A DNA stretch of 42,000 nucleotides from a virus. The notes beneath the pieces were generated by a model. The model was not told where the DNA came from. It did no database searches and saw only the letters and a list, made by a program, of their open reading frames with translations. The position numbers and the translations under genes are program-made. Positions 1 to 42,000 of the stretch are shown in pieces; positions within the stretch are counted from its first letter, which is position 1, and every line of letters begins with the position of its first letter. The DNA lies in the IMG/VR virus record IMGVR_UViG_3300035180_000489, positions 1 to 42,000 of that record; one strand, 5' to 3'.

Positions 1-345
1 CGGCAGATCGGGGATCAGATCGTCCACGATTTGCGCTTGTGCCTTCACCGCGTCGACCGCGGCTTGCAGCTCAGGGCTGACAGTGGTGGCGTTGGCCAGT
101 TCGTCGGTCAGCGTCGCGATGGTTGCGTTCAGCGTGTCGACAGATGCTTGCACGGAAGCGATTTCCGCAGCGGTCTTCTTCTGTTGTTCCAGAACGGCTG
201 CCAGGGTGGCAGCGGCTTCAGCTTGAGATGACATGGTGTAGTCCTTCAGAGAGTTGATGGAGTCGGCAACTTTATCGAGTTTTGCCAGGATCTCGTTTCC
301 GCCGGGAAAGTGGAAATAGTGATGAACATTTACATCGATTGTCAT
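1..345 (-). CDS. Small coiled-coil phage protein, partial (runs off the window)
   Basis: The frame stays open to the window edge, so only the first 115 codons are visible. An internal ATG at 234 looks like a start and has GAAGGA upstream. However, the frame is open above it to an ATG at 345 that overlaps the stop of the preceding gene in an ATGA, the coupling used throughout this arm. I therefore start at 345. The N-terminus reads MTIDVNVHHYFHFPGG, followed by amphipathic heptad-like stretches (LAKLDKVADSINSL, TLAAVLEQQKKTAAEI, SVDTLNATIATLTDEL). Short proteins that begin with an HYFH-type motif and continue as a coiled coil are common near phage tail fibre and lysis genes. The function is unknown. 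Confidence 0.75.
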   Translation of the reverse strand, partial: MTIDVNVHHYFHFPGGNEILAKLDKVADSINSLKDYTMSSQAEAAATLAAVLEQQKKTAAEIASVQASVDTLNATIATLTDELANATTVSPELQAAVDAVKAQAQIVDDLIPDLP

Positions 346-968
346 TTCGGTTTGCACTGCGCGACAATTGTGGGCTTTGCAGCACCGTCAAACGGACAGT
401 AGATTGCAGATCCAACTGCTAGTTTGAAACCAAGACCTGTTCTGGGATCGCAGTCGCATACACGCCCAGTTTTGATAAGTCCTGCAAAGGACGAAAGAGA
501 ACCGTTGCTGGAATTATAGGACGTCGTCCCTGACGTTAACCACACTGGATTAGGATTCGGAGTAACAGTTGGCGGTCGTGTCTTTTCGAGTTCCGTGCGG
601 GCTATAGCGCGTAACTGAGTCTGTTCAGGACTACCATCTGGTTCCATTACGTTCAAGCGCCAATACGCTTTGAACATATCTAATACCGACGGAGTGAAGG
701 GCGGGTGCTTGATCACATAATTGGGAACGGACACAATTGCGTATGACTTCCAATTTCCAGTTCCATCGTTCTTTGGGCACCACCATCCAAGCCACTCGCC
801 TTCAACAGTTGCGCCAGCAATTTCGTAAGTTGCTCCTTGGACGAATGACGTGCCTGCGCCACCGACATTGGCGGGGAAGCAATCGGGCAGTGGTGATGGC
901 GTTGTCGAGGGTTGAGCCTGCGCAGCGAAGCACAGGGCATAGAGAATGAATGTGAGGAAGTGTTTCAT
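342..968 (-). CDS. Secreted cysteine-rich phage protein
   Basis: This 208-residue protein has a clear signal peptide: MKH, a hydrophobic core FLTFILYALCFAA and an AQA-QP cleavage site near residue 19. The mature part has six cysteines, in DCFPAN, WWCPK, VCDCDP, IYCPF and QCKPK, so disulfides in the periplasm or outside the cell are likely. A Pro/Thr-rich linker (TRPPTVTPNPNP) separates two halves. It starts four bases after the pilin stop with no good ribosome binding site, so translation is probably coupled to the pilin gene. Its stop overlaps the next start (ATGA). Proteins with a C-terminal CDC motif occur near phage tail genes, but I know no function for them. It could be a partner of the pilin, a lysis accessory or a surface protein. 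Confidence 0.75.
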   Translation of the reverse strand: MKHFLTFILYALCFAAQAQPSTTPSPLPDCFPANVGGAGTSFVQGATYEIAGATVEGEWLGWWCPKNDGTGNWKSYAIVSVPNYVIKHPPFTPSVLDMFKAYWRLNVMEPDGSPEQTQLRAIARTELEKTRPPTVTPNPNPVWLTSGTTSYNSSNGSLSSFAGLIKTGRVCDCDPRTGLGFKLAVGSAIYCPFDGAAKPTIVAQCKPK

Positions 969-972
969 GTGG

Positions 973-1392
973 TTAGCTACACGACTTAGGGGCCCAGATC
1001 GTACCCTTCAGAGTGCCGCTACACGTCCAAAGGATTGCACTCGAGTTAGCGTTAAGAGAGGGTGTCATGATTACTGTCTTACCGACCACAACGGTTGACG
1101 CGCCTGCTGTCATCGTTGCAATCAAAACACCGTTGGCGTCTGACGCTGCGACCGTGCTGTACTTGCCGGTTGACGCAATCGTACCGGGGTTCGAGTTTGT
1201 GCAATCGCCTGTCGCGCTGCACGCTTCAGCCACTTCTGTTTTGAGACCATCAATGAGTGAGAACGCTTCAGCTACCTGGGCTCGAGCGATATAGTCGCGG
1301 TAGATTGGAAGAGCAAGCGCTGCCAGGATACCAATGATCGCGACGACGATCATTAACTCGATGAGGGTAAAACCGGAGTGATTGCGTTTCAT
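973..1392 (-). CDS. Type IV pilin (prepilin) encoded by the phage
   Basis: This 139-residue protein is a textbook type IVa prepilin. It has a 7-residue positively charged leader MKRNHSG, then [22 protein letters not shown]. The prepilin peptidase site is G7/F8 and Glu is at mature position 5. The helix continues as [14 protein letters not shown], as in PilA/PilE of Beta- and Gammaproteobacteria. Cys58 and Cys64 could form a small loop. Cys124 and Cys138 (WTCSGT ... PKSCS) match the D-region disulfide. The length is normal and the frame intact. AAGGA precedes the ATG by 7 bases. It sits 9 bases downstream of a tail fibre gene on the same strand, so it belongs to the phage late operon. No pilus assembly genes are nearby, so it would need the host's PilD and pilus machinery. 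Confidence 0.93.
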
Positions 1393-1401
1393 GAAATATC
1401 C

Positions 1402-2589
1402 TTACCAAGTGTTGCTGATTTCGAAGATCATCATTGCGCCCGAACCAGTATAGAATTGCAGGAGAGGCAGAAATTCTTTACCAGCCATATCTCCGTAGCC
1501 TTGAAAGATTGTCATATAGGATATGGCGGAGGCGATGGATATGTTTGTGTGCATCCCGGGAAGGATACCGCGTGCAGCGTATGCAGTTTCATGAATCATG
1601 ACTTGCTGCGTCCAGATTCCACCATCAACAGGATGGTTTCCTGACATAGCTAAGCCCTGGGAGTTACCATTACCAACAGGCTGTCCGATTGTGCTTTGAC
1701 CGTTAGCGAGGGAATACCCAAGCAAGCCCTGGTCAACTGTTCTTGCAATTTGGATAGACCCAACTGCGTTGGACGATGCTCTCGCCATAAACATGCCTGG
1801 AACAGCTTGCCCACCTGATCCAGGACCAACTGCTGAAGTATTGTGAGGGTAGTAGGCTGCGAGCGTGTTTACGTTCAACGCAGTCGATGCCCCGATGATG
1901 GTGTTCCAAATATCACCACTCTTGAATGACGGAATATCTCCGAATATATTCGGGTGGAAAACGTTGTTGTTGGCGTAGTCTGTTAGCAACCAGAAACAAG
2001 TTTGATTTCCAATAACGTAGGTTCGTATCGCTGTTGAAGAATTGGATTTGTCGATAAACAGACCGCCCGAAGCTTGAGCAACCGTCGGAAACGGATTCGT
2101 TCCGGTATTGACATCGGTCATAGACTCGTAACCAACAAGTCTTGCAGATGTCGTTCCGGTATCGTCAATCCGGCAATAAAGTTGATTGCCTGAAGGTGCT
2201 CTGTATGCAGTCAGATTCGTTCCGGTAAAGGCTGCGGTCCAGCCGAGAGGTGCGACGATAGCTGCGAGAGTCCCGGTCGCTGCCGCGAGACCACTGCTAC
2301 CAATCTGGAACTGGAACGTATTCGACGTCAATGTACCGACAATGATTTGCCAAGTGCCGTTATAGCCTGAAGGCGTTGCACCAGAGATCGTGATCATCTG
2401 GCGCTCACGAAAGCCGTGAGCTGTCAGCGTGGCAGTGACAATGTTACCAGAACAAGTCATACTCGTCAACGTCTGACTATTATAGCCGTTGACAAGAACC
2501 TTGTTCAGGAACGCTAACAAACTGCCCGCGGTGTTATTGACACCGCCAAGGCCTGTATCAGCACTATCGTAATATGTAGAGAATGCCAT
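1402..2589 (-). CDS. Putative tail fibre / receptor-interacting protein, copy 2 of a tandem pair
   Basis: This 395-residue protein is paralogous to the next gene upstream. Both begin MAFSTYYDSADTGLGG and share KVLVNGYNSQ at about residues 30 to 40, then a small beta domain (AHGFRERQMITISGA, YNGTW, FQFQI), a DDTGTTSAR ... GYESMT motif and a C-terminal GxGxMAGK-type end. The middle and the C-terminal half have diverged. Low charge and many Gly, Ser, Thr and Asn residues fit a beta-rich virion surface protein. The position after the tail tip and fibre genes supports a role in adsorption. No catalytic motif is visible. A virion protein outside the tail cannot be excluded. Confidence 0.7.
   Translation of the reverse strand: MAFSTYYDSADTGLGGVNNTAGSLLAFLNKVLVNGYNSQTLTSMTCSGNIVTATLTAHGFRERQMITISGATPSGYNGTWQIIVGTLTSNTFQFQIGSSGLAAATGTLAAIVAPLGWTAAFTGTNLTAYRAPSGNQLYCRIDDTGTTSARLVGYESMTDVNTGTNPFPTVAQASGGLFIDKSNSSTAIRTYVIGNQTCFWLLTDYANNNVFHPNIFGDIPSFKSGDIWNTIIGASTALNVNTLAAYYPHNTSAVGPGSGGQAVPGMFMARASSNAVGSIQIARTVDQGLLGYSLANGQSTIGQPVGNGNSQGLAMSGNHPVDGGIWTQQVMIHETAYAARGILPGMHTNISIASAISYMTIFQGYGDMAGKEFLPLLQFYTGSGAMMIFEISNTW
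2546..2589 (-). repeat. 44-base block identical to 3719-3762 (start of tandem fibre genes)
   Basis: The first 44 bases of both tandem fibre genes are identical, including synonymous positions. A second identical 33-base block lies at 2472-2504 and 3645-3677. The sequence between and after them has diverged strongly. This points to recent duplication followed by C-terminal replacement, or to gene conversion at the ends. Confidence 0.85.
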
Positions 2590-2592
2590 GAT

Positions 2593-3762
2593 TTAAGCCC
2601 AAGTATTTGAGACTTCGGCAAGTAGAGAGCCGAGTGCGCCTAAATGTATATAGAGAAGTTTCTTTCCAGCGAGGCTTCCAGCACCATCGTAGATCGTGTA
2701 ATTTACCAACGGGCGGCTATGACACGGTGCAACCACACCGTTCAAATATCCTCGAACCGTGTAGTTATATGGTTCAATTACACGAACTGGACTAGTCCAC
2801 AATCCGCCATCAACAGGTGACGGATATGCCAACCCGTTATAGTTACCTCCGATCGAAATGAGCATCCCGGGCGACGGGCTAGCTCCGGTTGATATAAATC
2901 TCATATCAACCCCGCGTTGACCAGGAACTGATCCTGGAAGCTGAGTGAACGATCTTGCCAAATACTGTCCACCAAAATAACGGGCCATTTGGCTCAAAGT
3001 CCAGTCGTATCCCTGATGCGCAACTTGCCAGAACTCTCCGCTTGTAGCTGAACTTTGATTTCCACCAATCTGGCAGTTGAAGGCATCCCCTGTTCTGTAG
3101 CTTGTGAAATCGCCAAACGAGAACATATATCCAGAACTAGAGTCGCCCGTATAATCAGTGAAGATATAGAACGTTTTCTGATTACCCCAACAAATGACAC
3201 GTCTCGCAACGCCATTGCTTTTCGGAAACCAGATGCCTCCAGAGAGAAGCGCTGTGGTCGGGAACGGTAGCGATCCTAACGAAATGCCAGTCATCGATTC
3301 GTAACCGATACCGCGGGCGGATGTCGTTCCAGTGTCGTCAACCTGAAGATAGAACCCACTACCAGCAGGTTGACGATACGCAGCGAGATTAGTTCCACTG
3401 AAAGGTTTTGTCCAACCGAGGGGCGTGGCAATTGCAGTAATGGTCCCCGTCGGAGGGGTTGACGGAGTTGTTGCAATCTGAAAGGTGAATGTATTCGCAG
3501 TAACTGAACCAACATCAACTTGAAACATTCCATTGTAGTCGCTAATAGAAGCGCCTGCAATCGTAATCATTTGAAGCTCGCGATAACCGTGTGCGGTCTG
3601 TGTCACAGTTACAGTTGCGCCACTGCGCGAAAGTGCTAGCCCGCTCTGACTATTATAGCCGTTGACAAGAACCTTGTCAAGGAATGTAATCAACGCGCCT
3701 GCGGTATTTGCAAATCCCCCAAGGCCTGTATCAGCACTATCGTAATATGTAGAGAATGCCAT
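2593..3762 (-). CDS. Putative tail fibre / receptor-interacting protein, copy 1 of a tandem pair
   Basis: This 389-residue paralogue of the following gene lies three bases upstream of it on the same strand. It has the same N-terminal block (MAFSTYYDSADTGLGG ... FLDKVLVNGYNSQ), then a beta domain with TAHGYRELQMITIAGA and DYNGMF. Next come LGWTKPFSGTNLAAYR, DDTGTTSARGIGYESMT, and a divergent C-terminal half ending GAGSLAGKKLLY. Conserved N-terminus with variable C-terminus is the usual pattern of adhesins that attach by one end and bind receptor with the other. Which of the two is the main receptor-binding protein cannot be read from the sequence. Confidence 0.7.
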   Translation of the reverse strand: MAFSTYYDSADTGLGGFANTAGALITFLDKVLVNGYNSQSGLALSRSGATVTVTQTAHGYRELQMITIAGASISDYNGMFQVDVGSVTANTFTFQIATTPSTPPTGTITAIATPLGWTKPFSGTNLAAYRQPAGSGFYLQVDDTGTTSARGIGYESMTGISLGSLPFPTTALLSGGIWFPKSNGVARRVICWGNQKTFYIFTDYTGDSSSGYMFSFGDFTSYRTGDAFNCQIGGNQSSATSGEFWQVAHQGYDWTLSQMARYFGGQYLARSFTQLPGSVPGQRGVDMRFISTGASPSPGMLISIGGNYNGLAYPSPVDGGLWTSPVRVIEPYNYTVRGYLNGVVAPCHSRPLVNYTIYDGAGSLAGKKLLYIHLGALGSLLAEVSNTWA

Positions 3763-3771
3763 GATGACACC

Positions 3772-4041
3772 TTAAAGGGTCTTGATAAATTTAACGGACA
3801 TATTGCCTGCAAGCTGTCGGCTATTTGGCCTGACACCCGAGCTAACAACTACACCCGTCGGAATAGGATTTCTCTTAAATACAGCGGAAATCTTGCCAAA
3901 GTTCGAAGGCGTATTAGGCAATGGGTAGCCTAATAGGTTACGGGATTCAATTCGAATTTCTTTAAAGACAGACGACGATGGTGGAGTGCGAACGATGTTC
4001 CGTTTCGCCATATTCCCGTCAACACCAGTTACTGTGGTCAT
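3772..4041 (-). CDS. Hypothetical phage protein in the tail fibre operon
   Basis: This 89-residue basic protein begins MTTVTGVDGNMAKRN. It shows no signal peptide, membrane segment or motif I recognise. The start overlaps the upstream stop by four bases (ATGA), and ten bases separate it from the following fibre gene. It may be a small virion component or a fibre assembly protein. Function unknown. Confidence 0.6.
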   Translation of the reverse strand: MTTVTGVDGNMAKRNIVRTPPSSSVFKEIRIESRNLLGYPLPNTPSNFGKISAVFKRNPIPTGVVVSSGVRPNSRQLAGNMSVKFIKTL

Positions 4042-4379
4042 TGTCCTTCAACTCCGCTAATGCGAACAGAGATCTTATTCGTCACGTCACCAAATGCTTG
4101 GATTGTATCACCAGGCGTTCCGAGGATAGTGGATAGTGCAAGGATGAGCGTATTGTTCGCGTCAACTTTCAGTGTGGGTAAGATCATGTTTGCTGAACTA
4201 ACTGACCCACCGTTAGGGACGATATGCAATGTTACAGCTCTCTGCGCAGCATCTTGATTTGTCAAAACAATTTCTTTCAAAATCGTTATTGTAGATGCCG
4301 GAACTGTGTATAGTATTGCTATTGCACCAGTCAGCAATTGACCATTGCAAAGAGACTTTGGAGTGTAGATAATAGCCAT
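4038..4379 (-). CDS. Small beta-rich virion-type protein
   Basis: This 113-residue protein reads as alternating beta strands: LLTGAIAILYTVPAST, TILKEIVLTNQD, RAVTLHIVPNGG, TLILALSTILGTPGD, KISVRISGVEG. The pattern of a GQ/TG start, LYTVP, an NQD turn and a GD(T/S)IQA stretch before a closing SGVE is typical of small beta-sandwich proteins in the tail and fibre regions of many phages. I do not know a proven role. It lies directly after a fibre-like gene (spacing zero) and overlaps the next gene by four bases. Confidence 0.65.
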   Translation of the reverse strand: MAIIYTPKSLCNGQLLTGAIAILYTVPASTITILKEIVLTNQDAAQRAVTLHIVPNGGSVSSANMILPTLKVDANNTLILALSTILGTPGDTIQAFGDVTNKISVRISGVEGQ

Positions 4380-5945
4380 TTAGACGCTCATCCAGAAAAG
4401 ACAATCGTTATCTGAAATCGGTGAGGTTGATCCAGATCCTGTGCCACCGCCGGTTGCAGTGATTGTAATGTTCGGCCATGCGCCTGACAGTGTAATGCCT
4501 ACTCCACCGACCGCCGCGGGAGAAGCGGTCCCAGTCCCGCCATTAGCTTGCGGAAGAATACTTGATCCGACTTGCGACGTTAGATCGATCGTGGTGGAGA
4601 TAACCTGCCAAGTCGCATCTTCGCGAAGATAGCGAGTGGCGCCTGCGCTTGCACCAGGATCCGGAACTGCACCTTGAGCGTGGCCCGTACCCGATGCACC
4701 AAATGTCGGATATTGAGTTGCTCCTAAAGTCCCGCTACTGATATTCGAAGCGTTAGTCGTGTCAGTAGTTGCAGATGTTGCAAGACCGCTAACGTCACCT
4801 GCTGCAATTGCAAGAGCGGTCTTTAACGCAGCCGCTGTAATTACTCCATACAGACCAGCAACCGAAATAACTTCGTTCGAGATACCATCGATCTTATCCC
4901 AAACTGTACCGTCGAAGACAATCACGTCCCCTACGTTCCATTGTGAAATACCATCAATCGTTGTTGTGCCTGCAGTCGAGACTTTATAGTACCAACCTTT
5001 TGTTCCAGTCCCACTCGCGAGAGCGGGGCTATTTGCGTTTGCATCCCAAGTGGTTTGATATTGCAGCGCGCCAAGAACAGCGGACGGCAATTGAGACGTT
5101 GGAACTTTACCGCTACCATCAAGAGTTGCTACGCCGTTCGCTACACCAGCGAAGGCAAGATCAGCTATCACCAATGCGCGGAGAGCAGCCTGAGCCGCGC
5201 CGCCGCTTGTCGGCCCTGCAAGCACAAGATTTGCCGCCGCTGTAACCAGCTGGCTAATGTCGCTGAGGCCTAGCGTTACAGCACCAGTCCTGCCAGCAAC
5301 GCTTTGGACAGGCACCGTACTGACCACATTGGTTCCGTCCGAAACTAATGTAATCGTGGAGCCTTGTTTGACGGCAACTCCGGTTCCTGATACTGTCTTA
5401 ACTGTTAAGGTGTATGCACCGGACGTATTATTGCTGACTGCCCAAGTCTGAGGGCTGTCTGGAACAATGATGTTGATGTTACCCGTTAGCGTGCCGGTAA
5501 AGTTGAGGATGTCATTTCTAGCTTGTGCAGCCGTCAGAATAACGTCCGTGCCGCCCGCTACACTGAGATTCAACCTACCGGCGAAGCTACGAGGAGCGAT
5601 CCAAGCGCGATAATCAACTGTTGCAGTAACAGTTGATCCGCTGGTTGTTTTTTGATAGAGAGGAAGTCTTCCCGGCGTGAATCCGGTCGTATTCTTACTG
5701 ACCACACCGGCTCTGGTAGCTTCGACATAATTCGTCGAGCTTGCAGTAAGAGCGACAGTCCCATCTGCAATAGAGGTTAACACACCATCTACTTCAAGTG
5801 TGCCGCCTTTGTATCCAAAGACCAATCCAGCCGTAGTTAGAACATCTGGTCCGAACAAAGCTAGAGGATCTAGCACGCCAAAGTTTTCATTCAGGATAAC
5901 GTGTGCGTTTACCTGTCCCTCTGCGAATTGTACGAACGCGCTCAT
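4380..5945 (-). CDS. Tail fibre protein
   Basis: This 521-residue protein is rich in Gly, Thr, Ser and Ala. The N-terminus (MSAFVQFAEGQVNAHVILNENF) resembles phage proteins that attach to the distal tail. The middle contains SVAGRTGAVTLGLSDIS and ASVAG/VISVAGLYGVIT, the short shaft-like repeats common in tail fibres. It also has a GVATLDGSGKVPTSQLPSAVLG segment found in many fibres, and a C-terminal SILPQANGGTGTASPAAVGG motif. It follows the hub gene at a 7-base spacing. No chaperone or peptidase domain is visible at the C-terminus, so the distal adhesin part may be one of the downstream proteins. Confidence 0.8.
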   Translation of the reverse strand: MSAFVQFAEGQVNAHVILNENFGVLDPLALFGPDVLTTAGLVFGYKGGTLEVDGVLTSIADGTVALTASSTNYVEATRAGVVSKNTTGFTPGRLPLYQKTTSGSTVTATVDYRAWIAPRSFAGRLNLSVAGGTDVILTAAQARNDILNFTGTLTGNINIIVPDSPQTWAVSNNTSGAYTLTVKTVSGTGVAVKQGSTITLVSDGTNVVSTVPVQSVAGRTGAVTLGLSDISQLVTAAANLVLAGPTSGGAAQAALRALVIADLAFAGVANGVATLDGSGKVPTSQLPSAVLGALQYQTTWDANANSPALASGTGTKGWYYKVSTAGTTTIDGISQWNVGDVIVFDGTVWDKIDGISNEVISVAGLYGVITAAALKTALAIAAGDVSGLATSATTDTTNASNISSGTLGATQYPTFGASGTGHAQGAVPDPGASAGATRYLREDATWQVISTTIDLTSQVGSSILPQANGGTGTASPAAVGGVGITLSGAWPNITITATGGGTGSGSTSPISDNDCLFWMSV

Positions 5946-5952
5946 GGTGTGA

Positions 5953-8900
5953 TTATAGGGTTAGCGTACTTGGATATCCGCGCCCAACTACGGTAGAAAT
6001 TTGGTAAACGCGGACCTTAACAGGAGAGATTGCAGTCACTTCATACGCGAACGTTTCGAAGTATGTTGCTGATCCAACGGTACGTTGAGTTGTGACGTAC
6101 AACTTCGTCGCTGACCCACCTGCAATCATATACAGATTTGGAATGTCGATTGTTCCAACCTCAAGACCTGTTACGGGGTCAATCAATAGCACGTAACCGA
6201 ACGGAGCCCCGATTAAAGCTCTTCTTCCAGCTACAGCAATACAACCCAAAGCTTCAACAAATTGGACTTGAGCAAACGGGCATTGTGTTGCAGCATAGGT
6301 AAATAGGTCAACGCCCGTTGCAATATCAAAGATGGTCACATGGTCAGAATAGAGCGTATAACCAAGAGAACCGTTAATATAGAAATATCCGTTAAATCCA
6401 GAATACGTTGTTATCGTTCCGGTAGAGATTTCGATTTTCTTATTCGGAATGCTTAACGATGGATTTCCAGCTACCCAAAGATATCCGCCGCTAGCTTGAA
6501 CTGGACTACCAGTAGGAGTTGCGTAAGTGTCAATGACCGTCAACGTAGAGTCCAAACGGATGACGTTACCTGTATACATCTGGCGTGCGAAGATACTTGT
6601 TCCGTCTGTGCAGATGCCACTCGCGAGGTCAGCTGTCGCAGGCGCTGTATAAATCGCGGTAATTGTCTGAAGATCGCTTATAGAACTCTTTAAGATCTGA
6701 CTCGGGTTAGCTCCATCAATAAACGAATAGTAGACATCGCTACCAATGACCACCATTCCAGTGATTAAACTCTGATATGTATGGTATGGAATAAACTTAT
6801 AGTCAGTGCGTGCATGTAAGGCTGTAAGTTTATAGACCATTCCCCACGGAACACCACTATTGTATCTGACGCAGACAGTTTCGCCCGCTGCCTCCAATAC
6901 GAATTGAGCGGTATCGTCTGCGAACTTCCACGCAAGACTAATTCCATCAATTGTCACACTAGGTTCGTTAACTGTCTTTGTGGAAAGAACCACATCGCTA
7001 CCGTCGAGGAACTCAACATCATAGCTTTCGGACGATTCGCCAAGAGGCACATACATTCCAAGTGAACTAGAAAATCTTGTTGCAAGACGGGAGCGACGGT
7101 CCCAAGTAACAGACGATCCATCAAAGCGCATGTTCACTGGGGCAAAGGGCTTCTTACCCTTTCCATAATTCGTAAACGTCTCCGCAACTACGTCAGAAAG
7201 AACGCCGCCAATTCTGACAGGTTTGTAGTATTCCAAGATGCCAAGCTCGGTCGACGATTTGGTGACTCTGCGCGCCGCTGTAGTGAGCAGCACGAACATT
7301 TCGTCAGCAACATGTCCCGATGACATCTGTTCTGTACCACGGGCACCACGAATCCAACCCGTCAGGTCATAGATATTTGGACTTGAGCTAACAAGAGTAG
7401 CTGTCCGGAATTGGCACAACTCAATTCGGTCGCTTGTACCAATTGCACAAGAATTGACTTTATTACTCGCCAGCATTGCTGATATAGTTGTAGAGCTTAA
7501 TTCACCCTTGTCAACGTTGACTCGTAGAACGCTAGCCTCATCGAATACTGATCCTCCAGTCCAACTGGGCATGGTTGTCGTGCAAACTCCGTACACAGAT
7601 CTCGCAGAGAAGTCTGCGCACTTTGTGAATATAACATTGTCAAGACTGTCGTATAGTTGGCCGGCGGAGGGGCCCTTCATAACTGCGTAGAATCCACAGT
7701 CGTCGTCCGCGTCGCTAAAGATAGCCGTGTCAAGGTACTTCGCAGTCGCTTCTGTTTTAAGAGCAACCGACTCGCTAGATGTATAGTCTTCGTCTGTAGT
7801 TACGACGCTAGTGATCACGGAAGCATCGTCTAACACAAGCTCGAATGTGGTCACTCCACGGGCCCTGGTGGCTCTCTGAATACGTGTGCGAAACACTGTT
7901 CCTGTCTTACCAACCACACGGATAACGTCAGTGCATTCTAACTCAGGATATTCCCGTCCAACAGATATCGGTCCTATAGAAATTGAACTAACAGCGAGGT
8001 CGTTCGTAAATACGTCAGCAACCTTCTTCGCTTCACTCGGAGTGAATCCGATTAGCAATTGTAAGACTTGCTCAGCAGTGCTCTGAGTTACCAGACGATC
8101 ACCACTTTCAGACCCATCTTGGAAATCGTTGTTCATGTTCGCGTACTTGATAGTTACGCGAGCAGGAAGTTCAATATCGTTAAGACGCTTAATTGGAAGC
8201 TGCTGGACCTGTTCGTTTATCGATGCGCCCAATTTCGAATATGGAATGGTTAACACCGGAGCGCCACCGCGTTTGACGAATTTAATCTTCGGGCCTTCCA
8301 CAGCTTCGAAGAAATAACCTGCCATCAGAGTTTCAATAGCATTTCGTGTTGGGGAGACTTGCGTGACAGCAAACGCACGGACAGTATCGCCATCGAGATC
8401 AGTTACATCAATATCAGCATCTGTGAGCAAGCCTGTGCGTAAGCACAAACGTCGAACAACTTGATCGAGTGGTTCAGCTACAGCGTTAAATGTCTGTGAA
8501 AAAGCAAGAGAACCTGCATGAATTGTTCCGTTAGCATTGAACAAAGTAGACCCTACGATCGCAGGTGGCGCAGCTAACGTATCAGAAACGGTTGGCAATA
8601 CCCCGAGAGTCAAAAGACCTTGCATCACTAAAACCCAGGCACCAGCCACTCTTTTATAAAGCCAGCCGTTGCTTCCATTTCCGAATAAGAATAGATCACC
8701 GGCGGCATTCGTAACGATGTCTGCAGTAGTATTTCCAGGATAGATATAAGGGAGTCCAATTGGAGTTGTCTCAACCATAGTAGAGAGATCGAATTGGTGG
8801 ATTAGTCCATCCGTACCAAGCGCATATACGACGTTATCGCCAATCGCGATAGAATAGATGTTGTATGCTAAACCTCCAGTTCCAACTGGACCTGGAAATT

Positions 8901-9978
8901 TGTACAGCTCTTGCATTGTACCTGCGCCAAAGAAGTCAGGAGGTTTGCCGAATACAGTTACACCTGAACGTCTAGCATAAGGAGACGCAACAAATGCCTT
9001 TCCGTCACCTGGAAATCCAAATAATTCATGGGAACCGTCAGTAAAGAACATTCGAGCGACGTCACGCTGATTGTATTGTGAGAACACAAGACAGGAAACA
9101 TCGCTAACACCCTTTTTCATATTGGGTGAATCAATACCCGACCAATCTACGGTAAGACCGATTACAGGTGAAGTTACATTTGTGATAGGATCGTACTCAT
9201 ACATCAACCCTCCCGCGCCCCCGGAGAAGAACTCGTAGACGGGAATGAAATAAGGTTCTGTTTCAGACCAACCAACGGAACCTAACGCTCGATACGCCCA
9301 CCCTGTGTTATGTACAGTCCAAAGCGAATGTACGGTTGGAGTTCCACTTGTAACTGAACTGCAAACTTCGAATGTTAAGATAGGCATTTGACCTGAGCCA
9401 CCAAGATTCAGGCCTTCGATAAACACTGATGAACGTCCGCGATATGCAGGAGCGTTACCAACACCGACCGCAGCCTCATATGTTGGGTCAGGCATTTGCG
9501 TGTCGGACCCGTCGTAAAAACGAATCTCACGCCACGTGTTAGTCTTAGCGCTAGCGGTAATAGTCGCTGCATCCGCGTCAGCAGACATTGACCACACTAG
9601 CTTGCCGTTCGACCATACCCGACGCAGTTTGGCCATCGGGTTAATTGACGTTTCAATGAGTACGTCAATCTCATATGAATAGTTTGTAGAGTCAACTCCA
9701 CCACCGCCTTTACCCTGATGAGTCACATTGGCGACAGCACGCTTGTCTGAATACCAAGCATAGACGCCTGCTGTTCGAGGAGAACCTTCGAGATACGATA
9801 GTGGAGACCCAAAGCTAGCCTGGGGTGCTTTTAAGTCAGTGAGCTTGGCACCTTCCATCTTCTTTGCGGGCGCGGTAGCACCATAGACCGCCATGCCTGC
9901 TGCAAACCCGAGTTGCGGGTTCTCTGTGACGTAGCCAACAACGACACCGACTATGACTGCTGCTACTTCACGAGCCAT
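5953..9978 (-). CDS. Tail tip hub / host-specificity protein (gene transfer agent gp15 / lambda J type)
   Basis: At 1341 residues this is the largest protein here. Its place after DUF2460, DUF2163 and NlpC/P60 genes is that of the large hub protein of the Rhodobacter gene transfer agent and related siphophages. A hydrophobic N-terminus (VAAVIVGVVVGYVTENPQLGFAAGMAVYG) is followed by a hub region. The central part (about 500 to 800) has LMAGYFFEAVEGPKIKFVKRGG and YPELECTDVIRV, as in the putative phage tail protein domain of hub proteins. Two regions look inserted or added. About 226-446 and 1065-1320 contain repeated strands such as LMYEYDPITN, LIHQFDLSTM, TIFDIATG and VLLIDPVTG, like blades of WD/YVTN-type propellers. 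The start overlaps the peptidase gene by 11 bases. Confidence 0.85.
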   Translation of the reverse strand: MAREVAAVIVGVVVGYVTENPQLGFAAGMAVYGATAPAKKMEGAKLTDLKAPQASFGSPLSYLEGSPRTAGVYAWYSDKRAVANVTHQGKGGGGVDSTNYSYEIDVLIETSINPMAKLRRVWSNGKLVWSMSADADAATITASAKTNTWREIRFYDGSDTQMPDPTYEAAVGVGNAPAYRGRSSVFIEGLNLGGSGQMPILTFEVCSSVTSGTPTVHSLWTVHNTGWAYRALGSVGWSETEPYFIPVYEFFSGGAGGLMYEYDPITNVTSPVIGLTVDWSGIDSPNMKKGVSDVSCLVFSQYNQRDVARMFFTDGSHELFGFPGDGKAFVASPYARRSGVTVFGKPPDFFGAGTMQELYKFPGPVGTGGLAYNIYSIAIGDNVVYALGTDGLIHQFDLSTMVETTPIGLPYIYPGNTTADIVTNAAGDLFLFGNGSNGWLYKRVAGAWVLVMQGLLTLGVLPTVSDTLAAPPAIVGSTLFNANGTIHAGSLAFSQTFNAVAEPLDQVVRRLCLRTGLLTDADIDVTDLDGDTVRAFAVTQVSPTRNAIETLMAGYFFEAVEGPKIKFVKRGGAPVLTIPYSKLGASINEQVQQLPIKRLNDIELPARVTIKYANMNNDFQDGSESGDRLVTQSTAEQVLQLLIGFTPSEAKKVADVFTNDLAVSSISIGPISVGREYPELECTDVIRVVGKTGTVFRTRIQRATRARGVTTFELVLDDASVITSVVTTDEDYTSSESVALKTEATAKYLDTAIFSDADDDCGFYAVMKGPSAGQLYDSLDNVIFTKCADFSARSVYGVCTTTMPSWTGGSVFDEASVLRVNVDKGELSSTTISAMLASNKVNSCAIGTSDRIELCQFRTATLVSSSPNIYDLTGWIRGARGTEQMSSGHVADEMFVLLTTAARRVTKSSTELGILEYYKPVRIGGVLSDVVAETFTNYGKGKKPFAPVNMRFDGSSVTWDRRSRLATRFSSSLGMYVPLGESSESYDVEFLDGSDVVLSTKTVNEPSVTIDGISLAWKFADDTAQFVLEAAGETVCVRYNSGVPWGMVYKLTALHARTDYKFIPYHTYQSLITGMVVIGSDVYYSFIDGANPSQILKSSISDLQTITAIYTAPATADLASGICTDGTSIFARQMYTGNVIRLDSTLTVIDTYATPTGSPVQASGGYLWVAGNPSLSIPNKKIEISTGTITTYSGFNGYFYINGSLGYTLYSDHVTIFDIATGVDLFTYAATQCPFAQVQFVEALGCIAVAGRRALIGAPFGYVLLIDPVTGLEVGTIDIPNLYMIAGGSATKLYVTTQRTVGSATYFETFAYEVTAISPVKVRVYQISTVVGRGYPSTLTL

Positions 9979-10414
9979 ATTCTACTCCAGAAATAGCATA
10001 CGCTTGCACAATTCTTGCGCGCCAAACAGGAGCAAGTCGATGCTCAACTACCCTTGGCGGTCGAGCATGGCTATATGCGTGGATCATTGTCAGACTACCG
10101 TCGTAGATTTTTCCAACGATTGCCATATGTTGCGGTTGAGACTCAAAGCACATGAGTAGAACGTGCCCACAGGCGAGATCTTGCAGTGCAACCCTGTCCA
10201 TGTGAGCGTCGCAACCAGCTTTCAGCGTAACCCCATCGGGTATCCGATTATAACCATTTTTGTCAAAATCAAGTGCGACAAGACCAAGCTCGCGGGCAAC
10301 ACCAATCACAAGCCCAATACAGTCAACAGCGGAACCCTTCATTCGCTGCTGGTGAGCGTAAGGCGTGTCCAACCAGGACCGCGCCGTTTGCATGACTAGA
10401 ATGCCTGTGGTCAT
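9968..10414 (-). CDS. NlpC/P60 family tail tip cysteine peptidase
   Basis: This 148-residue protein is a murein peptidase or amidase of the phage tail tip. It is probably used to open peptidoglycan during DNA entry or acts as a structural tip subunit. The catalytic triad is visible as Cys32 in KGSAVDCIGLV, His96 in PQHMAIV and His112 in MIHAYS. The WLDTPYAHQ stretch before the Cys is the usual lead-in of the family. The start overlaps the stop of the DUF2163 gene by four bases, and gene order matches gene transfer agent g13-g14-g15. Confidence 0.92.
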   Translation of the reverse strand: MTTGILVMQTARSWLDTPYAHQQRMKGSAVDCIGLVIGVARELGLVALDFDKNGYNRIPDGVTLKAGCDAHMDRVALQDLACGHVLLMCFESQPQHMAIVGKIYDGSLTMIHAYSHARPPRVVEHRLAPVWRARIVQAYAISGVEYGS

Positions 10415-11289
10415 TCGTTCACCGGCAATGCAGTAAGGCCGTCTAATCCTCCAAGATGCGGTTCACCTTGAAAGTTAAGGATATTGCTAAACTTGGCAAT
10501 GCAATCACTTATGCCAGAAGGGTTTGCGCTAGTACGTTCGTGTCGTTTCTGACATCCAGTAATCGCGTTGAACGTATCACCAATAGTTATATCAAACCAC
10601 ATAGGAATGACCAACGTGAAGACGCCACTTTCAAATACTTTCACTTTCTGTGCATACGCAGGATTCGCGTTCGGGCCACTTGTAAATTCGACAGAACCTT
10701 CTTTGAACCATTCGGACGCTTGTGTAGCCGCAGACGCTGTAAAAACTTGCTTTGACGTTACGCCTGTAACGGTCAATGCGAACGTATGCGGAATTAGATT
10801 AACTTTACATCGGTTATCACCGAGCTTGGCAATACAAGTCTTGCTAGTCACTGCGCCAAGAGATTGTTGCAGAGCTTGTTTTAACCCGCGGAACTCAATG
10901 GTCCACATCGAGTTGTCGTTCAGTTGTGCTTCACCAGTCCTACCACGACGTGACGGAGTTTGGCCCTGCGTCAAGTCTTGATGATTGACGTCGAAGATTG
11001 AGAATTGTGCGTTGTCCCACAACCCCGCAGCAAGTTCAACTTGTGTCAGAAGTGTTGTCCCAGGAATGACAGTTACTTCAAGATTCTCAACATCTAATCC
11101 TGAGGATTGCGTGGAGTCACTTGGCGTGAATCCTGGATAATATGTGGTCCCGTCAAAGTCGAACTTCTTAGCAGCGGAAGTCAATCCGAGTGTCATACCA
11201 TCACGCCTGACAACCTTCAAACAAGCTGCCAAAGTTGTGCAGCGCAACAAATGATGCGCTGCCAGTGTGATAGGAATTACTTGGCTCAT
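10411..11289 (-). CDS. DUF2163 / BR0599-type tail tip protein with four conserved cysteines
   Basis: This 292-residue protein corresponds to gp13 of the gene transfer agent and is comparable in position to lambda gpL. The N-terminal half carries LVVRRDG-like strands, FDGTTYYPGF and SGLDVENLEV. The C-terminal half has Cys152 and Cys161 (nine apart), then Cys246 in TGCQKR and Cys263 in SDCIAKFSNILNFQGEP, ending HLGGLDGLT. Four cysteines so placed match the C-terminal domain that in lambda gpL binds an iron-sulfur cluster. Cluster binding here is inference. It overlaps both neighbours by four bases. Confidence 0.85.
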   Translation of the reverse strand: MSQVIPITLAAHHLLRCTTLAACLKVVRRDGMTLGLTSAAKKFDFDGTTYYPGFTPSDSTQSSGLDVENLEVTVIPGTTLLTQVELAAGLWDNAQFSIFDVNHQDLTQGQTPSRRGRTGEAQLNDNSMWTIEFRGLKQALQQSLGAVTSKTCIAKLGDNRCKVNLIPHTFALTVTGVTSKQVFTASAATQASEWFKEGSVEFTSGPNANPAYAQKVKVFESGVFTLVIPMWFDITIGDTFNAITGCQKRHERTSANPSGISDCIAKFSNILNFQGEPHLGGLDGLTALPVNE

Positions 11290-11906
11290 GTCAATAGAAG
11301 CTCTTCCAGCTTAACCGAGTCGGGTTGGACATAAGGGTTGTAGGCGTTCACTTCGAGCGATCCATGCCAGTCGTCATCCACGAACGTAACAGGTACATCG
11401 AATTCACCGGTCCACGTATAGGTATCGCCTGATGTGTGGCCACTAATCGTTGCGATACCTGTAGTATAATCCACGGTCGCTGTAGCGAGTGTGACCACAC
11501 TGCTACGAGTCCGCCAAATCAGCACAGTTGTCAGCACTGGTTTATAGATGTCCCGTAGAACGGTTGCTCCGCCGAACGTATACTTGCGCTGAAGCTGATA
11601 GGTGGCGCCAGTAATCAACGTCAGCTTGCTGTTGGCTTGCGTAGCTTCGAAGTCACGCCAATCTTTAAACCGGAACCCCTCATACGGCGTCATCATAACG
11701 ACGTACCACAAGTCCAGCACAGATTGATAGTACGCCTTTGTCTTCAGGCCGTAACTGATATCGTACTTGTGGAGCGCGGCGGTGGCAGAGAAATTCTGCA
11801 GGAGTTGCCCGTTAGGAAGATACGTCTTGATACGACCCGGGACTGTAGGCCCACCAGTGCTACCACGTTCGATGTTCTCGTCCATGCGGGATTCGAGAAA
11901 GCTCAT
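11286..11906 (-). CDS. DUF2460-type distal tail protein
   Basis: This 206-residue protein matches the gene transfer agent gp12 type. It has an early GGPTVPGRIKTYLPNGQ, then LKTKAYYQSVLDLWYVVM and the conserved FRFKDWRDFEATQ, followed by QRKYTFGGATVLRDIYKPV. It ends with a small beta domain (TVDYTTGIATISG, FDVPVTFVDDDW). Such proteins form the ring at the distal end of the tail tube and carry the hub. The gene lies between the tape measure and DUF2163 genes with four-base overlaps on both sides. Confidence 0.88.
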   Translation of the reverse strand: MSFLESRMDENIERGSTGGPTVPGRIKTYLPNGQLLQNFSATAALHKYDISYGLKTKAYYQSVLDLWYVVMMTPYEGFRFKDWRDFEATQANSKLTLITGATYQLQRKYTFGGATVLRDIYKPVLTTVLIWRTRSSVVTLATATVDYTTGIATISGHTSGDTYTWTGEFDVPVTFVDDDWHGSLEVNAYNPYVQPDSVKLEELLLT

Positions 11907-14900
11907 GCGTTACCTCTTGCAGTGTGGCGCTGGATAACTCGGCCAGCTTGAACCGCCGCTTGTGCAGTTGTCTGTGAATTCGTTCCGGGTGAGAAGTGTT
12001 GATGGATTTCAATAGGCCTCATATTGGATCCGCCATTCGAACCGCCTTGAGCAGCTATCTGAGCAGCGGTTGTGAATGCAGCATTATCTGAGGCAGGCAT
12101 AACACGTTCACCTTTATGAATCATGGCAACCATATCGCTAGGAACATAGTCTGTTCCAGTATCGAGGAATGCTCCATAATCAATAAATAAACTTGACAAA
12201 GTGCTATCTGCAGCCGCATTTTCGAGAGCTCCGTAAGATAGCGAAGCCGCGCTAACGCCTGATGAACCAAACAATGAGCTGGCCCAACTACTAAGACCTT
12301 GGCCCATACTGCTGCCCATAAACGATTTGCCAAGCTGACCTAAGAGGCCATAGTTATTCCCACCACCTCCAGACGAACTACCTCCAGATCTAGAATTATC
12401 TCCACTTCCAAATAGATTCTGTAGAACACTGCCAATTCCGTTGCTTCGTTTGCCACCGCCACCGCCACCGCCACCGCCACCACCACCGGAATTATCTCCA
12501 AATAGTCCTCCAAAAAGACTATCGTATAGCATATCTCCAAGTCGCTTACTAATAATATCTAAAAGCGTATTGTTCATGCTCTGAGCAAAATCTTGAATCG
12601 CGTGTTTACCGCTTTCAGATCCGCTAAGAACTTTCTTAAATATATTTCCAAAACCGTCCTCAACCGCTTTCATATACTGTATCTGGTCTGGAGAGACCAT
12701 AGCTTCAACAGTAGCGTTCTTAGTTGATAGTTTGTCGAGATCAATAACAGCTTGGTCGTTACCAGATGCAACTGCAAGTTCGCGAAGCTTTGCAATGAGA
12801 ATGTCAAGTTCTCTAGCTTCCTGTTTCATCAACGCGATCTTACGATCCTCAGCGGCGCTATGGCTCAATTGACCGTTACGCTCGAGATCGTTAATCTCTG
12901 AGATCTTGTCCGCATATACAGTCTGAATCTGGTTGATCTCAATCTTATGTTGCTGATACTCGACTGCCGCTTTTGAGCGAGCCATTGCTGTATCAGCTTC
13001 TTCTTTTGTAATGCGGCCGTTTAGAACAAGTATATCTAACTTCGCTTTAAGTTCTTCTTGGATGTGCAAGAGCTCTGCTGCGTGACGTTGACTGCTAGTC
13101 TGCAGAAGCTGACGTTGAATATCGATTGCATCTCTATCCAACTTGTTCAGAGCGGCTTTCTTATCGGACTCGTTTTGGTCCGTTCCAGATTCGAGTTTGT
13201 TCTTAACTGCCGCGATCTGTGTATCAATGCGATTAACGCCAGCTTGGTTCTTTGCTTTCTCGAATGCAGCGCGTTCTTTGTTCAGCGCAATAAGTTCAGC
13301 CTCAACCGCAGTCTCAAGCGCAACTTGTTTGTCGCTGTAGTAAACCTCGACCGATAGTAAGCCTTCCTTATAAAGACTGTTCAAGATTCGAACGCTAGTG
13401 CGAAGCTGGTCTTCTTCTTGTTTGAATTGATTTGCAGCAAGATCAGCATCTGCATTATAACGGGAACCACGACTAGATTTAGGAACGTTCTCGGGTGGAA
13501 CAGAAGATCCGAACAGACGAGCTTTGACACGAGCTACTGATCTATTGCCCTCATGGCCATAATCAGGATTGTTTGCCGCTGCGCCACCGTGGCCTTCGTT
13601 CCCATAGTTAGGATTGATAGGCCACGGATTTATCGGATGAAGAAATTTGTACGCAGCTTCTTTAGCAGGGTCTGTTACGTTGGTGGCAAATCGAGCTTCA
13701 ACTCCTGCATTGTTCGCGCTAACAGCAGCGTCAGCTTGAGCCTTACTCATCATTCCAAAGAATTGCTTCGACCGAATCCAAGCGTTCTCAATAGTGGTAA
13801 CGAAACGATCAGCCCATCCGATTGCTGTCGTAATCATACGGTCAAGACCTGCGGTAAACTCTGCGTGATTATTTTCCATCCAACCACGGATCAATTCACC
13901 TATCTTAAAGCCTGCTTCCCAAGACAGACCAATCCTAAGTATCGCTCCAAACAATACGCCAATAACGCCAACAAACGTAGTAACCGCCGCACCAGCAGTA
14001 GACATCCAGACCGGAATAGCTAGTATTCCGGTCATCGATCCTAGCATTTTAATAATGCCACCGCTAGCAATGCCGAATAATGAGCTCATGCCCGCTATAG
14101 CGAGCCCCACGCTAACAAAGGCCGCTGCCCACAGCGTCAATTCCGCAACTACAGGATGCTCGGTAAAGAATGCCGACAAACCTTGAACCAGAGAAGTCAA
14201 TCCTGCCGCTACCGCCGTAATCGTGGGCAATAGCGTCGTGCCCATTACGATTGCCAGATTATCAACCTGGGCTCTAAACGCTTCAAGATTTGCTTTAGCA
14301 GTCTTGATATTGTTCTGATACTGTTCTTGGTTCGTACCTGCCTGGTTGATATTGGTCGCGTCCTTTTCTAGTAACTGACCACGAGTGATCATCATAGAAA
14401 GAGGCTGCGCAGCTTGTCGGTCCGGAAATAGCTTATTCAGCGTTCGGTTTACAGCCGCATCGTCAGTGAGATCAATGCCCGCACGAATCATTGCGGGCTT
14501 GAGAATGTTCTGGACCCACTCGTAAGGGTTTCGTTGGAATTCGTCTATTCCAACAACCGTCAGATCGCTCTTGGAACGGTTAACATTACCCTGTGAAGTC
14601 CATTTCGGTTCATCAATCAGACCGAGACGAGCCCTCTCACGCTGTGACTCGTTATTACCTCGTCCCATAAGATCGGACTGCAATGTGGTCAACATTGTAC
14701 CGATTGCACCGCCTTGACCGCCTTGCGACTTGATCTGTTCGATCATTGACGCAAAGATAGGCATGAAGCCTATGTCGAACGTTTGCCCGAGGCCTCCTTT
14801 TGAATACTGCAAATTGCCAAGAATCTGATTAGCATCAACACGACCTTGTGTCGCTGCGTAGATCTTGCTGAACATATCAAGTTCAGCTTGCATTTTATTC

Positions 14901-15802
14901 GGGTCTTGCGTAGCATTCCGTTGCTCTAGTGCTTTCGCAATTAGCAACATGCTATTCATGTCGAATACTTTACCTTCGGGAGTAGCCATCTTCATGTTGA
15001 AGGCCGCTTGAGCAAACGGCGTCAGCATGTGGATAGCTTCCACTACGGAACCAGTAGCGTTCCGTAGATCGATACCCATCTCAAGGGTTTCGTTCTTATT
15101 GAACTGCGGAATAGCTACAGACGCAGCGTTCGCAGCCCCAATCAGTCCGGCGTTTTCATCCGGAGTGACTTTCATGTTTAGGAGTCGAGTCTGAGTTGTC
15201 TCGTAATTGACCGCTTGTCTGCCGGCGTCAATAATACCCTTCTTGATCTCGAGCGCGCCCCAAATCTCTGCAACACCTTTCAATGTTTGCCTGAGACTAG
15301 ATGCTTGGGAATTTGCGTCTGAAAGACCGGTCGCCATTTGCGCCGATCCTAGCGATAGACCTGCACTAGCGGCCTTAGCGGCACCGCTTATCTCGGCTAA
15401 TGCTACGCCAGTTCCTGCAAGACTAGCTTTGACTTTACTAAGAGTTCCGCCAAGCGACGCCATCGCTTGTTCAAGGGCGTAAATTCCAACACCAGATGAA
15501 CTTGCTTTATTTCCGATGTTGCCGACTGCGGTAGCTACGCCTGTACTGGATGCTTTGACAACATCCAGAGCAGCTCCGACCATTGTCAGACTCTGAGCGA
15601 ACACACTTAGGCCAATAGAGCTCTTTGAAGCAGCTTCGTTGACGCTATTGATACCGAGCGCAATACGCTCAAGGTTCTTACCAACGCCTACGGACGAGAC
15701 CTTCAGTTTCTCGAGACGCTCAATGAAAGCAATGATTGGGCCGCTGGCTACATCAGTCAGCGTTAAGACCATCTTAATGTTCAGGTCTTCTGCCACAATC
15801 AC
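11903..15802 (-). CDS. Tail tape measure protein
   Basis: At 1299 residues and right after the tail chaperones, this is the tape measure. It sets tail length; at about 0.15 nm per residue a tail near 190 nm would follow. The N-terminal part has repeated alanine/serine-rich helical segments. Residues of about 560 to 650 hold several hydrophobic stretches (LTLWAAAFVSVGLAIAG, TTFVGVIGVLFGAILRIG) that may form a membrane channel. A long charged coiled coil follows. The C-terminus carries GTDYVPSDMVAMIHKGERVM, the conserved ending of many tape measures. A run of 12 glycines near residue 1110 is encoded by a triplet repeat. The start overlaps the chaperone stop by four bases. Confidence 0.95.
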   Translation of the reverse strand: MIVAEDLNIKMVLTLTDVASGPIIAFIERLEKLKVSSVGVGKNLERIALGINSVNEAASKSSIGLSVFAQSLTMVGAALDVVKASSTGVATAVGNIGNKASSSGVGIYALEQAMASLGGTLSKVKASLAGTGVALAEISGAAKAASAGLSLGSAQMATGLSDANSQASSLRQTLKGVAEIWGALEIKKGIIDAGRQAVNYETTQTRLLNMKVTPDENAGLIGAANAASVAIPQFNKNETLEMGIDLRNATGSVVEAIHMLTPFAQAAFNMKMATPEGKVFDMNSMLLIAKALEQRNATQDPNKMQAELDMFSKIYAATQGRVDANQILGNLQYSKGGLGQTFDIGFMPIFASMIEQIKSQGGQGGAIGTMLTTLQSDLMGRGNNESQRERARLGLIDEPKWTSQGNVNRSKSDLTVVGIDEFQRNPYEWVQNILKPAMIRAGIDLTDDAAVNRTLNKLFPDRQAAQPLSMMITRGQLLEKDATNINQAGTNQEQYQNNIKTAKANLEAFRAQVDNLAIVMGTTLLPTITAVAAGLTSLVQGLSAFFTEHPVVAELTLWAAAFVSVGLAIAGMSSLFGIASGGIIKMLGSMTGILAIPVWMSTAGAAVTTFVGVIGVLFGAILRIGLSWEAGFKIGELIRGWMENNHAEFTAGLDRMITTAIGWADRFVTTIENAWIRSKQFFGMMSKAQADAAVSANNAGVEARFATNVTDPAKEAAYKFLHPINPWPINPNYGNEGHGGAAANNPDYGHEGNRSVARVKARLFGSSVPPENVPKSSRGSRYNADADLAANQFKQEEDQLRTSVRILNSLYKEGLLSVEVYYSDKQVALETAVEAELIALNKERAAFEKAKNQAGVNRIDTQIAAVKNKLESGTDQNESDKKAALNKLDRDAIDIQRQLLQTSSQRHAAELLHIQEELKAKLDILVLNGRITKEEADTAMARSKAAVEYQQHKIEINQIQTVYADKISEINDLERNGQLSHSAAEDRKIALMKQEARELDILIAKLRELAVASGNDQAVIDLDKLSTKNATVEAMVSPDQIQYMKAVEDGFGNIFKKVLSGSESGKHAIQDFAQSMNNTLLDIISKRLGDMLYDSLFGGLFGDNSGGGGGGGGGGGGKRSNGIGSVLQNLFGSGDNSRSGGSSSGGGGNNYGLLGQLGKSFMGSSMGQGLSSWASSLFGSSGVSAASLSYGALENAAADSTLSSLFIDYGAFLDTGTDYVPSDMVAMIHKGERVMPASDNAAFTTAAQIAAQGGSNGGSNMRPIEIHQHFSPGTNSQTTAQAAVQAGRVIQRHTARGNA
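12452..12488 (-). repeat. GCC/ACC triplet repeat coding for polyglycine in the tape measure
   Basis: About a dozen consecutive glycine codons (GGC, GGT read on the minus strand) form a simple triplet tract inside the tape measure gene, next to a Gly/Ser-rich linker. It is prone to slippage and could vary in length between isolates. Confidence 0.85.
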
Positions 15803-16041
15803 CCCTCTAGAGTACGCATCTGAGTTTCAAAGTCTTCTGGTGAACCCCACATGGCTGCTCGGGTTAACCGTGCAGCTCGCGCCTCTCGCTTCGCATTGAT
15901 ACGTGTTCCTTCTCGCAGGAACAAACGCATCTGGCCGAAGGTCATTCGCTGGATGGCGTCCCAGGAATGTCCGAAGCTAATGAGCTGGGCTGCAACGGCG
16001 CTCCATCCGAGACCTTCTGCACCGTATTCGTCAGCCCCCAC
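15799..16041 (-). CDS. Tail assembly chaperone, T-like part expressed by -1 frameshift
   Basis: From the ATG at 16041 this frame gives 80 residues, ending in a basic region (INAKREARAARLTRAAMWG) and METQMRT-like tail. It is more likely read as the C-terminal extension of the upstream chaperone. The frame is open from a TGA at 16078-16080, immediately next to the slippery run at 16071-16077. It lies in the -1 frame relative to the upstream gene. Frameshifting would join about 130 residues of the upstream protein to 90 residues of this frame (220 in total), as in lambda gpGT. The extension usually binds the tape measure, the next gene here. Confidence 0.85.
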   Translation of the reverse strand: MGADEYGAEGLGWSAVAAQLISFGHSWDAIQRMTFGQMRLFLREGTRINAKREARAARLTRAAMWGSPEDFETQMRTLEG

Positions 16042-16460
16042 TCCGCGAACTTGGGCAGGATCTTTCGGACGAAAAAATCAGAATTAGCCTTCAAGATCGC
16101 GTGCGCCAGGTCGAAGCCCTCATCGCCTGGCACTTTATCAAACCACTCCCGCGGTTTGCCGATAGCAAATGCAAAGAACTGAATCAATGCTTCGCCACCT
16201 TCTTCGAGCAACATTGGAAGCGACTCAAACCAGTTCGAGTTCGCTTGCAAGTTGACAGAGGCCTTACCGTCAGGGCCAGTAATCGGAATTGCGGAGAACG
16301 CTCCCGACTTCTGGATAACGGACGCAAGCGGTCGCACCAGCTTGATGGCTTTGGGATACTGCCCGAAGAATAGAGGTGTGACCACAATGGGTTCGCCATT
16401 GACAGTCACCTCGTGATCTGGCAGAAGGGTTTCCAGATCGCTCGGGTCAGTATCAGCCAC
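15942..16460 (-). CDS. Tail assembly chaperone, G-like part
   Basis: This 172-residue acidic protein lies between the tail tube and tape measure genes, where siphophages carry the G/GT chaperones. It begins MADTDPSDLETLLPDHEVTV, continues with VTPLFFGQYPKAIKLVRPL and LPMLLEEGGEALIQFFAFAIG, and ends in a low-complexity tail past the frameshift site. The unshifted product would keep the tape measure soluble in excess, and the shifted minority would recruit tube subunits. Family assignment rests on position, size and the frameshift. Confidence 0.88.
   Translation of the reverse strand: MADTDPSDLETLLPDHEVTVNGEPIVVTPLFFGQYPKAIKLVRPLASVIQKSGAFSAIPITGPDGKASVNLQANSNWFESLPMLLEEGGEALIQFFAFAIGKPREWFDKVPGDEGFDLAHAILKANSDFFVRKILPKFAEWGLTNTVQKVSDGAPLQPSSLASDIPGTPSSE
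16071..16077 (-). promoter_or_regulatory. Slippery heptamer T TTT TTC for programmed -1 frameshift
   Basis: Read on the minus strand the zero frame is GAT TTT TTC, giving the classic X XXY YYZ pattern T TTT TTC. In the -1 frame the triplet just before it is TGA, so the downstream frame opens exactly at this site. The shifted product continues RPKDPAQVRGVGADEYG with no stop. Confidence 0.87.
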
Positions 16461-16483
16461 GGTCGTTACTCAGTGAGAAAGGC

Positions 16484-17254
16484 TTACGCCTTTTCGAACG
16501 AGAAGAACTGCGACAGGTCGCCGACTTCGGTTGCCAGTGGGCGTGAACCGTCAATCAGCAACTCGCCGCCCAATTCGAACGCCATGTGCTTCTTGCCAAT
16601 GAAGTCGAACTTCTTAGCCATCTCCAGTTGCACTTGACGCACTTCCAAGATGGTAGGCTGATTGCCCTGCGCAGTGTTCAGGCCTGCCACTACGATGCGG
16701 TAGAACTTTTGGCCCAGCACGAACGCTTCGACTTTGCCGTTGTTCGCAGCGTAATCGTAGGCGACTGTGGTTGTGAACGGAGTGCCAACAGGCGCCGCGC
16801 TCGAACCTGGCAGGACGCGCAGCATACCGTGAGCCGCAGTGTCCAGGACGTAGTCGGTGTTGAGTACCGCACCAGCAACGACCACGTTGCTGACGCCGAT
16901 GTTGGCCAGCTTGACGTACTTGCCGTTAAACAACACGATGGATTCACCGGTCACGCTACCGCCAGCCTTCGCGCCGCTGTCGTCCCCCCATGTCGCCATG
17001 GCCCAGTTCTGGAGCTTCATGTCGAGTACGTTGATCTTCAACATGCAATCGGTTTCAGTCACAGGGTTCGCAGCCGTGAGGCCCTTGCCCGTGTACGATT
17101 CCTTGATCTTGTCCGTTTTCTGTGACACAGTCAAGTCGACGTTGTCAGCATCTCCAACCCAATCCAGGGCTCCAATGTCGGGACCGTTGAACGCACGTTC
17201 AACAATGAAGACCCGAGCTTGGCTCAGGATGTAGCTACTTTGAGCGAATGCCAT
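16484..17254 (-). CDS. Major tail tube protein
   Basis: This 256-residue protein precedes the chaperones and tape measure, the usual place of the tube subunit. It opens MAFAQSSYILSQARVFIVE, followed by WVGDADNVDLTVSQKTDKIKE and TETDCMLKINVLDMKLQNWAMATWG. This is the layout of one tube-protein class in which the N-terminal arm precedes a beta sandwich. A central insertion (GKYVKLANIGVSNVVVAGAVL ... YVLDTAAHGMLRVLPGS) looks like an added surface domain. The C-terminal strand KFDFIGKKHMAFELGGELLIDG is typical. GGAG lies 9 bases before the ATG. Confidence 0.85.
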   Translation of the reverse strand: MAFAQSSYILSQARVFIVERAFNGPDIGALDWVGDADNVDLTVSQKTDKIKESYTGKGLTAANPVTETDCMLKINVLDMKLQNWAMATWGDDSGAKAGGSVTGESIVLFNGKYVKLANIGVSNVVVAGAVLNTDYVLDTAAHGMLRVLPGSSAAPVGTPFTTTVAYDYAANNGKVEAFVLGQKFYRIVVAGLNTAQGNQPTILEVRQVQLEMAKKFDFIGKKHMAFELGGELLIDGSRPLATEVGDLSQFFSFEKA

Positions 17255-17278
17255 TTGGGGTTACTCCAGTGAGTTGGT

Positions 17279-18061
17279 TCAGGCGGCCGAGATGTCGCGG
17301 TCGGTCTTGGCAACGATCTCATAGATGTTGGCATTCGTTCCGCTTGCGATGGAAACTGCTGTGACTTCTGAGAACAGACGCAACAGCGAAGACAGATTGG
17401 TCTCGGTGTTGTCAGTTCCCGTTGCGATTGTTGCGGTAATGACTTGCGTCGTCCCGTCAAGCTTCTTGCCCGTCACCGACAGCGTTGCGCCGGTAGTGAC
17501 TGCGCCTTGGTTCTTGATAACCAACTTGGCACCGGCGTAAGCTGTTGGAATCGTTGCCAGGCTTGTAAACACACCAGTCGAGGCGCCCGTTGCAGCAAAC
17601 GTAGCAAGGACAGTGTCCGCTGCAATGAAGACGTTCTTGCGGGACATCGACTTGATGTGGTCGTGGAACGCTTGGTGAACCCGAAGCGTAGGCGTGCTCG
17701 CGTTCAGGTTTGTCAAATACGCGTCAAGCGTAGTGAACGCTGTGTATCGCGTAAAGTGACTATTCAATGCAGTCACAAGTGCTGCGATACCCGCGATGCC
17801 GAACAGGAAGCGAGTTGGAGGAGTCGGGTTGGCTTCGTCCAGGTTTCGCGCAGCAGGCAACACGTCGGCCGTGAAGTCTAGGTCGTTGCTATCCAGGATG
17901 TACTTTGCGATCGAATTGGTGCCGCTGATGACCGCAGCGTTTGCCGCTTCCATACCAGCATTGAACGAGCCACTGAATGCAGCGTCACCAACCGAGAGAG
18001 CGGCCCAACGAGCGATCTTGTCAAGAATCGCTTGAAGATCCGTATTATTCATCACGCCCAT
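17279..18061 (-). CDS. Virion structural protein, possibly tail-associated
   Basis: This 260-residue protein is encoded between the tail tube and tail terminator-like genes. The N-terminal half is helical (LQAILDKIARWAALS, AANAAVISGTNSIAKYI). The C-terminal half from about residue 165 is a beta domain with TTGATLSVTGKKLDGTTQVITATIATGTDNTET. I do not recognise the family. A second tail tube or decoration role is possible. GGAG lies 7 bases before the ATG at 18061. A 79-base gap with an inverted pair of TTGGATA motifs precedes it. Confidence 0.6.
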   Translation of the reverse strand: MGVMNNTDLQAILDKIARWAALSVGDAAFSGSFNAGMEAANAAVISGTNSIAKYILDSNDLDFTADVLPAARNLDEANPTPPTRFLFGIAGIAALVTALNSHFTRYTAFTTLDAYLTNLNASTPTLRVHQAFHDHIKSMSRKNVFIAADTVLATFAATGASTGVFTSLATIPTAYAGAKLVIKNQGAVTTGATLSVTGKKLDGTTQVITATIATGTDNTETNLSSLLRLFSEVTAVSIASGTNANIYEIVAKTDRDISAA

Positions 18062-18140
18062 GAGGTTTCTCCAAGAGATTGAGGACAGGCAAGTTAGTAT
18101 CCAACCGCCACATTATGTGACGACTAACTTGGATAATGCG
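18062..18140. promoter_or_regulatory. Intergenic gap with inverted TTGGATA motifs
   Basis: This is one of the few real gaps in the structural operon. AGTTAGTATCCAA occurs at 18092-18104, and its near reverse complement ACTAACTTGGATAAT at 18123-18137, around a CACATTATGTG dyad at 18109-18119. The same words recur in other gaps (27195, 33378). No good -35 box is visible, so I call it a possible binding site and not a promoter. Confidence 0.4.
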
Positions 18141-18578
18141 CTATATAAACGCGGTGAGTGTGTAATGTTGCTCGTATGCGATCCGGTCAGGCAATACAAC
18201 TGCCAGTTTCTGACCAAGATAGCGCCAGCGATGCCCGCTAGGGGCCTCTGTACCGCGAATGGAACGAATTACAGTTTCCAGAAGCGGAAGTTGGATAGTC
18301 AACATATCTTCTTGCGTAGCATATGGAAGATATATGAGACTGTGAACTGCAAGAAGCATGACTTCCCCGGAAGGATTCATACCTGGCTGATGAGAAGAAT
18401 GCCCAAATGGTTCTTCATCGACCGTGTCTGTTGCATACATCACCCAGGCCGCAGGAAGCGGAACTGTCTTTAGACCAGGATCAGTTCCTTTACCGCCAAG
18501 GGTAAGCCCTGACGAATTTGCTAGCTCTGGAACCGAAGTGAGCTTGGCAATGAAGTCTGCAACACATTCTGAAATCAT
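18141..18578 (-). CDS. Tail terminator-like protein
   Basis: This 145-residue protein has the size and location of a tail terminator, which caps the tube before head joining. It starts MISECVADFIAKLTSVPEL, similar to the helix-first layout of such proteins. It continues with strands LPAAWVMYA, EVMLLAVHSLIYLPYA and LAVVLPDRIAYEQHYTLTAFI; the last strand pattern (observed value or measurement-like beta ending) is common in terminators. Position between the tail completion protein and the tube supports the call. It overlaps the upstream stop by four bases. Confidence 0.6.
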   Translation of the reverse strand: MISECVADFIAKLTSVPELANSSGLTLGGKGTDPGLKTVPLPAAWVMYATDTVDEEPFGHSSHQPGMNPSGEVMLLAVHSLIYLPYATQEDMLTIQLPLLETVIRSIRGTEAPSGHRWRYLGQKLAVVLPDRIAYEQHYTLTAFI

Positions 18579-19009
18579 AATTCCATCGCCAGAAGGTCGT
18601 ACGCATCTTGTTCAAGAGATGCAAGTGAAACTTCACTCCAACCGAGATAAGGTCTTGCAGGCATCCTACTTGTACCGTCTTGGATGAAATTTGAATATGG
18701 AACGCCAACAGATTTGATCTCAACCCTCGTTCGCGTTGCAACACCTATAATGGACGCAAGTAATCTGCCTTTATCATAAAGCAGACCTTGTTCTTCGTTA
18801 CCTTGTCGTTCGCGATATTTCGAATACCCTACTGCCCAAGGCGCCCATTGTTCGCCGCTAGGACTTTCTTTAGATGAGAGGATTCGTTCTTGTACTTCAG
18901 CGACACCCGCTTCCGCAACAAACTGCATCCATTCAGTGAGCGAATTACGGACTGTTACCCGTCGTAGAGCTCGTATCGCATAGGATACGTCAAATTCCAT
19001 TTCGCTCAT
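18575..19009 (-). CDS. Phage virion morphogenesis / tail completion protein (Mu gpG, P2 gpS type)
   Basis: In this 144-residue protein, RILSSKESPSGEQWAPW is the conserved start of the Mu gpG-like family, in which PDG.PW is usual. It is followed by LLYDKGRLLASIIGVATRTRVEIKSVGVPYSNFIQDGTSRMPARPYLGWSE, matching the family's L...G.L..S, VG..Y...HQ.G and ARPFLG signatures. Such proteins join or finish the head-tail interface. The gene lies between connector and tail terminator genes with four-base overlaps on both sides. Confidence 0.85.
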   Translation of the reverse strand: MSEMEFDVSYAIRALRRVTVRNSLTEWMQFVAEAGVAEVQERILSSKESPSGEQWAPWAVGYSKYRERQGNEEQGLLYDKGRLLASIIGVATRTRVEIKSVGVPYSNFIQDGTSRMPARPYLGWSEVSLASLEQDAYDLLAMEL

Positions 19010-19635
19010 ACGCTAGCCAATCGCATATGGCACACGTAACCAAGATTCGTAAAATTTGGGGCGTCAATTACATAATTGAGACCAGCCTCGTCCGTTACAA
19101 CATCGTCTTGTTTGATAGAATCTTTTGTTGCAGGAATGAACGCGTCCCAATGCGTGATTGCGCGGCCAAGTTGAGTTGTTGCTACAGTCGTTGCAGCTTT
19201 CTGAATATCTTCTCGCGTGAACTGCATGAAGATCGGAAGGCCTGTAGTATAGTTGACCACACTTTGCACGATCGGTCCGCTTGTGCTGTACTCACCGCGT
19301 CCGATATTGACAAGACGGTTTGCTCGAACTGCCTGCATCGGTTGCATCGGTTGCTTGTCACCGATGTAAAACGTTCCGTAAGGTCCGACGAGGATGTCGT
19401 TAACGTTTAGAAGATTTCCGTCTGCGTAAGCAATCCAAACTGCCTTGTTGTACTTCAGTGGTGCAGAGAAATTTGGGTCGGCTGCAACAGCGAACTTAAT
19501 TCTTCCTGTGCTCTTACCTGATGCAGTAGGATCGTCAAATGTGAACGGATAAACCTCATAGTCAACGCCAAGGATTGCCGCGATCTTCGCGTGTCCCGCA
19601 TAGAGACGTAATTGGGTTTGTTCGCCGGAGCTCAT
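19006..19635 (-). CDS. Head closure / connector-type protein
   Basis: This 209-residue protein lies between the DnaT-like adaptor and the gpG-like protein, where phages place the head closure (stopper) subunit. Visible features are LRLYAGHAKIAAILGVDYEVYPF, FSAPLKYNKAVWIAYADG and the strand set ILVGPYGTFYIGDKQPMQP, which resembles small beta-barrel stoppers. No motif is decisive. It overlaps both neighbours by four bases. Confidence 0.55.
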   Translation of the reverse strand: MSSGEQTQLRLYAGHAKIAAILGVDYEVYPFTFDDPTASGKSTGRIKFAVAADPNFSAPLKYNKAVWIAYADGNLLNVNDILVGPYGTFYIGDKQPMQPMQAVRANRLVNIGRGEYSTSGPIVQSVVNYTTGLPIFMQFTREDIQKAATTVATTQLGRAITHWDAFIPATKDSIKQDDVVTDEAGLNYVIDAPNFTNLGYVCHMRLASV

Positions 19636-20165
19636 CGAATGAGACCAGAATAGCTTTTGAGTAGAGAAGCTAACTGTGCGTCAGCTGTAGGATATGACCT
19701 GAAGGGCTGTGGGGTCGATCCTGCGCCCTTACTAGCATAACGATACGAGTCTTCGATCGGTCCTACCTTGTGCGACTCAGACACAAGCGCTATTCCGCTA
19801 GCCGTAACCGTAGCATCTGGCGCAAGAGAAGTTCCATCTAGCGTCCGTAGCGCGTATTCAAAGATAGCTCGCTTGTACGCCGTTGGCATACCGATAACCA
19901 CGGCAGGCGAGACCTCGTTATTGATCCGCGGAAACGACAGAGCTTGCGGAGTATCTGGAAACTGAATGCTCCACTTGAACCTTGATGCAAACCGCAGTTC
20001 GATATAATCGGTTGCCCTGATCAATGCACCTTGTTTCTGATCGTCATTGGTAACACTTGTCCACGCTGTGACCAGACGGTCTTCGAAGTAAGCATCGGCT
20101 TCTTCCAAGGAAGCGCCCGAGTTAGCTTCTGCCAACCCGGTTCCATCTTCTACCGTGAACGCCAT
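19632..20165 (-). CDS. Head-tail adaptor of the DnaT-like family
   Basis: This 177-residue protein begins MAFTVEDGTGLAEANSGASLEEADAYFEDR. This is the signature of a phage family that databases label DnaT-like ssDNA-binding protein and which sits in head-tail connector clusters. It continues with ALIRATDYIELRFASRFKW and helical MPTAYKRAIFEYALRTLDG. Despite the label, the position after capsid genes and before the stopper argues for an adaptor that docks on the portal. GGAG lies 6 bases before the start. Confidence 0.8.
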   Translation of the reverse strand: MAFTVEDGTGLAEANSGASLEEADAYFEDRLVTAWTSVTNDDQKQGALIRATDYIELRFASRFKWSIQFPDTPQALSFPRINNEVSPAVVIGMPTAYKRAIFEYALRTLDGTSLAPDATVTASGIALVSESHKVGPIEDSYRYASKGAGSTPQPFRSYPTADAQLASLLKSYSGLIR

Positions 20166-20177
20166 GGAGGGCTCCAG

Positions 20178-21644
20178 TTATTCGTGGTGGCCGATGTGGG
20201 TCGCCATCACTTCAATGACTTGCGATGCGGTTGCAGTTCCAGTCGTAACGCGACAGGCAATGCCTACCACCTTACCAGCTTCAGTCACCGCATCGCCTTC
20301 GGATAGGTCTAGCACCAGTTGCCCCTCAGCTCCTTGTTGACCAATAGCCGCACCAACCGCGAACGTTTGTGTTCCGATCCACTTGCGGAACACGTTACCA
20401 ACGAGTGTCACGCCTGTTGCTTGGTAAACCAAGAAGAAATCGATCTGCGTTGGCGTCGTCGCAACAATGGCACCCAAGTTCTTTGCAGCTAGGTAGATAC
20501 GTTTGGAACGGAATCGATAGCCCGCTGGCACTGTGTAGCTGAACAGTGTATAGTCGGTCACCGCGCTAACTGGAGCTGCGAAGCGAACGTTACCATCAAG
20601 GAATGCCTGTCCTGTTGCGCTGTTGCTCAGGGTTTGCGTCGGAGCGACTGTGCTGTTGGCAATGTTGCTTGTCGTACCGTAAGTGAGCGGAGCGATCTCA
20701 CTACCCAAACCCATCATCGTCATGATCTGCGATTGCGTCATGTTCTGGTTTAGGTCCAGCATACCAGCAGTCCATTCGGACGTGATAATCTGAGTTCCTG
20801 TGGTGGGCGCAGATGCAGAATTCCAGACCCGAATGTACGGCTGCAAGTGGGAGGAAAGGAACGCCTTGGCTTGACCAGCAGGTATCTGGATAACCTGGCG
20901 CGACACAAGTTGTCCCGTGGTTGTATTCTGACAGGTGAAGACAAAATTGTCGTCGTCCTTCAGAATGCCCCACTGATAGAAGTTTGTGTTAACCAGTGAA
21001 GCGCTGATATCGACACCGACCGCTGCTACCGCGCCGTTGAAGAAGAAGCACGGGATCACACCTGCGCTATCCATGCGCCAATAGAGACCGTTCAGATTCG
21101 GGGTAGTGCCAAGTGTAGTGGAGACAGTGGCAAGACCGTATTCAGCATTCGCGTTTGCGACACCCCACTGAGTGACACGGAAACGATTCCGCATCAGGAC
21201 CGGACCCTTCATGTGCAACGGCACAAGAGCGACCGAATTCAACTGAGCGTTGGTGGACAGCGTGCTGAGGTTCGAGGCATTCAATGTTAGACCTTGCGTG
21301 GTCTGAGTTGCTGTCATTGTAGTCAGGAACGTGAAGAAGTTGCGCGTGTTCAACGTCGCACCTTCAACAAACCAGCTTAGGAAAGGCTGAATCATCGCAG
21401 ACGCAAGCCCGCCTGTACGGTCGACTCGGAATGCCAATCCGTTACCATCGTTGACGCCGAATACAGGCAGGCCGTACTGTGCGGCGTTAAGTGTTTGACC
21501 TTGAAGCAAGGCAAGCGGACGTCCAGTCAAGTCCTCAAGGTGAGTTGACAGCACACCTTCGCCTGCTCCCGGGACGGCTGTTGTGCCGAGCGCACGAATG
21601 AACGCTGCAACGCTACCAGCAAGATTTGAAAGTTTGATTGCCAT
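20178..21644 (-). CDS. Virion structural protein, possible head-fibre subunit
   Basis: This 488-residue beta-rich protein starts MAIKLSNLAGSVAAFIRALG. The middle part (WGVANANAEYGLATVSTTLG, GLYWRMDSAGVIPCFFFNG, NFYQWGILKDDDNFVFTCQN, PYIRVWNSASAPTTGT) reads like a jelly-roll lectin-type sandwich. The C-terminal part (LFSYTVPAGYRFRSKRIYLAAKN, GTQTFAVGAAIGQQGAEGQLVLDLSEGDAV) is a second beta domain seen in fibre or decoration proteins. It is encoded among capsid genes and not tail genes, so a fibre on the head or neck is more likely than a tail fibre. Confidence 0.55.
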   Translation of the reverse strand: MAIKLSNLAGSVAAFIRALGTTAVPGAGEGVLSTHLEDLTGRPLALLQGQTLNAAQYGLPVFGVNDGNGLAFRVDRTGGLASAMIQPFLSWFVEGATLNTRNFFTFLTTMTATQTTQGLTLNASNLSTLSTNAQLNSVALVPLHMKGPVLMRNRFRVTQWGVANANAEYGLATVSTTLGTTPNLNGLYWRMDSAGVIPCFFFNGAVAAVGVDISASLVNTNFYQWGILKDDDNFVFTCQNTTTGQLVSRQVIQIPAGQAKAFLSSHLQPYIRVWNSASAPTTGTQIITSEWTAGMLDLNQNMTQSQIMTMMGLGSEIAPLTYGTTSNIANSTVAPTQTLSNSATGQAFLDGNVRFAAPVSAVTDYTLFSYTVPAGYRFRSKRIYLAAKNLGAIVATTPTQIDFFLVYQATGVTLVGNVFRKWIGTQTFAVGAAIGQQGAEGQLVLDLSEGDAVTEAGKVVGIACRVTTGTATASQVIEVMATHIGHHE

Positions 21645-21656
21645 GATTCAAGTTCC

Positions 21657-22082
21657 TTAACCAATAAGCGACCAGCGAATGCTCCATTGGCCTGTAAGAC
21701 CAAAGCGATCGAGACAAGTCATACGAATGTCGAACGAGACACCCACTACTAGATTTTGAGCAGTTAGCATGAACTCTTCGACAGCGTGTTCATCAGACTC
21801 GTGGTCAGCTGTGCCAGCAGGGTCACGAATAAGTGTAATAAACGATGTTGATGTTACTGCCGAGTTAAGAACCGTCAGAATAACTTCATCGTCAGGTGCC
21901 GACCCGAAGTCAAGTGTTGCAGTTCCGAAGATGGGTGAGCTACCGCCTGTAAGCGCGAGCGTTCCGCTTTGGTCTGGAAACGTAAATGAACGCGCTACCG
22001 TAAGCCCGCTTGCATCAAGCGTTGCTTTGTTGACTCGGAACGCGCTTCTTAGCGTTCCGAGAATGTCGGCATAGTAGCCCAC
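21657..22082 (-). CDS. Capsid- or neck-associated structural protein with shared N-terminal anchor
   Basis: This 141-residue protein begins MGYYADILGTLRSAFRV, nearly the same as the start of the next gene upstream (MGIYSDLLGTLRSTFRL). The rest (SFTFPDQSGTLALTGG, then FDIRMTCLDRFGLTGQWSIRWSLIG) is different and beta-rich. FPDQSGTLAL is a segment common in phage fibre-like proteins. The shared first 17 residues probably bind the same virion site. It lies 10 bases from the upstream gene. Confidence 0.6.
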   Translation of the reverse strand: MGYYADILGTLRSAFRVNKATLDASGLTVARSFTFPDQSGTLALTGGSSPIFGTATLDFGSAPDDEVILTVLNSAVTSTSFITLIRDPAGTADHESDEHAVEEFMLTAQNLVVGVSFDIRMTCLDRFGLTGQWSIRWSLIG

Positions 22083-22092
22083 GTGTCAACCT

Positions 22093-22776
22093 TTACTGCG
22101 GAGTGGCGAAGTGAACAAGGATTCGCGCTGCGCCGACGGATGCACCGCTGGCCGCATAGGTAGCGATCAGTGCTTCGATACCCGCAGCTGGCAAGCCTGG
22201 ATGAACTTTGAACACAGTGCCTGCCAAAGCAGTCAGATCGATGTCTGTTGCACTCATGTACTTGCTTGTCGTACCGCTAATTCCGATCGACAGAGAAGGC
22301 GTACCGTTGAACGCGGTATCAATGACAACCTCGATCTCGTCAATAATGTCACCTACGCCCGTACTGAATAGCGATAGCGGGGAAGCCGTACCGAATGCGA
22401 GAGACGTCGTGTCAAGATGGTCAAGCGCCGATGTTGAACCAGCAGATGCCCAAGTTAAAACACCGCTACCATCGGTCTGCAGAACTTGCCCGGCCGTACC
22501 ATCGTCGATTGGTAGTGTCAACGACACAGCGGCAGTCATACCGCTAGTTGGACGCTGTAAGGTGTATTTCCAATCAGCGCCTGATCCAGCCGCATCAGAA
22601 TTGACTTCCAAGATTTCTCCTGATACCGAAACCTTTGCCGCGGTAAGATTCGCATCTGCACTGTCAGCAGCGTTTCGGACAAGCAAGTTACCAGCAGAGT
22701 TCTTGATCTGGACACCACCAATGCCCAACCGAAAGGTCGAACGAAGTGTGCCCAGCAGGTCTGAATAAATACCCAT
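22093..22776 (-). CDS. Capsid- or neck-associated fibre-like protein with shared N-terminal anchor
   Basis: In this 227-residue protein the N-terminal MGIYSDLLGTLRSTFRL is shared with its neighbour. It continues VQIKNSAGNLLVRNAADSADANLTAAKV, then LPIDDGTAGQVLQTDGSGVLTWASAG. The latter (D-G-x-G-Q-V-L-x-T-D-G-S-G-x-L-x-W) is a well-known fibre motif found before adhesin domains in many phages. The C-terminal 90 residues would be the exposed part. Its place among capsid genes suggests a head-attached fibre. Confidence 0.62.
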   Translation of the reverse strand: MGIYSDLLGTLRSTFRLGIGGVQIKNSAGNLLVRNAADSADANLTAAKVSVSGEILEVNSDAAGSGADWKYTLQRPTSGMTAAVSLTLPIDDGTAGQVLQTDGSGVLTWASAGSTSALDHLDTTSLAFGTASPLSLFSTGVGDIIDEIEVVIDTAFNGTPSLSIGISGTTSKYMSATDIDLTALAGTVFKVHPGLPAAGIEALIATYAASGASVGAARILVHFATPQ

Positions 22777-22788
22777 GATCGTTCTTCC

Positions 22789-23280
22789 TTACGTTTGAAT
22801 TTCAACTGATACGTGACCGCTGCCTGCAGTAGCGCCTGACCCCGGAGTTATAAACAAATAGACATCACCGCTATCCACAGACCGCATGGGGGACATCTCA
22901 TATGAAAGCGCGGTAGTTGGATCATTCTGAGTTGACGCCATGTACCGGTCTGGCTCGGCTAACGAACCGATTGTTAGTTGCGCGCCAGACCCATTAAACG
23001 GTGTGTAGATATCCAACCTTGCAAGTTTGACAATCTTTCCAACGAGAATGCTCGCAATATGAACAGGCGTAGCGTCACCATATGCAAAGTCAAGGTCAAA
23101 CACACCTTCAAATACAGTTCCAGGAAGTCCTTGGTCTCCCTGCTGGCCTTTAGGACCCATCAGACCTGTATTTATCAACGTTACCGCGCCCGCAGCAACC
23201 GGAGCAATTGTCGTAGACAGAACCGCAGGCAGCACCTGAACCGTTGTGACCACATTGACTATCGTGAAGTCGGTGGCCAT
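22789..23280 (-). CDS. Virion protein with a short collagen-like repeat
   Basis: In this 163-residue protein residues of about 40 to 54 read GLMGPKGQQGDQGLPGT, five Gly-X-Y triplets with proline, as in phage collagen-like segments that trimerise fibres. The N-terminal 36 residues are hydrophobic and beta-prone. The C-terminal 110 residues (GVFDLDFAYGDATPVHIAS ... VYLFITPGSGATAGSGHVSVEIQT) look like a beta-sandwich head domain. It lies two bases from the upstream gene in the capsid-associated block, so a short trimeric head fibre is a reasonable inference. Confidence 0.65.
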   Translation of the reverse strand: MATDFTIVNVVTTVQVLPAVLSTTIAPVAAGAVTLINTGLMGPKGQQGDQGLPGTVFEGVFDLDFAYGDATPVHIASILVGKIVKLARLDIYTPFNGSGAQLTIGSLAEPDRYMASTQNDPTTALSYEMSPMRSVDSGDVYLFITPGSGATAGSGHVSVEIQT

Positions 23281-23282
23281 AC

Positions 23283-23597
23283 TTAGTCGGTGATACCGGC
23301 TCGGACGGTAATGCTAATGATCTCAGAGCTCATTAGCTGGTTGAGCGAATTGGTATAACGGATGTCCATGTGCAACGTCTTAGTCGGCCACAGATGTGTG
23401 TCGATGCATTGCAATTGATACCTACCTTGATCCAAGGTATAGGGATAGACAACATCCAATTCTGCAATCAGCGTAGCACCATCTTTGACTTGTGAACGGA
23501 TAGACCAGTCCGTCAAGTCCTGCGGTCCGCTTTGCGTGCTGACTGAGCCTTCAACTAAGAAGTTATCACCGCGACGAAAAGGAATCTTAGCAGACAT
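23283..23597 (-). CDS. Small beta-sandwich virion protein
   Basis: This 104-residue protein reads IPFRRGDNFLVEGSVSTQSGPQDLTDWSIRSQVKDG ... LIAELDV ... HLWPTKTLHMDIRYTNSLNQLMSSEIISITVRAGIT. The order of RRGD(T/N)F, DLTGW-like, SQV(K/R), LHMDI and ITV..GIT is typical of a small immunoglobulin-like domain found beside fibre proteins in many phages. It may be a base or adaptor for the collagen-like protein next to it. Confidence 0.6.
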   Translation of the reverse strand: MSAKIPFRRGDNFLVEGSVSTQSGPQDLTDWSIRSQVKDGATLIAELDVVYPYTLDQGRYQLQCIDTHLWPTKTLHMDIRYTNSLNQLMSSEIISITVRAGITD

Positions 23598-23599
23598 TC

Positions 23600-23935
23600 T
23601 TAGCCTTGAGCTATGAGAATTGGATTTCCGAATCCATCCGAAACGTATACTTTGACAGTTCCAGGGGCGCCAACCTTCTTCTTGACTAGCTTGCCTCGCT
23701 CGATACCGTCATAACGTTGGACGCGATTAGCTGCGCCTGCGGGAACGCCCAGATTACGTTGTCCGACTGTGATGAGCACCGTAGGGGATGCCACCACAGA
23801 GCTTGTTGACGCGAACAGAACACCGTTCGCAGGTAACGTGAACCCTGTTACTAGATTCGCCGGTGTCTTAATCAACGACTTGAAATGCGAGAGGTCTTGT
23901 CTCGCATCTTGGCGGTAGTCGTCAACGAAGCGCAT
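23600..23935 (-). CDS. Hypothetical protein of the capsid block
   Basis: This 111-residue protein begins MRFVDDYRQDARQDLSHFKSLIKTPAN, followed by small-residue strands and a basic patch (ERGKLVKKKVG). Its start overlaps the upstream stop by one base. I do not recognise the family. A minor capsid or connector protein is possible from position alone. Confidence 0.55.
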   Translation of the reverse strand: MRFVDDYRQDARQDLSHFKSLIKTPANLVTGFTLPANGVLFASTSSVVASPTVLITVGQRNLGVPAGAANRVQRYDGIERGKLVKKKVGAPGTVKVYVSDGFGNPILIAQG

Positions 23936-24540
23936 CAGATGTTTGTTGGACGCTGCCCACCGCGACCGGTCTTGCGTGACATTGCCGCATCAATCGGGGC
24001 CTTCAGATTGAGCAACTTCTTGAAGTCAATGCCTGTAGCTTTGAGAGCAATCATGCGATCGGCACGTTCTTGAAGCGCCCGTTTCTGGCTCGCGTGGTAA
24101 TCCTGGATCACGTTCGTTAGTGTGGGCTTTGGTTCGAGTTTTTCCAGAGCCACCGAAAGCTGGACAATTTGATCCTTTGTCGCTTCGACCGTTCGTTTGA
24201 TACGATTTTCCTCTGCAAGGCTTGCTGCCAGGTCAACTTGGGCGGCTTCGAGCGCAGCACGCACTTCAGCGACATCCTGACGCGTTTGGCCTTGCGCAGA
24301 AGCATCAGCTGTTTGCGCTTGGCCATTACCAACTCCCGAGGTTTGCTGGACAAACGCCGCAATACCCGAGGTCGCCTGTGCAGCAACCTCGGGGTTTGCG
24401 GCCGCTTGAGCGCCGGCTGGGGCCGCGATCGGCGAGTCGCTAGTGCTACCCCACGGAGTCGCTACGGCCGCGGCCTGTGGGGCCTGCGTTGTAGCGACAG
24501 AAGCAAGGGTTTCAAGAGGTGACTTGTCGATTCTGGCCAT
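23935..24540 (-). CDS. Hypothetical protein with Ala/Gln-rich N-terminus and coiled coil
   Basis: This 201-residue protein has two distinct parts. About the first 85 residues are low-complexity (Ala, Gln, Thr, Pro). Residues of about 90 to 135 form a predicted coiled coil (VAEVRAALEAAQVDLAASLAEENRIKRTVEATKDQIVQLSVALEKLE). The C-terminus is basic (MSRKTGRGGQRP). It looks like an internal capsid or scaffold-like protein, but a separate scaffold gene lies before the capsid gene, so the role is open. Confidence 0.6.
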   Translation of the reverse strand: MARIDKSPLETLASVATTQAPQAAAVATPWGSTSDSPIAAPAGAQAAANPEVAAQATSGIAAFVQQTSGVGNGQAQTADASAQGQTRQDVAEVRAALEAAQVDLAASLAEENRIKRTVEATKDQIVQLSVALEKLEPKPTLTNVIQDYHASQKRALQERADRMIALKATGIDFKKLLNLKAPIDAAMSRKTGRGGQRPTNI

Positions 24541-24570
24541 TACAGCTCCTTGAGGAAGTTAGCGCGGGCT

Positions 24571-25077
24571 TTAGTCGTCGCCCAGAACGCAGTAGACGAG
24601 ATCGATGTAACCCGTCGCGGTGAGGTTCTGAGTGTCAGCGCTAACGCTGGCATCGTCAAGCTCAAGGTTGAGATTGAGTTCTAATGAACCATCAGTATTG
24701 TCCAACATCGTCATCGTGGAACCAACGCCGCGAGTGACCGGGGACACGCCTGCTGTCGCCGCAGACAATGTAGCAGCAGCGATGATGTTGGCATCGGTGC
24801 CGGTCAGCGTTGCATCGACCGTTGACGTACTGCCAACTGCATACGAGCCTGTGAACGTTGCTGTCGTTCCGGCAGACAGCTTGGTAAACTGAACGTAGGC
24901 AGCGGCGCCGAGGATCAGCAGATTGCCTGCGGGGAAATCTCCCGCGACGGACACGCCGAAACCGTTACCAGAAGCACCAGACGAGACCAGTGCAAGACTG
25001 CGGAGCTTGACCTTTTGGCGGCGGACAGCTTGGAGCTGTGGAGCACCGCGAGACAGTGAACGGGGCAGACCCTTCAT
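24571..25077 (-). CDS. Capsid decoration-type protein
   Basis: This 168-residue protein directly follows the major capsid gene and its terminator. A basic N-terminal arm (MKGLPRSLSRGAPQLQAVRRQKVKLRS) precedes a beta domain rich in Gly, Ala, Thr and Ser (GDFPAGNLLILGAAAYVQF, TATFTGSYAVGSTSTVDATLTGTDANIIAA). The pattern of a PAGN(L/V)LILGA strand and an ATFTGSYAVG strand resembles phage decoration or cement proteins that follow the capsid gene. An accessory head protein is the best guess. Confidence 0.65.
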   Translation of the reverse strand: MKGLPRSLSRGAPQLQAVRRQKVKLRSLALVSSGASGNGFGVSVAGDFPAGNLLILGAAAYVQFTKLSAGTTATFTGSYAVGSTSTVDATLTGTDANIIAAATLSAATAGVSPVTRGVGSTMTMLDNTDGSLELNLNLELDDASVSADTQNLTATGYIDLVYCVLGDD

Positions 25078-25094
25078 GGGATTCTCCTAGAGGA

Positions 25095-25124
25095 TTTGAA
25101 AACGCCGGGTATCTAGCCCGGCGT
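25095..25124 (-). terminator. Rho-independent terminator after the major capsid gene
   Basis: On the minus strand the 8-bp stem ACGCCGGG/CCCGGCGT (25124-25117 and 25109-25102, 7-base loop) is followed by a short T run (TTTTC). A moderate terminator after a capsid gene is common and would reduce transcription of the downstream block relative to capsid. Confidence 0.75.
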
Positions 25125-25147
25125 CCTTACTCGCTTCAGACCGCGGA

Positions 25148-26179
25148 TCAGTATTCGCGGGTCAGGAGACGAGCGATCTTGATCTGCTTGCGTTCCGAGT
25201 AGACGCGCTTCCAAGAAGCTGCATCTGCCAGACCGCCGCCGGAGTTGGCGTTGGTCGGACCGCCCTTGGTCGCACCGCCGATGTACTTGTGCCCGATCGG
25301 ATGCATACACAGCTCGTGACGGTTGTGGAGGGTCTCCAAGCCACCGCCGTTATTAGCGGACGGCACGCGGATCACCTCGACCGGAACGCGAGGCATTCCC
25401 ATACCCATGCGGACGGCTCCCGGTGCGACGAGCCAGGTCTGGAATACACCACCGACGTTGGGCATCGCATCGTCAATGATAACCTCTCGGCCCAGGAAGT
25501 AGCTGATCTTCACCGCATCGCCATTGGAACTATCGATCTGGAAGTCGATCAGGTTGTTCTTCAGCGCCTTGCCGTAAACGACCGAGTGCATCATACACAT
25601 GCCGAGCATATCCATGCTATCACCCATCGTCAGCGTTGCATCGATGAATGCTTCAGCACTGAAGTTGGTCACACCGTCGACAAATGCGACGCCGGAGGCA
25701 TCGAAGGTCAGGTCGTACTGGACATGCTCTGCTGCGTCGGGAGCTGCATCATTGTCCGCAAACACACCGGCCATCAGGGCGACATACATCGCTTGGAAGC
25801 GACGCACCCAATAGTCACCGACACGCGAACTGATGGCGCCCAGCGGGTCAGCACCAGCCAGTGCCGCCGTCAGGTCAGCTGCGGCCCAGGAGTTGTTGCG
25901 CGACATGCGGATTGCGATCTCATCAGCCGTTCCGATCTTGTTCGGCGTCGAAGCGCCGCCGGTGTCGGACGAAACGAGATCCGCATCATCATCCAGGTCC
26001 TTCCAGCTCGGGGAGTCGAACGTCAGACCGCCGCCCGCAAGCATTTGGTCGAGGTACGCATCACGAGCGATCGCGCCGGAGCGAATCAGACGGGACTTCT
26101 GTTGCGTGTACTGATGGATGTAGGGCGCGAAAACAGCGGGCACCACCACATCAGAAATTTGAACGTTGCCAGATGCCAT
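25148..26179 (-). CDS. Major capsid protein
   Basis: This 343-residue protein follows the scaffold gene and precedes a decoration protein. It opens MASGNVQISDVVVPAVFAPYIHQYTQQKSRLIRSGAI. VVPEVFxxYV.Q.T..KS.L..SG is the N-terminal signature of a large family of coat proteins with HK97 fold. Further family features are WKDLDDDAD ... TADEIAIRMSRNNSWAAADLTAALAGADPLGAI, AFIDATLTMGDSMDMLGMCMMHSVVYGKALKNNLIDF and YFLGREVIIDDAMP. No maturation protease gene is visible nearby, so assembly is likely scaffold-driven without a delta domain. A 166-base gap precedes it (weak GTTGG/CCAAC hairpin, no convincing promoter). Confidence 0.95.
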   Translation of the reverse strand: MASGNVQISDVVVPAVFAPYIHQYTQQKSRLIRSGAIARDAYLDQMLAGGGLTFDSPSWKDLDDDADLVSSDTGGASTPNKIGTADEIAIRMSRNNSWAAADLTAALAGADPLGAISSRVGDYWVRRFQAMYVALMAGVFADNDAAPDAAEHVQYDLTFDASGVAFVDGVTNFSAEAFIDATLTMGDSMDMLGMCMMHSVVYGKALKNNLIDFQIDSSNGDAVKISYFLGREVIIDDAMPNVGGVFQTWLVAPGAVRMGMGMPRVPVEVIRVPSANNGGGLETLHNRHELCMHPIGHKYIGGATKGGPTNANSGGGLADAASWKRVYSERKQIKIARLLTREY

Positions 26180-26345
26180 GGGGTTCTCCTAGATGGCTCA
26201 AGTTGGTAAGACTCGATGCCAAAGTCCATGACCGGCATACGATTGAAAGATTCGGAACTGCGATTAGACACATTGCCCACCGCACAGACTGCAATGTAGC
26301 CTTATCCGCAGTCCCGTAGTTGGATTATTCCCAACAGTTCGTGGA

Positions 26346-27167
26346 TTATTTTGCAGCCTTCGGTCGCATACCACCAATGCTCGTTCCCGCCGCCGTAGCC
26401 ATCTTCTCTGCCTTCTTTGGATCAGTCATGACCAGCTTGCCTTGTGCAGTCATGTTCCAATGTTCGTTGGAGAAGGGATTCGGGCCGGTGAAGTCATTTC
26501 CGCCGCCACGATTGCCACCTGCGCCCCCGCCCTGACTCGGAGCCCACCAATGAGGGCGCTTGGATTGCATCTCTTGCAACCAGGCCAACGGGTCGAGCCC
26601 TGGGGTGACGCCAACCTTGTCCTTAGTGACCACATTGCCGTCGTCCAGCACTTCGAGTTGGCGCTCAGCCAGGATGACCGCATCGTCAATTGCAGTGTCT
26701 TGCATCTTTGCAGTGCGGGCAGCGGTGCGAACGGCATCCGTCAAGACTCTGTTGCGATCCTTAGCGAGCAGATCGTTGTTGGCAGTCTGCAGCGTTTCCG
26801 CTTGCGTCTTGAACAGATCCCGCTCGCGTGCAATCGGTCCGACCTTGGCAGCAATACGGGTCTCGACAATTGCTTCGATCTTCTTGTCATCCAGCTTGCC
26901 ATCCGCAGCAAGTTCGAGCTCAGGAATACGGGCCAGCTGCGAACGAACTTCGTCAGGCTTCAGATCGCCGAACGCTTCGAGTTTCGTCGTTGCATCCTTC
27001 AGCTTAATCCGATACCCACCGGCTTCAGTCTGAACGGCTTTCAACTGCGTTGAAGGAACCATGCCCTCAACTCCGGTCAGCACATGCTTTCCGTTCTGTT
27101 CCGTGTAAAGTGAGCGGAAGCCCTCTTCCACGGTGCTGATATCTTCAACTTCTGCTTTCAGGCCCAT
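26346..27167 (-). CDS. Capsid scaffolding protein
   Basis: This 273-residue protein is highly charged and helical, and lies between the portal and capsid genes. The first 150 residues form coiled coil (LKAEVEDISTVEEGFRSLY, KLKDATTKLEAFGDLKPDEVRSQLARI). The C-terminus has GPNPFSNEHWNMTAQGKLVMTDPKKAEKMATAAGTSI, a conserved ending of phage scaffolds that presumably contacts the coat. The ATG at 27167 has AGGAG eight bases upstream. An ATG 36 bases further up is in frame but lacks such a site. Confidence 0.88.
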   Translation of the reverse strand: MGLKAEVEDISTVEEGFRSLYTEQNGKHVLTGVEGMVPSTQLKAVQTEAGGYRIKLKDATTKLEAFGDLKPDEVRSQLARIPELELAADGKLDDKKIEAIVETRIAAKVGPIARERDLFKTQAETLQTANNDLLAKDRNRVLTDAVRTAARTAKMQDTAIDDAVILAERQLEVLDDGNVVTKDKVGVTPGLDPLAWLQEMQSKRPHWWAPSQGGGAGGNRGGGNDFTGPNPFSNEHWNMTAQGKLVMTDPKKAEKMATAAGTSIGGMRPKAAK

Positions 27168-27218
27168 TTTGTTCTCCTGCCTCCATGAGGCGTTATTATC
27201 CAAGCGACATTGCTTAGA

Positions 27219-28817
27219 TTACTTCCGCTGTCCGACGGACGTGGTTGCCGGTTTCACTGCTGCGGCTGTGACCGACGGTGGCTCAACTGGTTGCGCACCA
27301 GGCATAGATTTTTCGATAAGGATTTGCGCGATCTCTTCTTCGAAAGTCATTTCTGTCATTCCACGCGCCAGCATGTTGTCGTGGATGGATTTGAGCGACG
27401 TCGGGGCCCCCTTCATGCGAGCATCCATAGCATCGGACAGATCTTTGAAAGTCATCAGCTGATCGAGAAACTCGGTGTTTGCTTCTACAATGACTTCTGC
27501 CTCGTTCAACCCCATCCAACGAGCGATCTGTTTTAGAATTGCTTCGAGTGCAGCGGCGCCGGTCTTTGCAATCGTAGTCAACGAAGCTGTTTGAGCGGAG
27601 ACTCTTGTGGTCAACGCATCACCGCTTTCTTGCTTGCCGGCTGCCGGGCTGATCAACTGGCCTGCTTTCGATGCCGCAGCTTGTTTGTCGTTCTCCAGAC
27701 TTGAACGTTGTTCTGCAAGTCCTTCACCACCAACGCCAATGTACTTGGCGTCTCCACCAACATTAACATCGATAGTTGCGCCTGCACCAACGCGACGGGC
27801 TGTATCACCTTCGCCATTGCGAGGATCCGATGGGTCGTTGATAGGAGTTCCACCAATGATCACAAGTGTGTCCTGGCCCTGCATGAACAAGCTCTGTCTG
27901 TAATCTGCCTCGCCACGGTAGATTGCAAGACAGATACGCGCCAGGCCAATCAACGGCGGTGTTTCCGGAGTTGAAACAAGATCGCTACTGTTCACGAATT
28001 GGAACGGAATTTCTTGCAGCATCCGGCCCTTGTATGTGGGCGCAATCATCTCGTTTGGATCGAACGACGACTGGTCGGTGAAACGAAATACGCCTGTGCA
28101 GTATGTACCGGGCGGCACCGCAGGGTCAATGGTCTCTTCTTGGGTATCGTTACCTTCAACGATCGCATCGTTTGAGCCATCTATAGGGCTCGGCGCAATC
28201 ATAGGCGACATCTGCAGAACACGGTACTTCTGAACTTCCCGCCAGGTGAACTCCGTTGTGCGTTCGAACGCGGTTTCGTTTAGGACCACAAGGCGGGTTG
28301 TGTCAAGTCCAATGTCATCATGGCTCACGTCCCAATTGATAACAGACAGCGCGTTATATAGCGCGATGTATGGAATCGTATTCGGGTCGTTCGTAAGTGC
28401 ATCAGGCAAGTCTGCCAATAGGCCAAGTCTGCCTGTGACGAGTTGCTGCTCATGGATACGGCGCAGAAGCTGCTGAAGGGTTTCGCCTTCGCGAGAAGCC
28501 TTCTTGATCAAGGGCTCCATTGCGGTCGGCAATTTAATCGTCGCGGGTTTCTGATGCAGCATACCCACAAGGGTCTTGACTGCGTCGCTCACGTAGTCCC
28601 AAAAGACCGCACGAGCCTTGTATCGCTCATAAGCAAGATCTCCTGCATTGTCAATGACATTCGGTTTTCCGAATCCATCGATTACCATCGCGGGCGTTGG
28701 CAAAAGGTACGAGGCACCTTTGTCCTTGATCCTGCGCTCTCCTGCATAGGTATCAAGCATGACTACCCAATCAGGATGCATTTGGGTATAGCCAGGATGT
28801 TCGCTGTTCAGTGCCAT
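27219..28817 (-). CDS. Portal protein (DUF4055-type)
   Basis: This 532-residue protein lies between terminase and scaffold genes. It shows the pattern of the DUF4055 portal family: HPGYTQMHPDWVVMLDTYAGERRIKDKGASYLLPT near the N-terminus, then YERYKARAVFWDYVSDAVKTLVGMLHQKP. RLGLLADLPD and INWDV follow in the clip and wing region, and a helical stem with LISPAAGKQESGDALTTRVSAQTASLTTIAKTG. The ATG at 28817 has AGGAA seven bases upstream and leaves a 10-base gap. An in-frame ATG at 28853 would overlap terminase and has no such site. The portal ring is the vertex for DNA entry and tail attachment. Confidence 0.92.
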   Translation of the reverse strand: MALNSEHPGYTQMHPDWVVMLDTYAGERRIKDKGASYLLPTPAMVIDGFGKPNVIDNAGDLAYERYKARAVFWDYVSDAVKTLVGMLHQKPATIKLPTAMEPLIKKASREGETLQQLLRRIHEQQLVTGRLGLLADLPDALTNDPNTIPYIALYNALSVINWDVSHDDIGLDTTRLVVLNETAFERTTEFTWREVQKYRVLQMSPMIAPSPIDGSNDAIVEGNDTQEETIDPAVPPGTYCTGVFRFTDQSSFDPNEMIAPTYKGRMLQEIPFQFVNSSDLVSTPETPPLIGLARICLAIYRGEADYRQSLFMQGQDTLVIIGGTPINDPSDPRNGEGDTARRVGAGATIDVNVGGDAKYIGVGGEGLAEQRSSLENDKQAAASKAGQLISPAAGKQESGDALTTRVSAQTASLTTIAKTGAAALEAILKQIARWMGLNEAEVIVEANTEFLDQLMTFKDLSDAMDARMKGAPTSLKSIHDNMLARGMTEMTFEEEIAQILIEKSMPGAQPVEPPSVTAAAVKPATTSVGQRK

Positions 28818-28827
28818 TACAGTTTCC

Positions 28828-30426
28828 TCAGGATGTACCTTTGGTCCGACCAATTCTAGAACGTAGCATTACGGACAGAACTTTGTATCGAACTTCGTCG
28901 CCAATGTGGTCTTCAGATTCAGTATCCACATCGTCCATGTCTTCTTCGTCACGCGGTAGAACTGGAAACAGATCGATGAAGTAGACGCAAGTATTGAATG
29001 CAAACATACCAGGACGCTCACGCTTCCTAGGAATATCAACACCATTCTTCGTCTCGTAAGGCAGGGCGTGGGCAAGATACTTCCGAGTATTCTCCCATCC
29101 GTCTTTACGGGAGCCTGCACTCTTATCAGATCTTGTCCAATTCACGCCAGGAAGTAATTTCTCAACGCCGTCAATTCTTACACGAACCTTACGAGCCATT
29201 TCCGCGGCGATGCTATTTCCGTTCTCCGAATCCCAGATGCTATTGTCGGCAGGGCCCGGTACGACACGCTTATGTATGCCCATATGCCACTCGCGCTCCA
29301 CTATACCAGCAGCAATGTCGTTTGCCAACATCCGCGTACCTTGATTAGTCTTTCCGCTTGTGCCGTACCATTCTCCGATACGAAATATGTCTCCGCGAAT
29401 GGTGGAGAACTCTTTTCCGTCAACTATGATCGGAGAACCATCGCTCTCTGCCCACCAGCCAACGCTGAATGGTTTGCTCGAACCATAGTCGAACGATCTA
29501 TCAATTCTCCACGTTTCCGGAATCTTAAACGGTTTGATAATGTGATGGAGAGAATCCCACACATCGTCAAACATACCGCCAGCGACCACATCCCAATCGC
29601 CTTGGAGCCAAGCCTTCCGCTTATTCTTGTCCGTCATGGACTCAAGTTCGGCAACATATTCAGGAGCGAGATATTTGTTCTCGCGGTAGCTGCCAAATAG
29701 ATGAACTTGGTTCTTAACGACGTCCTCTCGTTGCTGCGTCTGCGGGTTGAATACGTTTACAGCCTTGCTCGAAATCTTACCCATCGGGGCAGCGTTAATG
29801 AAACGCTTCTTAACCCAATTGTGCCCCGCACCATATGGATTGCAGGTAGCAAACACTTCAAGGGGCATCTTCGGAAGTGCGATCTCCTGGCCAGTAGTAG
29901 AATCAAACACTCCACTATGAAAGTCTTGTGGTCGAAACGAAGACCGATTGCAAGACATCATCGCGTCGAACAATTCGTCCGTCGGATATTTGGTGATTTC
30001 ATTCCAACCGATCCACGGAAACTCCTGCCCGTGGTACGACCAGTAATCGGAAGCCTTTTTAACGGTACGGAACATGAGTTCTTCACCGGTCGGCCATACC
30101 CAACGGTAGTCTGATTTGCTAGAAAGAAATCGAGCACCGTCTTTGAACTCTGGAAACCAGCGCATTGACTTAGAAACCAAGTCATCAAGATTCTTATATT
30201 CACGGTCAAAGATCACTCCTCGCCAATGCCTACCGAAACCCTGACCTACCCAACGACGGAAGCGCATCAACTGCGCATCAGTCTTTCCTGGTCCACGCGA
30301 ACCATGATAAAGTATCACATGCGCCGGACAACTCATTGCCAGCGTCTGTGACCCTGCCAAAGGACTCCAAACGATTCGTGGTCCTTGTTCCGCAGGTTGC
30401 GGACGCGGAATCACGATTTGGTTCAC
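28828..30426 (-). CDS. terL: Terminase large subunit
   Basis: This 532-residue protein is the packaging ATPase and nuclease. Walker A is GSRGPGKT at residues 42-49. The Walker B region is FPWIGWNEI with the catalytic Glu at 143. The coupling motif is TCNP at 194-197. The nuclease half starts near WRIDRSFDYGSSKPFSVGWW with an Asp pair, and further acidic residues follow (GPADNSIWD). The length is normal and the frame intact. It overlaps the small subunit gene by four bases. Confidence 0.97.
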   Translation of the reverse strand: MNQIVIPRPQPAEQGPRIVWSPLAGSQTLAMSCPAHVILYHGSRGPGKTDAQLMRFRRWVGQGFGRHWRGVIFDREYKNLDDLVSKSMRWFPEFKDGARFLSSKSDYRWVWPTGEELMFRTVKKASDYWSYHGQEFPWIGWNEITKYPTDELFDAMMSCNRSSFRPQDFHSGVFDSTTGQEIALPKMPLEVFATCNPYGAGHNWVKKRFINAAPMGKISSKAVNVFNPQTQQREDVVKNQVHLFGSYRENKYLAPEYVAELESMTDKNKRKAWLQGDWDVVAGGMFDDVWDSLHHIIKPFKIPETWRIDRSFDYGSSKPFSVGWWAESDGSPIIVDGKEFSTIRGDIFRIGEWYGTSGKTNQGTRMLANDIAAGIVEREWHMGIHKRVVPGPADNSIWDSENGNSIAAEMARKVRVRIDGVEKLLPGVNWTRSDKSAGSRKDGWENTRKYLAHALPYETKNGVDIPRKRERPGMFAFNTCVYFIDLFPVLPRDEEDMDDVDTESEDHIGDEVRYKVLSVMLRSRIGRTKGTS

Positions 30427-30935
30427 GAGCGAGCTTCGTAAACTAGCTTCTCTTGGGAAACAACCGCCGCGCTTTCCCAGTTACTGAGGTCTGCAATAGC
30501 AGGAACCATCATTACTCCACCTCGATGTAGAGCATCTTGGGATTTAGCAGGTTGATCCATTCCGTAGATAACTGCCAATCGTGACAAAGCCGCCACTCTC
30601 GCAGCACCAGACGTATATGGGTTGTGAGCTTCTCGAACAAGCGCCATCTTGATTTTGCGCTTGATTATATCGTCTTCTTCTGTTTGCGCGGAGTGTCCAA
30701 CCGGGACTTCAAGTTGAACTTCTTTCAACTTACGCTGGACGTAAGTTTCGTTCATAAACTTCTTCGCATAATCTTCAGCGAAGGAATGAGCGAATCCGCA
30801 ACGCATAGCCGCAGCCTTTGCGTCATAGTCTACCAAGTATTCAGCTACGAACGTATCGCGAAGAGCTTTCTCTTGGTCCTGTGGTTCTGCCTTGTCCATG
30901 CTGGCAGACATCCAATTGTAATCGTCGGAAGCCAT
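30423..30935 (-). CDS. terS: Terminase small subunit
   Basis: This 170-residue protein precedes terL with a four-base overlap. It has RDTFVAEYLVDYDAKAAAMRCGFAHSFAEDYAKKFMNETYVQRKLKEV, the helix-turn-helix layout of the terminase_2 small subunit family, in which R..FV.EYL.D.N...AA...G is typical. A helical oligomerisation region follows. It would recognise the packaging site and load the large subunit. It is the first gene after the promoter at 30981-31009. Confidence 0.9.
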   Translation of the reverse strand: MASDDYNWMSASMDKAEPQDQEKALRDTFVAEYLVDYDAKAAAMRCGFAHSFAEDYAKKFMNETYVQRKLKEVQLEVPVGHSAQTEEDDIIKRKIKMALVREAHNPYTSGAARVAALSRLAVIYGMDQPAKSQDALHRGGVMMVPAIADLSNWESAAVVSQEKLVYEARS

Positions 30936-30955
30936 GCTTCTTACTCCAGGGATAA

Positions 30956-31007
30956 GCTAGTCATACTAGCATTGAGTCGGAGTATAGCTGTGAACGAATA
31001 TCACAGC
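30956..31007. promoter_or_regulatory. Two operator-like dyads around the terminase promoter
   Basis: GCTGTGA-N7-TCACAGC (30987-31007) fills the spacer and part of the -35 box. GCTAGT-CAT-ACTAGC (30956-30970) lies just downstream of the expected start point near 30974. Both are perfect inverted repeats. A repressor or activator dimer could bind at either. No T run follows, so they are not terminators. Confidence 0.6.
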
Positions 31008-31009
31008 AA
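30981..31009 (-). promoter_or_regulatory. Sigma-70-type promoter for the terminase and structural operon
   Basis: Read leftward: TTGCTG at 31009-31004, a 17-base spacer and TATACT at 30986-30981. This is a near-ideal spacing with a strong -10 box. It stands in the 75-base gap between the spanin and terminase genes, so it can start late transcription separately from the lysis operon. Confidence 0.8.
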
Positions 31010-31010
31010 G

Positions 31011-31337
31011 CTAATTATGTTTGGATACAACTTTAGTCCAATCAATCAGCTTCTCATGAACGATCCGGCATTCGGCAAATGCCTTCTCGCGGCCACGAAC
31101 AATGGATGTGACTTCTGATACGGTAGCGTCCCCTTCTGGTGGAGACGGACCTTCATCGCACAGTTGCGTCAACTCTGGCGCTGGTGGATCCGGGTGAACT
31201 AGCAGCGGCTGCGCCACCGTGGACAAACATCCCGACAATAAGGTTAGCAGGTAGCACAACGTCGCCAACTTCGCCGGACGCTGGACACGTAACCTTTTGA
31301 TGTAACGAAGACGCATATAGAGTTGATAGTCGCGCAT
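31011..31337 (-). CDS. Outer-membrane spanin lipoprotein Rz1
   Basis: This 108-residue product starts at the ATG at 31337, which has GGAG seven bases upstream. The frame is open further up, but without a better start. A lipoprotein signal is clear: basic RLRYIKRLRVQRPAKLA, then TLCYLLTLLSGC with the lipobox LSGC. The mature part is proline-rich at first (LLVHPDPPAPELTQL). It overlaps the Rz gene in another frame but extends about 140 bases beyond its stop. Rz1 spans the periplasm with Rz and fuses the membranes in the last step of lysis. Confidence 0.88.
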   Translation of the reverse strand: MRDYQLYMRLRYIKRLRVQRPAKLATLCYLLTLLSGCLSTVAQPLLVHPDPPAPELTQLCDEGPSPPEGDATVSEVTSIVRGREKAFAECRIVHEKLIDWTKVVSKHN

Positions 31338-31578
31338 ATTGTTTCTCCAACTGTTTCTTCTCTTCCAGGGATTGAGAAGCGAGTGAGTAACTAGCGTCTC
31401 GGCTTGACTGAAGTTCATTGTCAGCCTCTTGTTTGTCCTTAACCTTTTGAGCATCCCAAGCGGATTGGACCTTTTGTTCACCACGAGTATATCCATCGTG
31501 GTGCAGCCAAGCTAAGACAACCAACGTGAGCGCAAGTAGGGCGACTCTGATAATAGCAGCAATGTCAAGACCAAACAT
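31153..31578 (-). CDS. Inner-membrane spanin Rz
   Basis: In this 141-residue protein an N-terminal membrane anchor (IAAIIRVALLALTLVVLAWLHHDGY) is followed by a long charged periplasmic helix (GEQKVQSAWDAQKVKDKQEADNELQSSRDASYSLASQSLEEKKQLEKQYARL). This is the classic i-spanin design. Rz1 starts inside this gene in a different frame. The C-terminus is Gly/Ala/Ser-rich. Read after the endolysin gene within the lysis cassette. Confidence 0.9.
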   Translation of the reverse strand: MFGLDIAAIIRVALLALTLVVLAWLHHDGYTRGEQKVQSAWDAQKVKDKQEADNELQSSRDASYSLASQSLEEKKQLEKQYARLSTLYASSLHQKVTCPASGEVGDVVLPANLIVGMFVHGGAAAASSPGSTSARVDATVR

Positions 31579-31580
31579 AT

Positions 31581-31820
31581 CTACTCCTTAGGCACTCCAA
31601 AGTTAACACTCACGGACGCTCCTCCGGATCCATCTGAATTCGAATAGCCGTGACTCGAAATAGAAACATACGTGTGCGCAGGAACATTATATAGCAGGGA
31701 CTGTGCAGCTCTACTCAGATGCCCTTTGGGAAGCGAGGACTGGATAGAAAGTTCTGTCGCTCGAAATTCTTCGAGCGCGCTGAACTTATCAAGTCTTCCT
31801 ATTGCGAAATGCCATCCCAT
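31581..31820 (-). CDS. Small hypothetical protein of the lysis cassette
   Basis: This 79-residue protein lies between endolysin and Rz; its start overlaps the endolysin stop by one base (TAATG). The sequence FAIGRLDKFSALEEFRATELSIQSSLPKGHLSRAAQSLLYNVP ... VSISSHGYSNSDGSGGASVSVNFG has the form of a small phage protein with two helices and two strands, of a type I have seen beside lysis or structural genes. It has no signal peptide or membrane segment. Function unknown. Confidence 0.65.
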   Translation of the reverse strand: MGWHFAIGRLDKFSALEEFRATELSIQSSLPKGHLSRAAQSLLYNVPAHTYVSISSHGYSNSDGSGGASVSVNFGVPKE

Positions 31821-32440
31821 TATGCGTATATTGTTGCAGTATTGAAACGAGCGAGACGATCAGCATAGCCCACAGCATCACCAACCGAGGCAGTACGATG
31901 ACCGATGTTAATCAGATCACTCACAGCGTCCAGAGTTGTTACGCTATTACAACCGTGTGATTTCCAGAACCAAGCTGCCGAACGAGCTCCAATCTCAGGA
32001 TCGAGCAATCGTTCTGGATGGTACAGAAGTTCAATTAACAGACCTTGACCACATGCTTTGTAGTTGTCGGCGAACGTGATCTGGATCGGTCCGCGAGCAC
32101 GATACTTCCAACCGTCGCCACTCGTATAGTCACCGTTTCCATAACGATTACCGTAAACCTGATTTGCCAGTCGCTCAGGGTTATAGGCGTAATAAGATGC
32201 GCTTGCGAGCGTTGGAAACCGAGTTGGCCAGACCTGCGTGATTCGCTGAGGGCTATAGTTCATGTTCTCTTCGAACTTAGTCAGACCTGCACACTCGTGA
32301 CCAACCTGCGCGAGAAATGCCGATTGAGCGAACGGTGTGGTTATTTCGAATTCGATCATGGCGTTAGTGAGCGGACCGTACCAGATGGCAACATTATCGT
32401 CGCTACAGCCCATCACCTTACCAAATTCAGCGGGCGTCAT
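31820..32440 (-). CDS. Endolysin, GH19 chitinase-like lysozyme
   Basis: This 206-residue protein degrades the glycan chains of peptidoglycan. The catalytic region is FLAQVGHECAGLTKFEENMNYSPQRITQVWPTRFP, with Glu49 as likely acid and Glu57/58 following. YGNRYGNGDYTSGDGWKYRARGPIQITFADNYKACGQGL is the conserved centre of GH19 phage endolysins. There is no signal peptide, so release needs a holin. The start overlaps the upstream membrane protein gene by four bases. Confidence 0.93.
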   Translation of the reverse strand: MTPAEFGKVMGCSDDNVAIWYGPLTNAMIEFEITTPFAQSAFLAQVGHECAGLTKFEENMNYSPQRITQVWPTRFPTLASASYYAYNPERLANQVYGNRYGNGDYTSGDGWKYRARGPIQITFADNYKACGQGLLIELLYHPERLLDPEIGARSAAWFWKSHGCNSVTTLDAVSDLINIGHRTASVGDAVGYADRLARFNTATIYA

Positions 32441-32733
32441 TTTGCATCCTTGTCGGGGTTACATTCGACGTCGAGCTTCTTGTCCTTAAAGGCGGCATAC
32501 TTCGTCATTGCCTTATTGGCCTGTTCGTGAAGAATTGTGCAGCCCAAATAAAGACTCCACATTTCCATAATGAAGTCCTGTTTGAGGATTGTGACGTATG
32601 CGACGGTCATCGCCAACAGGAGATGCGCTGTAGCGGCCGCGAGCTTCGTCATCACAATCTTACCATCCGGGCCACGGATGATGTCAGTCATGCGTAAGCG
32701 GGGCAGTCTAGAAAGAAGTTTAGATTTTATCAT
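32437..32733 (-). CDS. Holin-like membrane protein
   Basis: In this 98-residue protein a hydrophobic segment (AAATAHLLLAMTVAYVTIL, about 32-50) and a second weaker one (MEMWSLYLGCTILHEQANKA) are followed by a charged C-terminus (FKDKKLDVECNPDKDAK). Size, membrane segments and the place directly before the endolysin fit a class II holin. The N-terminal basic stretch MIKSKLLSRLPRLRM would face the cytoplasm. It overlaps the sigma-like gene by four bases. Confidence 0.65.
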   Translation of the reverse strand: MIKSKLLSRLPRLRMTDIIRGPDGKIVMTKLAAATAHLLLAMTVAYVTILKQDFIMEMWSLYLGCTILHEQANKAMTKYAAFKDKKLDVECNPDKDAK

Positions 32734-32951
32734 TTGAATGCCGACAGTTGAGGTTTAACTTTCTCAATCGCTGACCAGTAAAGAGAGCGAACTTCATCCA
32801 TTGATAGTTTCAGGATCTTTCCGATGACTGTATGACTGCAACTATCAACATAGTACAGTTGAAGCACAGCCGCCTCGTTTCCTTCAAGACTAGCGATTGC
32901 CTCAAGTAATTCGGCGTAGACGTCTTGGTACTTTGAGGCCGGAATGATCAT
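32730..32951 (-). CDS. Small protein resembling sigma factor region 4
   Basis: This 73-residue protein reads LLEAIASLEGNEAAVLQLYYVDSCSHTVIGKILKLSMDEVRSLYWSAIEKVKPQL. This matches the sigma-70 region 4 layout: an L...E..VL.L.Y helix, a turn-containing helix ending IG..L.LS, and the recognition helix V......AI.K....L. Regions 2 and 3 are absent, so it is not a complete sigma factor. It could bind promoter -35 DNA or core polymerase as a phage regulator. It is joined to both lysis neighbours by four-base overlaps. The match is by eye. Confidence 0.6.
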   Translation of the reverse strand: MIIPASKYQDVYAELLEAIASLEGNEAAVLQLYYVDSCSHTVIGKILKLSMDEVRSLYWSAIEKVKPQLSAFK

Positions 32952-33319
32952 TTTATGAACAGATGAGCAAATCCGTCTTTAAGAACGTAAAACAGGAATC
33001 CGCCACCTGCAAGTGTCAACGATAGCAAAGATTTCTCAATCACTGCCCTGCGAAATGCTTTAGATTCTGCTTGAGCTTCAATGGCAGCGTCTAACCATTG
33101 TTGATGCTGTTCTGTCATTACGACTTTTGGCATAGCATCTTTAACAGCTGAATGGATAACTTGCACCATTACTTCCTTACGCTGTTCGACACTTGTTTCA
33201 ACTGCAACAAGTCGATCTTTTAGATCGATTGGAATCTTGTTTACAACTCGGGAGAGAGTACGGACTTCTCGAACGAGCTCATCGAGTTGTGCGGGAACTG
33301 TTTCTTCTTGTCCTGGCAT
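32948..33319 (-). CDS. Membrane protein with coiled coil, possible holin partner
   Basis: This 123-residue product starts at the ATG at 33319, which has AGGTG seven bases upstream. A charged coiled coil (VPAQLDELVREVRTLSRVVNKIPIDLKDRLVAVETSVEQRKEVM) leads to one C-terminal membrane segment (SLLSLTLAGGGFLFYVLKDGFAHLFI). This layout recalls XhlA-type and other helper proteins in lysis cassettes, where a soluble coiled coil precedes one anchor. It is the first gene of the lysis group. Confidence 0.65.
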   Translation of the reverse strand: MPGQEETVPAQLDELVREVRTLSRVVNKIPIDLKDRLVAVETSVEQRKEVMVQVIHSAVKDAMPKVVMTEQHQQWLDAAIEAQAESKAFRRAVIEKSLLSLTLAGGGFLFYVLKDGFAHLFIK

Positions 33320-33402
33320 AACGGGGCACCTGAAGTGAGCGCCAGAACTATAGATAAGGCGCGATACCACAGTATGCTTGGATACTAACTCGGAGTATTG
33401 GA

Positions 33403-34026
33403 TTACTCGGAGATTCCGTGTGGAAGTTCACCGGCTTTTAGCTTACGAGTCACCCAAGACTTAAACCATCCTTGAAAATCGTCCCAACTGATCTGGACTC
33501 GACAGTTGAACGTTCCGTAAAGACTCCCGTCTAGAGGCGGTAGGAATAACGAACCAGTTGTGACCACATGCCACGAACCGTGGTTCTGTCGGTAAACGAG
33601 GACTGGAAGCTCTTTGTTGGGCAAGGCAGCTTTAACAGTCTGTGCCCACCACGTATTGATAGAAAGCGCTTCCTGGCGCTTTACCTCAATACTCATGCCA
33701 AACGTATGGCTGAGATCATTTCCTCCAACAGCAGATTGGTTTTGATTACGCTGGATACAGGTGAACGCTTTGTTGCACATAGCTTCAGAAAAACCTTCAG
33801 CTTTCATGCAAGTGAAAAGAATGTAATTTAACGCCTTATAGATCTCGCGTTCACCTTGAGCACCTTTTTGTCGTGCTCCCGCATGTGAGATTTTGCGAAC
33901 TGGCGCTGATGGTCGAATGACAGGCGACGAAGCAGGCCCGCCAATTACCGCGGGAGGAAGTGCAATCTTTGGTCCGTCCGCACACTTGCAAGGTCCCCAG
34001 GACGGGCAGACAAGACATTTCGTCAT
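33403..34026 (-). CDS. PD-(D/E)XK nuclease, Holliday junction resolvase-like
   Basis: This 207-residue product starts at the ATG at 34026, which overlaps the upstream stop (ATGA). Cys4, Cys7, Cys13 and Cys15 (CLVCPSWGPCKC) form a possible metal site. The nuclease core is GAQGEREIYKALNYI with Glu59/Glu61, then RNQNQSAVGGNDLS with Asp104, and SIEVKRQE with Glu114 and Lys116. WWAQTV and ELPVLVYRQNHGSW follow. This order matches phage resolvase-like nucleases. It may process branched DNA before packaging. The gene stands in the middle of the early-to-late transition of the minus arm. Confidence 0.8.
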   Translation of the reverse strand: MTKCLVCPSWGPCKCADGPKIALPPAVIGGPASSPVIRPSAPVRKISHAGARQKGAQGEREIYKALNYILFTCMKAEGFSEAMCNKAFTCIQRNQNQSAVGGNDLSHTFGMSIEVKRQEALSINTWWAQTVKAALPNKELPVLVYRQNHGSWHVVTTGSLFLPPLDGSLYGTFNCRVQISWDDFQGWFKSWVTRKLKAGELPHGISE

Positions 34027-34238
34027 GACCGCTTCTCTTCGCGTTTCGTGAACCAACGTCTCAAAGCATACCCTCGCACAAGAGACCAGATGGTACACCA
34101 GATTGTAATCTCTAGAGCGATCGTGGCTACCGAGAAATGGAGCCAGCGGAGAGTGAGTTCGGCGATAAGCCAGCTTCCGACGAAACCGATGGTGGTATTA
34201 GAACAGACTTCAATGATGGTGTGTCTACGGGATTGCAT
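34023..34238 (-). CDS. Small two-helix membrane protein (DUF7220-like)
   Basis: In this 71-residue protein QSRRHTIIEVCSNTTIGFVGSWLIAELTLRWL and IALEITIWCTIWSLVRGYALRRWF give two membrane segments with the pattern Q.R....E...N...GF and S..R.Y.LRR.F. This is widespread in phages and is named DUF7220 as far as I recall. AAGGA lies six bases before the ATG. Its first 112 bases overlap the end of the upstream gene in another frame. Function unknown. Confidence 0.72.
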   Translation of the reverse strand: MQSRRHTIIEVCSNTTIGFVGSWLIAELTLRWLHFSVATIALEITIWCTIWSLVRGYALRRWFTKREEKRS

Positions 34239-34498
34239 TCTATGTCCTTTATGTTATTGAACACATGGGCTCGATCTTCCTCACGCATCTCAATGAAACG
34301 AGCGAGACTATCAATTGCTTCTTGAACGTCCCGGTTTTGATCCTTGCCAGCACCACGTCCACCCGCCACAAGTAATTTCTTGACAGCGTGCGCGATACTC
34401 GGATTCGTCACATCGAAGAGTTCGAGGACCCGATATACGTCTATCGATTGCAAGTGGGATGTATTTTTGAAGTAGTGGCCGTGAGGGCGGTGGGACAT
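34127..34498 (-). CDS. Conserved phage protein of unknown function (helical, K/R-rich core)
   Basis: In this 123-residue product the core HYFKNTSHLQSIDVYRVLELFDVTNPSIAHAVKKLLVAGGRGAGKDQNRDVQEAIDSLARFIEM is a well-conserved phage sequence: a helix, then HAVKKLL, GRGAGKD and a final amphipathic helix. GRGAGKD looks like a P-loop but lacks the rest of an ATPase. The ATG at 34498 has GGAG nine bases upstream; longer versions need a TTG start. The last third overlaps the next gene. Confidence 0.75.
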   Translation of the reverse strand: MSHRPHGHYFKNTSHLQSIDVYRVLELFDVTNPSIAHAVKKLLVAGGRGAGKDQNRDVQEAIDSLARFIEMREEDRAHVFNNIKDIECNPVDTPSLKSVLIPPSVSSEAGLSPNSLSAGSISR

Positions 34499-34567
34499 TA
34501 TCGAGAGCTCCAAATAAGGACGATTGTTCAAGATCAGAAAACTTCGAGTCTTGTGTTCCAACGATAT

Positions 34568-35203
34568 TCATTTATACGCCTTTCGGTATCTAACGCTTAA
34601 AACGGATCCTACTATGAGGTAGACCCATATCGGAAGCTCAGGCACGGGCGCGCACACGTAATACAGCCCACCGCCGTATATTGGTGCAGACATGAAAATA
34701 GGCGGCGCCGCAAAAGATTCTTGAGGAATCGTGTCTACTTCAGGAGGAGTTTCAAAGACCGACGGTGTTTCGGGCAACCCGAGCACAGGCTCGGCCGGGT
34801 ACTCCTGCACCAATACCGGCGCCGTAAACTCTTTAGCGGCTGTAATAGGCGTCAATTCAAATAGATTGCCACAGATCGCAGCGTACCCATAAGCTCGCCC
34901 GTTGACAAAGAAGACCATCGCTCCTTGCCAGTCTTTTTCGGACCAAGTCTTACGAGTCATGATACGGCAATAGCTACCGCTACCGAAGTTCATGTTTCGT
35001 AAGGTTGACTCGTACGTGAAGACTCCCTCGCTGACCACATTGTCGCGTGTGATTCGAATCTTGTCAGCAAACTGTCGCGCATTGAATTGACGAATAAGTT
35101 CGGCTTGATCGGGTACAGGTACTTGCTTCGCTACAGCTTGCTCGATCGCCATTATAGAGCGATGGCTGCCAGGGTGATCCCACTCGCAAGTATCTAGAAT
35201 CAT
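34568..35203 (-). CDS. MHFG-like protein with PEP-CTERM-type C-terminal anchor
   Basis: In this 211-residue protein residues of about 50 to 120 read IRITRDNV, LRNMNFGSGSYCRIMTRKTW, AMVFFVNGRAYGYAAICGNLFELT. I recall a family called MHFG PEP-CTERM proteins with ITRDG, LRDMHFG.G..C..VTR..W, VY and V..CRNV..V in this order; here MNFG replaces MHFG. A Pro-rich linker follows. The C-terminus VPELPIWVYLIVGSVLSVRYRKAYK is a PEP-CTERM-like signal: VPE, a hydrophobic helix and basic residues. No signal peptide is visible at the N-terminus, so export is doubtful and it may be a tail-anchored inner membrane protein. The start overlaps the upstream stop (ATGA). Confidence 0.7.
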   Translation of the reverse strand: MILDTCEWDHPGSHRSIMAIEQAVAKQVPVPDQAELIRQFNARQFADKIRITRDNVVSEGVFTYESTLRNMNFGSGSYCRIMTRKTWSEKDWQGAMVFFVNGRAYGYAAICGNLFELTPITAAKEFTAPVLVQEYPAEPVLGLPETPSVFETPPEVDTIPQESFAAPPIFMSAPIYGGGLYYVCAPVPELPIWVYLIVGSVLSVRYRKAYK

Positions 35204-35424
35204 GGCGTTCCTGTAAATGCTAGCACAGGAGTGAAATGCCGTAGCAAATCCACTTGGGACTGAGGTTTCAGAAATGTATTATCGGGCATCCACAATCGTA
35301 CGTGAACCCCGTTCAATTTGAGTGCGTCGTGTATCACCTTTATTACCTCAAGATTGGAATGGGTGATCGTTTCGAGCTTAGGCCCTTTCGGGCTAATTCG
35401 AATAAAGGTAACGCGGTAAATCAT
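35200..35424 (-). CDS. Small hypothetical phage protein
   Basis: This 74-residue product starts at the ATG at 35424, which overlaps the upstream stop by four bases. A longer frame upstream is the shadow of that gene. The sequence MIYRVTFIRISPKGPKLETITHSNLEVIKVIHDALKLNGVHVRLWMPDNTF suggests a small alpha/beta fold: two strands, a helix and another strand. I do not recognise the family. Confidence 0.65.
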   Translation of the reverse strand: MIYRVTFIRISPKGPKLETITHSNLEVIKVIHDALKLNGVHVRLWMPDNTFLKPQSQVDLLRHFTPVLAFTGTP

Positions 35425-35639
35425 GCTCCTGCCTGACGTGCTGCTACGCACCCCGCATTTGAGCATGTCGGGCCGCATGAGTGGACATCGTTGCGCATTC
35501 GGGCAAGATCGGCAGCGAGCGCCAGTTCCGCTGCGGCGTGGCGTGCGTCGCGATGACCCATCTGGTAGTCCATGTCGCGGGCGATACTCTCGACGATCTG
35601 GCGGCTGGGCAAGTTCAGGATTTGTTCGGGCAAGTTCAT
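35421..35639 (-). CDS. Small hypothetical phage protein with C-terminal cysteines
   Basis: In this 72-residue protein a helical part (MNLPEQILNLPSRQIVESIARDMDYQMGHRDARHAAAELALAADLARMRND) is followed by HSCGPTCSNAGCVAARQ, with three cysteines in a spacing that could bind a metal. GGAAA/AGAGAGG lies before the ATG. Function unknown. Confidence 0.65.
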   Translation of the reverse strand: MNLPEQILNLPSRQIVESIARDMDYQMGHRDARHAAAELALAADLARMRNDVHSCGPTCSNAGCVAARQAGA

Positions 35640-35677
35640 ACGTTTCCTCTCTATTCACCAGACGCCTAACCATTCGT

Positions 35678-35980
35678 TCAACTAGACGCCCGGCAGGTCG
35701 TATTTCCGCTCACGCGACTCTCTATCTCGAGCGCCATGAACTCTAGGAGCATGAACCGCACGGGCATCGCGTCACGGTCGTAGCTGTCACGGTTAAGATA
35801 CAGCATTCCGCCCAATGGGACCTTTAAGCCAATTAGCAGATTTTTCATTTCCTCGCTGTGATCCGGATCGAATAGGTGCCTAGTAGCGATACAGATGAAC
35901 TCACATTCGATGTCGCCTTTGGTTTCGCTGTCGAGCGAGTCGGCGATCGTGCGGAGTTTTTCGGGTGTCAGTAAATTCAT
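35678..35980 (-). CDS. Small hypothetical phage protein
   Basis: This 100-residue product starts at the ATG at 35980 (MNLLTPEKLRTIADSLDSE), a common opening of small phage proteins; the frame upstream of it looks non-coding. It continues IECEFICIATRHLFDPDHSEEMKNLLIGLKVPLGGMLYLN and ends MLLEFMALEIESRV. The ribosome site is weak (GAAAG). The 128 bases upstream hold no other gene I can support. Function unknown. Confidence 0.55.
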   Translation of the reverse strand: MNLLTPEKLRTIADSLDSETKGDIECEFICIATRHLFDPDHSEEMKNLLIGLKVPLGGMLYLNRDSYDRDAMPVRFMLLEFMALEIESRVSGNTTCRASS

Positions 35981-36108
35981 ACGAGCACTTTCTTGCGTGG
36001 ACGCGCACCTCGTTTGGACTGCTGTTATCAGATGGGTGAGATTTGACCGCCTCAAGCGCAGCCTCAGTTCTGTAGCCAGATCATCGCTGACTCTCCAGTT
36101 ACCACACT

Positions 36109-36378
36109 CTAAGAAGCTACTGAGACAGGGACGTCCTTTATTGGAGGATTATATTTGAGACGATCAATGTCCTGTTGGAGGCGTTTATCGCGCTCTGTAA
36201 GCATCTTAGAGACAGCCGTGTGGAATTCCGCGAACTTCTTGTGATGCAGTTGGTCTTTCCTGCACTCCTCAAGCGCCGCCACCGCAAGATGAAGCGCCGT
36301 CGGTTCTGACTTACGATGCCACCAACGGACAGGCTTCGCTAGTTTGTAATCTTCAATACCTAAACTATATTCCAGCAT
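36109..36378 (-). CDS. Small hypothetical helical protein
   Basis: This 89-residue protein has a central amphipathic helix (EPTALHLAVAALEECRKDQLHHKKFAEFHTAVSKMLTERDKRLQQDIDRL) and a short C-terminal tail. No motif is recognised. It lies 12 bases from the upstream gene, so both are likely in one transcript. Confidence 0.6.
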   Translation of the reverse strand: MLEYSLGIEDYKLAKPVRWWHRKSEPTALHLAVAALEECRKDQLHHKKFAEFHTAVSKMLTERDKRLQQDIDRLKYNPPIKDVPVSVAS

Positions 36379-36390
36379 CGTGATCTCCCG

Positions 36391-36594
36391 TTATTTTGAG
36401 GATTCAACCAGAGCGTCGTATCTCAGAGCCTTCGCAGCGAACTGCTTTGCCTTGACTTCACGCACTTCTCGACTGGGACCGATGGTCTGCCGGAAGTCGT
36501 AGAACTTCTTCTGGGCCTCATCATCTAGAAGCCACACTACGCTATTTCGGCAGTTCTGAGCCCACGTAGCGTACACACGTTGTAGAGCAGTCAT
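36391..36594 (-). CDS. Small hypothetical basic protein
   Basis: This 67-residue product is MTALQRVYATWAQNCRNSVVWLLDDEAQKKFYDFRQTIGPSREVREVKAKQFAAKALRYDALVESSK. It is helical and basic, and no family is recognised. Its leader carries a 10-bp hairpin close to the start codon. Confidence 0.6.
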   Translation of the reverse strand: MTALQRVYATWAQNCRNSVVWLLDDEAQKKFYDFRQTIGPSREVREVKAKQFAAKALRYDALVESSK

Positions 36595-36602
36595 CTAAAC
36601 TC

Positions 36603-36640
36603 CCGAAGTTGTTATACGTTACTGTAGCGCACAACTTCGG
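36603..36640 (-). promoter_or_regulatory. Leader hairpin before the gene at 36594
   Basis: CCGAAGTTGT (36603-36612) pairs with ACAACTTCGG (36631-36640) around an 18-base loop. No T run follows on either strand. The loop contains TATAAC on the minus strand, a possible -10 box with no good -35. The hairpin ends nine bases before the start codon, so it could affect ribosome access. Confidence 0.5.
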
Positions 36641-36660
36641 AGGTAAAGTATGAAATTTTA

Positions 36661-36728
36661 GTCAAAAAAGAAGCCCGACGCGAACAGTGGCAACTGCGGT
36701 TCCATGAGGAACTCTATGCGTCGGGCTT
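36661..36728 (-). terminator. Rho-independent terminator with branched loop
   Basis: On the minus strand AAGCCCGACGC pairs with GCGTCGGGCTT (11 perfect base pairs) and CTTTTTT follows. The 36-base loop contains two small hairpins, GTTCC-TCAT-GGAAC and CAGT-TGCC-ACTG, and the stop codon of the gene at 36714. It would end or reduce transcription after the first gene of the leftward arm. Confidence 0.8.
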
Positions 36729-36998
36729 GTTCAAAAGTTTGTCTACTATAAGCTCGATAATCATCACCCGCATGGATTTGTCATGTGGCCGAGCTATACG
36801 CGAAAAGATATTTAGAATTTCGACGAGATATTTCTGATCGCTCATTACCATGAGAGGTCCGATGGTGAAGTAATAGTCACACTTAGCCTTGTCATTGATA
36901 TCTAGGGCTGACCACATGCGTGAAGGCAGATTTTGGTCTTGCAAGCACTCCTGGAACTTCTCGTAGAGTTGCTTTCCTGAATGGATATCAGTGTCCAT
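36714..36998 (-). CDS. Hypothetical protein, first gene of the leftward arm
   Basis: This 94-residue protein (MDTDIHSGKQLYEKFQECLQDQNLPSRMWSALDINDKAKCDYYFTIGPLMVMSDQKYLVEILNIFSRIARPHDKSMRVMIIELIVDKLLNK) is helical and mixed in charge, with no recognised domain. CTAGGAG lies before the ATG, like the plus-strand genes. It is read from the promoter at 37033-37061 and ends in a terminator, so it can be made alone and early. Confidence 0.7.
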   Translation of the reverse strand: MDTDIHSGKQLYEKFQECLQDQNLPSRMWSALDINDKAKCDYYFTIGPLMVMSDQKYLVEILNIFSRIARPHDKSMRVMIIELIVDKLLNKPDA

Positions 36999-37032
36999 GG
37001 CGTAGTTCTCCTAGAACGGTTACTGGTAAGTT

Positions 37033-37061
37033 AGTATAGTGCAGAAGGTTAGAGGTTGCAA
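37033..37061 (-). promoter_or_regulatory. Sigma-70-type leftward promoter
   Basis: Read leftward: TTGCAA at 37061-37056, a 17-base spacer and TATACT at 37038-37033, followed by AACTTACC. The element is very similar to the terminase promoter (TTGCTG, 17, TATACT). It drives the gene at 36998 and probably the left arm. Confidence 0.82.
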
Positions 37062-37355
37062 GTTGACCTGACGAAAAGTATTTAGCTCGAGATCCTATAT
37101 GTAGAGGGAGATGTGAAATAGAGATAAGATAACCCGAGATCAGATAGGATATGAAGTAAGAAATGTTGTGAATTAAGAAAGGTCATGAATATAGGACGGA
37201 GGGTCAAAGTTGGTGAGAATGAGGTCGCGATCGCCAGCCCCGTTACATTCTGTTACTGATCAGGGTGACCTTGTATGCCAACTGGCTTGCCACTCGCACC
37301 GAACTGGCGTGCCAGAGTGGCGCCTCGTTCAGTTACATTGTTAAGAAGTGTAAAG

Positions 37356-37399
37356 AAGGGTTTACCCTTATACCAGTCACCTCCTGGTCCACCTATACT
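37356..37399 (+). promoter_or_regulatory. Probable rightward promoter: palindrome plus -10 box
   Basis: TATACT at 37394-37399 is a good -10 box but has no fair -35 at 15 to 19 bases. The 14-base palindrome AAGGGT-TT-ACCCTT (37356-37369) is centred about 43 bases before the expected start point. That is where an activator replacing the -35 contact would bind. This is inference from spacing. Confidence 0.5.
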
Positions 37400-37432
37400 A
37401 TATTTGTGGGTCCGGGGTGCATCGGGCCCTGT

Positions 37433-37456
37433 CGGTGTGGCAATTCCGCCACACCG
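37433..37456 (+). promoter_or_regulatory. Leader stem-loop before the gene at 37488
   Basis: CGGTGTGGC and GCCACACCG form a perfect 9-bp stem with the loop AATTCC in the 5' leader. No T run follows. The ribosome binding site TTCTAGGGG lies about 15 bases downstream. Confidence 0.7.
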
Positions 37457-37487
37457 GGTTTCCACTATCCTTCTAGGGGTAATTACC

Positions 37488-37928
37488 ATGTCGCAAATTT
37501 CCAACGTTCCTTCCGCTTCCAATCCAATCGTGGCGACTTTGCCACGTGTTCCGCGTGCTGGGGGACTGTGTGCCCAAGTGTGGGACATTTGCCACGCAGC
37601 AGCAAAAAAGGGCGCACCAATCCAGTCCAAGGAAATTAGTGGCATTTGTGCAACGCTTGGGCTAAATTTGAACAATTTTAAAATTGAGCGTTCCTGTTAC
37701 AATCGGTTCGTGGCGGGCGGGGGACAGTATGGGGCGCCCGCTGTTGTCGCGCAGGAACCACTTAGCATGTCGGACGTGTTGCTGTCCAACATGCTTGCAG
37801 CTCGCCCGGCGCCGGTGCTGCCCGTTGCAACGGAAATTACACCGGAGGTTCCGCAGGTAGCAGCGGAGGTTCCGCAGGTAGCAGCGGGCAAGGGCAAGGG
37901 CAAGGGCAAGGGCAGCAAAAAGCACTAA
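37488..37928 (+). CDS. Hypothetical protein, first gene of the rightward arm, with Lys-Gly tail
   Basis: This 146-residue product starts at the ATG at 37488, preceded by TCTAGGGG; the open frame further up is not coding. The N-terminal half (LPRVPRAGGLCAQVWDICHAAAKKGAPIQSKEISGICATLGLNLNNFKIERSCYNRFVAG) looks like a winged or homeodomain-like DNA-binding fold. The linker contains two copies of EVPQVAA, and the end is GKGKGKGKGSKKH, a basic tail. DNA binding is likely but unproven. Confidence 0.75.
   Translation: MSQISNVPSASNPIVATLPRVPRAGGLCAQVWDICHAAAKKGAPIQSKEISGICATLGLNLNNFKIERSCYNRFVAGGGQYGAPAVVAQEPLSMSDVLLSNMLAARPAPVLPVATEITPEVPQVAAEVPQVAAGKGKGKGKGSKKH
37844..37913 (+). repeat. Tandem 21-base repeat and GGGCAA hexamer repeat inside the gene at 37488
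   Basis: Two adjacent 21-base units encode EVPQVAA twice (37844-37885). They are followed by about four GGGCAA hexamers that encode the Gly-Lys tail. Both tracts are in frame and could change length by slippage. Confidence 0.85.
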
Positions 37929-37944
37929 TCCGGTGCATCCCAGC

Positions 37945-37974
37945 TAAGGGTAAACCCGCAAGGGTTTACCCTTA
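37945..37974 (+). promoter_or_regulatory. Intergenic 13-bp stem-loop with GCAA tetraloop
   Basis: TAAGGGTAAACCC and GGGTTTACCCTTA pair perfectly around GCAA. The right arm repeats the palindrome at 37356-37369. ATTCCTTCC follows, so it is a poor terminator. It precedes the small gene at 37994 by 19 bases. Confidence 0.75.
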
Positions 37975-37993
37975 ATTCCTTCCAGGAGAAATC

Positions 37994-38083
37994 ATGCTCG
38001 CAACTATCGTCGTTGTTGTCACGTCCATCGAGGTCCTGCTGGTCATCGGTGCTTTGTATCAATACTCCGCGCATCGGAGGTAG
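37994..38083 (+). CDS. 29-residue single-span membrane peptide
   Basis: The product MLATIVVVVTSIEVLLVIGALYQYSAHRR is almost entirely one hydrophobic helix with a basic end. AGGAG lies six bases before the ATG. It stands in the rightward operon between two hairpins. Such micro-proteins in early phage regions often act on host membrane proteins, but nothing specific can be said. Confidence 0.65.
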   Translation: MLATIVVVVTSIEVLLVIGALYQYSAHRR

Positions 38084-38085
38084 AC

Positions 38086-38112
38086 AAAAAAATCCAAACC
38101 TGTGGGTTTGGA
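38086..38112 (-). terminator. Terminator facing leftward (antisense to the operon)
   Basis: On the minus strand TCCAAACC pairs with GGTTTGGA (8 bp, 4-base loop) and is followed by seven T. On the plus strand the A run precedes the hairpin, so it terminates only leftward transcripts. It would stop antisense RNA from entering the control region. Confidence 0.65.
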
Positions 38113-38137
38113 AGATGCGATAATTTTGTCGCATCTT
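38112..38137 (+). promoter_or_regulatory. Leader stem-loop before the gene at 38166
   Basis: AAGATGCGA and TCGCATCTT form a 9-bp stem with an 8-base loop (TAATTTTG), directly next to the leftward terminator. GTCTAGGAG follows before the start codon. Confidence 0.7.
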
Positions 38138-38165
38138 GGAAGCCCACTCTGTCTAGGAGAGCAAC

Positions 38166-38510
38166 ATGGTATCCCGTTGGAACAAAAATCGGCTATCGGA
38201 TCCGCATCATCCGAACTGGAACGCGCACTCGCCCGCAGTCAAGCAACTGCTAGGACTGGAACCGACACAAAAACTTCCCAAGGAGGGCATGTCCGCACGC
38301 ATCGTGGAAGGCATCAAGATTTGGGTAACGCCTTACATCCCGACAATGAGCATCAATCGTTGGACCGGAAAGACAGTGCTGGTCAAGACCAGCAAGCACC
38401 GCGTGATGGGGCAATGCCCGCAGTGCAATCGCGAAATGTCCGCCGGGCGTCTGTTTCAACACGTCTGCACCGGAACCAAGCAACAAAAGCTGGACATCCG
38501 AGAGCTCTGA
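38166..38510 (+). CDS. Hypothetical protein with zinc-binding CxxC...HxC motif
   Basis: In this 114-residue protein the C-terminal part contains Cys84 and Cys87 (CPQC), His99 and Cys101 (FQHVC), a probable zinc ribbon. The N-terminal part is basic (MVSRWNKNRLSDPHHPNW) with no known domain. CTAGGAG lies seven bases before the ATG. It may bind nucleic acid or a host protein. Family unknown. Confidence 0.75.
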   Translation: MVSRWNKNRLSDPHHPNWNAHSPAVKQLLGLEPTQKLPKEGMSARIVEGIKIWVTPYIPTMSINRWTGKTVLVKTSKHRVMGQCPQCNREMSAGRLFQHVCTGTKQQKLDIREL

Positions 38511-38511
38511 A

Positions 38512-38625
38512 ATGGACTGCTGTACGCAATTTGTCCAATATCAACGCTTCTGCGCGAAGTGGCACATCCAACCTCAAGGATTTGCTCACTTTGTCGTCGA
38601 TGTGTTTCCTTTCACAATCTTCTAG
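38512..38625 (+). CDS. Possible 37-residue peptide
   Basis: The product MDCCTQFVQYQRFCAKWHIQPQGFAHFVVDVFPFTIF starts one base after the upstream stop. Its stop TAG lies inside the TAGGAG ribosome site of the next gene, a compact arrangement. It has no clear ribosome site of its own, so coupling to the upstream gene would be needed. Moderate to low confidence. Confidence 0.4.
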   Translation: MDCCTQFVQYQRFCAKWHIQPQGFAHFVVDVFPFTIF

Positions 38626-38633
38626 GAGTTAAG

Positions 38634-38837
38634 ATGAAACTGCAACACGCGATAGACAGAGCAATCGAAATCAGCAAGGAAGAAAAATGCACGCAGCATG
38701 TCAATGCCACCGTGCGTCTGACGCTTGAGGACAACGGAAAGTTCGAGGCAAAAATCCGGTACGATATTTCTGACTGGTTCTCCAGCGACGCAACAGTCTA
38801 CTCTGCGACCAACGGGTACGGAGAGCGGACTTACTGA
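38634..38837 (+). CDS. Small hypothetical acidic/basic mixed protein
   Basis: This 67-residue product starts at the ATG with TTCTAGGAG upstream (MKLQHAIDRAIEISKEEKCTQHVNATVRLTLEDNGKFEAKIRYDISDWFSSDATVYSATNGYGERTY). A helix followed by a beta meander is likely. No family is recognised. Confidence 0.72.
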   Translation: MKLQHAIDRAIEISKEEKCTQHVNATVRLTLEDNGKFEAKIRYDISDWFSSDATVYSATNGYGERTY

Positions 38838-38853
38838 TAACCACACTGGTTCG

Positions 38854-39004
38854 GTCCGCGACGTCGGGAGACGTCGCTTGACTACAATTCCAAATTCGTA
38901 TTGGACTTCAGACGCGTGAGCGTCTGAAGTCGTTGATAACTCTCAAATGACTGGTGGCATTTGAGCGAAAATCTGAGCATCATATTCCAAAATTAAATTT
39001 GGAA
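38854..39004 (+). repeat. Array of four hairpins in a non-coding stretch
   Basis: Perfect stems follow one another: GCGACGTC/GACGTCGC (8 bp, 38858-38877); GACTTCAGACGC/GCGTCTGAAGTC (12 bp, GTGA loop, 38904-38931); CTCAAATG/CATTTGAG (8 bp, 38942-38965); TTCCAAA/TTTGGAA (7 bp, 38985-39004). None is followed by a T run. A GCGGAC/GTCCGC pair (38825 and 38854) may form a further stem. The array could be a structured RNA, a set of processing sites or a protein-binding region. Confidence 0.7.
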
Positions 39005-39207
39005 ACGACGCACGACTAAGTTACGAAAATAATTGTAGCATGTGATGCAAAATCGTGCAAGCGATTGACTAAATGAAGTTTTTGTCGTGATAGTTCACAT
39101 GACGGTTAAATGTTCATGTTTTTATCGGACGAATCGATTTTACCCCCGATTTAGCAGGTAGTTAGTATAGATAATATATGTATATATAAGATAAAATGCT
39201 GGTTTGC
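39005..39207. other. AT-rich gene-free stretch
   Basis: No gene is visible. It contains AGTTAGTATAG at 39160-39170, a word shared with other control regions, and the AT-rich run ATAATATATGTATATATAAGATAAAAT at 39171-39197 (in two parts). A promoter in either direction or a duplex-unwinding element of an origin is possible, but no -35 box is convincing. Confidence 0.4.
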
Positions 39208-39296
39208 CGAGGGAGAGGCGAAGTATGAATCGTGTGTTCAGGTCGAGATCATTTCGAACTAACGTTCTACTAAAAACACTTATCGCCTCCCCCTCG
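39208..39296 (+). ncRNA. Possible structured leader RNA or small RNA with an anti-Shine-Dalgarno arm
   Basis: CGAGGGAGAGGCG (39208-39220) pairs with CGCCTCCCCCTCG (39284-39296) with one mismatch. After a two-base bulge AAGT pairs with ACTT. The 53-base loop holds GTTC, GAAC and GTTC segments that can form alternative small hairpins. The left arm carries a Shine-Dalgarno-like AGAGG before an ATG, and the right arm contains CCTCC. Downstream AAAACG/CGTTTT with TTTTT may be a weak terminator. No homologue is known to me. Confidence 0.4.
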
Positions 39297-39356
39297 ACTA
39301 CTACAAACAAAACGTTATTTCGTTTTTGCTATCGGAGTCCCTATTATATACTATAG
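39225..39356 (+). CDS. Possible 43-residue basic peptide under a ribosome-site-blocking hairpin
   Basis: The reading frame MNRVFRSRSFRTNVLLKTLI ... ends at the TAG in CTATAG. AGAGG lies six bases before the ATG, but this site is inside the long stem, so translation would be blocked when the RNA folds. Composition (Arg, Ser, Thr, Leu) is not typical of a folded protein. Its end overlaps a likely promoter. It may be a chance frame. Confidence 0.25.
   Translation: MNRVFRSRSFRTNVLLKTLIASPSTTTNKTLFRFCYRSPYYIL
39347..39352 (+). promoter_or_regulatory. Possible -10 box for the gene at 39389
   Basis: TATACT at 39347-39352 repeats the -10 box of the other phage promoters. TTGCTA at 39326 is 15 bases upstream, short of the optimum. 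Transcription would start near 39359, leaving about 30 bases of leader with no Shine-Dalgarno sequence. Confidence 0.45.
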
Positions 39357-39388
39357 GTCCCTCCCCTAAACTCCATTTATTCACTATC

Positions 39389-40027
39389 ATGGCTGCACTT
39401 CTTCCATCACCATTCGATAGCCCTGCAAATCCAATTCCATTGTCCCTTACTCCAGAACAGGAAATGGATTTAATTCAAGTCCCTGAAAAGTACCATGCTG
39501 AAATCTTCCACTATCTAACATCTAAAACGGAAGACGAAAATTGGACTACTATCACAACTGTCCCGCAAGCACACGCACACGCAATCAAAATGCATCAGCA
39601 AGCGCGGATGCTAAAGGATGCAGCAGACCCTGTGGTCAGTGCTAAAGTCCAAAAAGAATTTCAAGAGCGGATCGAAGCTGCAGAATCGAATTCAAATCTT
39701 TCGTCTCGCGCAATTGCAAACGAAAGATATATCGCTGCTTGCATCGAACGCAAAACCAAGCTCAAGGAACTTAATGCTCAGAAGCAGGCGCTCAAACTTA
39801 AAATCCGCACCGCTGCATTCGCGCCGAAACCGATTTCAAATGACCACAAGCTGTTTCTAGCTTGGGCTGAGGCGGAGCGTGCCAAGTGCGAAGCCTATAT
39901 CCTCGCTCATAAGCCTGCCGACATCGAATACGAAACAAAAGGTGATTTGCAAATGAAACTTCTAGTCGTTGAATCTGAAATGGAACAACTTGAAAAGAAA
40001 CTTCCTCAGTTTAAGGACTACTTATGA
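39389..40027 (+). CDS. Hypothetical coiled-coil protein without a Shine-Dalgarno site
   Basis: This 212-residue product starts at the ATG of ATCATGGCTGC. A Pro-rich start (MAALLPSPFDSPANPIPLSL) is followed by long helices rich in Lys, Glu and Ala (AKVQKEFQERIEAAES, CIERKTKLKELNAQKQALKLKIR, MKLLVVESEMEQLEKKL). No catalytic motif is visible. Unlike its neighbours it has no TTCTAGGAG box or leader hairpin, and it is richer in A. It may have been acquired separately. The frame also opens at a TTG 63 bases upstream, which I consider less likely. Confidence 0.68.
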   Translation: MAALLPSPFDSPANPIPLSLTPEQEMDLIQVPEKYHAEIFHYLTSKTEDENWTTITTVPQAHAHAIKMHQQARMLKDAADPVVSAKVQKEFQERIEAAESNSNLSSRAIANERYIAACIERKTKLKELNAQKQALKLKIRTAAFAPKPISNDHKLFLAWAEAERAKCEAYILAHKPADIEYETKGDLQMKLLVVESEMEQLEKKLPQFKDYL

Positions 40028-40047
40028 ACTTCCGTTACATTGTAAAG

Positions 40048-40078
40048 TTGCGACTGTCCTGAACATCCTTTGTATAAT
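40048..40078 (+). promoter_or_regulatory. Rightward promoter with consensus -10 box
   Basis: TATAAT at 40073-40078 is a perfect -10 box. TTGCGA at 40048-40053 is 19 bases upstream, longer than ideal. GTTACATTGTAAAG lies just upstream and is similar to a word at 37332. The promoter would serve the gene at 40125. Confidence 0.6.
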
Positions 40079-40124
40079 GGTACATGCGCACAATGGGGTG
40101 GGCATAAATCTAAAGGATGTGGAA

Positions 40125-40385
40125 ATGCAAGTTTTTGTCCTGTTTAGCTTTACTGGTGCGTCCAATTTGAGCGTGCATAGCTCCGTGGAAAAAGCCAAGG
40201 ATGCGCTTGCTACTGTTCTGGGCACGTTTGGGAACATCCAAGAGGAGTTTCAGTACGATGCATCCAAGTGGGTGGATTCGTTTGGGACTGGTATGCAATA
40301 CGTTTACGACACCGGAAGCTCCGGTTTCATTGAGGATGTGTACATCCTGCAACTGGAACTGGATAAGGTGTACGAAACAAACTGA
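40125..40385 (+). CDS. Small hypothetical protein
   Basis: This 86-residue product starts at the ATG with AAGGA eight bases upstream; the frame above it overlaps the previous gene. The sequence MQVFVLFSFTGASNLSVHSSVEKAKDALATVLG ... DASKWVDSFGTGMQYVYDTGSSGFIEDVYILQLELDKVYE suggests a small ferredoxin-like alpha/beta fold. The ending FIEDVYILQLELD is an often-seen form of small phage proteins. Function unknown. Confidence 0.68.
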   Translation: MQVFVLFSFTGASNLSVHSSVEKAKDALATVLGTFGNIQEEFQYDASKWVDSFGTGMQYVYDTGSSGFIEDVYILQLELDKVYETN

Positions 40386-40388
40386 GAG

Positions 40389-40437
40389 TATCGCTCGCAA
40401 GGATTGCAGATGAATCCTTGCAGCGGTATTTTCCGCA
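40389..40437 (+). promoter_or_regulatory. Structured leader RNA, copy A of a covarying pair
   Basis: TATCGCTCGCA opens the element. CGCT, a bulged C and GCAAGGAT pair with ATCCTTGC and AGCG (12 bp, 9-base loop). GCGG at 40423 can instead pair with CCGC at 40433. The ribosome site TTCTAAGGAG follows. The element at 41203 has the same frame with different but still paired stem bases. Confidence 0.75.
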
Positions 40438-40456
40438 ATTTCTAAGGAGTTAGAAA

Positions 40457-40627
40457 ATGTCCGTTGCTGGTGCTATCCGCAAGAAGCTCACGTCCGGTTA
40501 TGCTCACCTGGGCAACGCACGCAAGCGTCCGCGCTTGAAAGGCGCGTCGAACCGCTCCGTGTCGGAGTCCATCGCCGCTGCGCGTCGGACGGCTGCGCGT
40601 CAGGCCGCTGCGTCCAAGAAGAAGTAA
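40457..40627 (+). CDS. 56-residue highly basic protein
   Basis: The product MSVAGAIRKKLTSGYAHLGN ... ends RRTAARQAAASKKK. Lys and Arg dominate, with Ala-rich helices. CTAAGGAG precedes the ATG. The codon choice (CGC, CGT, GCT, AAG) is of a strongly expressed type. Binding to DNA or RNA is a reasonable inference from charge. It is too short and basic for an enzyme. Confidence 0.75.
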   Translation: MSVAGAIRKKLTSGYAHLGNARKRPRLKGASNRSVSESIAAARRTAARQAAASKKK

Positions 40628-40634
40628 TTTCCAC

Positions 40635-40673
40635 ACTAAGCGGTGACAGCGCTTAGTCCGGGAGCTATTTCCC
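40635..40673 (+). promoter_or_regulatory. Leader stem-loops before the gene at 40698
   Basis: ACTAAGCG and CGCTTAGT form an 8-bp stem (40635-40657). GGGA/TCCC follows (40660-40673) around a CTATTT-containing loop, then TTCTAGGAGG. The arrangement of a main stem, a small stem with an AT-rich loop and then the ribosome site is like the pair at 40389 and 41203, but the sequence differs. Confidence 0.65.
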
Positions 40674-40697
40674 AAGCAACCTTTCTAGGAGGTGACA

Positions 40698-40943
40698 ATG
40701 GTCGATGTAAAACTCACTGAAGCGCAAACGCTGGCAGTCCTTGAGCGCGTGCAAGGTCAAATGTCCATGCTCAAAAACTGTATCGCTCGTGCAGTCGAGT
40801 CTGGAAACTACACTTACGGTTCTACCGAGTTGTCGGGCTTCGAATACGCCCAGCAAAATCTGTTGCCCAAGTTGCGGGAAGAAGAAAGCCTGTTCAGAAC
40901 GATTAACGGTGCCTACCTCCACGCCACGAAAGTTCTGTGGTGA
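40698..40943 (+). CDS. Small hypothetical helical protein
   Basis: This 81-residue product starts at the ATG five bases after AGGAGG; a GTG two codons upstream overlaps the ribosome site and is rejected. The sequence VKLTEAQTLAVLERVQGQMSMLKNCIARAVESGNYTYGSTELSGFEYAQQNLLPKLREEESLFRTIN is a helical hairpin-like protein. No family is recognised. Confidence 0.72.
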   Translation: MVDVKLTEAQTLAVLERVQGQMSMLKNCIARAVESGNYTYGSTELSGFEYAQQNLLPKLREEESLFRTINGAYLHATKVLW

Positions 40944-41017
40944 TGGACCACAACGATAAGGAACTTCCTTGGCTGATTGTGATCCTGGTGATCACGTTGT
41001 TTATCATCTTCTGGTAG
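40943..41017 (+). CDS. 24-residue single-span membrane peptide
   Basis: The product MDHNDKELPWLIVILVITLFIIFW has a charged seven-residue start followed by one hydrophobic helix to the end. The start overlaps the previous stop (TGATG), which indicates translational coupling. Its stop lies in the TAGGAGG of the next gene. The arrangement supports a real gene. Confidence 0.6.
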   Translation: MDHNDKELPWLIVILVITLFIIFW

Positions 41018-41025
41018 GAGGTAAG

Positions 41026-41199
41026 ATGGACCATCCTGGACCAATCACTATGTCGGATGCAGACGAATTCGACAACTTCGGAGACTCGGATCTCGCGCAA
41101 CTCATCTATCACTGCATCACCTTCCGCGATCCTGTGTGGGACAAGCAAAAAATTGCACGCGCTGTCAATGAGTTGGACAGAAGATTCAACCGTAGTTGA
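41026..41199 (+). CDS. Small acidic hypothetical protein
   Basis: The 57-residue product (MDHPGPITMSDADEFDNFGDSDLAQLIYHCITFRDPVWDKQKIARAVNELDRRFNRS) starts at the ATG with TAGGAGG six bases upstream. The N-terminus is very acidic and the rest helical. The function is unknown. The compact spacing to both neighbours shows one operon. Confidence 0.7.
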   Translation: MDHPGPITMSDADEFDNFGDSDLAQLIYHCITFRDPVWDKQKIARAVNELDRRFNRS

Positions 41200-41202
41200 G
41201 TG

Positions 41203-41251
41203 TATCGCTCGCATACATTGCGCGTCAGTGTATGCAGCGGGATATTCCGCA
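41203..41251 (+). promoter_or_regulatory. Structured leader RNA, copy B of a covarying pair
   Basis: TATCGCTCGCA is followed by CGCT, a bulged C and GCATACA pairing with TGTATGC and AGCG (11 bp, 11-base loop). GCGG at 41237 can pair alternatively with CCGC at 41247. TTCTAGGAG follows. Compared with copy A the inner stem changes on both sides and stays paired. Confidence 0.75.
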
Positions 41252-41265
41252 TTCTAGGAGCTGAA

Positions 41266-41943
41266 ATGTCAATCGAACGAATCATGGAGAAAATCCAAAA
41301 GTGCTTCGCGCTTTCCAAGTCTTCGAACGCGGGCGAGGCAGCAAACGCTCTGCGTCAGGCGCAGGCAATGATGCGCATCCACAACATCAGCGAAGACGAA
41401 ATCGGTCTGATGGGGTACACGGAACAAAAAGTTTCCCTGCCTGTGCAAGTGAACAAGAAGCATCCGGTCTACATTGCGCGCATGAACGCGCTGATTCGCA
41501 AGGCATTCGGCGTTGCAACGGTCATCGAACATGAAATGCGTGTTAGCGATAAAAGCTACGCCATCCGCATCTTCGGGCCCAAGAACCGCGTCCCTCTGGC
41601 AGCATACGCCTACGCGGTAATGTTCCGCGAGATGAACAAGGGTTGGACGCAGTACATCGCAAACAACCCGCATCTGGTTGGCGTCCGCGGTGGGCGTACC
41701 GGATTCCTTCTGGGCTGGATCGAGTCAGTGGACGAAACCATTGTGGACTTTGGTGCCAACAAGGAGGAAGTTGATGGTACGGAAGCTCTCAAACTTCAGT
41801 ACTACGACGGTAGCCTGCGCAATGTCAGTCCAAACGCATTGCGCGTCCTGAGTAGCACACTGAGCGCAGGCAACGCAGCTGGCGCGGACTTCCGTCTCCA
41901 TCGTCCAATGGGCGGCGTGGAGCGCATCAAGATTAGCAACTAA
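41266..41943 (+). CDS. DUF2786-containing phage protein
   Basis: In this 225-residue product the N-terminal 50 residues (SIERIMEKIQKCFALSKSSNAGEAANALRQAQAMMRIHNISEDEIGL) match the DUF2786 pattern: I..L..LA.S.N..EA..A...A..LM..H.I...E. The rest (FGVATVIEH, IRIFGPKNRVPLAAYAYAVMFREM, GFLLGWIESV) fits the domain that usually follows DUF2786 in phage proteins. The biochemical role is not known to me. TTCTAGGAG lies five bases before the ATG; an upstream in-frame start would remove the leader structure. Confidence 0.82.
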   Translation: MSIERIMEKIQKCFALSKSSNAGEAANALRQAQAMMRIHNISEDEIGLMGYTEQKVSLPVQVNKKHPVYIARMNALIRKAFGVATVIEHEMRVSDKSYAIRIFGPKNRVPLAAYAYAVMFREMNKGWTQYIANNPHLVGVRGGRTGFLLGWIESVDETIVDFGANKEEVDGTEALKLQYYDGSLRNVSPNALRVLSSTLSAGNAAGADFRLHRPMGGVERIKISN

Positions 41944-41960
41944 ATTCTTGTTGCTTTCTA

Positions 41961-41996
41961 GTTTGCGTCGGTATACAATACTGTACCGACGCAAAC
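41961..41996 (+). promoter_or_regulatory. Stem-loop at the window end, leader of the next gene or terminator
   Basis: GTTTGCGTCGGTA pairs with TACCGACGCAAAC over 13 bp; the loop allows two more pairs. It follows the gene at 41943 and fits the series of leader hairpins in this arm. Only ATTA is visible after it, so a terminator role cannot be judged. TTGCTT and TACAAT 17 bases apart (41951 and 41974) may be a promoter. Confidence 0.6.
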
Positions 41997-42000
41997 ATTA

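Follow-up and report, generated by a model that had tools for sequence, protein, structure and literature searches.

Four junctions in the gene cluster that we call early in this virus each carry an irregular hairpin, and the set to which these belong has at least four members. We consider it very likely that these are selected RNA hairpins of some kind at early gene junctions, and we give a probability of about 50% to the reading that they are RNase III-type intercistronic processing signals like those of the T7 early region, because their geometry and position fit, while cleavage is only predicted. An earlier note, which covered two of the four, had offered a processing site, a site for a phage protein and a switch as options; the first of these is now the best supported, and a translation switch in the form then put forward is unsupported.

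Genomic setting of the hairpins

The window, that is, the whole stretch of DNA that was analysed, is a 42-kb virus record. Its large terminase is 65–70% identical to those of Acinetobacter phage HD01, Pseudomonas phage Iggy and Escherichia phage slur01, which are phages of the 9g kind with genomes of ~57–64 kb, and on sequence grounds the source virus appears to be a 9g/Nipunavirus-like siphophage. The late genes of the window run leftwards, and from 37.4 kb on there is a rightward cluster made up of small genes without known function together with a DUF2786/DUF7168 protein. We call this cluster early on the basis of its position and by analogy with related phages. The motif TCTAGGAG occurs 8 times before start codons in the window, against 0.75 expected, with listed sites at 25084, 26186 and 37008 on the − strand and at 38152, 38621, 40684 and 41253 on the + strand; it is a phage-specific ribosome-site motif found in both gene classes, late gene starts included.

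We also noted several features of the window beside the hairpins. A type IV pilin gene on the − strand (973–1392; Pfam Pilin, E 1.5e-16; N-terminal methylation motif, E 2.2e-10) adjoins the tail-side genes of this tailed-phage genome and is an unusual cargo, perhaps pilus-related. The neighbouring genes at 1402–2589 and 2593–3762 (− strand; 395 and 389 aa), for which there was no Pfam match, have the same start, MAFSTYYDSADTGLGG, and share a 121-nt DNA repeat that is 85% identical; they represent a tandem duplication. A 9-bp inverted repeat, ACATCCTTT/AAAGGATGT, at window positions 40063–40120 has one arm beside a TATAAT, while the other arm covers the ribosome site of an 86-aa gene, and this repeat may be an operator. 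At 41961–41996, soon after the stop of the DUF2786 gene and 4 bases before the end of the record, an inverted repeat with 13 perfect base pairs, or 15 bp when folded, surrounds TATACAAT, and could be either a junction hairpin or an operator.

Structure and placement of the hairpins

The four hairpins are referred to here as leaders 0 to 3. Leader 1 (40384–40433, + strand) has 21 bp, consisting of a lower stem of 12 bp, a bulged C and an upper stem of 9 bp, closed by a 7-nt loop. It begins within the TGA stop (40383–40385) of the 86-aa gene (40125–40385, + strand) and ends 24 nt before the ATG of a gene for a 56-aa basic protein (40457–40627, + strand), which has no family match. Leader 2 (41198–41247, + strand) likewise has 21 bp, arranged as 6 bp, an A·G mismatch, 5 bp, a bulged C and 10 bp, with a 5-nt loop; it begins within the TGA stop (41197–41199) of a 57-aa gene (41026–41199, + strand) and ends 19 nt before the ATG of a 225-aa gene (41266–41943, + strand; DUF2786 and DUF7168, phrog_421). 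Folding of the whole junctions showed that the lower stems of leaders 1 and 2 continue to 11–12 pairs, beyond the stem given in the earlier note.

The other two hairpins were absent from that note. Leader 3 (40621–40671, + strand; z −2.8) has 19 bp (6 bp, an A·C mismatch, 5 bp, a 2x2 loop and 8 bp) and a 7-nt loop, spans the TAA stop (40625–40627) of the 56-aa gene, and ends 27 nt before the ATG of an 81-aa gene (40698–40943, + strand) with no family match. Leader 0 (38101–38148, + strand; z −6.1) lies between a 29-aa ORF (stop 38081–38083) and a gene starting at 38166, from whose ATG its end is 18 nt distant; it is composed of a lower stem of 8 bp, a GG/GG 2x2 loop, an upper stem of 11 bp and a 4-nt loop. 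Both have the build of lower stem, internal loop and upper stem that is seen in leaders 1 and 2, without the sequence frame that those two have in common.

Simpler hairpins in the same cluster show the start-codon spacing of the leaders. One of them (37945–37974, + strand; z −6.9) has 13 perfect base pairs and a GCAA loop and stands 20 nt before the ATG (37994) of the 29-aa ORF; since it has no internal loop, it falls outside the descriptor set defined below. Another (37432–37457, + strand; 10 bp; z −2.4) lies in the leader of the gene starting at 37488 and does not have the two-stem build, and a weak hairpin before 38634 is likewise placed relative to its start codon.

A scan of the + strand for intrinsic terminators (a GC-rich hairpin plus a T run) flagged none of leaders 0–3. 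Searches with Rfam covariance models gave 0 matches in the window, and the best weak match within 37000–42000 had an E of 1, far below the cut-off. On the minus strand, a good intrinsic terminator at 38093–38112 (8-bp stem, TTTTTTT) sits inside the leader of the gene at 38166, where it would stop leftward antisense transcripts. The PeSL (promoter-early-stem-loop) cassettes of T4-type phages are stem-loops between early genes that carry an early promoter. The leaders resemble them in being stem-loops at early gene junctions that might travel together with modules, and differ from them in that no promoter-like site was found in leaders 1–3.

Excess of the hairpins over chance

We expressed the common build as a descriptor, namely an upper stem of at least 8 bp, an internal loop, and at least 8 of 9 pairs below it. 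The descriptor matched leaders 0–3, two further + strand sites that lie opposite late genes (22021 and 22946), and one place on the − strand of the window. When the 5-kb early region was shuffled 500 times, each shuffle gave an average of 0.154 descriptor matches; at the score of the leaders, 0.012 matches were expected (largest 1) against 4 observed, a chance figure that is optimistic, as the limits of the descriptor were fixed after leaders 1–3 and T7 had been seen. That one descriptor also recovers R0.3 (853–901), R0.5 (1428–1479) and R1 (3102–3148; all positions of the T7 record) in the early DNA of T7, with nothing on the other T7 strand; R1.1 and R1.3 do not pass it.

The starts of the cluster stand out by folding energy as well. 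For the 58 nt before rightward cluster starts, the median folding z was −2.7, while a set of 693 other starts, drawn from the window and 11 relatives, had a median of −0.24 (Mann-Whitney p 1.3e-4), and z was below −4 at 4 of 10 cluster starts (−6.9, −6.1, −5.8 and −4.5), compared with 0.9% of 536 starts in 80 loci of other phages; the starts were called with a crude purpose-written caller, and some are wrong in all groups.

Paired changes between leaders 1 and 2

Leaders 1 and 2 form a 55-nt direct repeat, 75% identical, whose copies (40383–40437 and 41197–41251) lie 814 nt apart and each span from the upstream TGA stop to just before the ribosome site of the next gene. This is the second-longest direct-repeat family of the window, and no further copies of the frame were found within the window, giving two in total. 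When the 49-nt leaders were compared, 36 of 49 columns were identical and 13 differed. The frame described earlier, comprising TATCGCTCGCA, TGCAGCGG and AT.TTCCGCA together with a bulged C, is present exactly as reported in both leaders. The accompanying observation that the inner stem has changed on both sides and is still paired also holds: the stem reads CGCU-C-GCAAGGAUU / AAUCCUUGC-AGCG in leader 1 and CGCU-C-GCAUACAUU / AGUGUAUGC-AGCG in leader 2, with three double changes from leader 1 to leader 2 (pair 12-30, A-U to U-A; pair 13-29, G-C to A-U; pair 14-28, G-C to C-G), one change to a G-U pair (pair 16-26, U-A to U-G), and 0 pairs broken.

All 14 pairs survived 13 random substitutions in leader 1 in 214 of 400,000 trials (~5 in 10,000), and survived 7 substitutions confined to the stem in 114 of 400,000. 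The fold of leader 1 has a z of about −5 and was equalled by 0 of 200 shuffles; that of leader 2 is weaker, with a z of −2.1 to −2.4, and was equalled by 4–6 of 200. The earlier note had taken the compensatory changes as direct evidence that the fold is selected. Two paralogous copies do not bear so strong a conclusion, since paired changes can also be made when an imperfect palindrome undergoes templated correction. The stronger argument for selection is that leaders of unrelated sequence within one gene cluster have the same build.

Search for homologues in relatives

Part of what the earlier note had set as refuting the conserved fold was a lack of further copies with covariation in related phages, and no such copies were found; the frame is so far known only from this phage. 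Exact and degenerate frame patterns gave only chance matches in IMG/VR and GTDB genomes, mostly in coding DNA and none with a hairpin plus a ribosome site, and when each leader was compared by blastn with 50,697 phage records, the best E was 2. A 5.9-kb contig whose terminase is identical ends before it reaches the leaders. We built a covariance model from leaders 1 and 2, whose scores for these two (71 and 69 bits) are circular and were not used as evidence; its top score was 15.6 bits (E 0.15) among relatives, of which 935 kb were searched, and 16.0 bits in the 413 kb surrounding 80 DUF2786 genes. Two relatives have DUF2786 homologues (41% identity) without the leader, one of them preceded by another small hairpin and the other by nothing notable, and protein searches of IMG/VR with the 225-aa early protein and a 212-aa one alone returned no relatives. 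The sequences of leaders 1 and 2 thus seem to belong to this phage or to a narrow, unsampled group.

Folding upstream of starts in 11 relatives revealed no hairpin array, and most of the strong cases resemble terminators. The descriptor gave 82 scattered matches in the 670 kb of these relatives, one of which lies within 27 nt of a called start. Among individual loci, another phage (L286) has at ~2410–2462 a nearly perfect hairpin of ~22 bp, 39 nt before a tblastn-matched DUF2786 gene and with no T run after it, which is an independent case of a long junction hairpin. In a relative (L121), two early genes have short hairpins ~5–20 nt before the ATG (3800–3850 and 4456–4485), with arms TGCGCAACAC/GTGTTGCGCA and ACGCACCC/GGGTGCGT, and one of the two is without a clear Shine-Dalgarno between hairpin and ATG.

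Proposed processing by RNase III and the main alternative

By analogy with T7, we infer that the cluster would be transcribed as one message, and that at each junction this polycistronic message would form two short helices, stacked on either side of an internal loop or bulge. Near the loop, on the 3′ side and ~27–37 nt before the next AUG, it would then be cut by host RNase III. The downstream gene would thereby gain a separate mRNA whose ribosome site is open, and the upstream mRNA a protective hairpin at its 3′ end, with whatever effect on expression this may have. The fold, the placement from stop to start, the excess over chance and the match in geometry with three T7 sites are observed and speak for this reading, as do the paired changes between leaders 1 and 2 and the terminator scan that flagged no leader. 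Against it are the hairpins at 37432 and 37945, which do not have the two-stem build and for which a broader stabilising role may account better along with all the others, and the relatives, which are without such hairpins at the corresponding positions. If RNase III processing is the function, message splitting by this enzyme would have arisen or spread more widely, by way of hairpins of unrelated sequence, and a simple geometric descriptor could be used to seek such sites in other phages. Sequence searches miss them, as not one of the letters is common to the leaders and even their nearest relatives in the sample.

The main rival to RNase III processing is that these are plain stabilising or insulating hairpins, which would remain uncut, protect mRNA ends and shield the ribosome site from upstream sequence, one per junction and with no specific enzyme involved. 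Such a role would extend to the simple hairpins at 37432–37457 and 37945–37974 and to the weak one before 38634, and it suits ribosome sites that are open in both of the folds considered below. It does not explain, however, why four hairpins have a common build of lower stem, internal loop and upper stem, nor why a bulged C is conserved together with a conserved lower stem, and we regard it as possible but on the whole unlikely.

An alternative fold in three leaders

The proposal that GCGG has two mutually exclusive pairings is supported. The second pairing forms a hairpin, B, which draws on the 3′ strand of the lower stem; in leader 1 it consists of GCGG-6 nt-CCGC within 40420–40436 (+ strand) and is exclusive with the lower stem. 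Its equivalents are GCGG-6-CCGC in leader 2 and GGGA-6-TCCC in leader 3, where the pairs differ. Partition function calculations gave the long form a probability of 1.00, 0.75 and 0.97 in leaders 1, 2 and 3, respectively, and hairpin B a probability of 0.00, 0.25 and 0.01 as long as the 5′ strand was free. With the 5′ strand of the lower stem blocked, hairpin B reached at least 0.996 in leaders 1–3. The chance of hairpin B in shuffled segments was 0.05, 0.06 and 0.19 for leaders 1, 2 and 3, of which leaders 1 and 2 are not independent. A switch of translation between these two folds, as originally suggested, finds no support here, in that the Shine-Dalgarno is covered by neither fold and the long fold dominates by computed energy.

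In a conceivable variant that senses translation, a ribosome at the upstream stop would cover the 5′ strand of the lower stem and free the 3′ strand for hairpin B, and this would alter how the next gene is processed or initiated. In leaders 1–3 the covered strand does coincide with the stop codon region and the bases that immediately follow, its blocking in the calculation brings out hairpin B in all three, and leader 3 builds its B from other pairs than leaders 1 and 2. However, hairpin B has only 4 bp and arises in shuffled segments at the rates given above, leader 0 is without it, and the Shine-Dalgarno is free in both folds. We find such a switch improbable, and would be slightly more sceptical still of the specific version in which upstream translation would select either the long hairpin, sensitive to RNase III, or a form split into the upper hairpin and B; each junction, by its processing, would then report translation of the preceding gene.

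Repeats at the DNA level and other rivals

About as doubtful as that last version is the idea that the leaders act as DNA, either as linkers for modular shuffling or as sites for a DNA-binding protein like the extended start-associated sequences (ESAS) of cluster K mycobacteriophages; in that case leaders 1 and 2 would be direct repeats that remain from an insertion of the intervening four-gene stretch. The 55-nt repeat, which reaches from a stop codon to a ribosome site, lies on either side of genes without relatives, and TCTAGGAG is in excess at ribosome sites, both of which would suit such a role. A protein site, however, keeps its letters, whereas the leaders change letters and keep pairing, and the other two leaders have the same build with no common sequence. 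The likeness to start-associated sequences (SAS) and ESAS lies in an inverted repeat just upstream of a ribosome-site motif at several non-structural genes (PMC3203893). The conserved 13-bp GGGATAGGAGCCC that defines SAS before starts is not what we see, as starts here carry TCTAGGAG or variants of it and, unlike SAS, TCTAGGAG is also at late gene starts; nor do the leaders have the 17-bp inverted repeats with conserved half-sites of ESAS, their inner stems differing from one another. The authors who described ESAS argued that its departures in sequence do not support RNA pairing (PMC3203893), which is the reverse of what the leaders show: the sequence of ESAS is kept, while the leaders keep their pairing as the sequence changes.

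It is very unlikely that a chance hairpin was duplicated once and acquired its paired changes by templated correction of an imperfect palindrome, with no selected function; there are just two homologous copies and the frame was not found in relatives, which would fit, but four hairpins stand in 5 kb where 0.012 were expected by the optimistic shuffle figure, each likewise placed between genes. Finally, a polymerase-modifying antiterminator RNA like HK022 put, which the leaders recall by their two similar copies, bulged stem and two adjacent stem-loops in one fold (leaders 1 and 2 in the B form, with one unpaired A between), is extremely unlikely, given that put RNAs are ~70 nt and lie downstream of two early promoters, once per operon (PMC9378689), whereas the leaders are shorter (~50 nt), recur between genes 0.8 kb apart and adopt the two-stem-loop form as a minor one, and that the searched part of HK022, which may not hold put, gave no covariance-model match.

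Comparison with the RNase III sites of T7

The leaders are like the T7 early sites in lying in the early region, with one hairpin per junction, an internal loop or bulge, and an upper stem of 8–11 bp. In T7, how RNase III cuts the early messages has been worked out in detail. A T7-type site is an irregular hairpin, roughly two helical turns long and interrupted by a central loop or bulge, and the leaders have 19–21 bp in this form; such a site is placed between co-transcribed genes just before a ribosome site, and the leaders have this placement, in genes that would presumably be co-transcribed. When folded with the same program, T7 R1 gives 4 bp, a 1x1 mismatch, 5 bp, a 2/3 loop and 9 bp, a geometry close to that of leaders 2 and 3. 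The distance from the end of the hairpin to the ATG is 24, 17 and 23 nt for R0.3, R0.5 and R1, respectively, compared with 18–27 nt for the leaders. R0.5 overlaps the stop of gene 0.4 just as leaders 1–3 overlap upstream stops, and R1 begins 2 nt after gene 0.7. The internal loops and bulges of the leaders are ~27–37 nt before the ATG, and Dunn and Studier are said to have placed the T7 cuts, in 1983, at 27–35 nt before the starts of genes 0.3, 0.5, 1 and 1.3.

The leaders and the T7 sites share no sequence homology. Leaders 1 and 2 have a 1/0 bulge and leaders 0 and 3 have 2/2 loops, versus the 2/3 loop of T7 R1. R1.1, which comes from the junction of T7 genes 1.0 and 1.1 and serves as an RNase III substrate of 60 nt with an internal loop (PMC6121014), has a large asymmetric loop (4/5 nt) that limits the enzyme to one cut, and the leaders are without a loop of this kind. 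The extra, mutually exclusive hairpin B of leaders 1–3 likewise sets them apart from the T7 sites and, if it proves to matter, would make the leaders a variant of the T7 type.
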